Source: Theocolax elegans (Eukaryota; Arthropoda; Insecta; Hymenoptera; Cerocephalidae). Taken from it: a DNA stretch of 64,000 nucleotides. Below the pieces are notes generated by a model. That model saw only the letters and a program-made list of their open reading frames with translations. It had not been told where the DNA came from and did no database searches. Below are positions 1-64,000 of the stretch, piece after piece; the first letter of the stretch is position 1; the number at the start of each line of letters is the position of its first letter. A program made the position numbers and the translations under genes. Location of the stretch: the NCBI GenBank assembly GCA_026168455.1, contig CM047429.1, positions 40,222,066-40,286,065 on the forward strand, written 5' to 3'.

Positions 1-3000
1 ACTTATTGCGAAATAAAAAAAAATTCTTCCTATAGAAGACGGCCAGGTCGGTAATGTTACCTCCAGGTCATCGGGGAAATATCTACTGAAAGACCTATTA
101 CGTAAAAAAAAAACTTTTTCTTTCTGTAAAAGATTTCTAGGTCGCTACTGTTACCTCCAGGTCGACGGGGCATAATCTACTGGAAGGCATATTACGAAAC
201 CATAAAAAAATTTTTTCTTCCTGTAGAAGATGTCGAGGTCGGCAATGTTACCTCCAGGTCATCGGGGCAACATTTAGAGAAAGACTTATTACGTAATAAA
301 AAAAAAATTTTTCTTCCTGTAGATGTCCAGGTCGGTAATGTTACCTCCAGGTCATCGGGGAAATATCTACTGAAAGACCTATTACGTAAAAAAAAAAAAT
401 TTTTTTCTTCCTGTAGAAGATGTCTAGGTCCCTACTGTTACCCATAGGTCGACGGGGCATAATCTACTGAAAGACATATTACGAAACCAAAAAAAAAATT
501 TTTATTCCTGTAGATGTCCAGGTCGGTAATGTTACCTCCAGGTCATCGGGGAAATATCTACTGAAGACCTATTACGTAAAAAAAAAAAACTTTTTCTTTC
601 TGTAGAAGATTTCTAGCTCCCTACTGTTACCTCCAGATCGACGGGGTATAATCTACTGGAAGGCATATTACGAAACCAAAAAAAAATTTTTCTTCCTGTA
701 GAAGATGTCGAGGTCGGCAATGTTACCTCCAGCTCATCGGGGCAACATTTAGAGAAAGACTTATTACGTAATAAAAGAAAAAATTTTCTTCCTGTAGAAG
801 ATGTCCAGGTCCCTACTGTTACCTCCAGGTCATCGGGGAAATATCTACTGAAAGACCTATTACGTAAAAAAAAAAATTTTTCTTTCTGTAGAAGATGTCT
901 AGGGCCCTACTTTTACCCATAGGTCGACGGGGCATAATCTACTGGAAGACATATTACGAAACCAGAAAAAACAATTTCTTCCTGGAGAAGATGGCCAGGT
1001 CGGTAATGTTACCTCCAGGTCATCGGGGAAATATATACTGAAAGACCTATTACGTAAAAAAAAAACTTTTTCTTTCTGTAGAAGATTTCTAGGTCCCTAC
1101 TGTTACCTCCAGGTCGACGGGGCATAATCTACTGGAAGGCATATTACGAAACCAAAAAAAAAATTTTCTTCCTGTAGAAGATGTCGAGGTCGGCAATGTT
1201 AACTCCAGGTCATCGGGGCAACATTTAGAGAAAGACTTATTACGTAATAAAAGAAAAAATTTTCTTCCTGTAGAAGATGTCCAGGTCCCTACTGTTACCT
1301 CCAGGTCATCGGGGAAATATCTACTGAAAGACCTATTACGTAAAAAAAAAAAATTTTTCTTCCTGTAGAAGATGTCTAGGTCCCTACTATTACCTCCAGA
1401 TCGACGGGGCATCATCTACTGGAAGGCATATTACGAAATAACAAAAAAATAATTTTTCTTCCTGTAGAAGATATCCAGGTCGGTAATGTTACCTCCAGGT
1501 CATCGGGGAAATATCTACTGAAAGACTTATTGCGAAATAAAAAAAAAATTCTTCCTATAGAAGACGGCCAGGTCGGTAATGTTACCTCCAGGTCATCGGG
1601 GAAATATCTACTGAAAGACCTATTACGTAAAAAAAAAACTTTTTCTTTCTGTAAAAGATTTCTAGGTCGCTACTGTTACCTCCAGGTCGACGGGGCATAA
1701 TCTACTGGAAGGCATATTACGAAACCATAAAAAAAATTTTTCTTCCTGTAGAAGATGTCGAGGTCGGCAATGTTACCTCCAGGTCATCGGGGCAACATTT
1801 AGAGAAAGACTTATTACGTAATAAAAAAAAAATTTTTCTTCCTGTAGATGTCCAGGTCGGTAATGTTACCTCCAGGTCATCGGGGAAATATCTACTGAAA
1901 GACCTATTACGTAAAAAAAAAAAAATTTTTTTCTTCCTGTAGAAGATGTCTAGGTCCCTACTGTTACCCATAGGTCGACGGGGCATAATCTACTGAAAGA
2001 CATATTACGAAACCAAAAAAAAAAATTTTTATTCCTGTAGATGTCCAGGTCGGTAATGTTACCTCCAGGTCATCGGGGAAATATCTACTGAAAGACCTAT
2101 TACGTAAAAAAAAAAAACTTTTTCTTTCTGTAGAAGATTTCTAGCTCCCTACTGTTACCTCCAGATCGACGGGGTATAATCTACTGGAAGGCATATTACG
2201 AAACCAAAAAAAAAATTTTTCTTCCTGTAGAAGATGTCGAGGTCGGCAATGTTACCTCCAGCTCATCGGGGCAACATTTAGAGAAAGACTTATTACGTAA
2301 TAAAAGAAAAAATTTTCTTCCTGTAGAAGATGTCCAGGTCCCTACTGTTACCTCCAGGTCATCGGGGAAATATCTACTGAAAGACCTATTACGTAAAAAA
2401 AAAAATTTTTCTTTCTGTAGAAGATGTCTAGGGCCCTACTTTTACCCATAGGTCGACGGGGCATAATCTACTGGAAGACATATTACGAAACCAGAAAAAA
2501 CAATTTCTTCCTGGAGAAGATGGCCAGGTCGGTAATGTTACCTCCTGGTCATCGGGGAAATATCTACTGAAAGACCTATTACGTAAAAAAAAAAATTTTT
2601 TCTTCCTGTAGAAGATGTCTAGGTCCCTACTGTTACCTCCAGATCGACGGGGCATCATCTACTGGAAGGCATATTACGAAATAACAAAAAATAATTTTTC
2701 TTCCCGTAGAAGATGTCCAGGTCGGTAATGTTACCTCCAGGTCATCGGGGCAACATTTAGAGAAAGACTTATTGCGAAATAAAAAAAAAATTTCTTCCTG
2801 TAGAAGATGGCCAGGTCGGTAATGTTACCTCCAGGTCATCGGGGAAATATCTACTGAAAGACCTATTACGTAAAAAAAAAAAACTTTTTCTTTCTGTAGA
2901 AGATTTCTAGGTCCCTACTGTTACCTCCAGGTCGACGGGGCATAATCTACTGGAAGGCATATTACGAAACCAAAAAAAAAATTTTCTTCCTGTAGAAGAT

Positions 3001-3958
3001 GTCGAGGTCGGCAATGTTAACTCCAGGTCATCGGGGCAACATTTAGAGAAAGACTTATTACGTAATAAAAGAAAAATTTTCTTCCTGTAGAAGATGTCCA
3101 GGTCCCTACTGTTACCTCCAGGTCATCGGGGAAATATCTACTGAAAGACCTATTACGTAAAAAAAAAAAATTTTTCTTCCTGTAGAAGATGTCTAGGTCC
3201 CTACTATTACCTCCAGATCGACGGGGCATCATCTACTGGAAGGCATATTACGAAATAACAAAAAAATAATTTTTCTTCCTGTAGAAGATATCCAGGTCGG
3301 TAATGTTACCTCCAGGTCATCGGGGAAATATCTACTGAAAGACTTATTGCGAAATAAAAAAAAAATTCTTCCTATAGAAGACGGCCAGGTCGGTAATGTT
3401 ACCTCCAGGTCATCGGGGAAATATCTACTGAAAGACCTATTACGTAAAAAAAAAAACTTTTTCTTTCTGTAAAAGATTTCTAGGTCGCTACTGTTACCTC
3501 CAGGTCGACGGGGCATAATCTACTGGAAGGCATATTACGAAACCATAAAAAAAATTTTTCTTCCTGTAGAAGATGTCGAGGTCGGCAATGTTACCTCCAG
3601 GTCATCGGGGCAACATTTAGAGAAAGACTTATTACGTAATAAAAAAAAAAATTTTTCTTCCTGTAGATGTCCAGGTCGGTAATGTTACCTCCAGGTCATC
3701 GGGGAAATATCTACTGAAAGACCTATTACGTAAAAAAAAAAAAATTTTTTTCTTCCTGTAGAAGATGTCTAGGTCCCTACTGTTACCCATAGGTCGACGG
3801 GGCATAATCTACTGAAAGACATATTACGAAACCAAAAAAAAAAATTTTTATTCCTGTAGATGTCCAGGTCGGTAATGTTACCTCCAGGTCATCGGGGAAA
3901 TATCTACTGAAAGTCCTATTATGTAAAAAAAAAAAAATTTTTCTTCCTGTAGAAGATG
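1..3958. repeat. Higher-order A/T-rich satellite array (~95-bp monomers)
   Basis: Monomers of about 92-98 bp each contain a run of A followed by T, then a GTAGAAGATG-type box, a GTTACCTCCAGGTC box and an ATTACG box. At least three monomer types alternate: one with ATCGGGGAAATATCTACTG, one with GACGGGGCATAATCTACTGG, one with ATCGGGGCAACATTTAGAG. A distinctive monomer (ACTTATTGCGAAAT) recurs at 1, 1525 and 3342, giving higher-order blocks of ~1.52 and ~1.82 kb, the second longer by about three monomers. Reading frames on the minus strand are only the repeat translated; I see no gene. The array ends abruptly near 3958 and its left end lies outside the window. Confidence 0.9.
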
Positions 3959-4840
3959 TCATGCGAGCATCAAACTTTACGACAGGTATAACCATCATTT
4001 AGGCTTCGCGATTACAAATTTTGTCGAAAGTATGTGTGGAATCAGGCGTCACGGTTCTGGCGTGATTACAAATAAAAAACTTATCTTATGATAAATCGAG
4101 GTCTAGCGGCGGCTCACTTCACTCGAGGTGTTGCTTGAGTCCCTCAAGTCTGTCGCTTTCTTGGTTTTTTATCCACCTCGAACGTGTACATGGTGGGCGA
4201 AGGAAGCACATCCGATCTGCTCGTAGTACAGCGCGGACTCCCCTTGGAATGACAACGGACTCGTCAAGCCGGTGATCCTCGAGCAAAAGAGAGCAAGTTG
4301 AGTACGCGTCGGCTATATAGCAGCTCGCGACGCTTCTTCACAGCCACAACATACATACAGATATCAACGCAAAGACGTCGCCATGCAATATTGCGATGAA
4401 ACTCGAAATGTAGCCTGACAAAGGCGTAACTCGTCACAAAACCAACGTTGAAACAACGTCTAAGTAAAGTTGAAGAGCAACGAACATTTCCCACGTGGCA
4501 ACTTTCATAACGTTAGAATATTGCTAAAATAACGTCGCCACAACGTTGTCACAACGTTGGCATCTTCAATTTAATACTTAATTAAATATTCCGGTGATAA
4601 TAATTAAATTTTGTAAACGGTGTATTAATTAAATTTTTAACTATATTTTTGTTTCCAGTGCAACTAAATAGTTAGTTAAATATTCAGTTAAAAATATAGC
4701 TAATAAAAACCAAATTATATAATTAAAAATTTACTTAATAATAGTTACATTTTCAATTAAATATTTAATTAACTGAATTTTCAACTGCATTTTCGTTTTA
4801 AGGGCAACAAAACATTTAAGTAAATTTTTTAGTTAAATTT
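3959..4840. other. Unassigned stretch between satellite and LINE remnant
   Basis: GC-mixed sequence to about 4435, then a cluster of AACGTTG / CAACGTT motifs (about 4436-4556), then AT-rich sequence with repeated TTAATTAAAT-like words. A 76-codon open frame at 4264-4494 on the minus strand has no recognisable domain and I do not call it a gene. No splice pattern, RNA gene or TE terminus is evident. Confidence 0.4.
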
Positions 4841-6030
4841 TCACTTATTTTTTTTCGACCGGGCAGAAGCATAATGATTGTTTAACTGTTGAGACGTGAA
4901 AAATTTAAGCGGTGATGGATTTGTCTCTAAGCTGAGGCCCATGTTTTTGAGACATTTCCAGGATTTCTTTGGATCGTTTGTACTACTAAGTTTCTTAGCC
5001 AGGAAGTGAAATTTACTCGAGTTAACAGCATTAGAGACATGATTTCGAAGACCCTTGTATACGTTATAATCATCAACTGAACCTGTAGTTCGAAATCTTC
5101 TAAAAGCTGCGTTTCTGTCTTTAATGCTTGCTTTAATATCCTGAGAAATCCATGGCTTGTGTTTGGTCTTAATGGAATAAAATTTCAAAGGAGCTAACAT
5201 GTCAAATGTAGAAAAAATTGAATTGCATATAAATGATAATGTAGATGAAATAGTGATGCGATTGGTATTTGATGAATGAACCTGGTGTGAATGCGGACTA
5301 GACTGATAATTACATAGTGACACATCTATAGAAACAGACTGGTCAGGCCTAGGTTGGGTGAATGACTGTGATGAAGAAGAGGAGGTGATGAATGAATTGG
5401 ACGTGGTTGCGAGGTTATGAAGGTTGATCTCCAAATTTTGTCTTCTAAATACCTTCACTTGAGACTGCTCGTTATTAATCCGGAGGGTAATATTTATAGC
5501 ATCGTGTCCAGCTGCGAATGGAGCTGATGTTTTAAAATATTCATGCTCAGGTACTGGTTCACGGATAAGGAAGAGATTCAACCACGTATGAAATGGCCCG
5601 CCCGATGACATTGCGTGATGCGTTGGCTCTGACTGAATGAGAGAAAGTCCCAGTGCCGATGAGTTAGCTCTAAACTTATCTGCCATGGCACTGGTGGAAT
5701 CCATGTCGATGTTAAAATCCCCAAAAACCATGACATACTTGTATCGTGGTAGTATGTCCGACAAGACATCAAAAAACTCTGTAGGGTAAGCGGCTGATGG
5801 CAACATAGACTGCCACACCACCCCCCTCCTTACCCTCACGACCCAAGCGATGCAATGTATAACCCGGCAATCTAATAATCTCAGAAGAATCGTGACTTGT
5901 AAGGAAGGTTTCGGTGATCGCAATGACATCATGAGAGGCTGGATGAACCAGTGCTTCAATGGATGCGATATGTGTTTTGAGACGATTTATATTGGAATGA
6001 AAAATGGAGAATGACTTCGATGATTTTAAT
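4841..6030 (-). pseudogene. Jockey-like LINE ORF2 fragment: endonuclease part and linker, decayed
   Basis: The minus strand encodes a decayed apurinic-like endonuclease (EEP) domain of a non-LTR retrotransposon. Visible are an N-terminal SNINRL-like segment, an ITET motif, a GGGVAVYV motif and the GDFNIDM motif, followed by the basic linker KPWISQDI...RRFRTTG typical of the stretch between endonuclease and RT in Jockey-group elements. The frame breaks near 5800-5830: after the GGGVAVYV block the frame changes and residues normally present before the GDFN motif are missing, so there is an indel or internal deletion. No RT domain follows below 4841. Family assignment is from motifs only. Confidence 0.75.
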
Positions 6031-6163
6031 GATTTTAATGATTTGGCCCGACCAGCCTTGTCTCATTTGATATGAGGAGAGAGAGGAGGAAAGTTTAGAA
6101 ACTCAGCATCCGAGTTAACTCGCTTCAACGGAGCATCCCTCACCTCACGCATAAAAACAACTA

Positions 6164-7247
6164 ACAAGGGAAGTACATGACCACCGAGAAACGGATCTCA
6201 TCCTAACTTTGGTATGTCTTTTATAATATAAAAATATGAAGAAAGCCAAGTTATCTCTTGCCAATGGCCACTTTTACGGAAGTTATTCGACATCCAATAA
6301 TAATAGCAGTAAAAATTACTTCCAATTCGATCGCTTATAACTCGGAAACAAATAAAGATAAACAATCAAACCAAAAACCAGAAGAAAGTTGAGTTCAAGT
6401 AGATATGGTTTGAAAAAAAAGAAGCTCAAATTGCTTAATTTGAAGCAAAGTTATGAAGAAAATAAGAAATTGAAGATTATTAGGCCAAAAGATACAATAA
6501 ATTTTTCAGGCAGGGGTCTGTTTCTGCACACAGGAATTAAACACATAATGTTTGTGCACAAAAATTCTGCACTTTACTTTTATGCACGGTGCACAAATAT
6601 TTTACAAATTAATTTAAATTAATAAAAATAATCGTTTATTTTGTGCACATAAAAATTGTGCACATTAAAATTGTACACGTAAATATTATGCACATCATAA
6701 TAAGTAAAAGAATATTTATGTGTACAGTTTTTATGTGTACAATATTTATGTGCACAATTTTTATGTGCAAAAAATAAACGATTATTTTTATTAATTTAAA
6801 TTATTTTGTAAAATATTTGTGCACCGTGCATAAAAGTAAAGTGCAGTAATTTTGTACACAAACATTATGTGTTTAATTCCTGTGTGCAGAAACAGACCCC
6901 TGCCAATTTTTCATATTAAATTTTGGTTAAAATTTCTTCAATTTCTTATTTTCTTCATAAATGTGCTTCAAATTAAGCAATTTGAGCTTATTTTTTTTCA
7001 AACCATATCTACGTGAACTCAACTTTCTTCTGGTTTTTAGTTTGATTGTTTATCTTTATTTGTTTCCGAATTATAAGCGATCGAATTGGGTGTAATTTTT
7101 ACTGCTATTATTATTGGATGTCGAATGACTTGCGTAAAAGTGGCCATTGGCAAGAGATAACTTGGCTTTCTTCATATTTTTATATTATAAAAGACATACC
7201 AAAGTTAGGATGAGATCCGTTTCCCGGAGGTCATGTACTTCCCTTGT
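6164..7247. mobile_element. Foldback DNA transposon, long inverted repeat arms
   Basis: The sequence folds on itself almost completely. The left arm starts ACAAGGGAAGTACATGACC and the right arm ends with its complement near 7247. Arms run inward with minor mismatches to about 6500 and 6905, where a second palindromic element sits. Flanks end CTAA on the left and begin TAAG on the right, so a 3-bp TAA target duplication is possible; a TWA duplication would suit PIF/Harbinger-derived MITEs, but this is tentative. Open frames inside are arm translations, not genes. Confidence 0.8.
6509..6904. mobile_element. Nested palindromic MITE with 9-bp target duplication
   Basis: A second palindrome sits in the centre of the foldback element: left end GGCAGGGGTCTGTTTCTGCA, right end its complement. 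It is bounded on both sides by the 9-bp direct repeat AATTTTTCA (6500-6508 and 6905-6913). Its interior is rich in TGTGCACA/ATAAAAATTGTGCAC words in both orientations. A 9-bp duplication fits Mutator-like elements better than hAT (8 bp), although the CAGGGG terminus is hAT-like. No coding capacity. Confidence 0.8.
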
Positions 7248-8170
7248 AAGTTTATAACTACGGGCCTCGCGTGGCCCAGTTCGCTCAATTTACGAATTGC
7301 TGCCTGCCACAGTTCGAAAACAGGTTTCGGCCAAAGAGGCCTGATAAATAATGTCATTTCTCCACCTTCACCGAAGATGTCCCGTGCTTTTCGTCCTTTT
7401 AACCTTTAGACTGCCGGCATGGCTCATATATGGGACAGTAATAAAATTATAGCTTTAATAATGGATATAGATATTTTGATGCATTTTTCTCAATAAGTAG
7501 GCTCTCTGATCTCTAAAGTATACAGCTGAAACTATTTTCAGATGGAGGTATTCAAACAACCCGTAGCGCCAAACCAGCCTACTAATGAATATTCGAAATT
7601 TTCACCCCCTCACTAGGGGTAGTTGGGATGCTTACGGTTTTATTCATAACTAAAGAAGTATTTTTGGGGTCTTATTATATTGTAATATCAAGAAAATTCT
7701 GTTAAAAATGAATATATAGTAATTTAAAAAATTTTTTAATTTTTAACATTCACTCGATCGTTGCCAGCCGGACTGGCTCATATATGAGCCACCTGTGACC
7801 TTCACAACTACTCTAGAGATATTAGGTGTTTTTATGTATAAATTTTGCACATCAAAAATATCAATTTATAAGGCAAAAATGCCGGCAGTCTAAAGGTTAA
7901 GAGTCGGGCTTTCTCAATTACCGCATCCCTGGATACAACTAAGGATATTTTGATGACCAATCCTCACGTGTGTATCGGAGCAGGAGGAGAACCCGCTGTA
8001 TTTGTTTTCGACCGTGGGGTCCAAGGGCGAAGTCAATCATTTGGCTAATCAACTTTGGCAGTTTAACTCCTTAAACACATTAATCAATAGATCGTTATCG
8101 GATTTCGCGGTTTCTTTAGGCAGCCCCGTAATGAGTAGCTCGCATGCGTCTTTTAGTGCAGGAGATTGGG
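7248..8170 (-). pseudogene. Probable LINE ORF1 (gag-like) remnant, interrupted
   Basis: On the minus strand the stretch 8040-8170 reads as an open, gag-like segment containing LLITGLPKETAKSD and VFKELNC; after two stops the frame stays protein-like to about 7905. Homologous-looking sequence resumes below 7402 after the TTAA-flanked MITE. Its position upstream of the endonuclease fragment on the same strand suggests one LINE copy with ORF1 then ORF2, split by two DNA elements. The family assignment is inference; the peptide alone is not diagnostic. Confidence 0.35.
7403..7896. mobile_element. TTAA-flanked MITE (piggyBac-like), copy 1
   Basis: Terminal inverted repeats CCTTTAGACTGCCGGCAT and its complement, with TTAA on both sides (7399-7402 and 7897-7900). 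Length 494 bp, no coding capacity. A subterminal TGGCTCATATATG box occurs near both ends. TTAA target duplication and CCYT termini are characteristic of piggyBac-derived elements. A second copy lies at 33906-34436. Confidence 0.85.
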
Positions 8171-8171
8171 T

Positions 8172-8172
<1 letters not shown>

Positions 8173-8210
<38 letters not shown>

Positions 8211-8221
8211 GTGAGTGAGTG
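8173..8221. repeat. (GA)n / (GTGA)n microsatellite
   Basis: Simple GA dinucleotide run continuing into GTGA tetranucleotides, then a purine-rich tail to about 8250. Confidence 0.95.
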
Positions 8222-8357
8222 AAAAAAAGAGAGGGAAAGAAAGAGAGCGAGATTAAATTTTTCAAAGGGAATATGAAACAAACTTTTCGATTTTTAAAAC
8301 CATTAATATAACATCGTTAACAATTAACTACGAAAAATCAGAAATATAATCTTAAAC

Positions 8358-8456
8358 AATGTATACGTATAGATTTTTATCGATCTTCCCGAGTCAAATG
8401 TAGTTCACAACTACATTTGACTCGGGAAGATCGATAAAAATCTATACGTGTACATT
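8358..8456. repeat. 99-bp near-perfect palindrome
   Basis: Two 48-bp arms (AATGTATACGTATAG... and its complement) around a 3-nt centre at 8406-8408, with only single mismatches near the outer ends. The 13-bp direct repeat ATAATCTTAAACA occurs just outside on the left (about 8346-8358) and again at about 8497-8509, so the palindrome plus about 40 bp may be one inserted unit with a long target duplication. Confidence 0.8.
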
Positions 8457-8732
8457 GAAAACCACCGAGTGATAAAATCAAACTAACAAAAATGAATAAT
8501 CTTAAACATTTTTGAAGTTATAAAGCTATTGTGCAATTGGAAAATTATGAATCAAATTTATTTAAATACTAATGCTAATTTTTACGTCTACAATAAATAA
8601 AAAAAACATACCTTTTTCCAAGCCGTTCAATCTCGTTGGTGCTCCTTGTCGATTTCGTTCAACTGAACTGCAAGGCGTTGCCAAATTGATTTCGAAGACT
8701 TAACATCTAACGTTACTTCAGCGAGAGCCTTG
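8457..8732. other. Unassigned, distal to gypsy integrase
   Basis: AT-rich sequence where the 3' end and 3' LTR of the minus-strand gypsy element would be expected. I find neither the GACGTAACA terminus nor other LTR sequence here, so the element appears truncated on this side. Confidence 0.4.
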
Positions 8733-11700
8733 TTATTGTGTGTTGTATGTGACTAGAGTTACTGTTATGACGTTATCGCCTACTTTAAATTCACATGGAT
8801 TCAAACGCCTATCATAATATTCCTTTGATCTTATTTTTGCATTAACAAGATTTTTCCTAGCCATTTGTTGTATTTCTAAAATTTTTTATTTTAATTTTGA
8901 TACGTATGCGAAATAGGTTTCGCTCAAATTTTGATCAACTGGTGCGTCAGCCGAAGGTATCCTAGCAATTCTCCCGTAGACGCATTCAAACGGTGTAAAT
9001 TTTGTTCCATCGTGAACGCTGGTTTTGTAAGAGAAGGAGGCACATTCGCACCATGCGTACCATTCTCTTGTACCTGATATATAGCTTTTTAAGTATTCTT
9101 TTAGCGAATGATGCATTCGCTCGATCGATGCATTGGATTGCGGACGGAATGCAGTGGTGTTAACAGTTTGTATTTTGCATAATTTTGCCAAATTCTTTAT
9201 TAATCTAGACTTGAAATTTGCACCCTGATCAGTGAGGACAATTTTTGGACAACCATGTACGTAAACTAAACGCTTTAAAAATACTTCAGCTATATCAATG
9301 GACGTAGTTGTTGATAATGGAACGTAAATACAAAATTTTGTTAATAGACATTGAATGGTAAGAATATAAATGTTACCGCATTTGGTTTTTGGAAGAGGGC
9401 CCACCAAGTCCATAGCAACCTTGTCGAAACTCTGACCCGGTATGTCGGTGAGGACCATAGGCTGTTTAACCTTTTGTCTAACTGACTTATTCGTTTGGCA
9501 TAATTTACATTTCCCGAGAATCGATTGAATTTGTTTTTTCATATTTGGCCAGTAATAATTTTCTCGAATACGCTTGTACGTTTTGTTCACGCCTTTGTGT
9601 CCATTTACAGTAGATGCATGAACGTCGATAACAATATTTTCTCTAAGTTCTGTTTCGGGTATTACTACTTCATTGGTACATAACCTAATAACTGTAGAAC
9701 CGCCAGAAAACACTTCCGTTATTAATTCAATAAAGCTTTGCCATGAAAGGCCATCATAATAATCAGTTTGTGAAAAATTTATGGTTTTTATCTTTAATTG
9801 ATCGCAGAATGCACGTGACGATAATAGACAATTTTTTATATTTTCCAAGTATAAAGGTTCTCGAATATTAGTTTTGATTGGCAAAGCTAGGAAATGTTTT
9901 TTGTCAACTACATTATGAGCAGCTTGACCAAGAATTAAATTCCTCAATCCTGGTAAACTGTCGGTCTGCGCTAGAAACTTAGCGCCTGAGCAGAACGGAT
10001 CGTTTGTTAAAGTTACAAAATACGCTAAGTTATTATTTATCATACAGAAGCCATCGCGAGTTTCGACAACATTACGTGACGGACGAGGTCTCGCCCGACT
10101 TCTAGCATTTAAATCGTAGGAAGGGTCAAGCATTCCGGTCGCATCCAAGGATCGATCGTCACGACGTGAATTTAGAATTGGTGTCAAATCGGTTCTGTTA
10201 GTGGAAGCGTCATCAGGGAAATCCGTTGTAATGTCATGATAGTCAGTAGTGTTTTCAGGATTATTATCGGGATCAGGCTCGTGAGATATATTACTGTTTT
10301 CTAAAGATATCATATCTGGATCTGAACTTGAATATGTAGACACATTGGGTACATTAATAGTAGCAGCAGAGTTATCCATGTAAAGGGGCAAGTTATCAGT
10401 ATTATCGACAAATTCTTGTAACACTTGTAAAATTCTGGTCTTTTCGTCTTTCGTTAAGTAGTAACGTTTATTCGTAAGCTTGGTTAGTGAAACGTTGGTA
10501 AGGATACTCTCGCGAGGAACGTAGTCGTCGTAATCAAGGTGGAATAATTGTGAATCAGATCGCGTAGGTGTGAGCCAATGCACATGAACATGAACGGTAT
10601 CCCTATAGACGTTATCAAGAGTTTGACATAAATAAAAGCTGCCTGTATTATTTCGTACAGCCAGAAAATCTCCTAGACTATACCAACATTCAACATCGTG
10701 ATCCTGTTGTTTTCGAAATACAAGGACCGGTTGTGGATCGGTATTCTCGAGAGGCGGATTGCGAGATAAAGCGTCAGCAATATAATTGCTTTTTCCTGGT
10801 TTGTATTCGATTGCGAAATCATAAACTTCCTTAAGTTTAAAATGCCACCTTTTAAGTCGTGAGATGGAATCTTTGACGTTTTCAAGCCAGATTAAAGGTT
10901 GATGATCAGTAACGATCGCGAAATGTCAGCCATAAATACAGTACTTAAATTGTTCCGTGCAAAAGATCATTGCTCAAAGTTCCCTTTCGATGGTGCTATA
11001 ATTAATTTCAGCTTGATTTAACATCCTACTTGCGCATGCAATCGGAAGATCGGATCCCTTAAATCTTTGAGATAGAACACCTCCGACGGCAATATTGGAA
11101 GCGTCCGTTGTAACAAAAAAAGGTTGTGAAAAATCAGGATGTTGTAAAATCGGGTCGGAAATAAGAAGGTTTTTAAGACGTTTAAATGCTTGTTCTTGAG
11201 ACTCTGTCCATTTAAAATGTACATTTTTCTTTAAAAGAGAAGATAAAGGTTTGGAGATTTCAGAAAAGCCTAGTATAAAACGTCTGTAGTATCCACAGAG
11301 TCCAAGGAATTGTTTTATGTTTTTTGGTTCCTTTGGGGTCGGGAAATTCTCAGCTGAATGAATTTTGGAAGGATCCGCTTTTATGCCTTCAGAACTTACA
11401 ATATGCCCTAGGAACTTTACGAATCGTTTGTACAACTGACATTTGCCGGGATTGAATCTCATTGAGGCTAATCTCATTCGATCGGCAAGTTCTAAAAATT
11501 CCCGATCGTGAGTATCCAAGTCATTGGCGGAGACAATAATATCATCAAAAAATGCGAAATTACCTCTTGCTTGTTTGACTACCTTGTTTACTTGTTCCAT
11601 GAAACTGGAGGGTGCATTTTTGAGACCAAACGGTAGCCGAATGAATTGGAAATGACCAAAAGGAGTGGAAAATGCGGTCTTTTCACGATCCTCCTTGCGT

Positions 11701-12206
11701 AATAGAATTTGATGGAAACCTGATGCCATGTCTAACACCGAGAAAACATCGTGACCCCCTAGTTGCTCGAGAATGTGTGTGATGTCAGGAATCCGATAAG
11801 TAAACAGTTTGGTTTTGTCATTCAATCGTCTATAATCAATCACCATGCGCCACTGTTTATTACCTTTAGAATCGTCCTTTTTTGGCACTACCCAAATAGG
11901 GTTATTGTACGGGCTTTCGCTGGATTCGACGATGCCAGCATATAAAAGTGGACTAATGGGATATTGTCTAATGTTTACAGGAACCTCATCATAGAGTTCA
12001 ATTTTATGTTCTACGAGGTTTGAAGCAGGAAGAGGTTCATCAGGAAGGTAGAAAAGGTCAGCTGTAATACTCAGTAGGTTGTTTAACCTTTCGAAGAATA
12101 AAGGAACTAGGTGATCAGTTTCCATGAGTTCAAGAATCATACCTTTTCGATGTTTGAGAGAACGACTGGAATTTGACAAATGTATGTAAGGACCTTTTGA
12201 TGTTAA
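8733..12206 (-). pseudogene. pol: gypsy pol, RT-RNase H-integrase part
   Basis: Read on the minus strand from 12206. RT shows the VPKKDD...WRMVIDYRRLN block, the FSVLDMASGFHQI block and FFDDIIV as the catalytic YxDD variant. RNase H retains DHQPLIWL and the YIADALSR end. After an extra segment of about 100 residues, integrase has an HHCC zinc finger (H...H...CKLCQTNK), DLVGPLP and an acidic triad with 35 residues between the second D and E, and it ends in a VGDNV-type tail. One frame is kept throughout, with three in-frame stops: TGA at 10974-10976, TGA near 10929 and TAA at 8886-8888. A stop-bearing relic, not a functional gene. Confidence 0.85.
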
Positions 12207-12390
12207 AGGGGTGCCATAGTGAAAAACTATCGACGAAGCGTCGCTAATGTAGTAAGCTGTAATGTACTAGTAGCGCCATCATCCGTTGAAAAATTATATT
12301 AATTTATAACCTCACAGTAGATGGCGCCAATAGTACATTTCAGCTATCATATTCATTCACAAATAACCTTTGTAGATTGCATTATTTAAC

Positions 12391-14275
12391 ATAAAATATG
12401 CAGACGATGCAGGAATATTTTAATCACAATTTTTACAATAAACTTTTTGACAACAATGGCTATCCACTTTCCATGCAATCGTTTTCTCCATTTGGATATG
12501 CAGACGATGCAGGAATTATACAACTTAATTTTTACAAATATAATTTGACATTTATTACTACATTTTCCATGCAAGCGTTTTCTGCATTTTTATCCGCAGA
12601 CGATGCAGGAATTTTGAAACCAAAAATTATTATAATAATCAATTATAGAACTATTGCTATACATAATTCTATGCGATCGTTTTCTGCATTTTGTTAGGAA
12701 GACGATGCACGAAATGTTACCATAAAATTATACATTGATCATTTTGACAACTACTGTTATACATTTTCCATGCAATCGTTTTCTGCATTTTGATACGCAG
12801 ACGATGCAGGGATTTTGAAACCAAAATTATTACAATAATCAATTTAACATCTATTGCTATACATAATTCTATGCCATCGTTTTCTGCATTTTGTTAGGCA
12901 GACGATGCACGAATTGTTACCATAAAATTATACAATGATCATTTTGACAACTACTATTATACATTTTCCATGCAATCGTTTTCTGCATTTTGATACGCAG
13001 ACGATGCAGGAATTTTGAAACCAAAATTATTACAATAATCAATTATACAACTATTGCTATACATAATTCTATGCGATCGTTTTCTGCATTTTGTTAGGCA
13101 GACGATGCACGAATTGTTACCATAAAATTATACAATGATCATTTTGACAACTACTGTTATACATTTTCCATGCAATCGTTTTCTGCATTTTGATACGCAG
13201 ACGATGCAGGAATTTTGAAACCAAAATTATTACAATAATCAATTTAACAACTATTGCTATACACAATTCTATGCCATCGTTTTCTGCATTTTGTTAGGCA
13301 GACGATGCACGAACTGTTACCATAAAATTATACAATGATCATTTTGACAACTACTGTTATACACTTTCCATGCAATCGTTTTCTGCATTTTTATCCGCAG
13401 ACGATGCAGGAATTTTGAAACCAAAAATTATTACAATAATCAATTATACAACTATTGCTATACATAATTCTATGCGATCGTTTTCTGCATTTTGTTAGGC
13501 AGACGATGCACGAATTGTTACCATAAAATTATACAATAATCATTTTGACAACTACTGTTACACATTTTCCATGCAATCGTTTTCTGCATTTTGATACGCA
13601 GACGATGCAGGAATTTTGAAACCAAAATTATTACAATAATCAATTTAACAACTATTGCTATACATAATTCTATGTCATCGTTTTCTGCATTTTGTTAGGC
13701 AGACGATGCACGAATTGTTACCATAAAAGTATACAATGATCATTTTGACAACTACTATTATACATTTTCCATGCAATCGTTTTCTGCATTTTGATACGCA
13801 GACGATGCAGGAATTTTGAAACCAAAATTATTACAATAATCAATTTAACAACTATTGCTATACACAATTCTATGCCATCGTTTTCTGCATTTTGTTAGGC
13901 AGACGATGCACGAATTGTTACCATAAAATTATACAATGATCATTTTGACAACTACTGTTATACACTTTCCATGCAATCGTTTTCTGCATTTTTATCCGCA
14001 GACGATGCAGGAATTTTGAAACCAAAAATTATTACAATAATCAATTATACAACTATTGCTATACATAATTCTATGCGATCGTTTTCTGCATTTTGTTGGG
14101 CAGACGATGCACGAATTGTTACCATAAAATTATACAATAATCATTTTGACAACTACTGTTATACATTTTCCATGCAATCGTTTTCTGCATTTTTATCCGC
14201 AGACGATGCAGGAATTTTGAAACCAAAAATCATTACAATAATCAATTTAACAACTATAGCTATATATTTTTTTTT
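12391..14275. repeat. 200-bp dimeric satellite array
   Basis: About nine dimers of 200 bp (starts near 12671, 12871, 13071, 13271, 13472 and so on), each made of two related ~100-bp halves built around CGTTTTCTGCATTTTG and GCAGACGATGCA. One half begins ATGCAATCG and carries GAATTTTGAAACC; the other begins ATGCGATCG or ATGCCATCG and carries GAATTGTTACC. The GCGATCG and GCCATCG variants alternate, giving a 400-bp higher-order period. Open frames here are repeat translations. Confidence 0.9.
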
Positions 14276-14286
14276 TAGTAAAACGT

Positions 14287-15439
14287 CCCTGGTAGAAAAT
14301 AAAGCATCAGTTATGGTCGGCTCGTCATCTATTGACCATTTCAGGGTGGTCAGATGAATAGACTAAACCAGAGTTTGACCATAGGTTGACCAGAATACGG
14401 ACTATGCTCTTTAAATTTATAACCTCAAAGGTTGCCTTAATATTTTGTCATTAAACTAAATTTTAGCATTTTTGACTTTTTGCGCGATTACAGCAATAAA
14501 AATTAAACTATTTAAACTAACAAGGAAACTATTTGCTGACAATCTTCAAATCTCTTATATTAGAGTTTGTATGCAAAAATATCAGTTCATTACCATATGC
14601 AGCTATTCAGCGATGAAGCTCAAATCTCTTATATTAGTGTTCGTATGCATAAATATCAATTCATTACTGCTTATATGCTATTCATCGATGAAGCTTAAAT
14701 GACTTTTACTGTTGTTCGCAGGCAAAAATTTCATTTTTAGGGAAACTGTACTTTGAACATGAGCATACACTTAAAATTTATTCGATAAAGCTCAAATGAT
14801 TTATTCTGGTATTCGTACACAAGAACAGGATTTCTGAAAAAAAATTTTTTTCAATTGTGACACTTTATTTCAACAATTTTTCAAAATGGTTTATTTCATC
14901 TTTTTTTTAACAAACTGTAAATATTAAAAAAAATTTATTTGTTAAACTTGTTTTTTTAATTGAAAAAAGTGCTTATTTAGATCAATTAAGATTTAATTAC
15001 TACATCCATATATGTTTCATATATACTTAAATACCTTCATATTTTGTTTATTTAGTTACAAACAATGTATTTGGAAGTAAATGTAAGATATGCACTAATT
15101 TGTAGTATTTAAATTTTAACTTTAATGACTTTTTTGTAATCTTTAATTGTAAAATAAATGTGAACCGCTATTTTTAAAAAGAATAACATTTTTTCTTATT
15201 TAGTTGAACAATTAATTAGACAAAACTAAGTATAACTTATTTATATTTATTTATTATTTATATTCATATGATTATATGTCTAACCTCAAAATCATTCATT
15301 ATACGCGTACGGTAAACTTATGGTGAAATTCCGTCGGGTGTAAGCGGGGTTTTTCACCAGAAACTACTCTATTTTCTGACCACTGATCATAAAATTGACA
15401 GACATTATGGTCAAACGTATGCTCAAATTTCTACCAGGG
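14287..15439. mobile_element. 1.15-kb element with CCCTGGTAGAAA termini
   Basis: Starts CCCTGGTAGAAA and ends TTTCTACCAGGG, with GT on the left flank and GT on the right, suggesting a 2-bp target duplication. Satellite-type sequence (CGTTTTCTGCATCTG) resumes beyond its right end, so it inserted into the satellite. Interior is AT-rich and contains ATCTATTGACCA/TGGTCA words near both ends; no coding frame of note. The same CCCTGGTAGAA terminus occurs at 53196. Confidence 0.65.
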
Positions 15440-15759
15440 GTTTTTGACTGTATTACTACACTTTTTACGCATTCGTTTTCTGCATCTGATATGCTGTTCA
15501 ATGCAATCATTCTATGAATTACCTTATTTTACCCAAATCTACTTAATAAAAATTTATGTTGGCATCGTAGCTAAGCGCTAGCTGGTGTTGACATGGGCAT
15601 CGCAAACAGTAGTTAGATGCAGGACTAGTTGACTAGTAGACAGCAGATAAATAAAGGATCCATTGTCATCGCAGTCTGCATTTAGTGGAAGATTCTATGA
15701 ATGTTGTACTAAACTTCAATCCTAATCCGACCATTGACAGGGATGTACAAATGCACTTA
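15440..15759. other. Satellite remnant and unassigned sequence
   Basis: Begins with a degraded satellite monomer (CGTTTTCTGCATCTG near 15475) and passes into unassigned AT-rich sequence. Nothing else recognised. Confidence 0.4.
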
Positions 15760-16715
15760 GACATTAACCTGGAAGTACCTAAAAAGTTTTTTTACATGAA
15801 CTAATCATTCACATATATAAAAGGAAACCGATGCAATAATTGAAGAGTAAGAACAGTAACCTAATCTACAAACGCAACTCTCATAATTACGGTCAACGGT
15901 TAATTTTTTACTCACAAGATAGTTCTACATCCTTCACACATAATTTGATTGCACTTCTTTAGGTAGAAAATAAGATCTGCATAATGGTTTGGCATTGGCT
16001 ATTACTTCCAAAGACAGTAATATGTATGCAATCAAACATAACCTTTATTATGTGTATGCAAGGAGTACCTGAAATTTCTCGTATATAGACTGCTTAATTA
16101 CTAATATAGACAAAAGCCAGTGCATTAATTGAATTACTTGGGATTGGTAGATGATTAGTGGACATAAATAAGGACAGAAACCAACCAACAGGTAGAGATC
16201 CTATGGCTACTGTAAAAAGCAGTTAGATAGAAATTCCATTGCTATTATAGACAGCTGTTTGAAGTCCAATTGGCAATTGTATTCAGCATTAGCTCGAGGA
16301 TACAAAGACATCATAGGTCTACTGTAAATTCGAAAATTTCATGCGTGTCGTAGTTGTCTATTAGTCACTGGAGGTTACTTGTATTAAGAAAGACCAAATG
16401 AAATTCCATCACTTAAATTTGACATTAACCTGAAAGTACCTAAAAAATTTTTTGTACATGAATTAATCATTCATACAAATAGAAGATAATCAATGCAATA
16501 ATCGAAGAGAAAAAACAGTAACCTAACCTATAAACACAACTCTCATAATTACGGTCAATCAGTTAATTTCTCACCCACAAGATAGCCCGACATCCATCAC
16601 ACATGATTTATTCGCAGTTCCTTGGGTAGAGATTAAAATTATGTATATTTGTTTCGCGTTGGATATTATTTTCAAAGACGACGATCTACATGGGATCCAA
16701 CATAACCTTGAAGTC
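15760..16715. repeat. Diverged direct duplication, ~661-bp offset
   Basis: Sequence at about 15760-16060 (GACATTAACCTGGAAGTACC...) is repeated in the same orientation at about 16421-16715 with scattered substitutions and indels; shared words include AACTCTCATAATTACGGTCAA. The segment between holds no recognised feature. A 64-codon minus frame at 16571-16765 is not supported as a gene. Confidence 0.75.
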
Positions 16716-17182
16716 GAACGCCACCAAACACTGGATAGCTGGGTATTTTTTTGTACAAAAGCCATTGCATGAATTCCGCAACATTGATGTAGTCAGGAAA
16801 ATAACATCCTGTATTTCGAAATTATCACTATAACCCACAATGCTCACGAAAAACACAACAATGTTTACAAGCCGTTTTGTTATCCAACTGAACGGTCACG
16901 ACCAACGTGAACCTCACTAGTATCGACGCGGGAAGCACAACTGCGCATGCGCGCACGGACTAGTCGAATGAGAGACTGACGCGGCTCGTTCTATCGACAT
17001 TCGACACTCACGTCTTGATAAAAGGCCCTGATATTTTATTATTTTTTACTAATTTCTATAGCTTTCATTAATGCATAGCAAGCTATTAATAACTATCAGA
17101 ATTATATAAAAAATAATATTATTAAATAATTTAAATAACACGTGATATTTCTTAAATTACGTGATACTCAACCTCACATAAC

Positions 17183-18500
17183 GACGAATATAGCCTACGC
17201 GGCCGGCTAACTCGACGACACGACGCGCGAGCCGGCCGCCTAGGCCTCCAGCTGACAATTTTTTGCTTTTCCAAACGTGCTCGATTTTGTTTGTCATTTT
17301 ACGAGTTTATCTAAAGTCTATAAATATGTGATTTTTCATAAACAATATCCACGCATTATTATTATTGTATCTAAAGTCTATAAATATGTGATTTTTCATA
17401 AACAATATCCACGCATTATTATTATTTTTATTAAATAAACAATGTTAATATTTTTCGCATTTTAAACCGGATTTAATTTTTATTTTTTGTGTTCGTTTTT
17501 AAAGTTTTTAAAATATTAAGAATAAAACTCATTGCTAATTTGATCAGTTAAACGAGATATATGTAAATCAATTTAATCCCCGGGAAACTCGATATCTAGC
17601 CTTAGACACCGACGAATATAGCCTACGCGACCGGCTAACTCGACGACACGACGCGCGAGCCGGCCGCCTAGGCCTCCAGCTGACAATTTTTCGCTTTTCC
17701 AAACGTGCTCAATTTTGTTTGTCATTTTACGAGTTTATCTAAAGTCTATAAATGTGTGATTTTTCATAAACAATATCCACGCATTATTATTATTTTTATT
17801 AAATAAACAATCTTAATATTTTTGGCATTTTAAACCGGATTTAATTTTTATTGTTCGTGTTCGTTTTTAAAGTTTTTAAAATATTATTATTAAAAAATAA
17901 ATATAAATAATGTTTGTAATTTATCAATATAGAAAAACTCATTGCTAATTTGATCAGTTAAACGAGATATATGTAAATCGATTTAATCCCCGGGAAAAAC
18001 GATTTCTAGCCTTAGACACCGACGAATATAGCCTACGCGGCCGGCTAACTCGACGACTCGACGCGCGAGCCGTCCGCCTAGGCCTCCAGCTGACAATTTT
18101 TCGCTTTTCCAAACGTGCTCGATTTTGTTTGTCATTTTACGAGTTTATTTAAAGTTTATGGATGTACATAAAGAATAACATGTGTAAATAAACAATATTA
18201 ATATTTTTGGCATTTTAAAGCGGATTTAGTTTTTATTTTTTGTGTTCGTTTTTATATTTTTCATAATATTTATTAGTAAATAATGAATATAAATGATATA
18301 TCTAATTTATCAATATAAAAAATCCCATGACGACTTTGATCAGTTAAACGAGATGTATGTAAAACGATTTAATCCCCGGGAAACTCGATTTCTAGCCTTA
18401 GACACCGACGAATATAGCCTACGCGACCGGCTAACTCGACGACACGACGCGCGAGCCGGCCGCCTAGGCCTCCAGCTGACAATTTTACGTGTTTTCTGTA
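17183..18500. repeat. Four ~400-bp CpG-rich tandem repeats
   Basis: The block CCGACGAATATAGCCTACGC, followed by a GC-rich core (CGACGACACGACGCGCGAGC, GGCCGCCTAGGCCTCCAGC) and a long AT-rich tail, starts near 17183, 17611, 18019 and 18406, with periods of about 428, 408 and 387 bp. The second and third units carry internal indels and the first has a ~65-bp local duplication in its tail. Short open frames in the last unit are not genes. Alternating CpG islands and AT tails are unusual for the region. Confidence 0.85.
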
Positions 18501-18604
18501 CCGAGCAAACTTGGTAATCCTGCAACGGGACACGAGCCGCGAGAAGTTCGTCACTAGTTATCCGAAAATTGCGCGTGCGCATGCGCGTACGTATTCTGGT
18601 ATAG

Positions 18605-18662
18605 CGAGAGAGAGAGAGAGAGAGAGAGAGGTGGACGGTGATGAATAGAGTGAGAGAGAGGG
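18605..18662. repeat. (GA)n-rich microsatellite
   Basis: GA dinucleotide run at 18605-18630, an interruption, then GAGAGAGAGGGAGAG to 18662. Confidence 0.9.
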
Positions 18663-18998
18663 AGAGATGGAAGCATGCAAGCTAGCCGTGGCCTCTAAAT
18701 AAAAATATTTTGATTTTTTATCGTATTTGATTTCCATTGTTTCCTCGATTAAATATGCTAAGAATGTCGTCATTCTGCAATGGATAAGCCCGACTTTTAT
18801 TATATGTCTTTTATTGATATAAGGCTGGTATATGAATTATGGTATTGAACGCCATATTGCTTCAACCATTTGCGCATGTGCTACCACGCTAAGTATACAA
18901 TACAAAGTACAGACTAAGCGCGTCGCGCACTCTAGCGGCGAAATTGGTACTAAGATAACTTTGTCAATAATATAAACTATTTATTTTTTGTCAATATT

Positions 18999-19219
18999 AT
19001 GCAAAACGCAAATACAGAGACACTAGATAATGGTGTAATATGTCTTTCTACAAAGTTCCAGATCAATACAACAAGGACACCCTAAGAAATTTCTGCACGG
19101 AAAAATGACTATTTTTTCCGTGCAAACTTTTTATAGGGTGTCCTTCACATATTGACTTCAAACTTCGTATAAATGCGTATTATGTGATTATGTAGTGCTT
19201 CTGTATTTGCGTTTTGCAT
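18999..19219. repeat. Imperfect inverted repeat near the right end of the 7.1-kb insertion
   Basis: ATGCAAAACGCAAATACAGA at 18999 is mirrored by its complement ending at 19219. Arms of about 95 bp with many compensatory-looking differences meet around TTTCCGTGCA/TGCACGGAAA at 19095-19125. Related sequence, in the same order relative to the terminus, is found at 52440-52600. Confidence 0.75.
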
Positions 19220-19301
19220 ATTAAACCATAATATGTTCATGAAGTGTAATAATGTATCCATCTGACTCGGTCGGTAATAATCTAGTATGGCACCCCCTTA
19301 A

Positions 19302-19853
19302 ACTAACTTTATTAATATTTTTGGGATGATTGACAGGAAGCGACAAAATTCCTGTAGGTAATTCTATAATTTGGCCAATTTCTTAAAAACCAAAAGAGTG
19401 ATCAGGGGCCAACCCCTCTTGGACATTGTTTATTATGATATCTCCTATTGATAAGTTCGAGTCGGGAAGTTCAGCCTTGAAATGGTCGATGATATCACTA
19501 GTACAAAATTCGAAAATTGCGGAATCGTTGATTTCAGAAGATTTTATTTGCAGAGAATTATATTTTAAAGAATTTTATTTGCTCCGAAATAACCTTAACA
19601 CGTCTGTTCCTTTGGGTTTCGATATATGGTTCATGAGTCGGACATGATTGTCCAATTGGGACACGGAGCAACACGGTTTTGCGCGATAATTAACAGAAGT
19701 ATTCTTTGAATTATAATCTAATGAACGAACGGGGCGACATGGCTCCACAGGAATATTGACTAATTTGCTTTCCATGTCAGATTGTTCATCTAGATCAGGT
19801 ACGGGAGTTCGTGGCTCTGCAATGACGGATATAAACTCATATTCCGTGTCGGA
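19302..19853 (-). pseudogene. gypsy pol linker between protease and RT
   Basis: Minus-strand sequence joining the protease frame to the RT frame across the TTAA insertion. The part next to the insertion is in frame with RT for about 30 codons and is preceded by a TAA stop near 19383-19385. Shorter frames on either strand here have no identifiable domain. Confidence 0.5.
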
Positions 19854-20657
19854 CTATTTATTAGTAACTAATGAGACTTGAAGGGTGTTAGACTTAATTA
19901 TTAACTCATCATTAATTACGATGGGTTCGATGGAAGTGGAACAGGATTGATTGCTTGTACGGAGACTAGTGGAATCAGATTGATTAAAACTGGTTGATGG
20001 TTTCATTGAATCTCTAGAAAATTCTGAAGTAGGTTCTATATTTGAAATTCCGCGGCAATATACATAATTGTTTACCTCGGATAAATCAACGACTGGAACA
20101 GTTATTTCGACCTCATAATCGTTATGATTGGAAAAGGAAATGTCGACGAACCCTTTTTCATTCAGGGCTATCCCTTCTTCAACGGTAACGTTGTCAACGT
20201 CTAAGTTTGGTTTTATTATAAAACCGTATGCGAGATGTTTACCATTCTCTATTATACATTTAACCTTCAACTTAGTTCTCGGAGGGATACGACTGCTATT
20301 ACGGTTTAAAAAGGGTAACACATATGTATCGAAACTGAAGGTATTAAATTCAAAATCGATTTTGGCATTTCGATCCTTAAAAAACTGCAAACCTAGGATA
20401 ATGGGTTGTTGGACTGGAAAATCGTCTTTTATAACTAAGAATTCGGTGGTTTGTTCGAACAAATTTATGTATACTCGACCATAAGAGTATATGTCGCGAC
20501 CGGATACTCCTCTAAGAACTGGGGCGTTGTATTCATAACATAAAACGTTCGATTGTAATTGCGAAATTTTAATCACGTTTGGTTGAGCACCGGAATCTAT
20601 CAAATGTGCACTACTCAAATTGACTACGGGAATAAAGTTGCGCATTGAAAGACCCAT
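19854..20657 (-). pseudogene. gypsy protease (start of pol)
   Basis: A 267-codon frame with the retroviral-type aspartic protease signature LIDSGAQPNVI at about residues 20-30 and a hydrophobic ILGLQFF block at about 92-98, typical of the second half of the fold. It overlaps the end of gag (20624-20657) in a different frame, the usual arrangement for frameshifted gag-pol. It ends in a stop at 19854 before reaching RT, consistent with decay. Confidence 0.75.
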
Positions 20658-22221
20658 TGTGTAGACGGGTCGACATCCTCCGTCTCTAGAATCGTGTTGA
20701 CTGGACGCGGTGTCATACTCATCGCGGGTGCGTCCTGGCCTCGCGCGAGATACGCATTTCCCGATGATTTTGTTTTGTTTTGGTTGGTTCGATCATTATT
20801 CCATGGCTTTCGTCCGGGGTGAGTGCAATCCTTTATAAAATGGCCCGGTTTTTTACAATAATTACATATCGGATTATTCGAAGAGGGACTATAGTTATGG
20901 TTGGTATTATTTTGATTGACCCTACCATCTGGCGTTGTGTTAGGTGCGTCAGCATTGCGAATAGTACTGTTATTATTTTGGTAATTCTGATTTTCAGCAG
21001 AAAAATAAAATCTATTTGAGCTTGCTTGATTCGAGTTATTTCGAGCGGTACTTTGATTGTTTTGGTAATGTTTAATACGATCACGTTGCATTTGTTTTTC
21101 TATTTCCATAGTCATGTCGAAAACGTCAGATAAAGTTTTACCATAAATGTTGTTTAAACCGGTACGTTAATTTGGCGGAAGACCATCAATAAAACACTCT
21201 ATTATATCCTTATCTAATTCATCTTGCTCAAGTTGAGAGAGTTCGAGGTTACCGTCAAGTCTTTTCCTATCAAAAATTGCTTCCCGTAAGTTTCGCGTCG
21301 CCGATATATAATTCAATAAAGGAATTCCCGGTTTTTTGCAAAGTGCATCTAATTTACCTCTTAAGTTGTTTAAACTTTCAGCGGGGGCAAATTCTTGTTT
21401 TAAACGACCGATAAGTTCATCTAAGTTATTAATAATTCGTCCTTCTATAGCAATGAATGCACGATCTTTGAATTTATTTTGTACCAATTTAATAAAGTCG
21501 CTTTGTAGGGCCAAGGGCAATGAATTGTGCGCTCGTTTTAGAGCGCGAATAAACGGAATCAAGGTAGAACCGTCAAAGATTGGTACGAGGCTGAGAGCCT
21601 CTTGCATATAAATTTGACTGGAAGTGGAGTCTTTACTACGGTTGTTTGGTCGCAAATCGAAATATTTTGATTGTGATTTTGGGACTGCTTTAATTGATGT
21701 AACAAATTTATAATTTCATTGAGTAATTGTAAAGTGTCTTTATTTTCATGAGATGTACTACTGAATTCCGGTTGGCCGCAAGGACTATCAAGGTTAGCAG
21801 TTAAAGTGCTTTCTTTAATGTTAACCGACTGCCGAGATTTTGAAGAAATATTTCTCGATCTTGGTGAATAAACCACACTTTTAATTAGATGGCGACGTTT
21901 CGATGACTTTTCGTCATCCTCTTCAGGCTATACCTTTATTTATAACCGACTGCCGAGATGTTAAATAAAAAATTTATTCATCTTCTAGTTTTTTCCAAAT
22001 TTTGCTTTGTTCCGTTAATTCAATTGGAAGGCTAGATTTTTGTCCTTTTCATCCTGTACGATCGATGCCGCTTCATCGATTAGTTTTTGAGATTGTATCA
22101 GAATTTCGTTTTCGCGTGTTTGCAATTTAAGTTTTTTATCCTGGACTTCGCGTTTCCGGTTTTCGTAATCGAGCAGAAGAGCTCTCATTTCAGCAGGCGT
22201 ATATTCGCGATCGGTAAACAT
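20624..22221 (-). pseudogene. gag: gypsy gag, broken
   Basis: Read from 22221: a basic, coiled-coil-like N-terminus (to a stop at 22015), a Ser-rich segment (21876-21559), the capsid-like segment (21655-21167) and the nucleocapsid segment (21115-20624) with one CCHC knuckle, CNYCKKPGHFIKDC. Breaks: a stop near 22015, an insertion-like duplication at 21823-21959, a frame change near 21560-21655, and an in-frame TAA near 21167. The nucleocapsid segment is in the capsid frame, so only the TAA separates those two. N/Q-rich sequence surrounds the knuckle. Confidence 0.75.
21823..21959. repeat. 16-bp direct repeats flanking a ~105-bp insert in gag
   Basis: AACCGACTGCCGAGAT occurs at 21823-21838 and again at 21944-21959. 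The 105 bp between include GGCGACGTTTCGATGACTTT and do not look like gag. This resembles a small retroposed or slipped insertion with a long target duplication. Confidence 0.6.
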
Positions 22222-22314
22222 ATTTATTTTATCTATTTATGAATACAATTGAAAATAAAGTAAGGGAGATGACCAAAATAGTTGAATAGTTGTAGATTTA
22301 TTGCTATAAATCAG

Positions 22315-23745
22315 CTAAGAAGGAAAAAAAGAAAGAAGAAAAAAAAATTTTTTTTTTTTAATGGCACGGCGAAAATTGTTTTTTAATTAACTCAAGTAAA
22401 TTGTTGAAAAGAAAGGAATGAAGGAGGAAGAAAAAAAAATATATATATAAATAAATAAATATATGAAAATAATATTTAATGCACTAAGTACTACCAAAAT
22501 TAGGTTGTGTTTAAATTGTTTATTTAGATAAATATAGAATTAATTATTAATTAATTATTTATTAATAAACGATAAATTTTATTCAAACGGAAATTAATGT
22601 CAAAGAACTAGGTAGTAAAGTTTTTGTTGGGGTTAGTAAATAAAAGGGAAAAGAACACTTGTAATGGAAAGAGGAAAAAAAGAACGAAAACAAAGGAAAA
22701 TAAATAAGTAAAAAAGTAAAATAAAATAAGGTTACTTTAGGGCAAGGAAAGAAAGGGAGAACTATTATTAAATTAAATTATTAGGTTATTAATTATTAAA
22801 ATTTAATTTTCCACTAAAATTTTATTTATTAACAATATGATTTAAGTATATAAAAAAAATTCATTTATCAGTCATTGATATTAAAATTCAAACATTAAAT
22901 TTCGATTAGTAATGTTAAAGAAGTTTGTATAAAATATATTAATATGTTTCAAAAATAGATAATAACTAAGCGCATTAAAGAAGAGAGCAAAAATATTTCA
23001 TCCGAACTGAGTACGATTAAATATCGAAACAGTGGAAAAAGGGGAAAAAAATTTAAACGATTAGGCAGCAATTATTTAAAGGTTAATTAGCGAGCGGTCT
23101 AATTAACTTTATTCAGATTTTTAGTGTAGATGACTTAAGATGAATATTGAAGTAACTAATTGAAACAACAGTATTATTAATATATTAAAAGTGTTAATAA
23201 TTTATTTAAATATTAGTATTATTTGAAATATTAGTATCTTCTCATTCATTTTTTTTGGGGAAAAAAAAGAAACGGTTATTAAATATCGCGGTTTTTCCTA
23301 TATAATAAGAGAATTTTCGCGCACTTATTTCACGTCACTCAACACGTAATTCCTTATTATATTTAGATGATTTCCGATTTGTCTGATAAAAAGGTATTCA
23401 CTTAGAAGCTTAACAAAGAGAAATAATATGATATATGTACGTATATATATTTCAAAATTAACAATTTTGAATGATGGTTAAGATTTCCTTAGAATTCAGA
23501 GATATAAAATTCAAAAGTTTCAAAAAGAAAGAGAAAAAAAAATTTGGTAATGTTTCGTTTTCCATTAATAGTTACGCATGCATTTAAAAAAATGAAAATG
23601 TTATAAATAAATATAAGAAGAGTTTCCTTTTTTTATATTAAATTGAATTGTAAAAATAAACAAGAAGTTAAAGGAGAAAGATAAAAAAAAATTAAATAAA
23701 TAATATAATTTTGAAACAAAATAGTTAAGGTACAATTATACTTAC
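22315..23745 (-). other. gypsy leader with putative intron; AT-rich, no gene
   Basis: On the minus strand a consensus splice donor (GTAAG, plus-strand CTTAC at 23741-23745) lies about 85 nt inside the primer binding site. A pyrimidine-rich acceptor (CTTCTTTC...CTTAG) ends at 22315, about 90 nt before the gag ATG. The ~1.4 kb between is AT-rich with no coding potential. Splicing is inferred from the signals only. Confidence 0.4.
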
Positions 23746-23811
23746 TTTTATTCTGGAAATTGACTCTAATTCCTTAAATTTGGTTTGAATTGATGGCTGA
23801 TTTGGTCAAAT

Positions 23812-23829
23812 CCCACCGCTTTGTCACCA
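23812..23829 (-). promoter_or_regulatory. Primer binding site of the gypsy element
   Basis: On the minus strand, two bases after the LTR end (CATAACA), the sequence TGGTGACAAAGCGGTGGG begins with the TGG that pairs with a tRNA CCA end. The tRNA identity was not determined. Confidence 0.6.
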
Positions 23830-23831
23830 GT

Positions 23832-24453
23832 TGTTATGTTTTGACTGATTAATTTAGTACAATACCCTAACACAAAATCTCACGTGAGATCTCATGTCAA
23901 AATCTCATCCGACGTTTCACTCGTACCGCTGCTTAAACTTCTCAAATAATAGGAAATCAATTTATGAATATGGTGAGTCACTTACTAAGTGCTAACACCC
24001 CCCAGATAAGTCCAAAAATCGAGGTTAGAAAGCGTTTCAGACATATTTTCGATTTTTAGAAATTTCTCACATGAGATCTCACGTGAAAAATTTTAACGAT
24101 CAAAAACATTTCTAAAAATCGAAAATATGCTTAAAACGCTTTAAAACCTTGATTTTTGAACTCATCTGGGGGGTGTTATCACTTAATAAGAGACTCACCA
24201 TATACATAAATTGATTTCCTATTATTTGAGAAGTTTAAGCAGCGGTCCGGGTGAAAAGTCGGATGAGATTTTGGCATGAGATCTCTCGTGAGTTCTTACG
24301 TGAAATTTTGTAATAGGGTAATCAAGTAGATTGCGGGAAAAACTAAATTATTAAGTCTCAATCGAATGGTTGAATAGTAATAAATTAATATATAAACGTG
24401 GAATAATTAATAACAAAAATAACACTTTATTATTAACAAATATATATATATAT
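23832..24453 (-). mobile_element. gypsy 5' LTR, right part, with MITE
   Basis: Minus-strand LTR end CATAACA at 23832. Excluding the MITE at 23865-24318, its sequence matches the solo LTR at 38290-38445 in detail (ACTTGATTA, TTTTCCCGCAATC, TATTCCACGTTTATA, AATAAAGTG). It runs into the LTR-internal (TA)n tract where several insertions begin, and the tract's far side with ATTAAGGAATACAAAT appears at 28487-28513. The U3 portion beyond that does not match the solo LTR. Confidence 0.75.
23865..24318. mobile_element. TA-flanked palindromic MITE (Tc1/mariner-type target)
   Basis: Termini CCCTAACACAAAATCTCACG and the complement of CCCTATTACAAAATTTCACG, flanked by TA on both sides (23863-23864 and 24319-24320). 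The solo LTR at 38415-38420 preserves the uninterrupted site, proving the insertion. The 454 bp fold into a nearly full-length hairpin. Diverged relatives lie at 48685-48960, 46960-47240 and 50600-50940. Confidence 0.85.
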
Positions 24454-26112
24454 GGGTGGTTCTCTGTGACATCGAAGATGAAAAAAATAAATATTGCTAT
24501 AACTGTGGGAATATGTTTTAGAGGTATCCAGTAGTTCTCCTGAATTTTTTCAGATTTTTTCTGGGCCATTATTTTAAGTTATAGAGAGTCAAAGTTAACA
24601 TTTTAGCACTTTTTTGCATTATATGCCCATTTTCATGAATTTTTAGCTCCCAGGGGATGCATTTTTCACTAAAAACATTAGTATGACTTTTTTTGTAAAA
24701 TTTTCCGAACTTTTCATTAAAAATACTTTAAAAGACATAAATGTATGCTGTCACACTCTTGTAAGCCATTTAAACCTTAAATAGTGAAAATCAGCAATTC
24801 TGCTCCGGACTCTGGTAACCTAATACTGTCTAAAAGATGTCTTTTTATAGTCAGAAACTGCCTAAAAATTTCCAGAGTGGGTCTAAATCATTAAGATCAC
24901 TTATGGTCAAAATATCCGGGAAAAGTGCCCGAAATATTAATAGAAATGTATATTTGTTGCCTTATAACGATGAATCTATTAGCATGATCATTGCAGAAAA
25001 ATTTGTGCACTTACCTTGGAGTGGTAGAAAAGTATCTCCACTTGTTTCAGTATCCATCTAATCCCCTGTAAGCTGCTAAAAATACAAATATTCTTATAAA
25101 ATTATAAAAAATTATTTTTTAAACATTTATAATGCTGAATTTTTAGTTTTACATCCCTTACAACAATTATAATACTAATCTGAAGGATTACTATAAATAT
25201 ATAAACATCATTATTACAATAACTGAATATACGTATTTAATACAAAAGATATATAAATAAATCGGATATATAATTATAATGAATAATATGATAACGTGAC
25301 AGTGACAAGTTTGTGAAATCTAAACAAAGTATTGCTGAATAATAATAATAATAATAATAATGTTGATACTTTTATAGTAATCCTTCAGATTAGTATTATA
25401 ATTCTTGTAAGGGATGTAAAACTAAAAATTCAGCATTATAAATGTTTAAAAAATAATTTTTTATAATTTTATAAGAATATTTGTATTTTTAGCAGCTTAC
25501 AGGGGATTAGATGGATACTGAAACAAGTGGAGATACTTTTCTACCACTCCAAGGTAAGTGCACAAATTTTTTTGCAATGATCATGCTAATAGATTCATCG
25601 TTATAAGGCAACAAATATACATTTCTATTAATATTTCGGGCACTTTTCCCGGATATTTTGACCATAAGTGATCTTAATGATTTAGACCCACTCTGGAAAT
25701 TTTTAGGCAGTTTCTGACTATAAAAAGACATCTTTTAGACAGTATTAGGTTACCAGAGTCCGGAGCAGAATTGCTGATTTTCACTATTTAATGTTTAAAT
25801 GGCTTACACGAGTGTGACAGCATACATTTATGTCTTTAAAAGTATTTTTAATGAAAAGTTCGAAAAATTTTACAAAAAAAGTCATACTTATGTTTTTAGT
25901 GAAAAATGCATCCCCTGGAAGCTAAAAATTCATGAAAATAGGCATATAATGCAAAAAAGTGCTAAAATGTCAACTTTGACTCTCTGTAACTTAAAATAAT
26001 GGCCCAGAAAAAATCTGAAAAAATTCAGGAGAACTACTGGATACCTCTAAAACATATTCCCACAGTTATAGCAATATTTATTTTTTTCATCTTCGATGTC
26101 ACAGAGAACCAC

Positions 26113-26114
<2 letters not shown>
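24454..26114. mobile_element. 1.66-kb foldback element in (TA)n
   Basis: Left end GGGTGGTTCTCTGTGACATC and right end its complement; arms of about 743 bp (24454-25196 and 25372-26114) are almost identical, around a ~175-bp AT-rich centre with an AAT trinucleotide run. (TA)n flanks both sides. The same 74-codon frame occurs in each arm (24837-25061 plus, 25507-25731 minus) but has no recognisable domain. Confidence 0.85.
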
Positions 26115-26148
<34 letters not shown>

Positions 26149-26149
26149 T

Positions 26150-26615
26150 GATCAATCGGTACTTATGCCGACAAATTCTTACGGGAAATGGGAATTGTGC
26201 TTACTTTGGGGTAATTATGCCGACGTCAGCATAATTCCACCGAAAATTCAACCATGTATCCGTACTTATGCCGACACACAAAAAATCGGAAAATTATCTT
26301 TGTAAGCCCCGCTTTGACGTTATAATATTAATGAAGGATTGAAGTTATAACCTCATTCGAAGTGTCGGAAGCCTCCGACACTTCGAATGAGGTTATAACT
26401 TCAATCCTTCATTAATATTATAAGGTCAAAGTGTGCTTTTTTACTGGTGAGGGGTATTTAGGTATTTGGGGTATTGGATATTTGGGTTATTGGTTTTTTA
26501 TGCATTATTCTGTCAATTAATATTCTCCCCCTTATATCTGAGTCGTTACATATGTTCTATAACCTCAAAACACCAAGATAACACGAAGTGTCACCATAAG
26601 TACCGATACTGGTGT
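26150..26615. mobile_element. Foldback element with ATCGGTACTTATG ends
   Basis: ATCGGTACTTATG near 26154 is mirrored by CATAAGTACCGAT ending near 26607; the interior repeats ATTATGCCGAC/CTTATGCCGAC three times and contains a strong central palindrome. (TA)n lies on both sides. No coding frame. Confidence 0.65.
26311..26432. repeat. ~120-bp palindrome
   Basis: TTATAATATTAATGAAGGAT... (from 26320) is followed, after a centre of a few bases near 26371, by its exact complement to 26423; outer bases extend imperfectly to CTTTGAC/GTCAAAG. Confidence 0.85.
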
Positions 26616-26641
26616 TTATATATATATATATATATATATAT

Positions 26642-27891
26642 TGTGACAATGTATGTAATACCTGTCAAGGTAATAAGCGAACGAACCCCAATATAAACTA
26701 GCCTACCTACCCTCACATATCTAAGCCTACCTAGCCTACCCGAAGCTCCCCAAATCCCCAATACTTCTCTTGGTTCCTTTCCCCTAGCACATGGAAGTAG
26801 CATGTCAGGAGAGGCGACACAACTTCCAGGAGGCTTCGCACCAGGACCATGAATCAGCCTGCGATGGCCCAAGGTGCCAGATGGAGCAGCACGAGCAGCA
26901 ACAAGACATCCAGAAAGCTGTGAAACAGTTAAATAATTAATAATAATCCTAATTAGAAGGAATCAAGGACGCATGTAGTTGCATACAGTAACTGACAGCT
27001 ACATGCTAGGAGAGGATTGGAAGTGAGGTTATGGTAATCATAACATTACCATAACTCTCAATTAATAAATAGTATATAATACGCAGCACTCCCTCGGGAG
27101 CTAGATATTCCCCTAGGAAGCAGCCAGAATCCCCGCAGCAACGCAGCATCGACGAAGAGCAGCAGTCATTGACCCGACGCGCACCAGCTGAGCAGCCACC
27201 ATGAGAGCGAGTGAGAGAGAAGACTCGAAGATCGGCCGTCCGTCTGCACCTGTAACAGAGTGGACCTATTAGCCGATAAATCAACATCACGGAACGATCA
27301 TAAAGGCTTACCTGGTTTGTAGCATCACCGGGAACACCGTCCTCTCCGTGGGAAGCAGCAGCCCCGGCAATATCGTCCGCCTTGATAAACATGGCCGCGA
27401 GCACTCACTACACGAGGCGCGCGAGACGACGGCGGCCGACGGGCAACTCGACGCGAGAAGCTGCGCGCGCACGTCGGGCCCGAGCAGCGAAGCAGCGAAC
27501 GAGCCCGAGCTCGAGAGAGCTCATCGGGACGCCATCGAGGCAACATCGGATAACCGATTCATTACCGATAATTACGAGTGTGTGTGTGTGCACGAGAGAG
27601 CATAAGCAGCAACTCCAGGAGACGATCTCCATTGAGCAAAGGTGTACGCCTTGTACTAGGTATCCTCCTGACCGTGAGTGTGCTTCTTCATTTCTCCCCT
27701 CCCCGCCCCCCGCGCAGCAAGTCATCGCAGCTAGTACGCAGCCGAGCACAATCTATTATATTCGCCGCGATCGTACGCGGCTGGCGCCCAAACCATTTCT
27801 TTAATATTTATAATAAATTCATATTATTATTTATAAATTACTTGTTATTTCGCCTTGACGACACGCCCTAATCCCCAGCGTGACCGTTACA
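26642..27891. mobile_element. Putative 1.25-kb solo LTR in (TA)n
   Basis: Starts TGTGACAATG and ends GTGACCGTTACA, with ATATAT on both sides, so a 5-bp duplication cannot be separated from the microsatellite. A possible AATAAA signal lies near 27809 about 80 bp from the 3' end, as in an R/U5. The interior is GC-rich (27100-27780) with overlapping frames on both strands and no recognised protein. A solo LTR is the best explanation, but no internal copy is here to confirm it. Confidence 0.45.
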
Positions 27892-27903
27892 ATATATATA
27901 TAT

Positions 27904-28486
27904 GGGCTCTTTCACGTCAAGTGGTACGATGAAAATTTTAAATCGCTCCAAAATTTGAAAATAGGCTGGAAATAAGTTGTTGTAAGTTATGCCCTAAAAT
28001 ACATGAAAATTAGTGATTTTATGAGGTTTATGAGGCATAACTTACACCAGCGGTCTTGGCCAATAATCTAACTCAAGCCATTCGAAAACTCTCGAAAAAT
28101 GTGATCTTTTGAGCGGTGTTAGATCAAAATCGATTGTGGCGTGGTCGCCTTTTTTTGATATTCAATATTTTCGGGCGTACTATCTCTTTGAAAATTTAAA
28201 ATTAAGAATTGTAACCCAGGTAGATAAGTTTTAAAGATTATTTTAAACAAAAGTTGTTTGTAATGTTTATGAAAAAAATCAATAGATTTTGAGATAAATG
28301 GCTTTAAAAATAGAAATTTTCCTAAAAAATTGAAAAATTTCCATTTTTTATGGTGGAATAACTCTCAGGCAAATTATTTTTAACACCTAAAATTTTTTTT
28401 CTATCTTCTGGGAGATATTTCCAGCCTATTTTCAAATTTTGGAGCGATTTAAAATTTTCATTGTACCACTTGACGTGAAATAGCCC
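27904..28486. mobile_element. MITE with ~73-bp inverted ends in (TA)n
   Basis: GGGCTCTTTCACGTCAAGTG at the left and the complement of GGGCTATTTCACGTCAAGTG at the right; terminal repeats of about 73 bp including AAATCGCTCCAAAATTTG. (TA)n on both sides. No coding frame. Confidence 0.8.
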
Positions 28487-28534
28487 ATATATATATATAT
28501 ATAGATTAAGGAATACAAATCGTCGGGTGGGAGG

Positions 28535-28760
28535 AAAAAGGTTCTAATTCGGATGAGCGGTGAAAAAGGCTCTAATTCGAATGAGCGGTGAAAAAGGTTC
28601 TAATTCGAATGAGCGGTGAAAAAGGTTCTAATTCGAATGAGCGGTGAAAAAGGTTCTAATTCGGATGAGCGGTGAAAAAGGTTCTAATTCGGATGAGTGA
28701 TGGAAAAGGTACTACTTCAAAAGAGCGATAAAAAGGTCTGAAGTTGGATGAGCGATAATT
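28535..28760. repeat. 28-bp minisatellite, ~8 copies
   Basis: Unit AAAAAGGTTCTAATTCGAAT plus GAGCGGTG; the central units are nearly identical and the last two are degraded. Confidence 0.85.
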
Positions 28761-29462
28761 AAGGAAAATATATTTATTCCTGCGAACAAACAAAAAAGCT
28801 AAGTGGATTAATTATAATTTTTTAATTTTATCAATAAGCTTTTTTGATTTTTAACAGGTTCACACGTTTAACTTGTATAATCTATAATTGAATTTGATAT
28901 TTGGCTTCACGATAAGTTTTACAAAAAAATAGATTTATTTATGACAATAATTTATTAAATAAAAATAAATGCTAATTCAATAAACTATAATAAAAACAAT
29001 AATATTCACTAGGAATTTTTTTTTTTGTATCAAACTATTGATATCTCTTTTTTTTCTTGATCCAAGGGAAAGATTTCATTGTAACAGCATTCTAATTTTT
29101 GCTGTTTCAAAGCACCATTCAATATTTTACCTACATCTTCATAATTGTATTTATAAGAAATTGAAGATTTGGTACCAATTATTTCACATAATTGAGAAAT
29201 TTTTATTTTTTTCCAAAATTTTTGTCAGATAAGTCCGAAAAATTAAATATATCTGACTGATTAATTTGATTAACCGTATAGTTGGGTGGTGTAATTTTTG
29301 CGCTTTCAATTATAGTACACCATGATTTTTGATCAAATAATTTTAAAATCGACTTATTGTAAATTATTTTATTTATCTTTGGAATAAAAAGATTTTGTTC
29401 AATCAAGTTTTAATTGATTAATGTGTAATTAATGATTATATTGATATTACTTTGTAACAGGG
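28761..29462 (-). pseudogene. TE coding fragment ending at an AACAGGG terminus
   Basis: The minus strand from 29406 has a 67-codon frame starting MIEQNLFIPKINKIIYNKS, then, after a one-base frame change near 29205, a further open stretch to about 29040. The first 26 codons and ~50 bp of upstream sequence are repeated at 37610-37735 on the plus strand, after which the two diverge completely. The right edge reads CCCTGTTACAAAG on the minus strand, close to the CCCTGTTG termini of the Tnp2-type elements here. The protein is not recognised; a fragment of the same element class is plausible. Confidence 0.4.
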
Positions 29463-29952
29463 TTATTCTCGTACGTCAGGAGGGTTTTAATTGTCCTGTG
29501 CATATCCTCAATGCACAGGAAATATTCTCCGTGTACCGATCAGCTGTTTACCAGTCAGCTAATCCGATCGTCAGAACCGTCCTTGAAGTGGTGCGAGCTA
29601 GCCTCAAGCTCCGCACGACGACGTCTTCCCTGTGTACAATGTGTGCACTTACCTAGTGTACACTTATCCTCCGTCGATGCTCGTACTCGGCTACTCAGTT
29701 ATGTGTCGTGCGCAGTACAATGCACGACACCCGCGGGGCATGGCGGTATTCGCCTTCGGGGACAGGGAGTAATCGCCGGTTAATTAAGATAACTCGGAAT
29801 TAGAAGTGATTAATTAATTTATTGATACGAAATAAGAATAAAAGAAACGTTACAATAGGGTGAGCCAAGGCAAGGTCGAACCTTGGCTCAAAGCAAACAA
29901 GGCTATTCGCGTAACCTATAGAAGATACAAAATACACGATGACGTGTGTGTG
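29463..29952. other. GC-mixed unassigned region with hairpin
   Basis: No domain recognised in the short frames. A hairpin GAGCCAAGG / CCTTGGCTC lies at about 29862-29892. A (GT)n tract at 29943-29955 borders the duplicated block that follows. Confidence 0.4.
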
Positions 29953-30834
29953 TGTGCGCCCGCCGCAATATACGCGTCGAGACTCGCGGTCTCGATCTAC
30001 TCGGGGAGGAGGTTATATTCGCCAGGTATCGGTTACCTAGCTCTGTAATGTTTATTGCTGGGTTGCGATCGCGCCGGAGTGTGTAGCACTCCGGTTTGCC
30101 GTAATCGGGATTTACGGGGCGAGAGAGAGTGTCGCGACGAGAGCGGCTAACCTCTCGTATACTTCTGCGTCGGGATACCGCGCGTATCCCGTCGCCGGTT
30201 TCGCTCGCGATACGGTGATAATAAACCGGATATGGCCTGGCCAGGACTTACGCTAGTCAGAGGATGATCTCGGGGTGGACGGCACGTGTCTCGTTCCCTT
30301 CGGTCTCGTACTCTCCCTCTCTCTCTAAATCCCTCGTCCTACGGTACACTTCTCTCACGGGGCACGCTTTATTTTCCCTCTCGAACGATTTCCGATCTCG
30401 TGTTGTTCGAGGTTCGAACGATACTGCCGGTGTGTCGTGCACACCGGCTCTCCGACGCGCTCGCGCATGCGCTTTACGCGTCTTCAACGGTAGACTCACG
30501 CGATCGGTACGATTTTCGTCTCGCGTGAACCGTTTACCGTTACAACTTGTAAAAACGGAAAAAAAATGGAAAATATTGCTCGTATGAGGTTCACACGAGA
30601 CACTGTGATTTTATTTACTAAGCACGTTGAAAGTTGTTGTCGGAGTTAGTTTCTAAAACTGAAGCGATAAAAATAAACATCGTTTTGACACCTCAATAAT
30701 CGAGGGACGTGAGTGTAGAATAATAGTAATTTATTGTAAAATAGTTAAAGGGTGCCCCTGTTGAAAAAAACTCGAGGTGGATATCCAGTTCGATTTCGAG
30801 GGTCGATTTGCAAGCTGGATTTTTTCGGGCTGGA
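29953..30834. repeat. Duplicated block, copy A (flank plus TE left end)
   Basis: Matches copy B at 31834-32720 with an offset of 1881-1882 bp. The first ~700 bp look identical; the last ~160 bp (30670-30834) differ by many one- to five-base insertions in A. The block is GC-rich and includes the left end of the Tnp2-type element (TGCCCCTGTTGAAAAAAACT near 30754). Frames of 80-107 codons occur on both strands in both copies but have no recognisable domain. Confidence 0.85.
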
Positions 30835-31833
30835 CCTCGATTTCGAGCTGAATCCACCTCGATTGGCCACGATTTCGAGTCGATTGGCCTCGATTTCGAG
30901 CTGAATCCACCTCGATTGGCCACGATTTCGAGTCGATTGGCCTCGATTTCGAGCTGAATCCACCTCGATTGGCCACGATTTCGAGTCGATTGGCCTCGAT
31001 TTCGAGCTGAATCCACCTCGATTGGCCACGATTTCGAGTCGATTGGCCTCGATTTCGAGCTGAATCCACCTCGATTGGCCACGATTTCGAGTCGATTGGC
31101 CTCGATTTCGAGCTGAATCCACCTCGATTGGCCACGATTTCGAGTCGATTGGCCTCGATTTCGAGCTGAATCCACCTCGATTGGCCACGATTTCGAGTCG
31201 ATTGGCCTCGATTTCGAGCTGAATCCACCTCGATTGGCCACGATTTCGAGTCGATTGGCCTCGATTTCGAGCTGAATCCACCTCGATTGGCCACGATTTC
31301 GAGTCGATTGGCCTCGATTTCGAGCTGAATCCACCTCGATTGGCCACGATTTCGAGTCGATTGGCCTCGATTTCGAGCTGAATCCACCTCGATTGGCCAC
31401 GATTTCGAGTCGATTGGCCTCGATTTCGAGCTGAATCCACCTCGATTGGCCACGATTTCGAGTCGATTGGCCTCGATTTCGAGCTGAATCCACCTCGATT
31501 GGCCACGATTTCGAGTCGATTGGCCTCGATTTCGAGCTGAATCCACCTCGATTGGCCACGATTTCGAGTCGATTGGCCTCGATTTCGAGCTGAATCCACC
31601 TCGATTGGCCACGATTTCGAGTCGATTGGCCTCGATTTCGAGCTGAATCCACCTCGATTGGCCACGATTTCGAGTCGATTGGCCTCGATTTCGAGCTGAA
31701 TCCACCTCGATTGGCCACGATTTCGAGTCGATTGGCCTCGATTTCGAGCTGAATCCACCTCGATTGGCCACGATTTCGAGTCGATTGGCCTCGATTTCGA
31801 GCTGAATCCACCTCGATTGGCCACGATTTCGAG
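30835..31833. repeat. Perfect 53-bp minisatellite, ~19 copies
   Basis: Unit starts CCTCGATTTCGAGCTGAATC and contains CACCTCGATTGGCCACG and ATTTCGAGTCGATTGG; about 18.8 copies with no mismatch that I can see. Because 53 is not a multiple of 3 and the unit has no stop on the minus strand, all three minus frames stay open for over 340 codons with the same 53-residue repeat. This explains three long overlapping frames and argues against a gene. The unit is two diverged ~26-bp words of the kind found in the subterminal regions of the adjacent element. Confidence 0.95.
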
Positions 31834-32625
31834 TGTGCGCCCCGCCGCAATATACGCGTCGAGACTCGCGGTCTCGATCTACTCGGGGAGGAGGTTATAT
31901 TCGCCAGGTATCGGTTACCTAGCTCTGTAATGTTTATTGCTGGGTTGCGATCGCGCCGGAGTGTGTAGCACTCCGGTTTGCCGTAATCGGGATTTACGGG
32001 GCGAGAGAGAGTGTCGCGACGAGAGCGGCTAACCTCTCGTATACTTCTGCGTCGGGATACCGCGCGTATCCCGTCGCCGGTTTCGCTCGCGATACGGTGA
32101 TAATAAACCGGATATGGCCTGGCCAGGACTTACGCTAGTCAGAGGATGATCTCGGGGTGGACGGCACGTGTCTCGTTCCCTTCGGTCTCGTACTCTCCCT
32201 CTCTCTCTAAATCCCTCGTCCTACGGTACACTTCTCTCACGGGGCACGCTTTATTTTCCCTCTCGAACGATTTCCGATCTCGTGTTGTTCGAGGTTCGAA
32301 CGATACTGCCGGTGTGTCGTGCACACCGGCTCTCCGACGCGCTCGCGCATGCGCTTTACGCGTCTTCAACGGTAGACTCACGCGATCGGTACGATTTTCG
32401 TCTCGCGTGAACCGTTTACCGTTACAACTTGTAAAAACGGAAAAAAAATGGAAAATATTGCTCGTATGAGGTTCACACGAGACACTGTGATTTTATTTAC
32501 TAAGCACGTTGAAAGTTGTTGTCGGAGTTAGTTTCTAAAACTGAAGCGATAAACATCGTTTTGACCCTCAATAATCGATGACGTGAGTAGAATAATAGTA
32601 ATTTATTGTAAAATAGTTAAGGGTG
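31834..32625. repeat. Duplicated block, copy B
   Basis: Second copy of the GC-rich flank, ending in GTTAAGGGTG directly before the CCCTGTTG terminus of the element at 32626. Identical to copy A over most of its length. Confidence 0.85.
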
Positions 32626-32635
32626 CCCTGTTGAA

Positions 32636-33410
32636 AAAATCGAGGTGGATATCCAGTTCGATTTCGAGGTCGATTTCAAGCTGGATTTCGGGCTGGATTC
32701 GACTCGATTTTGCCTCGATTTGACTCGATTTTTGGCCTCGATTTCGAGCTGAATCCACCTCGATTGGCCACGATTTCGAGTCGATTGGCCTCGATTTCGA
32801 GCTCGATGGGCCTCGATTTGACCTGGATCGGCCTCGATTTTGAGCTCAATTGGACTCGATATCGGGCGGCTTCGGCCTCGATTTCGACCTTGATCAGCCT
32901 CGATTTTGAGCTAGAATAGCCTCAATTTCGAACTGGATGGGCGTCAATCGGGAACTCGATTTCACGTTCGATCGGCCTCGATTTCAAGCTGCAATATCCT
33001 CGATTTCGACCTGGATCAGCCTCGATTTCGAGCTTGATTGGCCTCGATTTTGGGCTGGATCGGACTCGATCGGGGATTCGATTTCGAGTGGGATAGAACT
33101 CAATCAGTGCCTCGATTTCGAACTGAATCGGTATGGATTGGGGACTTGATATCAAGTGGGTACGGACTCGATCGGGGCCTCGATTTCGACCTGGATCAGT
33201 CTCGAATTCGAGATCGATTGGCCTCCATTTCGGGCTGGAATAGCGTCGATCGGGGACTCGATTGGACACTCGCTAGCCCTCGATGGCGAGCTGAATAGGC
33301 CTCGATCTGGGACTCGGCTTCGGTCTCGATTGGGGACTCGACTTCGGGTTCGATTGGCCTCAATTGGCCGCAATTTCGTGCTGGATTTTCTTTAATTAGG
33401 GACTTGATTC
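32636..33410. repeat. Left subterminal word array
   Basis: About 30 degenerate repeats of the form CCTCGATTTCGAGCTGGATCG. Short frames in several phases are repeat translations. Likely transposase-binding or structural subterminal repeats, by analogy with EnSpm elements. Confidence 0.8.
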
Positions 33411-33905
33411 GTGGACGTGTTGGATTGACCTTGATTTAAAGCTCAATTTAGTTGATATTAATGATCAATAAGCGTTTTCATAGTATATAATAATTCATAT
33501 AGTGAAAAGAATTATTTTTAGATTCAGATGGTTTGTTTTTCTCATATTTACAATAGTATAGAAATAAAGCATTATTGGAACTAATAATAACTTTTATTTA
33601 TAGAACAGTTTAATGTAAGTAAATTGTAAATGTAAGTATTGTATTTTATATAATAAATTAGTTTTTTTACGTACCTTATTGAGGAAATTCTTGCCAGATT
33701 TGCATTCTAATTTTGTATTAGTCTTGCTACGTTTTTAAATACATTTTTGAGTATTATTGTTATCTGAACGTTACATTATTAATTACATTATTAATTATGC
33801 AGGTTATAATGTATCTGTGTTCAAGGTATGTTTTCATTTGATTATTTTAATTGATAGTTGATACTGCATGATGTGGTTATACATATTCATCGAAATTTAA
33901 TTTAA
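33411..33905. other. AT-rich interior of the element
   Basis: No coding frame, repeat terminus or RNA gene recognised. Confidence 0.4.
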
Positions 33906-34436
33906 CCTTTAGGCTGCCAGCTTGGCTCAGATACAGTAATTTATATGAAGTTGCCATAGTCAAAACTGATATGTTTGTTTACTTTTTGGCATACTTGTTG
34001 CATTACTATCAATTGTGAGAAGATTTTAATATATATTTTATCGGTTTCACAGCCTAAAGTGTAAGAAAAATTTCATAAAAGTTAGTTCCCGCTCAAAGTA
34101 CAAACACTGAATTTTTTAAATTTCTACCCTCTCGTTACAGGAAAGTTTAAGTGATATTATTCTTTTGACAACACAAGAGCATTTGCAGGTGACCTTGATA
34201 ACCTGATACCGTTGAAAAAAAATAGTAATTCGCTTATATGATTATGCATAACATCTTATAATCTTAAATATCAGCCAACACCTTATAATTTTAAATATCA
34301 GCCATTTCCTAGCCAGACTGGCTCAAGTTTAATCTACCCGTGACATTGAAACTCCTGTTGACGTATTGGATTATACATATAAATTTTACTTTTTAAAAAT
34401 ATTAATTTTGAAATCAAAATACCGGCAATCTAAAGG
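33906..34436. mobile_element. TTAA-flanked MITE (piggyBac-like), copy 2
   Basis: Ends CCTTTAGGCTGCCAGCTTGG and the complement of CCTTTAGATTGCCGGT, flanked by TTAA (33902-33905 and 34437-34440). It has the same subterminal GACTGGCTCA box and overall layout as the copy at 7403-7896, but is diverged and 37 bp longer. Confidence 0.8.
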
Positions 34437-34637
34437 TTAAATAAGCTATGTTAAATTTTATAGGATCGTATTAATAATATTACACTATTTTGGAAACAAT
34501 ATCTTTTTATTTTTCTATAAAAATATAATTTCTGTTGGGTTTTTATTATATCTTACAGCAACGTTAAGGTTCAAACTATTATTTTCTTTACTTATCTTAT
34601 TATTTTCGGACATCCTTTTTAGATTTAAATATTTACT

Positions 34638-35760
34638 TCAAGTTTGCCAATACTTATGAGGTACTGGACATATATATTGGTTTTCATTCACAGCCATTAA
34701 AATACAAATATTTTTTATTTTATTGGTTTCGATTACTTGTATTTGAGGATTTGTGGCAACAATCTTCTTAATAATGAATTGTTCATTAGATATACAATGT
34801 TCTGTTATTAGCTGCTTATACGCTGTGTACTCTTTGGAATTGTTATTGTCAATAAGAAATTGTTGCATTTGTATAAACTCACCATTGACTGTTTGCGCAT
34901 ACGAATTATCTGATCGTCGATTACTTTTTTTTGAAAAATTAAACAAACATTCATCTTTAACAATTTTTTTATAAGCTGTTACATCTTCTGCAGACAAATT
35001 TAATTGCTGCAATACATCTTCATTTACTGGTAATGGCTTTCCAAAATATCGAAATTGTTTTGATTTCGTGCTTTTTGCAGTAATTTTGTTCTCTAAATAA
35101 TAACAATAATCCATAACAGAAGAAAATTGTTTTAAAGCAACTTGTTTTTCTAAAATTATTATGCTTTCTTGTACTGTAAGACTTCTACAAATTTGACTAA
35201 GTACACCTCTTGCTGCATGAACTTTTGAAACAATTTTACCATTACCAGATTCAAATGGGTAACCATAATGCACCCATAGTGGTCCCCAATTGACTACACT
35301 CTGTGCTAGGTGAGTTAATTGGTGAACATTAAAAGACATTGCGTCTACTCCGTAATAAACCTCCGTTAAAGCAATAAATTTATTTAATAAGTAATCAGCA
35401 CGCTGTAATTCCAATTGATTAATTGACTCCTTCAGCAGTAAATGATAGCCTTCCACTAATAAAACCCAATGTTGTAGAAATTTGTCAAAATTAGGTATTT
35501 CAGCTAATATTACGGTACTGTAAAATAAAAGCCAATTCACCCACTCTTTAGCCTTCCAGTAGCTGCGATCATATATTGAACGCGATAATCTGGCGAGCTG
35601 TTGTGGAACCCTGAATTCCGTAATTTGTTTATCAATATTATCCATTTAATATTTGATATGCTGTATGGCTTGTTAGAAGATTTAAACCAGTAATCAGCAA
35701 ATTGTTTTGATATTCTTAAACCTATACAGTGCATCACATCTGGTACAAATCCAGGTTGAA
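34638..35760 (-). pseudogene. Tnp2/DUF4218-type transposase, C-terminal half
   Basis: The minus strand encodes the C-terminal region of an EnSpm/CACTA-type transposase: a PDVMHCIGL motif near 35740, then W(K)AKEWVNWLLFY, and the DUF4218 signature FNVHQLTHLAQSV..WGPLWVHYGYPFES with the histidines and PFE block intact. A single frame change near 35640 separates the MHC segment from the 335-codon main frame. A possible acceptor (TACCAG) precedes the MHC motif. Upstream catalytic exons are absent; subterminal repeats begin immediately instead. Fragments of related transposases are at 47409 and 49900. Confidence 0.75.
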
Positions 35761-37010
35761 ATCGACGCCAATCGAGCCCGTATTCGAAATCGAGTCCACA
35801 ATCGAGACCAATAGCACGCCTAATTGATCCCAAAATGAAGCAACGATTGAGACCGACTCAGTTCGTCAAGGCCAATTGAGCGCAAAAGCGAGGCCGATCG
35901 AGATTTAAAATCGAGGCCGACCGAGCCGAGAAATCGAGTTCCCGATCGAGGCCATCGAGCTGGTAATCAAGTTGCCAATCAAGGCCAATCGATCGCGAAA
36001 TCGAGGCCAATCGAGCCCGAAATCAAGGCCGAAGGCTCGAGGCCGGTCGAGACCGAAATCGAGATCTATCGAGTCCTCGATCGAGACCCCGATTTAAGCC
36101 GATCGAGCCCGACATCGAGGCCGATACAGCTTGAAATCTGAGCAGTTAGAGCACAAATTGAGACCAGTCGAGGTCGAAATCAACGCCCATTTTGCACAAA
36201 ATCGACGTTAATCGAGCGCTAAATCAAGCCCGAAATCGATGCTAATCGATCTCGAAATCGAGGCCGATCCAGGTCGATATCGTGGCCATTCCAGTTTGAA
36301 TTCGAGGCCGATCCAGGTCGAAATCAAGGTCATTCCAGCTTGATTTCGAGGCCAATCCATCTCGAAATCAAGTCCGATCCAGCCCGAAATCCAGTTCGAT
36401 CTACAGCACGAAATCGAGGCCAATCGAGCTCGAAATGGAGGCGGCTCCAGCCCGAAATCGTGGCCAATCGAGCTCGAAATCGCATCCGATTCACAGCCCG
36501 AAATCGAGGCCAATCGAGCTCGAAATCAAGGCCGATCCAGCCCGAAATCGAGGCCAATCAAGTTCGAAATTGAGTCCGATCCACAGCCCGAAATCGTGGC
36601 CAATCGAGCTCGAAATCGAGTCCGATCCACAGCCCGAAATCGTGGCCAATCGAGCTCGAAATCGAGTCCGATCCGCAACTCGAAATCGAGGCCAATCGAG
36701 CTCGAAATCGAGTCCGATCCATACCCCGAAATCGAGGCCAATCGAGTTCGAAATCGAGTCCGATCCACAGCCCGAAATCGAGGCCAATCGAGTTCGAAAT
36801 CGAGTCCGATCCACAGCCCGAAATCGAGGCCAATCAAGCTCGAAATCGAGTCCGATCCACAGCCCGAAATCGAGTCTCCAATCGAGGTGGATTTAGCTCG
36901 AAATCAAGGCCAATAATCGAGTCAAATCGAGGCAAAATCGAGTCGAATCCAGCTCGAAATCCAGCTCGAAATCGACGTCGAAATCGAGCAGGATATCCAC
37001 CTCGATTTTT
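35745..37010. repeat. Right subterminal word array (inverted)
   Basis: About 45 degenerate repeats of the form AATCGAGGCCAATCGAGCTC and AATCGAGTCCGATCCACAGC, the complement of the words in the left array. The 36420-36880 part is more regular (~58-bp dimers). Multiple open frames on both strands are repeat translations. Confidence 0.85.
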
Positions 37011-37080
37011 TCAACAGGGTGTGTATTAATTCAATAAGTCCAATGATTTGTTTAATTTGATCTGATCGTCAAGAAGTTGC

Positions 37081-37266
37081 ATGACACAGAAGCAGCAAGA
37101 AATACTTGTGTCATTTATGGAAAATCACTTCTTATTTGCTCGTTTGCAAATAACGAAGTTGGGAGCGCAGGGTAAAGAAAAATTTAATACAATGTAAAGT
37201 AATCGCGCTAAATAGCTAAATGATTGTGATGCACCACAAAAAAGTGTCGATGATTGGAAGAAAGTA
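37081..37266 (+). pseudogene. Zeste-type Myb/SANT-like DNA-binding domain fragment
   Basis: A plus-strand frame starts MTQKQQEILVSFMENHFLFA and continues through GAQGKEKFNTM and KSVDDWKK, the spacing seen in the Myb/SANT-like (regulatory protein zeste) domain that is expanded in insects and associated with transposons. Two in-frame stops (TAA at about 37177 and TAG at about 37192) interrupt it, and nothing recognisable follows. Assignment is from sequence pattern only. Confidence 0.55.
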
Positions 37267-37609
37267 TATATACTACTTTGCATAAATCTTTTTTGAAAGT
37301 TATTCTTATATAGTACCCTAATACTCATTTATAGATTTATATATAAAATTTATTATTTTTGTAATAACATATCAAATTTATTAGTAACTTATGTCATAAA
37401 TTTTGGCTTAATAAATGTCAGTAGATATTTGTTACTTTTAATTAATTTTTTGTATAATTTCACAGTATTTTAATAATAAATTTTCGCACTGGTTCTTTTT
37501 CTGATAAAATAATAAATAATTTGTTTAGTAATTAATGTATAAATTTATTAATATAATACTGTGAAATTATCTTACGAGCACGTGTTTTCCATTATTCTTC
37601 CGTTTTTAC

Positions 37610-37860
37610 AAGTAATATCAATATAATCATTAATTACACTTTAATCAATAAAAACTTGATTGAACAAAATCTTTTTATTCCAAAGATAAATAAAATAATT
37701 TACAATAAGTCGATTTTAAAATTATTTGATCAATTTACTCAGTTTTTTCGACAGTTAATGCAGGAAATATCAAGTGACATTCATCGCAAAAGCAAAAATT
37801 ATCCATTTTTTACTACAGGTAAAATGCACGCATTAAATGTAAAAATTAAGAATTGAATGT
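37610..37860 (+). pseudogene. TE coding fragment sharing its start with 29406
   Basis: Opens MIEQNLFIPKINKIIYNKS, identical to the minus-strand frame at 29406, then continues differently (QFTQFFRQLMQEISSD). A possible splice donor ACAG|GTAAAAT lies near 37818. Function not recognised. Confidence 0.4.
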
Positions 37861-37941
37861 TAAAAAAAACATTATTATTTTCATTATGCTTACTAAACAT
37901 TTTTGGAGTTAAATATTTAAAAGTTTATTTTATAATGTTCT

Positions 37942-38445
37942 TGTTACGTCCTGATGATACTAATAAATTAGTTTATTAAATATTAATAAAGAAAGTGACA
38001 TTTTCATACACAAAAAGGATCCAGTTACGTCTGGTATACATCCGGCGTAGTCAAATCCAAACTTACGTAAAAGTCTAAAATGAAGAGTTGCATTTTCGAC
38101 GACTAACGAACGTATTGCGAGCGTTCTCACGGTTTAGCTAAAAACTGCAAACCTGCAGTTTTCGCCAACCGACGAACGCACTGTAAGCGTTCGTCGCCGT
38201 ACACTAGGCGTAGTTTTTAAGTTATTGAGTGTCTAGCAAGAAATCTAAATTAGTATCCAATATATTTGTATTCCTTAATCTATATATATATATTTGTGAA
38301 CAATAAAGTGTTATTTTTGTTATTAATTATTCCACGTTTATATATTAATTTATTACTATTTTACCATTCTATTGAGACTTAATAATTTAGTTTTTCCCGC
38401 AATCTACTTGATTATTGTACTAAATTAATCAGTCAAGACGTAACA
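37942..38445 (+). mobile_element. 504-bp solo LTR of the gypsy family, with 5-bp TSD
   Basis: Begins TGTTACGTC and ends GACGTAACA (perfect terminal inverted repeat); the 5-bp target duplication GTTCT flanks it at 37937-37941 and 38446-38450. It contains a (TA)n tract, an AATAAAGTG polyadenylation-type signal near 38304, and an R/U5 that matches the LTR of the 8.7-28.5 kb element. It therefore arose by LTR-LTR recombination and records the empty site for the MITE at 23865. Confidence 0.9.
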
Positions 38446-38450
38446 GTTCT

Positions 38451-39240
38451 ACGTAATGGTTGCAATAGTTTTGTCACGACGACAGCGGAAGCTCAAAACT
38501 AAAGCTATAAAAAAGTTGAGAATTTATAAAAAATTATTGCGAGATGTTTCAAATTCGTTCAGTTTAGACACTGATTACATCGTTTTACACTACAGGTATG
38601 ACCGAATAATTTCCGATTTTACGATAACATTAATAACCTTCTTTTACTTGATAATGTGTTTGATTCTTCGTATGCAAATCTCGATTCCGTAACCGCTTAT
38701 ATAAAAACTACTACGCATGGTAGTTGTGCGCACATCATATTGGCCCTGCAGTAAAATTCGCGCAAAAATGTTTAAAATTTTCTACACAGATGAATTTCTA
38801 GCTCATCCTATTATACATACATTTTTATAGAAGTATATTTTTATTAAAAGCAGCCGATTCTTGGGAATCTCATTTCGAGATCTTTGACTAAGGAATTTAC
38901 TGACGCAAATTATTATAATGACCTTTACAAATTGTTCATAATATAGGTGCAATTATAATGATTTTAATCTCAACTACTATTACAAGATTAATATAATGCA
39001 GTATATTTTGCAATTCTGAATAAAACAAAATGATAAATGATATTGACTGCTTAGAAGTTTCGTATTTTAACAAAAAATCATATGTTATACGCAAGCATAC
39101 TATTAATAGGCGTGAACTGCACGGCCTTTATACATATAGCTTATATATAGTATGTAGTACCGATAACGGCCGTAAGGTGGCTATCCCCTTATCGCGCTGT
39201 TCCCGTTATCAAGATAAGCGAGCGCCGTTATAAGTATAGG
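38451..39240. other. Unassigned AT-rich region
   Basis: A 78-codon frame (38456-38692), basic and then hydrophobic, begins just after the solo LTR; CACTACAG|GTATG near 38594 could be a splice donor. No domain is recognised and I do not call a gene. Confidence 0.35.
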
Positions 39241-39398
39241 CCAGTTCGAGCGTACAGCAGCTCGCCTTCTCCCACTGCGGGAGTACCCCACCTTTCGGGG
39301 TAATCACTGTACCATCTCTACAGTTTTTGAGTAAAGGCGAATTTAAATTAAAGATCACTTGTTGGTCATAATTATTAGCACCTTCTTCCATCCCATCC

Positions 39399-40002
39399 AT
39401 GCCGTACGAACTCACTGAGAGCGACTATTCGGGCTCTCCCTCGCTCAAGACTTCGCCGCCCGGATCACCTTGGAGTACCGGAATTGGACCGCCGCTGCCC
39501 AGACCATCAACAAGAAGGACCAGGCCACCCAAACCGTCAGCAGCATCAGCACCCAGACGGAGCGACCGCTACCCCGACTCACTCCTCTCAAGGGTTGGCT
39601 GGTGGACAACGGTGTACAGCGGACGGTGCGGTTTGATCTACCACCTCCAGGGACACCGAGGATCCGAGCAGAACCGCCACCTCCACCTAGGCGAGTTCCC
39701 ACCACAGCAGCTACACCGTTAGAGGCAGTCCAACGCAAACCGACTCGGCCGAGACGACCACCAACCAGGGTTGCCAGATGGCGGTTTTTTCTCCTTGTTG
39801 CTCTTGCTTAATAAACATCAATATACGTAAGAGAGAAAAGGAAAAAAAATCGCCAACTGGTCACTCTGCCACCAACTCCGGCAGCCCCGAAACCTCCATC
39901 TATTCAGCGGGCAGCAGCAACGGTTAAACCTCGAGTGGTCGCCGACGTCATTCTACCGCCTACAGGGCGCCTCCCGCTTCCTCCGAGGACACCTCGCCGT
40001 TA
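39399..40002 (+). pseudogene. GC-rich proline/arginine-rich reading frame interrupted by a MITE
   Basis: In a GC-rich island (39240-40290) a plus frame from 39470 contains DQATQTVSSISTQTE and a Pro/Arg-rich tail. It stays open to 39811 and, in the same phase beyond the MITE, from about 39877 to a TAG at about 40000. The MITE plus one target copy is 111 bp, so phase is kept, but the MITE brings a TAA. An upstream plus frame from 39399 (SDYSGSPSLKTSPPGSPW) is in another phase and may be the true N-terminus. No family recognised; gag-like or host exon are both possible. Confidence 0.35.
39766..39868. mobile_element. 103-bp hAT-type MITE with 8-bp TSD
   Basis: Ends CAGGGTTGCCAGATGGCG and the complement of CAGAGTGACCAGTTGGCG; 8-bp direct repeats CCACCAAC at 39758-39765 and 39869-39876. 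CAG termini and an 8-bp duplication are hAT hallmarks. Confidence 0.85.
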
Positions 40003-40290
40003 GAGCGGCTCGCGCCTGGGTTGGTCTATCTTGACCAACCCTACTAAGAACTTCATAAAGTGAGCGGGGCTCACCGGCGGTCATCCGACCGTCCGACTCT
40101 GGCCACGAGTTTCTCGAGGCCAGGGCCAGGCTCGTAGAGAGCTAGTTGAGGGGTAAGTGCTGTGTCCTCCCTCAGCCAACGCAGAAGCTACTACGACAGC
40201 GGCGCAGCGGACCAGCATCTAGTCGGCCTTACTGACCGACATACCGTCGACACCGGACTCGCCAGCGTCACCCGACGCACCGGCTTACGA
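40003..40290. other. Remainder of the GC-rich island
   Basis: GC-rich, with small hairpins (GGTTGGTCTATCTTGACCAACC near 40019). No coding frame or RNA gene recognised; possibly the rest of a TE leader or LTR. Confidence 0.35.
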
Positions 40291-41365
40291 CACATATTAT
40301 GTAAAGAATAGAAAAGAGTAAACTGCCTGATGCACACAATTCTTTTAGTACGTAAGTGCATTTTCGTATTTTATATTAATTAAAATATTTCATTAAAATA
40401 CTATAATCTTAAAGGAATAATACTTATTGTACTAGCAACAATTCCTCGGTCGCTAACGCTCCCTCGGTCGAAATTACACTACATATATATACTTATTTTT
40501 TAAATTTTTTTTTAATTTATAATTTTACAATTTAATTGAATAAAAATGTAAAATATAATATAATGTGTAATTAATTAACCTAGTATTCAGTTACAATCAA
40601 TTTTTTTTAGTCAATAAAATAAAAATAACAGTGTATTATATTTGCAACTTTGTATATACTTATTTAATCTTAGTCAATTACACAAGAGTTTATAGATACT
40701 GAACATATTTCTACATAATACTGAAACAATTAAAAAAATTAAAAATAATCGACATGATAAAACTTACACTGGAGTAAGTAATTTTAATTTTAATTTTTAA
40801 TACGTAGTAACACATATATCATTACTTACAATATTTCCACACTATTCCTGTAAGAAGCTACATCAATCTAGTAACAAATGTGTTATTTTTCTACCAGAAT
40901 AATATTTTCAACAACAAAAATTACAATTTAAAATTATTCTTTGACCATTATACATATATTTCATGCTTTTTCATGATGTTTCACGGAAAGGAGATAAAGA
41001 ATTCAAAATTTCATACAAAATTACTAAACTCTTTTTTATTACTAAATTCTTTCAAACAAATAATTATACGTAATAATTGAATTTATAAAAATTTTTTTCA
41101 GATTAAAATTCTGGCTAAAAGATTTATTTTCACATTTTATTAATTTTGTTTTATATTCAAAAATCTTTTATAAAAAAGAATATTAGTAATTGCAACCAAA
41201 AAATATAAATGATATTATACAATTACAATAATAAAAATTGAATATTAATTATAAAAGTTATTTTGATATTACACTTGGTATTACATTAAAAAATGAAAGA
41301 AAAATAATATTTTAAATTTTTTAACCACCTTCCTCACGCATTTTACATCTTAGAAATAGAAGATG
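40291..41365. other. AT-rich, nothing recognised
   Basis: Long A/T runs and short spurious frames only. A small inverted motif occurs near 40440-40480 (CCTCGGTCGCTAACGCTCCC). Confidence 0.4.
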
Positions 41366-42395
41366 ATGAAAAATGTTTGTAAAAAAAATCTATATATATG
41401 TTATAAAAAAAAACGTATCGTCAAATAAAATATGTATTACATTAAATTATATATATTATATTATATATGTTATCAAAATTTATTAGAGTAATAGTACTGT
41501 TTTTGTCAGTGTTCGTATTACTGTGACCACTTTTTATTACCGAAAACCCCTATAAAATATTATTGGAATTCTTCTACTAAACCCCCCTCTTACCCCCTAC
41601 CACTCAATCATTACATGGGGGATAAATTAAGACTGGTTGTCATATATTCAATGTTGACCCATCCTCCCACCTTCCTTCATCTTTAAAATAGGGGATAAAA
41701 AAGAGTGGTGGTCATATTGTTATTCACCTGTACCGAAACCCCTAAATTATTTTTGGAATTTTACTAATTTTATTTCCCCCCTCCCCCTCTTGCCCTCCTC
41801 CATCTAGCAATAAATGGAGGATAAATGAAGAGTGATTATCATATCGCTATTCACCGTAACCAAAAACCTCATCTTAGTTTTTTTAGAATAAAAAAGAATG
41901 GTCGTCATATTCTAATTCATATATATACCGATAACCTCTATAATATATTTAAAAAATGTTCTAATTTTACCCCTCCCCCCCTCATGACTCCTCCTGCACC
42001 TATCATTAGATGTGAGATAAATGATGTGTGGTTGTCGTATTCAGCGTTAACCCATCCATCCACTCCACAGATACGTATAATTCTTGTAACTTTTGGGATA
42101 TCGGACACCGGAGAACGGATAAATTTTGATATATATATAGATGATAAATCAAAAATAAAATTTTAATTTTTTTATCCACCTTTCTCACTCATTTTACACC
42201 TTTGTAATAGAGTATGATGAAAAATGTGTAAAAACGTATATTTAACTGTGATAAAAAAACAGAACGAATCATCAAATAAAATATATATTACATTAAAATA
42301 TATTATTTAAGTTATTAAAAATTATTATACTGACAGTACTGCTTAAGTCTATGTTAGTAATACTGTGACCACTTTATTTTTACATTATTTATGTA
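41366..42395. repeat. Diverged duplication flanking C-rich repeats
   Basis: Sequence at 41366-41538 (GATGAAAAATGTTTG ... ATTACTGTGACCACTTT) recurs at about 42211-42380 with an 845-bp offset. Between them are degenerate ~150-bp units with C-rich cores (CCCCCCTC types) and GATAAAT-GTGGT-GTCATAT words. The words AGTGTTAACCC and ACACCGGAGAACGGAT near 42045-42120 recur at 44925-45020. Confidence 0.65.
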
Positions 42396-42542
42396 TGTAG
42401 TGACTATTATTTATTAATTATTATTAATTACTTATAATATTACTTATAGGTACGTTCTTAATATAATAATTTAATTTGGTACAAAAATATACAATCATTG
42501 GAGTACTGGCAAAAGTGCTTACACACTTTTTTAATATTTTAT

Positions 42543-44915
42543 CCCGTAATTCGTGGAGTTATCCCGGAATAGCTCACGAATTCCCGAAATATCGAGGAAA
42601 TCCCGTAATTAGTGAAGTATCCCGAAATATCCAGGAAATCTCGTAATTAGTGAAGTTATCCCGAAAATAACTCAGAAACTCCCCAAGTATACTAAACCCC
42701 AAAATTAGTGAAGTTAACCCGGCATACCTCAACAATGACCGAAATATTAAGAAAATCTCGAAATTGGTGGAGTTATCCCGGAATACATGAAAAATTCCCG
42801 AAATACCTCAGAAAATCCCGAAATACCATAGAAAATCTTGAAATAACCAAAAAATCCCGAAATTAGGGAATTTATCCCGAAATACCACAGAAAATCCCGA
42901 AATATCCAGGAAATCCCGAAATTGGTGGATTTATTCCGGAATACCACAGAATATCCCGAAACATCTAGGAAATCCCGAAAGTGGTGGGGTTATTACCCGG
43001 AATACTTCAGAAAATCCCGAAACATCCAGGAAATCTCGAAATCGGTGGATTTATCCCGAAATACCACAGGAAATTCCGAAACATCCAGGAAATCCAGAAT
43101 TTGGTGGATTTATTCCGGAATACCACAGAAGATCCCAAAACATCCAGGAAATCCAGAATTTGGTGGATTTATTCCGGAATACCACAGAAGATCCCAAAAC
43201 ATCTAGGAAATCCCGAAATTGTTGGAGTTATCTCAGAACACGTCAGCAAATCTCGAAACATCCAGGAAATCCCGAAATTGGTGGAGTTATCCCGAAATAC
43301 CACAGAAAACCCCGAGACTTGCAGGAAATCCCGAAATTGGTGGAGTTATTCCGGAATATACTTAAGAAAATCCCGAAACATCCAGGAAAACACTAAATTA
43401 GTGAAGATTTCCCGGCATATCTAAAAAATTACCGAATTATTTAGAAAATCCCGAAATTAGTGGAGTTATCCCGGAATACCTCAAACATTCCCAAAATATC
43501 CAGGAAATCCCGTATTTAGTGGAGTTATCCCGAAATACCACAGAAAAACCCGAGACTTGCAGGAAACCCCGAAATTGGTGGAGTTATCCCGGAATACTTA
43601 AGAAAATCCCGAAACATCCAGGAAAACACTAAATTAGTGAAGATTTCCCGGCATATCTAAGAAATTACCGAATTATTTAGAAAATCCCGAAATTAGTGGA
43701 GTTATCCCGGAATAGCTCACGAATTCCCGAAATATCGAGGAAATCCCGTAATTAGTGAAGTATCCCGAAATATCCAGGAAATCTCGTAATTAGTGAAGTT
43801 ATCCCGAAATAACTCAGAAACTCCCCAAGTATACTAAACCCCAAAATTAGTGAAGTTAACCCGGCATACCTCAACAATGACCGAAATATTAAGAAAATCT
43901 CGAAATTGGTGGAGTTATCCCGGAATACATGAAAAATTCCCGAAATACCTCAGAAAATCCCGAAATACCATAGAAAATCTTGAAATAACCAAAAAATCCC
44001 GAAATTAGGGAATTTATCCCGAAATACCACAGAAAATCCCGAAATATCCAGGAAATCCCGAAATTGGTGGATTTATTCCGGAATACCACAGAATATCCCG
44101 AAACATCTAGGAAATCCCGAAAGTGGTGGGGTTATTACCCGGAATACTTCAGAAAATCCCGAAACATCCAGGAAATCTCGAAATCGGTGGATTTATCCCG
44201 AAATACCACAGGAAATTCCGAAACATCCAGGAAATCCAGAATTTGGTGGATTTATTCCGGAATACCACAGAAGATCCCAAAACATCCAGGAAATCCAGAA
44301 TTTGGTGGATTTATTCCGGAATACCACAGAAGATCCCAAAACATCTAGGAAATCCCGAAATTGTTGGAGTTATCTCAGAACACGTCAGCAAATCTCGAAA
44401 CATCCAGGAAATCCCGAAATTGGTGGAGTTATCCCGAAATACCACAGAAAACCCCGAGACTTGCAGGAAATCCCGAAATTGGTGGAGTTATTCCGGAATA
44501 TACTTAAGAAAATCCCGAAACATCCAGGAAAACACTAAATTAGTGAAGATTTCCCGGCATATCTAAAAAATTACCGAATTATTTAGAAAATCCCGAAATT
44601 AGTGGAGTTATCCCGGAATACCTCAAACATTCCCAAAATATCCAGGAAATCCCGTATTTAGTGGAGTTATCCCGAAATACCACAGAAAAACCCGAGACTT
44701 GCAGGAAACCCCGAAATTGGTGGAGTTATCCCGGAATACTTAAGAAAATCCCGAAACATCCAGGAAAACACTAAATTAGTGAAGATTTCCCGGCATATCT
44801 AAGAAATTACCGAATTATTTAGAAAATCCCGAAATTAGTGGAGTTATCCCGAAATATCCAGGAAATCCCGTATTTAGTGGAGTTATCCCGAAATAATTCA
44901 GAAATTCCCGAGACA
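42543..44915. repeat. ~59-bp minisatellite duplicated as a 1142-bp block
   Basis: Units of about 57-61 bp built from CCCGAAATTGGTGGAGTTAT, CCCGGAATACCTCAGAAAAT and CCCGAAACATCCAGG. The block 42555-43696 is repeated almost exactly at 43697-44838 (offset 1142; I see single-base differences such as at 42665), followed by about 75 bp of a third. Identical frames of 66, 94, 147 and 78 codons occur in both halves and are repeat translations, not genes. Confidence 0.9.
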
Positions 44916-46184
44916 TCAGTGTTAACCCTTCCTCTCCAAACCTACTCTTCATTCTTACAACAGGAGACCAGACACCGCCGCGGGACACCGGACACCACCG
45001 CCGGACACCGGAGAACGGATGAATTTTAATATAATATAGATTAGATATTAAAAAATGAATTCTTGAGTACTTTAAAACAAATAATTATTTTTAAAAAATA
45101 CGTGAAAAACTGGAGATGTTTCAAGAAGTGAAACCCATTCTCTTATGAAAGAAAAAGTATTTTCAATTTTTAACTTATCATCTTTGTAATTTTTTCGTAA
45201 CATCGCAAAATTTTTTTTCTTCTTCCTTACATATTTCTTAAATTATAACATGTTTTGCCCTAACGTACATAGATTTTCGAATTATAAAGATATTTTGTTT
45301 ATATATAATTGTTTCGTTATTTCGTTTCGTTTAAATTTTTATTTCTCAACAAATATTTTTTTACAAAGTAGTTTAGTTTTCTACAAATTAACAAAAATTT
45401 AGTTATAATTTTGTTTAGTTATTATAAAGAGAAACTAAAAAAAAATAAAAAAATTTACTGTTAATTAAACTAAAACTAAATTATAATTACTTAATATTAT
45501 TTTTAACAAAACCTAATTTATTTTATTTTTAATATATTTTTATAACGAATACTAAACAAAACTTATATGGTTTTAATCGAGTTATGTTTGAAATGTATAT
45601 AGTTTCATGTTGTACCATACATGTTATACAATGTAAATAAATTGCTGCTTGACTAAGCCTTATTTATTTTTAATAACAAAATTTTTTTTTATTATCTGCT
45701 CAAATTACTTTCTTTAATTTTTATTCCTTATAATAACGTTATTTTTTAACGTTTGATATGAACAACTAAACACATATTATTATGAAGTTTAATTATTTAT
45801 ATATTTAGTGTTCAATTTTTATTAAAAAATTATGTTATAGTTTCATAACTTATATATCTATTTAGTTATGCTGTACAAAAAGCGTTATTCGACAAATTTA
45901 TTGTTATGTTTTGACAGAAAAAATGAAATAAGAAATATAATTTGTTAAGTTTCTCGTTAATTAGTTTTTACGTTTCGTTTAATTAGTTGAGGTCCCTGTC
46001 TTACTATTTAATGCTATAAAAATTATAGATAATACTTAGAAGAAAATACGCTATTTTCTTTATGTGTTTCGATTTATGGTAAAATATCTAAGCTGAAACT
46101 GATAAACTGAAATATGTTTATATAAATACTTTTCAAATAATTCAGTAATAATTTTAAATTTTTACTTATTTATTAGGTAAGACA
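44916..46184. other. Array end and AT-rich spacer
   Basis: 44916-45020 is a short GC-rich tail with three ACACCG repeats ending ACACCGGAGAACGGATGAAT. The rest is AT-rich with no coding frame or TE terminus recognised. Confidence 0.4.
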
Positions 46185-47408
46185 ATGAAAAATTTTGCGA
46201 TAATTGAGGACGAAGAGAAATTAAGAGTTATCCCAACGAGATGGCTGTCAGATGACCTGCAAAGAAATGTATTGGCCTCCTTATAAGGACCAAACAAAAT
46301 GCATCAAAGCAATTTCAAATTTGGAAGAACGTAATAACACTTGGGAACTATACCCTATAAAACGTTTTATTAAATACTGTGGTAAATTTACTTTTATTTA
46401 TGATTTATGTTTCAATAAAATAATATCCTAGAAATAATGGTTATTTTTAACGTAAACATTTTCTTTGAGTTATTTGTCATTTATTTAAGATCTACTTATA
46501 TTATATTAACATAAATTATTTGCTTATATCCATTGGTCCCTGTTGCAAATAAGTATGTAATTTAAATATATAATTAAGTTACGTAACAGAATCATATAAT
46601 TTATTATGTAACAGAAGTATGTAATTAATTACGTAATTAGTGTTTCAATTCATTACGTAAAGAAATTTCGTTACATAATTTAATTACATAATTTTTAAAA
46701 AAATTAGGGAATGTATTATTTAATTTATCAATAATATGATTTTTAATATAATTATTTATTTAGCTAATATATATTTGCCATATAAAAAAAATTATGACCC
46801 GGTTGCACGATATAATTTAAGTTCTAAGGTAAGAGGGAACAAAATAGTCAGTGTAATAGTAAAAAAAAATATAAAGTTATTTATCAAAGCAATAAATTTG
46901 TTTATTTGTAACAGTTTATTCATTGCGGAATCTCCCAAATAATAAAAAATTAATTTTAGACTCTTGAGAGTTGTCTTTTAAATTTTCCACCTACTAATTA
47001 AAATAATAGATTTTAAAGCAGTCTAGATATTTTAGATTTTTAATAATTTCGCATGTAAGGTCTCACAAGAAATTTAAAAAATCAAAAATATCTGAAACGT
47101 TTCTAAATCTGTTTTTTTAATTATGTGGGATTGGTAAATTTAAAAACCATCTCCCGAGAATCAGAAATTAATATTTATTATTTAAGAGATTCAAGTAGCT
47201 TGTTGATCTTGATATAAGATGAGATTTTGACATATGACATCTTATATAACATATACACGTATATATACACGTATGTACAAAGTTATTGCAAATTAATAGA
47301 AGTTCAAATTTGGTAAGCTACATATATAATTTTTATTATTTACAGTTATATACACACAAATCGCTTGAATACTGCTAGTTTGAATTGCTGTTAGTTCGCA
47401 AGAAATAT

Positions 47409-48085
47409 TTATAACTTTGCGCAATGGTAGATTATCATTGTTAAAACAGATTCTGTAGCAACTATATGACACAATGTATACTCCTTTTCCCTTGGCATGT
47501 CTAGTATGAAATCAATTAGTTGGACGTAATTGCCATCGGTGGATATTGCGAATGAATTATTGGATCTGCAAATTTGAATCCTTAATGATCTATATAAGCA
47601 ACAATAGTTTACTATTTTTCTAAAACTTCGACTTGCATCCGACAAATCAAGTTTTCGTATCCATTCTCTACGTGTCTTGTAGTGTTTTCCAAAATACCTT
47701 GTATCAAGTAGCTTACACGTATTCTTTGTATATTTATAATCAAGATAATCAGTAAATTCATCAATTTTAGACAATTCTTGCAAGGAAATATGTTTTTTTA
47801 ATGTCAATAGACTCTGATTCATTGTTAAATTTCTGCAAATTTGGTGAACTACTCCTTTAGCAGCATGGATTTGTCGAATAATATTACCGATTTCATTTTC
47901 AAAACAATAACCTGAGTGCGACCAAAGAGGACCCCAGTTGGCTACACTTTGCGATAAATGAAGCAGTTGATGTACATTGTACGTCATTGCTGCTTAGGTG
48001 TATAAAAATTGTGTGTGAATGACAAATTCTTTTAAAGAGTAATACGCTCGTGAAATTTTATGTGATATTAAATTAAACGGTCTGT
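47409..48085 (-). pseudogene. DUF4218 transposase fragment, left arm
   Basis: The minus-strand frame (192 codons from 47987) carries MTYNVHQLLHLSQSV, WGPLWSHSGYCFENE and HAAKGVVHQICRNL, the DUF4218 signature of Tnp2-type transposases. Upstream the same frame continues past a TAA near 47996 as AYYSLKEFVIHTQFLY, so the fragment extends to about 48085. The C-terminus is complete at 47409. Confidence 0.75.
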
Positions 48086-49289
48086 ACGAGCCAGAATATG
48101 TAAATATTCTTAATCATCAGTCAATGGTGTGCCACAATTCGTAGCTTTTACGCACAAATGAATGAGTATAAATAATTTAATTCTGGAAACTGTCAGCTCT
48201 AAGCTACATTAATTAATTATCTTTCAAATGAACTCTTTTATTTAAAATTATATTTTACATGTATGTATTGAATATATATGGGTAATTACTGATCTGACTA
48301 AAATTTTAAAATGCACCAAATTTTTGGTAAAGTCTAGAAAAATGCAATTTTCTTATATTTTTCAAGGTTTACTCAGCGAAATATTGTTAGAATAACTTGA
48401 AACTTTATAAAATGATAGATAATTACATAACGGAGGACAATTTTTTTTTAATCATTATTATAAGTAAATTAGTTGTTTTTTCGTCTGCTATTTTGTGGCG
48501 CGAAATTTGAATTTTTAATTGAGTATGATATCCCCTTAAGTGTTTAATATACTAAAATTTTCCTCAATATCTAATATACTTCTAGATCAAGTGATTTATT
48601 TAACCTTCGTAGAAGTATATGCTAGGTTTACTTGTGTCAGTTTCCTATAACTGTTTTGCTCATTGCTTAACTTAATAGCTTTATTAAAAAATCTCACGTG
48701 AGATCTCACACCAAAATTTCATCTAACTTTTCAATCGGAACGCTTCTGAAATTCCCCAAATAATAAGAAATCAATTCTGACTATAGCGAGTCACTTTCTA
48801 AGTGATAAGACCCTCTAGATAAACTCAAAAATCAAGGTTTTAAAGCGTTGAAGGCATATTTTCGATCGTTATAAATTTCTCAAAACTCGGTAATAGATAT
48901 CTTATTATTTAGAAAGTTTAAGCAGCGTTCTCATTGAAAAGTTAGCTAATCAATTTCGTTGATAAAATTATATAAATTATTAAGAAATATTTATTTACTT
49001 TATTGATATAGTGACTGATTTAAAATTCTGATAATGGAAAATTAAAATAGACCTTATTCAATAAAGTAGGTTTAATATTGTGAGATTAGGAGATAAATTG
49101 AGAAATTAAGTTAAAATAATCGTAAATATAATTTATTATGTATTTTTAGGCACGATTGTTTCACGAAAGTGTCTTATATTTTTATCATCGCAAAATATGT
49201 GAAACCTCAAAACAGTATATATTTTGACATAAAAATAAAATTTATGCAACTTATAACTCATCCAAACCTATCCCTAAAATGTATGTATG
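48086..49289. other. Centre of the inverted pair: AT-rich, with MITE relic
   Basis: No gene. 48685-48960 is a diverged partial copy of the CCCTAACAC MITE (AAAATCTCACGTGAGATCTC, GTGAGTC-like and TTAAGCAGCG boxes in the same order). The remainder is AT-rich with no recognised feature. Confidence 0.5.
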
Positions 49290-49564
49290 TGTTGGAGTGG
49301 TGGATTAAATAAATACTTGAGGTTTAATGTTAAGAAAGATATAATTAATAAGGTATATAAATACACACGGCAATAGCCGTAGTCGGCGACATGCTTACAT
49401 CGGAGTCTGAACGTAGAGAGTGAAGAGTATAGTACATAATAGGCGCTTAGAGTATAGACGCGAGACATGCGCGGTACGCTTGCTCTCGCGTGAGCTTGTA
49501 TGACTGCACAAAATCGTTGTATACCAATAGATGGCGCGACGTGTACCATTTACATATTATAACA
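49290..49564 (-). mobile_element. Ty1/copia 3' LTR (275 bp)
   Basis: On the minus strand it begins TGTTATAATATGTAAATGG and ends CACTCCAACA, with TGTT...AACA termini, directly after a purine-rich tract (AAATTTAGGAGGCG) that serves as polypurine tract. A 91-codon frame across it is LTR sequence, not a gene. Confidence 0.7.
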
Positions 49565-49580
49565 CGCCTCCTAAATTTTA

Positions 49581-49907
49581 TTATCGTAATTTCATACAAA
49601 CATTATCTATTTTTCGCGATTTATAACAATCTTTTTCATAATTTTCATTTATGAAATGATATTGCGCTTCAATGTGCTTCGAGTTTTTTGTAAAATTTCC
49701 GAATTTAGCAATCGCAATTGCTCCTGAGTTATCCTCGTACATGTTAATTGGTTTGTCGAATTTTACATCAAATGATTCACTTAACAAGTTTATAACAAAC
49801 AGTACTTCTGTTATTGATTCTGACATAGCAGTGTATTCTTGTGTGTTGTTATAATTATAGAAGTCTGCGTTCCTATTTTCAGCTGTATCGCTCATAAATT
49901 GCTTCAT
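49581..49907 (-). pseudogene. Ty1/copia RNase H end fragment
   Basis: The 108-codon minus frame has the C-terminal RNase H signature of copia elements: a TQEYTAMSESITEVLF block, MYEDNSGAIAIAK and SKHIEAQYHFI. It is followed by the polypurine tract and LTR. Upstream it is truncated at the junction with the DUF4218 right arm, where the two share CATTTATCGC. Confidence 0.85.
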
Positions 49908-50456
49908 TTATCGCAAAGTGTAGCAAACTCGGGTCCTCTTTGGTCGCATTCAGGTTATTGTTTTGAAAATGAAAACTGTAATATTATTCGACAAATCCAT
50001 GCTGCTAAAGGAGTAGTTCACCAAATTTGCAGAAATTTATCAATGAATCAGAGTCTATTGACTTTAAAAAAACATATTTCCATGCAAGAATCGTCTAAAA
50101 TTGATGAATTTACTGATTATCTTGATTATAAATATACAAAGAATACGTGTAAGCTACTTGATACAAGGTATTTTGGAAAACACTACAAGACACGTAGCGA
50201 ATGGATACGAAAACTTGGTTTGTCGGATGCAAGTCGAAGTTTTAGAAAAATAGTAAACTATTGTTGCTTATATAGATCATTAAGGATTCAAATTTGCAGA
50301 TCCAATAATTCATTCGCAATATCCACCGATGGCAATTACGTCCAACTAATTGATTTCATACTAGACATGCCAAGGGAAAAGGAGTATACATTGTGTCATA
50401 TAGTTGCTACAGAATCTGTTTTAACAATGATAATCTACCATTGCGCAAAGTTATAA
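49900..50456 (+). pseudogene. DUF4218 transposase fragment, right arm
   Basis: The plus-strand copy of the left-arm fragment, with SGPLWSHSGYCFENE, HAAKGVVHQICRNL and the same C-terminus. It differs by a few substitutions (for example W to S before GPLW). It is truncated at its N-terminus by the copia fragment; the apparent 205-codon frame starts inside copia sequence. Confidence 0.75.
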
Positions 50457-51341
50457 ATATTTCTTGCGAACTAACAGCAATTCAAACTAGCAGTATTCAA
50501 GCGATTTGTGTGTATATAACTGTAAATAATAAAAATTATATATGTAGCTTACCAAATTTGAACTTCTATTAATTTGCAATAACTTTGTACATACGTGTAT
50601 ATATACGTGTATATGTTATATAAGATGTCATATGTCAAAATCTCATCTTATATCAAGATCAACAAGCTACTTGAATCTCTTAAATAATAAATATTAATTT
50701 CTGATTCTCGGGAGATGGTTTTTAAATTTACCAATCCCACATAAATAAAAAAACAGGTTTAGAAACGTTTCAGATATTTTTGATTTTTTTAAATTTCTTG
50801 TGAGACCTTACATGCGAAATTATTAAAAATCTAAAATATCTAGAATGCTTTAAAACCTATTATTTTAATTAGTAGGTGGAAAATTTAAAAGACAACTCTC
50901 AAGAGTTTAAAACTAATTTTTTATTATTTGGGAGATTACGCAATGAATAAACTGTTACAAATAAATAAGTTTATTGCTTTGATAAATAACTTTATATTTT
51001 TTTTTACTATTACACTGACTATTTTGTTCCCTCTTACCTCAGAACTTAAATTATATCGTGCATCCGGGTCATAATTTTTTTTATATGCCAAATATATATT
51101 ATCTAAATAAATAATAATATTAAAAATCATATTATTGATTAATTAAATAATACATTCCCTAATTTTTTTAAAATTATGTAATTAAATTATGTAATCAAAT
51201 TATGTAACGAAATTTCTTTACGTAATAAATTGAAACAACTAATTACGTAATTAATTACATACTTCTGTTACATAATAAATTATATGATTCTGTTACGTAA
51301 CTTAATTATAAATTTAAATTACATACCTATTTGCAACAGGG

Positions 51342-51608
51342 GTACCTTCTTTAAATGGAATGTTTATATATAAATACGTACGTATACGTATAAATAATAC
51401 TTCATTAAGCATATACTAAATTGTTTCATGTAAATTATTTTGTACTTTTCATGAATGTTTTTGATGCAACAGTTTTCTCTATATAATTATATTTTCTCTA
51501 TATAGTTATAGATTAACAATTTAAAAATTCATCTGAGTAACTTATGTAAAGCATTGCTTTAATTGTTATTTATAAGTTAAATATATTTGATAAAATGTAT
51601 TTTTTTAG
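51342..51608. other. Intron remainder
   Basis: AT-rich sequence between the inverted pair and exon 2 of the DUF4806-like gene; nothing else recognised. Confidence 0.4.
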
Positions 51609-52378
51609 ATGATTATAACAAAGCCGTATCTGAAATGAAACTTGTAGATGAAGTTAGTGACTTAAGTGATACGGAAAAGCTAAAAAAAACAAGATCAATC
51701 CGAGCAAAAAAGAATATTGACGACGAAATTTATGTGACAGAAAAACGTAATAAAAAATGTGAAAAAATAAGTTTAGCAGATTACGAAACAGACGGAGATA
51801 CTGATATAAATATGTCCGAAAATTATTTATATAAAAATAGTAATATTTTAAAACCTGCATCAAGCATGCTTCATGTTATAAATGTTACTGTAGAGACAAT
51901 TAAGCAGATTAATGGATCAGAAAAATTGCAGTCTGATAACGATTCTAATATGAATAAACCTTCTGCATCTACAAGTAAGTATTTCTTTTTATAAATATAT
52001 TGAAGGCACCATATTGTTAGCCGACTTTAAATAGAAGCAAGATCTCTATTCAACTCGTATTTCTTTTATGTCAGTTTGTTATTCAATATTTCATCCATAA
52101 AAGCCTTGATTGCTTATTCATAAAACTAGATATGATTTGTAACAGGATAATCTAAGTTTTAAACAAATTAATGAGGTGCATTTTAAACTTTTGATCCAAC
52201 CAGTTGAGATGAAATGCTTTATGTATGTTCATATTTATTTCAGCTAGTATTATAAAATTGTTACTGTAATTTTAGTCGTATTATTATAGTTAATATATAG
52301 TAAATATTGTAAAATTAAAAATAAAACAGGCTTGTGTCAGCTAATAATATCTGCATCTCCAAAAAATGTTATTTCTTT

Positions 52379-52620
52379 TAAGGGGGTGCCATACCCAATG
52401 GTTGCCGACCGAGTAAAATAAGGTTATTTTTACTTTTATTGAACGTATTATGCTTTTTTTTGCAAAATCCAAATACAGAAGCCCTATAGATAATGATATA
52501 AATAAGCATTTCTACAAAGTTTTAAGTCAATACATATAGGACACCTTTGAAAAAGTTTGCACCGAAAAATGCGAATGACTAATTTAATATTTATAGGCAC
52601 TTTTGCAGTTTCTACTGAAA
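52379..52620. mobile_element. Terminus of the GGGGGTGCCATA element family (fragment)
   Basis: TTAA then GGGGGTGCCATACCCAATGG, followed by CCGACCGAGT, TGCAAAATCCAAATACAGAAG, TTCTACAAAGTTTTA and GGACACC blocks, which match in order the right end of the 12207-19297 insertion read on its minus strand. The opposite end is not visible, so this is a truncated relative. Confidence 0.7.
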
Positions 52621-53195
52621 GCTGATATAAAAATTACCGAGGATATAAAAAATTGGAATCCAACAAATCCACAAGAAAGTTTATTGGCTATTTTTAGTTA
52701 GTATTTTAAGTCTGATTATTAAAATTTGTAGTTTTACTAATCAAGTTATATTTTTCAATATTATAATTCTTTTAGATGTTTAAAAAAAAATGTTACATGA
52801 AATGCATCATTTATCACAAAAAATAAGTTCTTTCGAAACTAGAATTAATAAAATTGAGAACCGATCAATTGGGGGCAGTGACGTTCGTATATATTATACT
52901 TTGACAGATGAAATGGCAAAATATTTTCCATTAGATAATGAAAATAAGCAAATTGAAGTTTTAGAAAATAAATTAAAATTTGAAAAGATTCTTTAATAAT
53001 GTGGTAAGTTATATATACCTATATTTAATAAACCCATTACTAAATTTTTCGGTAAAAATATGGGTGTCTCTCGGAAGTAGGAATATAAAATTTATGAAAA
53101 TCAAAGCTTAAATATTCATGATAAATAACAACATCTTATATAACAAACTCTTTTAAATTTTTATCCAATCAGTTTAATATATTCTACGCCTCCAT

Positions 53196-53690
53196 CCCTG
53201 GTAGAATTTTAAATATCAAAAATGGGCTTAAAGCTATGAAATGGCTAGTGAAACTGGTCAGGTTCTATCTCAAAATGAAACGCTTTTTCACACCTTTCTT
53301 GACCATTTCTTAGATGGACATAACCTTCATCAAATATGAAACAACTTTTCGGGTAATCCTGTAAAGAAAACTTAAAGCGTGTTGTGAAATTTGATCGGTT
53401 TTACCATTTGTAATAGATACAGACGCTTATTTACGCTATGTAAATAGTACTTTTAAAGATATTTTAACGTTTATCATTTTTTCTCTCAAATTGAGCCAAA
53501 TCATTTTTAGGAGCTTGTTCATAGCTATTATTCCTTGCTAAAATGGCCCATTTTTCTTAGTCTACTTAAAATTCCAAAAGTATTTTTGATGTTCAGAAAA
53601 GTTTTGTAAATTGGAATGAAAACCATGAAATGGGCAGGAAAGGTTCGAAAAAGCGTTTCATCGCTGTATACGACCTGGCCAATCGTCCTA
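53196..53690. mobile_element. Foldback relic with CCCTGGTAGAA terminus
   Basis: Starts CCCTGGTAGAATTTTAAATA, the terminus of the element at 14287. An imperfect inverted repeat pairs GATGAAACGCTTTTTC-type sequence near 53275-53315 with its complement near 53630-53670. The right terminus was not identified. Confidence 0.45.
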
Positions 53691-53728
53691 GTTAGTTTAT
53701 AGATTGACATGAGAACGCTACTCAGTAA

Positions 53729-54127
53729 ATGGCTACAAAATTTTTGTTAATTCCACTAGGGATCTCTCATTCTGAATCACCTCTCACACACGATCAAGTA
53801 CAACCTCTTATATTTAACTTCACTCCCGTTACACCTTACATCATAAAAGCCATTGATGACAATGGCATCTCTGTTGGTATGTTAAATCTCCTTGGTCTCC
53901 AAATCTTGCAAGATCTTGTCTCCATATTTAACCTCTCCTTATCATCAGGTTTGTACCCAGAAGCTTGAAAAAGAACACTGCATTTGCCCCTTACAAAGTC
54001 GAGCAGATTGGAATCATCGTATGACACTAGGCCCATAGCAAATCTCTGCGAAGTCTTGAAGATTTTCGAGAAACTGGTACATGAACTCTCTGAGTATGTT
54101 ACTGAAAATAATTTAATTAGTGAAGGC
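53729..54127 (+). pseudogene. Jockey-like LINE reverse transcriptase N-terminal fragment
   Basis: A plus-strand frame with YIIKAI..., IFNLSLSSGLYPEA, and after one in-frame TGA (53966-53968, at a position usually Trp) LPLTKSSR, TRPIANLCEVLKIFEKLVHE and NNLIS: the first conserved RT blocks of Jockey-group LINEs. It breaks off before the catalytic blocks. It could belong to the same family as the 4841-6030 fragment, which stops just before this region. Confidence 0.75.
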
Positions 54128-55235
54128 ATAATACACAGTTGGCACTTCTTGGTGTCTTGGCTCCTTGAACGCTCTACTTCGTCGTACGATCGTCGCGAAT
54201 ATCGAGCCTTGCGATTGGTTCCTTATTTCAGGAAGGGCCAATTATTAAGTCCGTTATCCTCTGACCCTTTCGTTCTCGCATCCTCTTCTCTCTTTCAACC
54301 GTTACTTTTATTTTTTTGGGGAGTTATTTACCATTAACTTTTCCCCGAATTGAAATAAGCAACAAAATATAGTACATTACTTAACTAGTGAGCAAAATAG
54401 GTTATTCCGACACAAGTCGATTTTGTCACTCGAATGTTGCGAGGGTGAGAAAAAAGACGAGTGGGACGACCTTTGCTCACTAATTATGTGTAAAATTTTT
54501 CTGACATTGTGAGAGAAATTCGACATTAAGAAGAATGAAAATTCCTTTTTCTTTATGAAACGCACAAAAAAGTTAGTTATTTAACTTATTTTATAAAATA
54601 AAATTTTATTAACAAATATTTGTTTATTATTTATTTGTTTACTATTATTATTAAGAAATTATATTAATAAATTATTTTAAAGAAAACAATTAAATGATTA
54701 TTTTAAAATTTAATCATTTTATCTTTACGTGAGCAAGATACTACATTCCTCCACTATGAAAAGTATTATGCTTACTAGTGAAGGAATGTGGTATTTTGCC
54801 TACGCAAAACAGGTTCGGAAAATCGAATTTTGATCACCGCGTTAGGAAAAAAATAGTTTTATGAGACAATTCTGTTTGTCACAGAATAATTTTCGGTAAT
54901 ATTATCGTTGGACAATTCACTTAAAGCATGCAAATTCCCAATCCCTGGTGTTTTTGATTGTTTTTGTTATATAATGCAATGAGTGAACGAAATATTTGCC
55001 TGAGATGAGTGTATATGGAACAATATATTATATTGTCATATGTTGTATTATTAACAAATTTTATTTCTCTTATTCAAGGGGAATTGCCAGCCTCATCATC
55101 GATTGGGACCAGCAAATAATTCTCAGCAAATTGACCTATATGCATATAGAAATTGTGAATTATATGCATCTAGTAATTGTGGGTAACTTACGTAATAAAT
55201 TGATAATGTAAATCCATATATATATCGCAATATTA
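54128..55235. other. Unassigned
   Basis: No domain in the short frames. 54370-54480 and 54720-54800 share TGAGCAAAAT/GTGAGCAAGAT-like words; CCCTGGTGTTTTTGA near 54945 resembles the CCCTGGT termini elsewhere. A (TA)n tract lies at about 55240-55268. Confidence 0.35.
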
Positions 55236-55237
55236 CT

Positions 55238-55272
<35 letters not shown>

Positions 55273-55634
55273 GCAATTATAACATCTTTTAACAATGTAA
55301 AGTCTTCAATTTCTAAGGAGTACGCAATCACTCTTACATAAAAATCTTTTTTAATCCAATTATGTGGCTGAAAACATATCCACCTTAGTACAGATTTAAT
55401 TAAACGAGCCCTGTCTCTTTTGACTAAACAAGGGGGTAAAGTCATTGAAAGATTCATTGCATAATTAAAGCTTTTAATTAGGTACTCATTGTACGAACAT
55501 TTATTAAAACTCAAACAAATAGCATTGAGGAGAGCGAAGGAGCAGTCTACTATCACTTGTTTTGGTGCAGGTGCTCCACTCTGTAGCCAAGCATTTAACC
55601 AAGAAAATACATATATGTATGTATTATCGGTCAC
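55236..55634 (-). pseudogene. MULE-type transposase-derived fragment
   Basis: The 132-codon minus frame contains WLNAWLQSGAPAPKQVIVDCSFALLNAI and, further on, LPPCLVKRDRARLIKSVLRW. This pattern (a GAP.PK.V..D.S.ALLNA block, then a PPC.VR.D.A..IK block) is familiar from transposase-like proteins repeated in insect genomes; MULE affinity is my inference. The last residues are (TA)n translation and the first residues belong to the adjacent array, so only about 110 codons are real. Confidence 0.45.
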
Positions 55635-55740
55635 ACCGAACTAAATAAATTACTTTTAGAATAAAGTAGGCTCATTGTACTCTTTGTCCACTATGGTTGG
55701 TGGAATTTCCCAGAGCACGGCCTTTATTAAAAACAATTAA

Positions 55741-55809
55741 AGGCGTTTCGTCCTCGATCTCCAGCTTGGACTCCTCAGTAAGGAACTGGAGATCTTACCT
55801 TAGACGCCT
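55741..55809 (-). ncRNA. Hammerhead ribozyme, copy 1
   Basis: Read on the minus strand from 55809: AGGCGUC, then UAAGG, a 14-nt loop, CCUUA, core CUGAGGA, GUCC, a 14-nt loop, GGAC, core GAAA, CGCCU. Stem III is AGGCG/CGCCU plus U16.1-A15.1, stem I is UAAGG/CCUUA, stem II is GUCC/GGAC, all perfect, with the conserved 10.1-11.1 G-C pair. The cleavage triplet is GUC, so the cut is expected after C17 at 55803. Core rule C3UGANGA9 and G12AAA fully met. Stem III is the open stem, so topology is type III. Loop I holds GAUCUCCAG and loop II CUGGAGAUC, nine bases that can pair as a loop-loop contact. Confidence 0.92.
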
Positions 55810-56132
55810 GTCGCAAGATGAACCGCGACGCCAGCAAGATGTTCTGCGGCTATATATATAGAAAAGAGACGACGATCTCTACAACGAGTGTAGAGATATA
55901 GTCGTCTCCATCTGGTGGTGGGAAAAACCACCAGCCAGAGTGCGACGTATGCGACCTAGTCGCCGGTTATTTGAAAAATGAATCTATCGTTCGTAAATTT
56001 CTATATATGTATGTATTATCGGTCACACCGAACTAAATAAATTACTTTTAGAATAAAGTAGGCTCATTGTACTCTTTGTCCACTATGGTTGGTGGAATTT
56101 CCCAGAGCACGGCCTTTATTAAAAACAATTAA

Positions 56133-56201
56133 AGGCGTTTCGTCCTCGATCTCCAGCTTGGACTCCTCAGTAAGGAACTGGAGATCTTACCTTAGACGCC
56201 T
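56133..56201 (-). ncRNA. Hammerhead ribozyme, copy 2
   Basis: Identical 69-nt sequence, 392 bp from copy 1. Expected cleavage after the C at 56195 (minus strand). Confidence 0.92.
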
Positions 56202-56524
56202 GTCGCAAGATGAACCGCGACGCCAGCAAGATGTTCTGCGGCTATATATATAGAAAAGAGACGACGATCTCTACAACGAGTGTAGAGATATAGTCGTCTC
56301 CATCTGGTGGTGGGAAAAACCACCAGCCAGAGTGCGACGTATGCGACCTAGTCGCCGGTTATTTGAAAAATGAATCTATCGTTCGTAAATTTCTATATAT
56401 GTATGTATTATCGGTCACACCGAACTAAATAAATTACTTTTAGAATAAAGTAGGCTCATTGTACTCTTTGTCCACTATGGTTGGTGGAATTTCCCAGAGC
56501 ACGGCCTTTATTAAAAACAATTAA

Positions 56525-56593
56525 AGGCGTTTCGTCCTCGATCTCCAGCTTGGACTCCTCAGTAAGGAACTGGAGATCTTACCTTAGACGCCT
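56525..56593 (-). ncRNA. Hammerhead ribozyme, copy 3
   Basis: Identical 69-nt sequence, 392 bp from copy 2. Expected cleavage after the C at 56587 (minus strand). The partial fourth unit ends before its ribozyme. Confidence 0.92.
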
Positions 56594-56854
56594 GTCGCAA
56601 GATGAACCGCGACGCCAGCAAGATGTTCTGCGGCTATATATATAGAAAAGAGACGACGATCTCTACAACGAGTGTAGAGATATAGTCGTCTCCATCTGGT
56701 GGTGGGAAAAACCACCAGCCAGAGTGCGACGTATGCGACCTAGTCGCCGGTTATTTGAAAAATGAATCTATCGTTCGTAAATTTCTATATATGTATGTAT
56801 TATCGGTCACACCGAACTAAATAAATTACTTTTAGAATAAAGTAGGCTCATTGT

Positions 56855-57032
56855 TATTATTTATTATAATTATAATTTTTTTGTGTGCATATTATATAAT
56901 TAATACTGATTGTTTTGAGTAGTACTTAGTAAAAATAAATTTTTTTTCTCTCCTTTTACGTGAGTATCGAGCTAAGCAATTTAAATAAGAGCTATTACTT
57001 TAAAACAAAACATTGTTATTGAGCCCATCAAA
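56855..57032 (+). other. Leader upstream of gypsy gag
   Basis: AT-rich 178 bp between the ribozyme array and the gag start. I find no convincing primer binding site or LTR end, so the 5' LTR may be missing or be outside recognisable range. Confidence 0.4.
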
Positions 57033-59576
57033 ATGTCCATAAATTATAGATTAGGTAGCAAATTAAATTCCCTAAGTGCAGCTCAAGGCGCACCAATAAT
57101 TAGGCGATGCATTAATAATTTACCTGATGGAAGAGTAGTCTTCTACGCAGGTACAGCATTTTTAAATTTGGATAGCAGCATTGCGATTATTCGTGACAGA
57201 GTAGCCCGCTACGAAATTAGGCGTAATTTTGGAAACTCTGCAGCCGAATGGGACCCTCAATCAGATCAAATGTGGTTTGATGAAGAACCGGAGATAGACT
57301 TAGCACGAGCAGAAGCCCAACAATTATTAGAAATAAATCCCGACGATTTGTCCCTATCACTCACACAATCAGAAACCACTAATTTATTTCCCCAATCCTC
57401 ACAAGCTATTTCCCAAAACTCGCAACGAAGCCAACAAACACGCAGACAGTTGATATTCGGAGAACTGGAAACAGGACAAAGTCATGGCCCATATCAAGAT
57501 CCGATTTCAATGGAAGAAATAACGCAACAAGAGCAACCATCAGCAACGCGAAATGAAGTACACCGAAGTAGCAGCCCAAATTTAAATAAAGCAGACAATC
57601 AACAGCGAAATAACCTACATGCAAGTAACCAAGAAGAGCCAAGGAGACAAACAGCCAGCAACCCACAAGCCCAATCAACAGCCTACAGACTCACACTGAC
57701 GCCAGTGCCAACGACGAGTCCAAATTTAATTGATGCTCCAAACGAAGAAATTTTTTGTACATTACCCGATGTGACCACAGCGCAACTTGCAGTTAATTCG
57801 ACCTCGCATTATAGCATACAGACAATAGCACCTACACGGCCAAATAACCCATACCTAATGAGCAATCCATTTACACAATATACCGCACCCACCACAACAT
57901 ATACCAGTAGCTCCCTAATTAATTCCCAACCCCGTCAATCCCACTGCATCCAGCAATCAGCCTTCCGTCCCATCGCCACAGAACCCACCACAAGCCAACC
58001 ACCAGCAACGCAGCAAAGATACCTAACATCACCGAGCCAGATCGACCCAAGGCCAAGAGAGTCTAACAAAAATCTACCAAGCGTCCATTGGGAAGATGAA
58101 CACCCATATTATAATCAGCAGCGAAATCGAGAGGCCTACAATATTCCACGAGCACAGCCAGCAAATAATGAAACGTATGAAATTACGTATTCTCCCATTT
58201 CCCAAGCAAATCCAAGAACAAACCCAAATCTTATTCTACAGCAACCCCAGCAGCGATATTATAATAGCCAGCAGCAATACGAGTACCAGCAGCAGCCAGA
58301 CCTTAACGCCTTACCCACCCTTAACAGCACAAATAGACTGCAAGCGACAAGATTAGACGATGCCACATTCATCAGAGAAAAGAGAATGGTGGAAAATTTT
58401 AACAGATGGCATATATCATTTAAGGGCAACAGGAAGAACGATCCTGAAACGTTCTTACAAAATTTAAGAGAATGTAAAGAATCACACGGCTTCTCGGCAG
58501 AAGAAATAATGCTTTCCTTGCCAGCAGTATTAGATGAGGATTCATACGATTGGTTCAAGAGAGATAAATGCAATTGGAGAACGTTTAGCAATTTCGTTGA
58601 AGCTTTCAAACTTCAATACGGAGTAGAAGATGCACAAATAAGCTTACGCAGAACTGCAAACTTAAGAACTCAAGGAGCTAACGAAGATATAGCAACATTC
58701 TTGCAAAAATTGAGAGGAATGTTCGATCATTTTAAGCCACCAATTTCACTGCAAGAACAACTTGATCAAGCATACAGAAACCTGCACCCAAGTTATAGAG
58801 CGAGAATAGAAAGGCATCACTTTAATGACTTCACTGAATTACAAAGATTAGGTAAGAAAGAGGAGTCCAGACGCTATCTGAATGAAGCATATAGCCCACC
58901 TCCACCAATCACAATTTCAGGACTACAAAGATTTGCTTATGTAGATCCCACGCAGCCTAAGTCGCGCAAAGTAGCAGCAGTAGCAAATGAGCAAAAACCC
59001 AAAGATCCAGAAGCTTTACAAAACCCTGAGCCAGCAACTCCAGCAACAAATTTTAATTCACCAAAACAAACCCAGCAGCCATTTCCAAAGCGAAACGACC
59101 CAAAGGTGAATTACAATCAGCAAAAACAATATGTCGATGCAGTAAAAAATGAAAATGCTAATCAGCAACGAGCACAAGCACAACAAAATTATAATTTCAA
59201 CAGAAGCAATTGGCAAAAGCAAAGACAACACCAACAAAACCCCAGCAGCCAATATCAACAAAATTCAAGCAGCCAATACCAACAAAATCCAAGCAGCCAA
59301 TACCACCAAAATCCCAGCAGCCAAAACCAGCAGCGAAACAATCAAAATCAGCAAGCAAATAGCCAATATAAATACTCGAACTCGAAAGCGCCGATTATCT
59401 TCAATCATCCGCGCAAACAGAACGAGCCATGCTACAGTTGCAATAAAGTGGGCCATTGGGCAGCAGAATGTCCGAATCAACGCTGTCGAGGTTGCGGTAC
59501 ACCCGGCGTTTACGTTAGAAATTGCCAGAGATGCAACTCAAATCAGGCAGCGGGAAAGTTCAACCAGAGGAGATAA
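57033..59576 (+). CDS. gag: Ty3/gypsy Gag, 847 aa
   Basis: An intact frame starting at ATG 57033 (context CAAAATGT). Residues ~1-100 form an N-terminal domain; ~110-440 are Q/N/P/S-rich low complexity; ~456-612 are a retrotransposon-gag (capsid) domain with DPETFLQNLRECK, YDWFKRD and ATFLQKLRGMFD blocks; ~640-795 are Q/N-rich with SSQYQQN repeats; ~800-813 is a CCHC knuckle CYSCNKVGHWAAEC. A second knuckle at ~818-831 (CRGCGTPGVYVRNC) has V where His is expected. It overlaps pol by 55 nt in the -1 frame. Packages element RNA in virus-like particles, by family knowledge. Unusually long and intact compared with everything else here. Confidence 0.85.
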   Translation: MSINYRLGSKLNSLSAAQGAPIIRRCINNLPDGRVVFYAGTAFLNLDSSIAIIRDRVARYEIRRNFGNSAAEWDPQSDQMWFDEEPEIDLARAEAQQLLEINPDDLSLSLTQSETTNLFPQSSQAISQNSQRSQQTRRQLIFGELETGQSHGPYQDPISMEEITQQEQPSATRNEVHRSSSPNLNKADNQQRNNLHASNQEEPRRQTASNPQAQSTAYRLTLTPVPTTSPNLIDAPNEEIFCTLPDVTTAQLAVNSTSHYSIQTIAPTRPNNPYLMSNPFTQYTAPTTTYTSSSLINSQPRQSHCIQQSAFRPIATEPTTSQPPATQQRYLTSPSQIDPRPRESNKNLPSVHWEDEHPYYNQQRNREAYNIPRAQPANNETYEITYSPISQANPRTNPNLILQQPQQRYYNSQQQYEYQQQPDLNALPTLNSTNRLQATRLDDATFIREKRMVENFNRWHISFKGNRKNDPETFLQNLRECKESHGFSAEEIMLSLPAVLDEDSYDWFKRDKCNWRTFSNFVEAFKLQYGVEDAQISLRRTANLRTQGANEDIATFLQKLRGMFDHFKPPISLQEQLDQAYRNLHPSYRARIERHHFNDFTELQRLGKKEESRRYLNEAYSPPPPITISGLQRFAYVDPTQPKSRKVAAVANEQKPKDPEALQNPEPATPATNFNSPKQTQQPFPKRNDPKVNYNQQKQYVDAVKNENANQQRAQAQQNYNFNRSNWQKQRQHQQNPSSQYQQNSSSQYQQNPSSQYHQNPSSQNQQRNNQNQQANSQYKYSNSKAPIIFNHPRKQNEPCYSCNKVGHWAAECPNQRCRGCGTPGVYVRNCQRCNSNQAAGKFNQRR

Positions 59577-60780
59577 AGACCCGTATTTCCTCAACCCAGC
59601 TCCCTAAAGGGTCGGTGCCATCCCAAGTAGCAAGTAATCAATCGCTTATCCAACATATCCCCAATATTGACCCCAGGCATTATTTTAATCTAGAAATAAA
59701 CGGCCATAAAATAATTGCACTCTTAGACGATGGAGCAACAAAATCTTTTCTAGGAGGCAATATAGGAGCTCTAGTGCAACACAAATTAAAAGCATCGCAA
59801 TGCCCTGCAGTTAAGGTAGCAGACGGCACAGTTATTCCTGTCCAGGGCACAGTCAACATCACAATTAAAATTGATGGAGACGAAATAGTTATGCCATTTG
59901 AAGTCGCAGACGGATTACACTACGACTGTATACTTGGAATCGATTTCAAACGCAAAATTAATATGAGCATCAACTATGAAGATGACTCCTGATGGACGAA
60001 AAAAGGCGTAATACACAAATTTTACCCCGAAGGCAACGATCCCAGTTGTATTCCGGCAGTAGCAAGTATTGGAGGATTAAAGCGAGCCAACCAGGAGCAA
60101 ATAGATAGAATGCACCGACTATTAGATGAATTAATTCCCCGAACACCCCAAACCCTAGGAGTAACTAATTTAACGAGCCTCAAGTTAGATGTGCAAGGAG
60201 CAGAGCCAATAAGACAGCCACGCCGCAAATATTCACCAAAAATGCTTCAAGCAGGCTATGAGGAGATAGGTCGGATGTTAAGAGAAGACATAATTGAGCC
60301 TTCGCAAAGCCCATGGTGCAGCTATCCGGTAATCGTACCAAAAGCGAATGGCAAATATCGCTTTTGTATTGATTACAGGTTAGTAAATGAAGTAACAAAG
60401 AAAATAGCCTATCCAGTGCGCAACATGGATGATATTCTGGACCAATTGCGAGAAAGCAGATTTATCAGTAAGCTAGATCTATCACAAGCCTACCACCAAG
60501 TTCCACTAGCCCCAGAAAGCCGCGAAATCACAGCATTTGCACTCCCAGGGAAAGGACTTTTCCAATTTAAAAGAGTACCATACGGTCTAACGAACGCACC
60601 TGCTATGTTCCAGCAATTAATGGACAAATTAATTAAACCGGAATGGGAACCACATGTGTTTGCCTATCTATGATATTATCATCACGACAAAAACATTCGA
60701 GGAACACATGAAATGGCTCAGAATAGTCCTAGTAGCCCTAAAGAAAGCCAATCTGCAATTAAACGAGAAAAATCAGAATT
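59522..60780 (+). pseudogene. pol: pol first copy: protease and partial RT, broken
   Basis: The protease frame (59522-59992) has active-site ALLDDGATKSFL and the ILGIDF block. It is ended by TGA at 59990-59992, where the second copy has TGG. The same frame then continues through RT to 60673, where two bases are missing exactly at the YLDD catalytic motif. Further small indels follow to 60780. The last ~890 bp are repeated downstream (offset 938), so this segment is either a recent tandem duplication or an assembly error. Confidence 0.8.
59552..59558 (+). promoter_or_regulatory. Candidate -1 ribosomal frameshift site G_GGA_AAG
   Basis: Heptamer GGGAAAG lies 19 nt before the gag stop, in the correct gag phase (X at codon position 3), inside the overlap with the pol frame. 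Pol lies in the -1 phase and has no good upstream start of its own. It fits the X_XXY_YYZ rule; a downstream stimulatory structure was not identified. Confidence 0.55.
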
Positions 60781-61768
60781 TTGTTGTCCAGAAGTACTTA
60801 TCTTGGATATAAGATAAACGAATTAGGTATGCCATTTGAAGTCGCAGACGGATTACACTACGACTGTATACTTGGAATCGATTTCAAACGCAAAATTAAT
60901 ATGAGCATCAACTATGAAGATGACACCTGGTGGACGAATAAAGGCGTAATACACAAATTTTACCCCGAAGGCAACGATCCCAGTTGTATTCCAGCAGTAG
61001 CAAGTATTGGAGGATTAAAGCGAGCCAACCAGGAGCAAATAGATAGAATGCACCGACTATTAGATGAATTAATTCCCCGAACACCCCAAACCCTAGGAGT
61101 AACTAATTTAACGAGCCTCAAGTTAGATGTGCAAGGAGCAGAGCCAATAAGACAGCCACGCCGCAAATATTCACCAAAAATGCTTCAAGCAGGCTATGAG
61201 GAGATAGGTCGGATGTTAAGAGAAGACATAATTGAGCCTTCGCAAAGCCCATGGTGCAGCTATCCGGTAATCGTACCAAAAGCGAATGGCAAATATCGCT
61301 TTTGTATTGATTACAGGTTAGTAAATGAAGTAACAAAGAAAATAGCCTATCCAGTGCGCAACATGGATGATATTCTGGACCAATTGCGAGAAAGCAGATT
61401 TATCAGTAAGCTAGATCTATCACAAGCCTACCACCAAGTTCCACTAGCCCCAGAAAGCCGCGAAATCACAGCATTTGCACTCCCAGGGAAAGGACTTTTC
61501 CAATTTAAAAGAGTACCATACGGTCTAACGAACGCACCTGCTATGTTCCAGCAATTAATGGACAAATTAATTAAACCGGAATGGGAACCACATGTGTTTG
61601 CCTATCTAGATGATATTATCATCACGACAAAAACATTAGAGGAACACATGAAATGGCTCAGAATAGTCCTAGTAGCCCTAAAGAAAGCCAATCTGCAATT
61701 AAACCAAGAAAAATCAGAATTTTGTTGTCCAGAAGTAACTTATCTTGAATATAAGATAAACGAATTAG
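59891..61768 (+). repeat. 938-bp tandem duplication within pol
   Basis: ATGCCATTTGAAGTCGCAGA occurs at 59891 and 60829; both copies run to GATAAACGAATTAGG. The first copy has extra substitutions and indels concentrated in its last 120 bp. The junction is at 60828/60829. Confidence 0.9.
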
Positions 61769-63603
61769 GGTTGCCAACTAACCAAGATAAAATTAAGCCA
61801 ATCTTAGAGCATCCAGCACCGAAAAATTTGAAACAACTAAGACGTTTCAACGTCTTAGTGGGATGGTACTTTAGATTTATTAAAGATTTAGCCAAGTATA
61901 GAACGCCATTAAGTTATCTAAGCAAGAAAGGTGTCAGATGGCAATGGCATCAAGAGCAACAAGATGCATTTGAAAAAATCAAATTAGCCCTAACAGAAGC
62001 CCCAGTTTTAGCCCGCCCCGATTTTTCTATTCCTTTTACCCTTCAAACGGACGCAAGCGATTACGCAATAGCAGGCGTATTAACGCAGGAGATCAACGGC
62101 GAAGAACATCTTATTTATTATGTAAGCAGGACTTTAAGCAAAGCAGAGCGCAATTATACGGTCACAGAGAAAGAATGCTTAGCAGTTCTCTGGTCCGTAG
62201 AAAGGCTGAAAGGATACCTGCTAGGTGAAAAGTTTACGGTAATCACGGACCATCACAGCCTCCTGTGGTTAAACCGACTTAAAGATCCAGCTGGTAGGTT
62301 AGCCCGTTGGAATACGATCTTGCAAAATTACAACATAAAATTTGTACATCGCAAAGGAGCAATGCATAATGTCCCAGACGCCTTATCAAGAGCCTTTGAA
62401 GAAGCAGAAGCCATAGCAGCAGCATTAACATTAAATACCAATAACCCATGGTATCAAGAGAAAATGCGAGCCGTTGCAAAATTTCCCAATAAATACCCTG
62501 ACCTCAGAATTTCCAATAACGTGCTATATGCCCATCGTCCAAACCCCCTGGTAGACCCCTTCATACCTGACCTAGACGCATGGAAATTAATCTTGGCAGA
62601 AAGTGATCGCGAAAAAGCCCTATATGAAGCCCATTATACGCCTCAGGCAGGTCACTTAGGTATCGAAAAGACCTACGCAAAACTAGCCACGCAGTATTAT
62701 TGGCCAGGCATGTATTACGATACGTGCAATTATGTAAAAGCATGCCAAGAATGCCAAGCGCACAAAAGCAGCCAACAAGCCCCACCAGGTCTAATGGAAG
62801 GACGCAACATAAGCCAACCATGGACAGTGGTAGCAGCAGACATTATGGGACCAAAGCTGCCAACGAAGCAAGGATTTAGATACATAATCGTGTTTGAAGA
62901 CCTATTCACCCGTTATATAGAGATAAAACCTCTACGACGAGCTGATGCAAAAAGTGTCCTACAAGCCTTCGACGAACTCATTATTAATAAATGGGGTTGT
63001 CCAAAATATCTCGTAACAGATAATGGGACAGAATTTGCCAATAAATTGGTTACCGAGCGACTAACGCAATACGGAATAGTACAGACAACCATTCCGCCAT
63101 ATTTTGCACAAGCAAATCCCGTAGAGCGAGTTAACAGGAACATAAAGCCGATGATAAACAGTTATCTAGCAGATGATCACCGAGACTGGGATAGATATCT
63201 CGGAGAATTTAATTTCGCTCTAAATACAGTAGTGCACTCGTCAACCAAATATAGCCCAGCATTCCTCAACTTAGGCAGAAATCCCACCCCAGTAGCTCTC
63301 CTACGAAAACATATAGAATTCCCAAAGCAAATACCAGCCCCAGATACCGATCAATGGGTAGAACGCCTACATAAACTTCCCAAAATATATGATTTAGTAA
63401 AAAGGCATATTGATTTAGCAACAGCCAGACAAGCCAAGTACTATAACAAAGGTAGACGCGATATACAATATCAGTTAGGAGACCTAATTAGGTACCGAAA
63501 CCGCATCTTATCATCAGCAGATAACTTTATAGCAGCCAAACAAGCCCCCAAATTTATAGGCCCCGCAAAAATTATTCAAGTATTCTCACCCACAGTTTAT
63601 TAA
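60781..63603 (+). CDS. pol: pol second copy: RT, RNase H and integrase
   Basis: A 940-codon frame entered from the duplicated protease tail. RT occupies ~130-330 with RFCIDYRLVN and YLDD at ~275-278 (61603-61614). RNase H occupies ~415-550 with LQTDAS, TEKECLAV, TDHHSLLW and a VPDALSRAF end. Integrase has an HHCC finger (~617-665), ADIMGP (first D ~687), TDNGTEF (second D ~747) and ER (E ~782; 34 residues between D and E by my count). A GPAKIIQVF segment resembles the GPY/F module. It stops at 63601-63603 because of a one-base loss: the following 100 bp continue a protein-like tail in another phase. The frame does not start with the natural pol N-terminus. Confidence 0.85.
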   Translation: MLSRSTYLGYKINELGMPFEVADGLHYDCILGIDFKRKINMSINYEDDTWWTNKGVIHKFYPEGNDPSCIPAVASIGGLKRANQEQIDRMHRLLDELIPRTPQTLGVTNLTSLKLDVQGAEPIRQPRRKYSPKMLQAGYEEIGRMLREDIIEPSQSPWCSYPVIVPKANGKYRFCIDYRLVNEVTKKIAYPVRNMDDILDQLRESRFISKLDLSQAYHQVPLAPESREITAFALPGKGLFQFKRVPYGLTNAPAMFQQLMDKLIKPEWEPHVFAYLDDIIITTKTLEEHMKWLRIVLVALKKANLQLNQEKSEFCCPEVTYLEYKINELGLPTNQDKIKPILEHPAPKNLKQLRRFNVLVGWYFRFIKDLAKYRTPLSYLSKKGVRWQWHQEQQDAFEKIKLALTEAPVLARPDFSIPFTLQTDASDYAIAGVLTQEINGEEHLIYYVSRTLSKAERNYTVTEKECLAVLWSVERLKGYLLGEKFTVITDHHSLLWLNRLKDPAGRLARWNTILQNYNIKFVHRKGAMHNVPDALSRAFEEAEAIAAALTLNTNNPWYQEKMRAVAKFPNKYPDLRISNNVLYAHRPNPLVDPFIPDLDAWKLILAESDREKALYEAHYTPQAGHLGIEKTYAKLATQYYWPGMYYDTCNYVKACQECQAHKSSQQAPPGLMEGRNISQPWTVVAADIMGPKLPTKQGFRYIIVFEDLFTRYIEIKPLRRADAKSVLQAFDELIINKWGCPKYLVTDNGTEFANKLVTERLTQYGIVQTTIPPYFAQANPVERVNRNIKPMINSYLADDHRDWDRYLGEFNFALNTVVHSSTKYSPAFLNLGRNPTPVALLRKHIEFPKQIPAPDTDQWVERLHKLPKIYDLVKRHIDLATARQAKYYNKGRRDIQYQLGDLIRYRNRILSSADNFIAAKQAPKFIGPAKIIQVFSPTVY

Positions 63604-63723
63604 TAGAAGATGTACAAACGAAACGCCAAACTAAAGTGCACATAACAGACTTGAAACGCCACATTGCACCGCGAAATATCCCAAACCTCACCCCAAATAT
63701 TCCCGTCCCACAACCAGGAAGAG
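63604..63723 (+). pseudogene. Integrase tail, out of frame
   Basis: In a shifted phase this reads as the expected end of the integrase (IEDVQTKRQTKVHITDLKRH), showing that the stop at 63601 comes from a single-base deletion. Confidence 0.6.
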
Positions 63724-64000
63724 CCCTTCATACCTGACCTAGACGCATGGAAATTAATCTTGGCAGAAAGTGATCGCGAAAAAGCCCTATATGAAGCCCA
63801 TTATACCTCAGGCAGGTCACTTAGGTATCGAAAGACCTACGCAAAACTAGCCACGCATTATTATTGGCCAGGCATGTATTACGATACGTGCAATTATGTA
63901 AAAGCATGCCAAGAATGCCAAGCGCACAAAAGCAGCCAACAAGCCCCACCAGGTCTAATGGAAGGACGCAACATAAGCCAACCATGGACAGTGGTAGCAG
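63724..64000 (+). pseudogene. Repeated integrase N-terminal segment
   Basis: TTCATACCTGACCTAGACGC at about 63728 repeats the sequence near 62560, and the match continues to the window end (offset ~1166 bp) with small deletions (for example near 63805 and 63833). It covers the HHCC finger and the approach to the first catalytic D. Continues past the window. Confidence 0.8.

Follow-up and report, generated by a model that had tools for sequence, protein, structure and literature searches.

The locus described here raises the question of what kind of genetic element would place a hammerhead ribozyme in each of several identical repeats of an insect genome. Within the 64-kb stretch of DNA that was analysed (the window), in silico analysis with TRF delineates a tandem array at 55611-56854 with a period of 392, 3.2 copies, 100% matches and 0% indels, which corresponds to 3.17 copies of the unit in the window. 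Direct comparison reveals that units 1, 2 and 3 are the same letter for letter and that 56787-56854 equals the opening 68 bp of the unit, in exact agreement with the original prediction of three identical 392-bp units arranged head to tail. The unit has a GC content of 42.9%, compared with 35.6% for the window. The longest open frame in the tripled unit, counted from stop to stop, spans 63 codons, which confirms the predicted absence of a protein frame. No further copies of the unit were detected in the window by blastn (word size 7, E<=1). The components of the array are listed below, where the minus strand is that of the transcript of interest.

55611..56854, minus strand: tandem array, three full 392-bp units plus 68 bp (TRF and unit comparison)
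55611..56002, minus strand: unit 1 (direct comparison)
56003..56394, minus strand: unit 2, identical to unit 1 (direct comparison)
56395..56786, minus strand: unit 3, identical to unit 1 (direct comparison)
56787..56854, minus strand: partial fourth copy, the first 68 bp of the unit (direct comparison)

The two ends of the array fall at unit positions 1 and 68, whereas the predicted cleavage site lies at unit position 193. The ends therefore do not coincide with the cleavage site, which indicates that linear cleavage products were not the end-to-end source of the DNA; copying from a circle or from an uncleaved transcript would fit, and so would a duplication at the DNA level. Word comparison of the flanks found no target-site duplication at both boundaries: the longest word common to the two ends, TATTAT, adjoins the array on its right side and, at the left end, is found 11 bp within the array; the ends share four 5-mers besides. 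No LTR structure was recognised around the array and no PBS was recognised by eye among the unit's 14-mers starting with TGG, while a simple PPT scan returned a single 10-nt purine run on the plus strand and none on the minus strand.

To the right of the array begins a Ty3/gypsy-type element, in which Pfam domains mark a zinc-knuckle gag frame, an aspartyl protease, a reverse transcriptase, an RNase H and an integrase. An LTR of this element was considered as the site in which the array resides, and no 3' LTR of it was seen within the window. A tandem duplication of approximately 940 bp (59880-61776, 98.4%) lies within its pol region. Among the best 120 of the 4,885 matches to this pol, the closest has 69% identity and the first named one, from Trichogramma brassicae, 46%; the named matches come mostly from Trichogramma, but also from ants, Diaphorina and Lygus. 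On the left side, a 134-codon frame on the minus strand (55236-55640) overlaps the first 30 bp of the array; it has no Pfam domain and resembles a fragment of a longer protein (VFSWLNAWLQSGAPAPKQVIVDCSFALLNA). Farther away, the frame at 34638-35645 has no Pfam match, and its relatives P0003 and P0010 carry PF02992, a transposase family. Seven of its ten database matches are named, five being hymenopteran (Temnothorax, Eretmocerus three times, and Trichogramma) and two from ticks. Similar frames, which by eye resemble the one at 34638-35645, are present on both arms of an inverted repeat of approximately 1.45 kb (46538-51341, 96.8%), at 47409-47993 on the minus strand and at 49824-50456 on the plus strand. 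Judging from the relatives of these transposon-type frames, which can cross species, the host is an insect and probably a hymenopteran. The window also contains a 53-bp unit repeated 18.9 times with 100% identity over exactly 1000 bp (30835-31834), which adjoins a larger duplication (29952-30955 and 31833-32803, 95.6%), and a tandem duplication of approximately 1.14 kb (42541-44870, 99.3%) that is built of 59-bp and 20-bp ATCCCGAAAT-type repeats.

Read on the minus strand, each unit presents, from 5' to 3', AGGCG, UC followed by the cleavage site, UAAGG, loop I (14 nt), CCUUA, CUGAGGA, GUCC, loop II (14 nt), GGAC, GAAA and CGCCU. These segments form stem III (AGGCG/CGCCU), stem I (UAAGG/CCUUA) and stem II (GUCC/GGAC) around a core composed of the cleavage triplet GUC, CUGAGGA and GAAA. 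Since stem III is open outward, the hammerhead belongs to type III, and every unit displays the complete set of features of this type (CUGANGA, GAAA, an NUH triplet, three stems and an open stem III). The three ribozymes, together with the loops of the first, are located as follows.

55740..55810, minus strand: type III hammerhead of unit 1, predicted cleavage 55803/55802 (Rfam RF00008 and descriptor)
56132..56202, minus strand: type III hammerhead of unit 2, predicted cleavage 56195/56194 (Rfam RF00008 and descriptor)
56524..56594, minus strand: type III hammerhead of unit 3, predicted cleavage 56587/56586 (Rfam RF00008 and descriptor)
55784..55797, minus strand: loop I of unit 1, UAAGAUCUCCAGUU, 14 nt (coordinates counted from the sequence)
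55754..55767, minus strand: loop II of unit 1, AAGCUGGAGAUCGA, 14 nt (coordinates counted from the sequence)

In a search of 1,501 bases, the Rfam model RF00008 (type III) matched these three places over its full length (positions 1-54 of 54) with an E-value of 7.6e-6. The score, 36.5 bits, misses the gathering score of 48.5, and a gathering-level scan of the whole window consequently gives zero matches; the covariance-model check that accompanied the original prediction thus comes out positive by E-value and negative by gathering score. The low score is probably caused by an 11-nt insertion in loop I and by the long loop II of the alignment. A descriptor that demands the core and stems I, II and III of no fewer than 4, 3 and 4 bp, respectively (for type I, a stem III of no fewer than 2 bp), finds the three array hammerheads and no other site in the window. 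Applied to both strands of 100 first-order-Markov 64-kb windows, it returned three core sites, each of which had the type I form, and no type III site. The plus strand of the unit contains no ribozyme detectable by Rfam at E<=10 and no CTGANGA motif; the ar7 and PK-PYVV rows of the Rfam output (E 4.3 and 9) were taken as chance. The predicted cleaved bases (55803, 56195 and 56587) are spaced by exactly 392, so self-cleavage of one minus-strand transcript spanning the array would yield two monomers of 392 nt. Both the presence of a full minus-strand hammerhead in each unit, with core, triplet and stems intact, and this exact spacing had been claimed beforehand and hold up here. Not part of that claim were the assignment to type III, the loop complementarity and competing fold described below, and the other near-identical duplications of the window. 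At the sequence level, the ribozyme match is strong and the logic of unit-length cleavage well supported by RF00008, the identity of the units and the descriptor.

The two large loops are complementary to each other: loop I and loop II can form nine Watson-Crick pairs, or 11 when neighbouring G-U and A-U pairs are included. Complementarity of at least 9 bp was reached by 16 of 200,000 random 14x14 loop pairs. As a natural yardstick, we turned to viral and prokaryotic contigs and took from them the cores that have this stem II and whose loop II measures 10-24 nt. Together with the window, 261 listed loci yielded 145 distinct cores; 25 of these, the window's included, close as type III, and the other 120 (33 closing as type I) were left out of the loop comparison. 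The best loop match among the 24 other long-loop-II type III hammerheads is five pairs, compared with nine in the array, but this yardstick is uneven because loop I measures only 5-9 nt in 23 of the 24, and few could therefore reach nine pairs. The unusual feature is therefore the combination of a large loop I and its complementarity to loop II. This restricted set superseded an earlier comparison of at least 120 loci, where 22 of 136 core matches closed as type III, all with a loop II of 4-6 nt and at most three complementary Watson-Crick bases between the loops. In several of the prokaryotic and viral contigs (L122, L185, L215 and others), the hammerhead core was matched two or three times in a single stretch. 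Many hammerheads (approximately 40% by prediction) are reported to form a pseudoknot that connects stems I and II, and in a type II hammerhead, trimming it from 6 bp to 4 bp slowed cleavage approximately 20-fold (PMC3088659); the loop contact in the delta-like type III hammerheads of toad and termite is shorter (PMC7936874).

The loop pairing would either clamp the active ribozyme or lock its core away. In nested folding, which is carried out without pseudoknots, stems I and II stay open and the two loops pair with each other, forming a 10-bp hairpin whose inner part sets UCCUU against GAGGA of the core. The probability of this hairpin is 0.9995 in both the isolated ribozyme and the 330-nt nascent transcript, 0.998 in the 392-nt circle and 0.35 in the 454-nt 5'-cleaved transcript that extends to the next ribozyme, and the probability of hammerhead stems I and II is 0.0 in all four contexts. 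The nested minimum-energy fold is not the hammerhead, and the 71-nt ribozyme has an MFE of -28.9 kcal/mol, while the hammerhead in nested form reaches -13.5 kcal/mol; pairing of the two loops contributes -18.1 by itself. Self-pairing is strong on both strands of the unit (z -6.9 and -7.2), with an MFE of -129.2 kcal/mol (z -6.9) for the circular minus strand. The kissing hammerhead keeps its stems together with the loop helix and lies outside what nested folding can score, so that folding neither proves nor refutes ribozyme activity. These models predict that the finished 392-nt circle would hide its hammerhead, the loops of the ribozyme itself acting as the block. The hammerhead is described as blocked by complementary sequence in plant retrozymes and viroidal circles, whereas it is free to fold in most metazoan retrozyme circles, some mussel ones excepted (PMC7229834).

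How does this array compare with known retrozymes? The metazoan non-LTR retrozymes are described as tandem repeats of 150-450 bp with low GC, no ORF, no PBS or PPT, and a type I hammerhead (PMC7229834, Cervera and de la Pena 2020). The array resembles them in the size of its unit, tandem layout, low GC, absence of an ORF and of an LTR, PBS or PPT (by the simple scan), as well as in the hammerhead of each unit and the unit-length circle expected from it. It departs from them in that its hammerhead is of type III and, by nested folding, blocked in the predicted circle, while theirs is of type I and mostly free there (PMC7229834); we therefore rejected membership in the described animal retrozymes, of which the type I hammerhead is a defining trait. 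Accordingly, the earlier suggestion of a retrozyme agrees with the array in size, layout, GC and the absence of ORF, PBS and PPT, but not in the type of the ribozyme. Plant LTR retrozymes, on the other hand, are reported to carry type III hammerheads in few tandem copies of 600-1000 nt (PMC4918200, PMC7229834, PMC7761336, PMC11722881). The array shares with them the type of hammerhead, its block in the predicted circle and the small number of tandem copies (PMC7229834). Unlike these elements, it shows no PBS or PPT in the simple scan, has no recognised LTR and has a unit of 392 nt instead of about 600-1000, and membership in this group was rejected on the basis of PBS, PPT and unit size. The element thus has the size and layout of animal retrozymes together with a ribozyme of the plant kind, and it is best described as an insect tandem element that is retrozyme-like, loop-paired and of type III.

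On balance, if by a small degree, we favour the view that the array is a retrozyme-like, non-protein-coding element of the insect genome that relies on a two-way action of its loops and on reverse transcription in trans, and the element likely works like a retrozyme. We infer that it would be transcribed, cleaved, circularised, switched and mobilised along the following lines. Loops I and II would kiss across parallel stems I and II, clamping the active ribozyme; alternatively, stems I and II would open and the loops would form a long hairpin that buries the core and shields the circle from re-cutting. If a reverse transcriptase supplied in trans copied a circle for more than one turn, head-to-tail insertions like the array would result. 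Against the retrozyme reading stands that neither a target-site duplication nor a second locus was found within the 64 kb, and against an active hammerhead the preference of nested folding for the core-burying hairpin. Moreover, Pfam recognised no Penelope-type element, the supposed helper, in the 13 frames scanned out of 54 frames of at least 110 aa, so this helper is unseen in the window.

Tandem copies could also arise without RNA, since the window contains other near-identical duplications (e.g., 42541-43729 and 43684-44870, at 99.3%). The locus may thus be a small satellite-like array, in which a hammerhead monomer was duplicated in DNA by unequal exchange or slippage and the ribozyme only trims the satellite transcripts, as in pDo500 of Dolichopoda; we judge this explanation unlikely. 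The perfect identity of the units and the fractional last unit are what it would lead one to expect, and hammerhead satellites are already known in insects: the pDo500 repeats, of approximately 500 bp, carry a hammerhead each and their transcripts are processed to monomers (PMC2837043). However, pDo500, whose motif has 49 bp, occupies approximately 5% of one species' genome, whereas the array amounts to only 3.17 copies in the window and has large complementary loops (PMC2837043). In addition, the ribozyme is intact, its loops match over 9 bp and the unit around it is strongly paired, which may point to selection on an RNA.

It is quite improbable that the ribozyme is dead or trapped, that is, that the loop helix locks the core, no cutting takes place and the array is a relic, a reading compatible with any origin of the repeats. 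The zero probability of stems I and II in nested folding and the distance between the 71-nt MFE and the energy of the nested hammerhead, both given above, would speak for such a relic. Yet the core, the triplet and all stems are intact where drift would erode them, published hammerheads with pseudoknots of this kind, predicted to be common, do cleave (PMC3088659), and the kissing form is beyond the scoring of the folding method used.

We regard it as very unlikely that the array derives, as a DNA copy, from a viroid-like or retroviroid-like RNA replicon, whether of the insect itself or of an organism associated with it. A length of 392 nt is viroid-sized, both strands are strongly self-paired, the hammerhead is blocked in the predicted circle, as in viroidal circles (PMC7229834), and type III hammerheads with loop pseudoknots occur in delta-like RNAs of termite and toad and in insect DNA (PMC7936874). 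However, the ribozyme is confined to one strand: avsunviroids and viroid-like satellites are characterised by ribozymes of both polarities, and the plus strand here has neither an Rfam match at E<=10 nor a CTGANGA motif. Some satellites are described as carrying a hammerhead in a single polarity only, and circles with a ribozyme of one polarity are considered possible retrozymes (PMC11721086). A 41-mer of the unit has no exact match in viral or genome contigs and two further stretches have none in viral contigs, so that three stretches in all lack a viral match, a weak test. Plasmids gave no match to the unit at 0.01, and among the best 20 of 35 phage records only short pieces matched (E 3-10); the collections searched are prokaryotic or viral, and their silence therefore says little about insects.

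Among RNA agents, satCYDV-RPV RNA is not known to have a chromosomal copy. Unlike the array, this RNA is a satellite of a plant virus, and it likewise uses a type III hammerhead with a pseudoknot between loops I and II (PMC3185516, PMC7936874). The hammerheads of HDV-like (epsilon) RNA, termites and dipterans are similar in that they are of type III in an animal setting, with a 5-bp first stem in helix I and loop I-loop II pairing (PMC7936874). In contrast to the HDV-like agents, the array lacks a delta-antigen frame (no frame exceeds 63 codons) and has its ribozyme in the minus polarity only. Furthermore, the epsilon-type contact is a 4-nt GCCR/YGGC pairing from an internal loop, while that of the array would involve 9 bp between two terminal loops (PMC7936874). 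As described in the same source, insect type III hammerheads comprise isolated motifs in termites, whereas those of the array stand in tandem, and motifs in dipterans including D. pseudoobscura; its structure search for the epsilon-like type III architecture reports none in hymenopterans (PMC7936874).

Finally, it is highly improbable that the assembler inflated the copy number by duplicating a single unit or a dimer, which would leave the ribozyme in place and is compatible with the other readings: the perfect identity of the units and the second perfect repeat of the window, the 53-bp array of exactly 1000 bp described above, point in this direction, but the copies of most other duplications in the window have diverged by 0.7-7%, which shows that the assembly retains differing copies. 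The probabilities of these alternatives overlap because a trapped ribozyme and an inflated assembly can each coexist with any origin.

A bolder form of the retrozyme-like reading, which we consider doubtful though worth stating, is that the array represents the first animal lineage of type III tandem retrozymes, a mosaic that joins the animal layout to a ribozyme of the plant or viroid kind, in which one and the same 9-bp loop helix would clamp the ribozyme for cutting and then refold to lock the ligated circle against further cleavage. If so, the element would carry its complete on/off switch within the loops of its ribozyme and would be a candidate link between the genomic hammerheads of insects and viroid-like circular RNAs. 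The literature searched, whose scope leaves aside most subscription journals and all preprints, yielded no report of an animal tandem array of type III hammerheads, and one group has announced further work on insect type III hammerheads as in preparation (PMC7936874). According to a review, the type III elements of plants might derive from bacteria or insects by horizontal transfer (PMC7761336), and an insect tandem element whose type III hammerhead is blocked in the circle predicted for it is the kind of object on which this idea depends. The split between animal and plant retrozymes underlies current ideas on the origins of retrozymes and viroids, and the loop design of the array would provide a simple test of how self-cleaving circles escape re-cutting.
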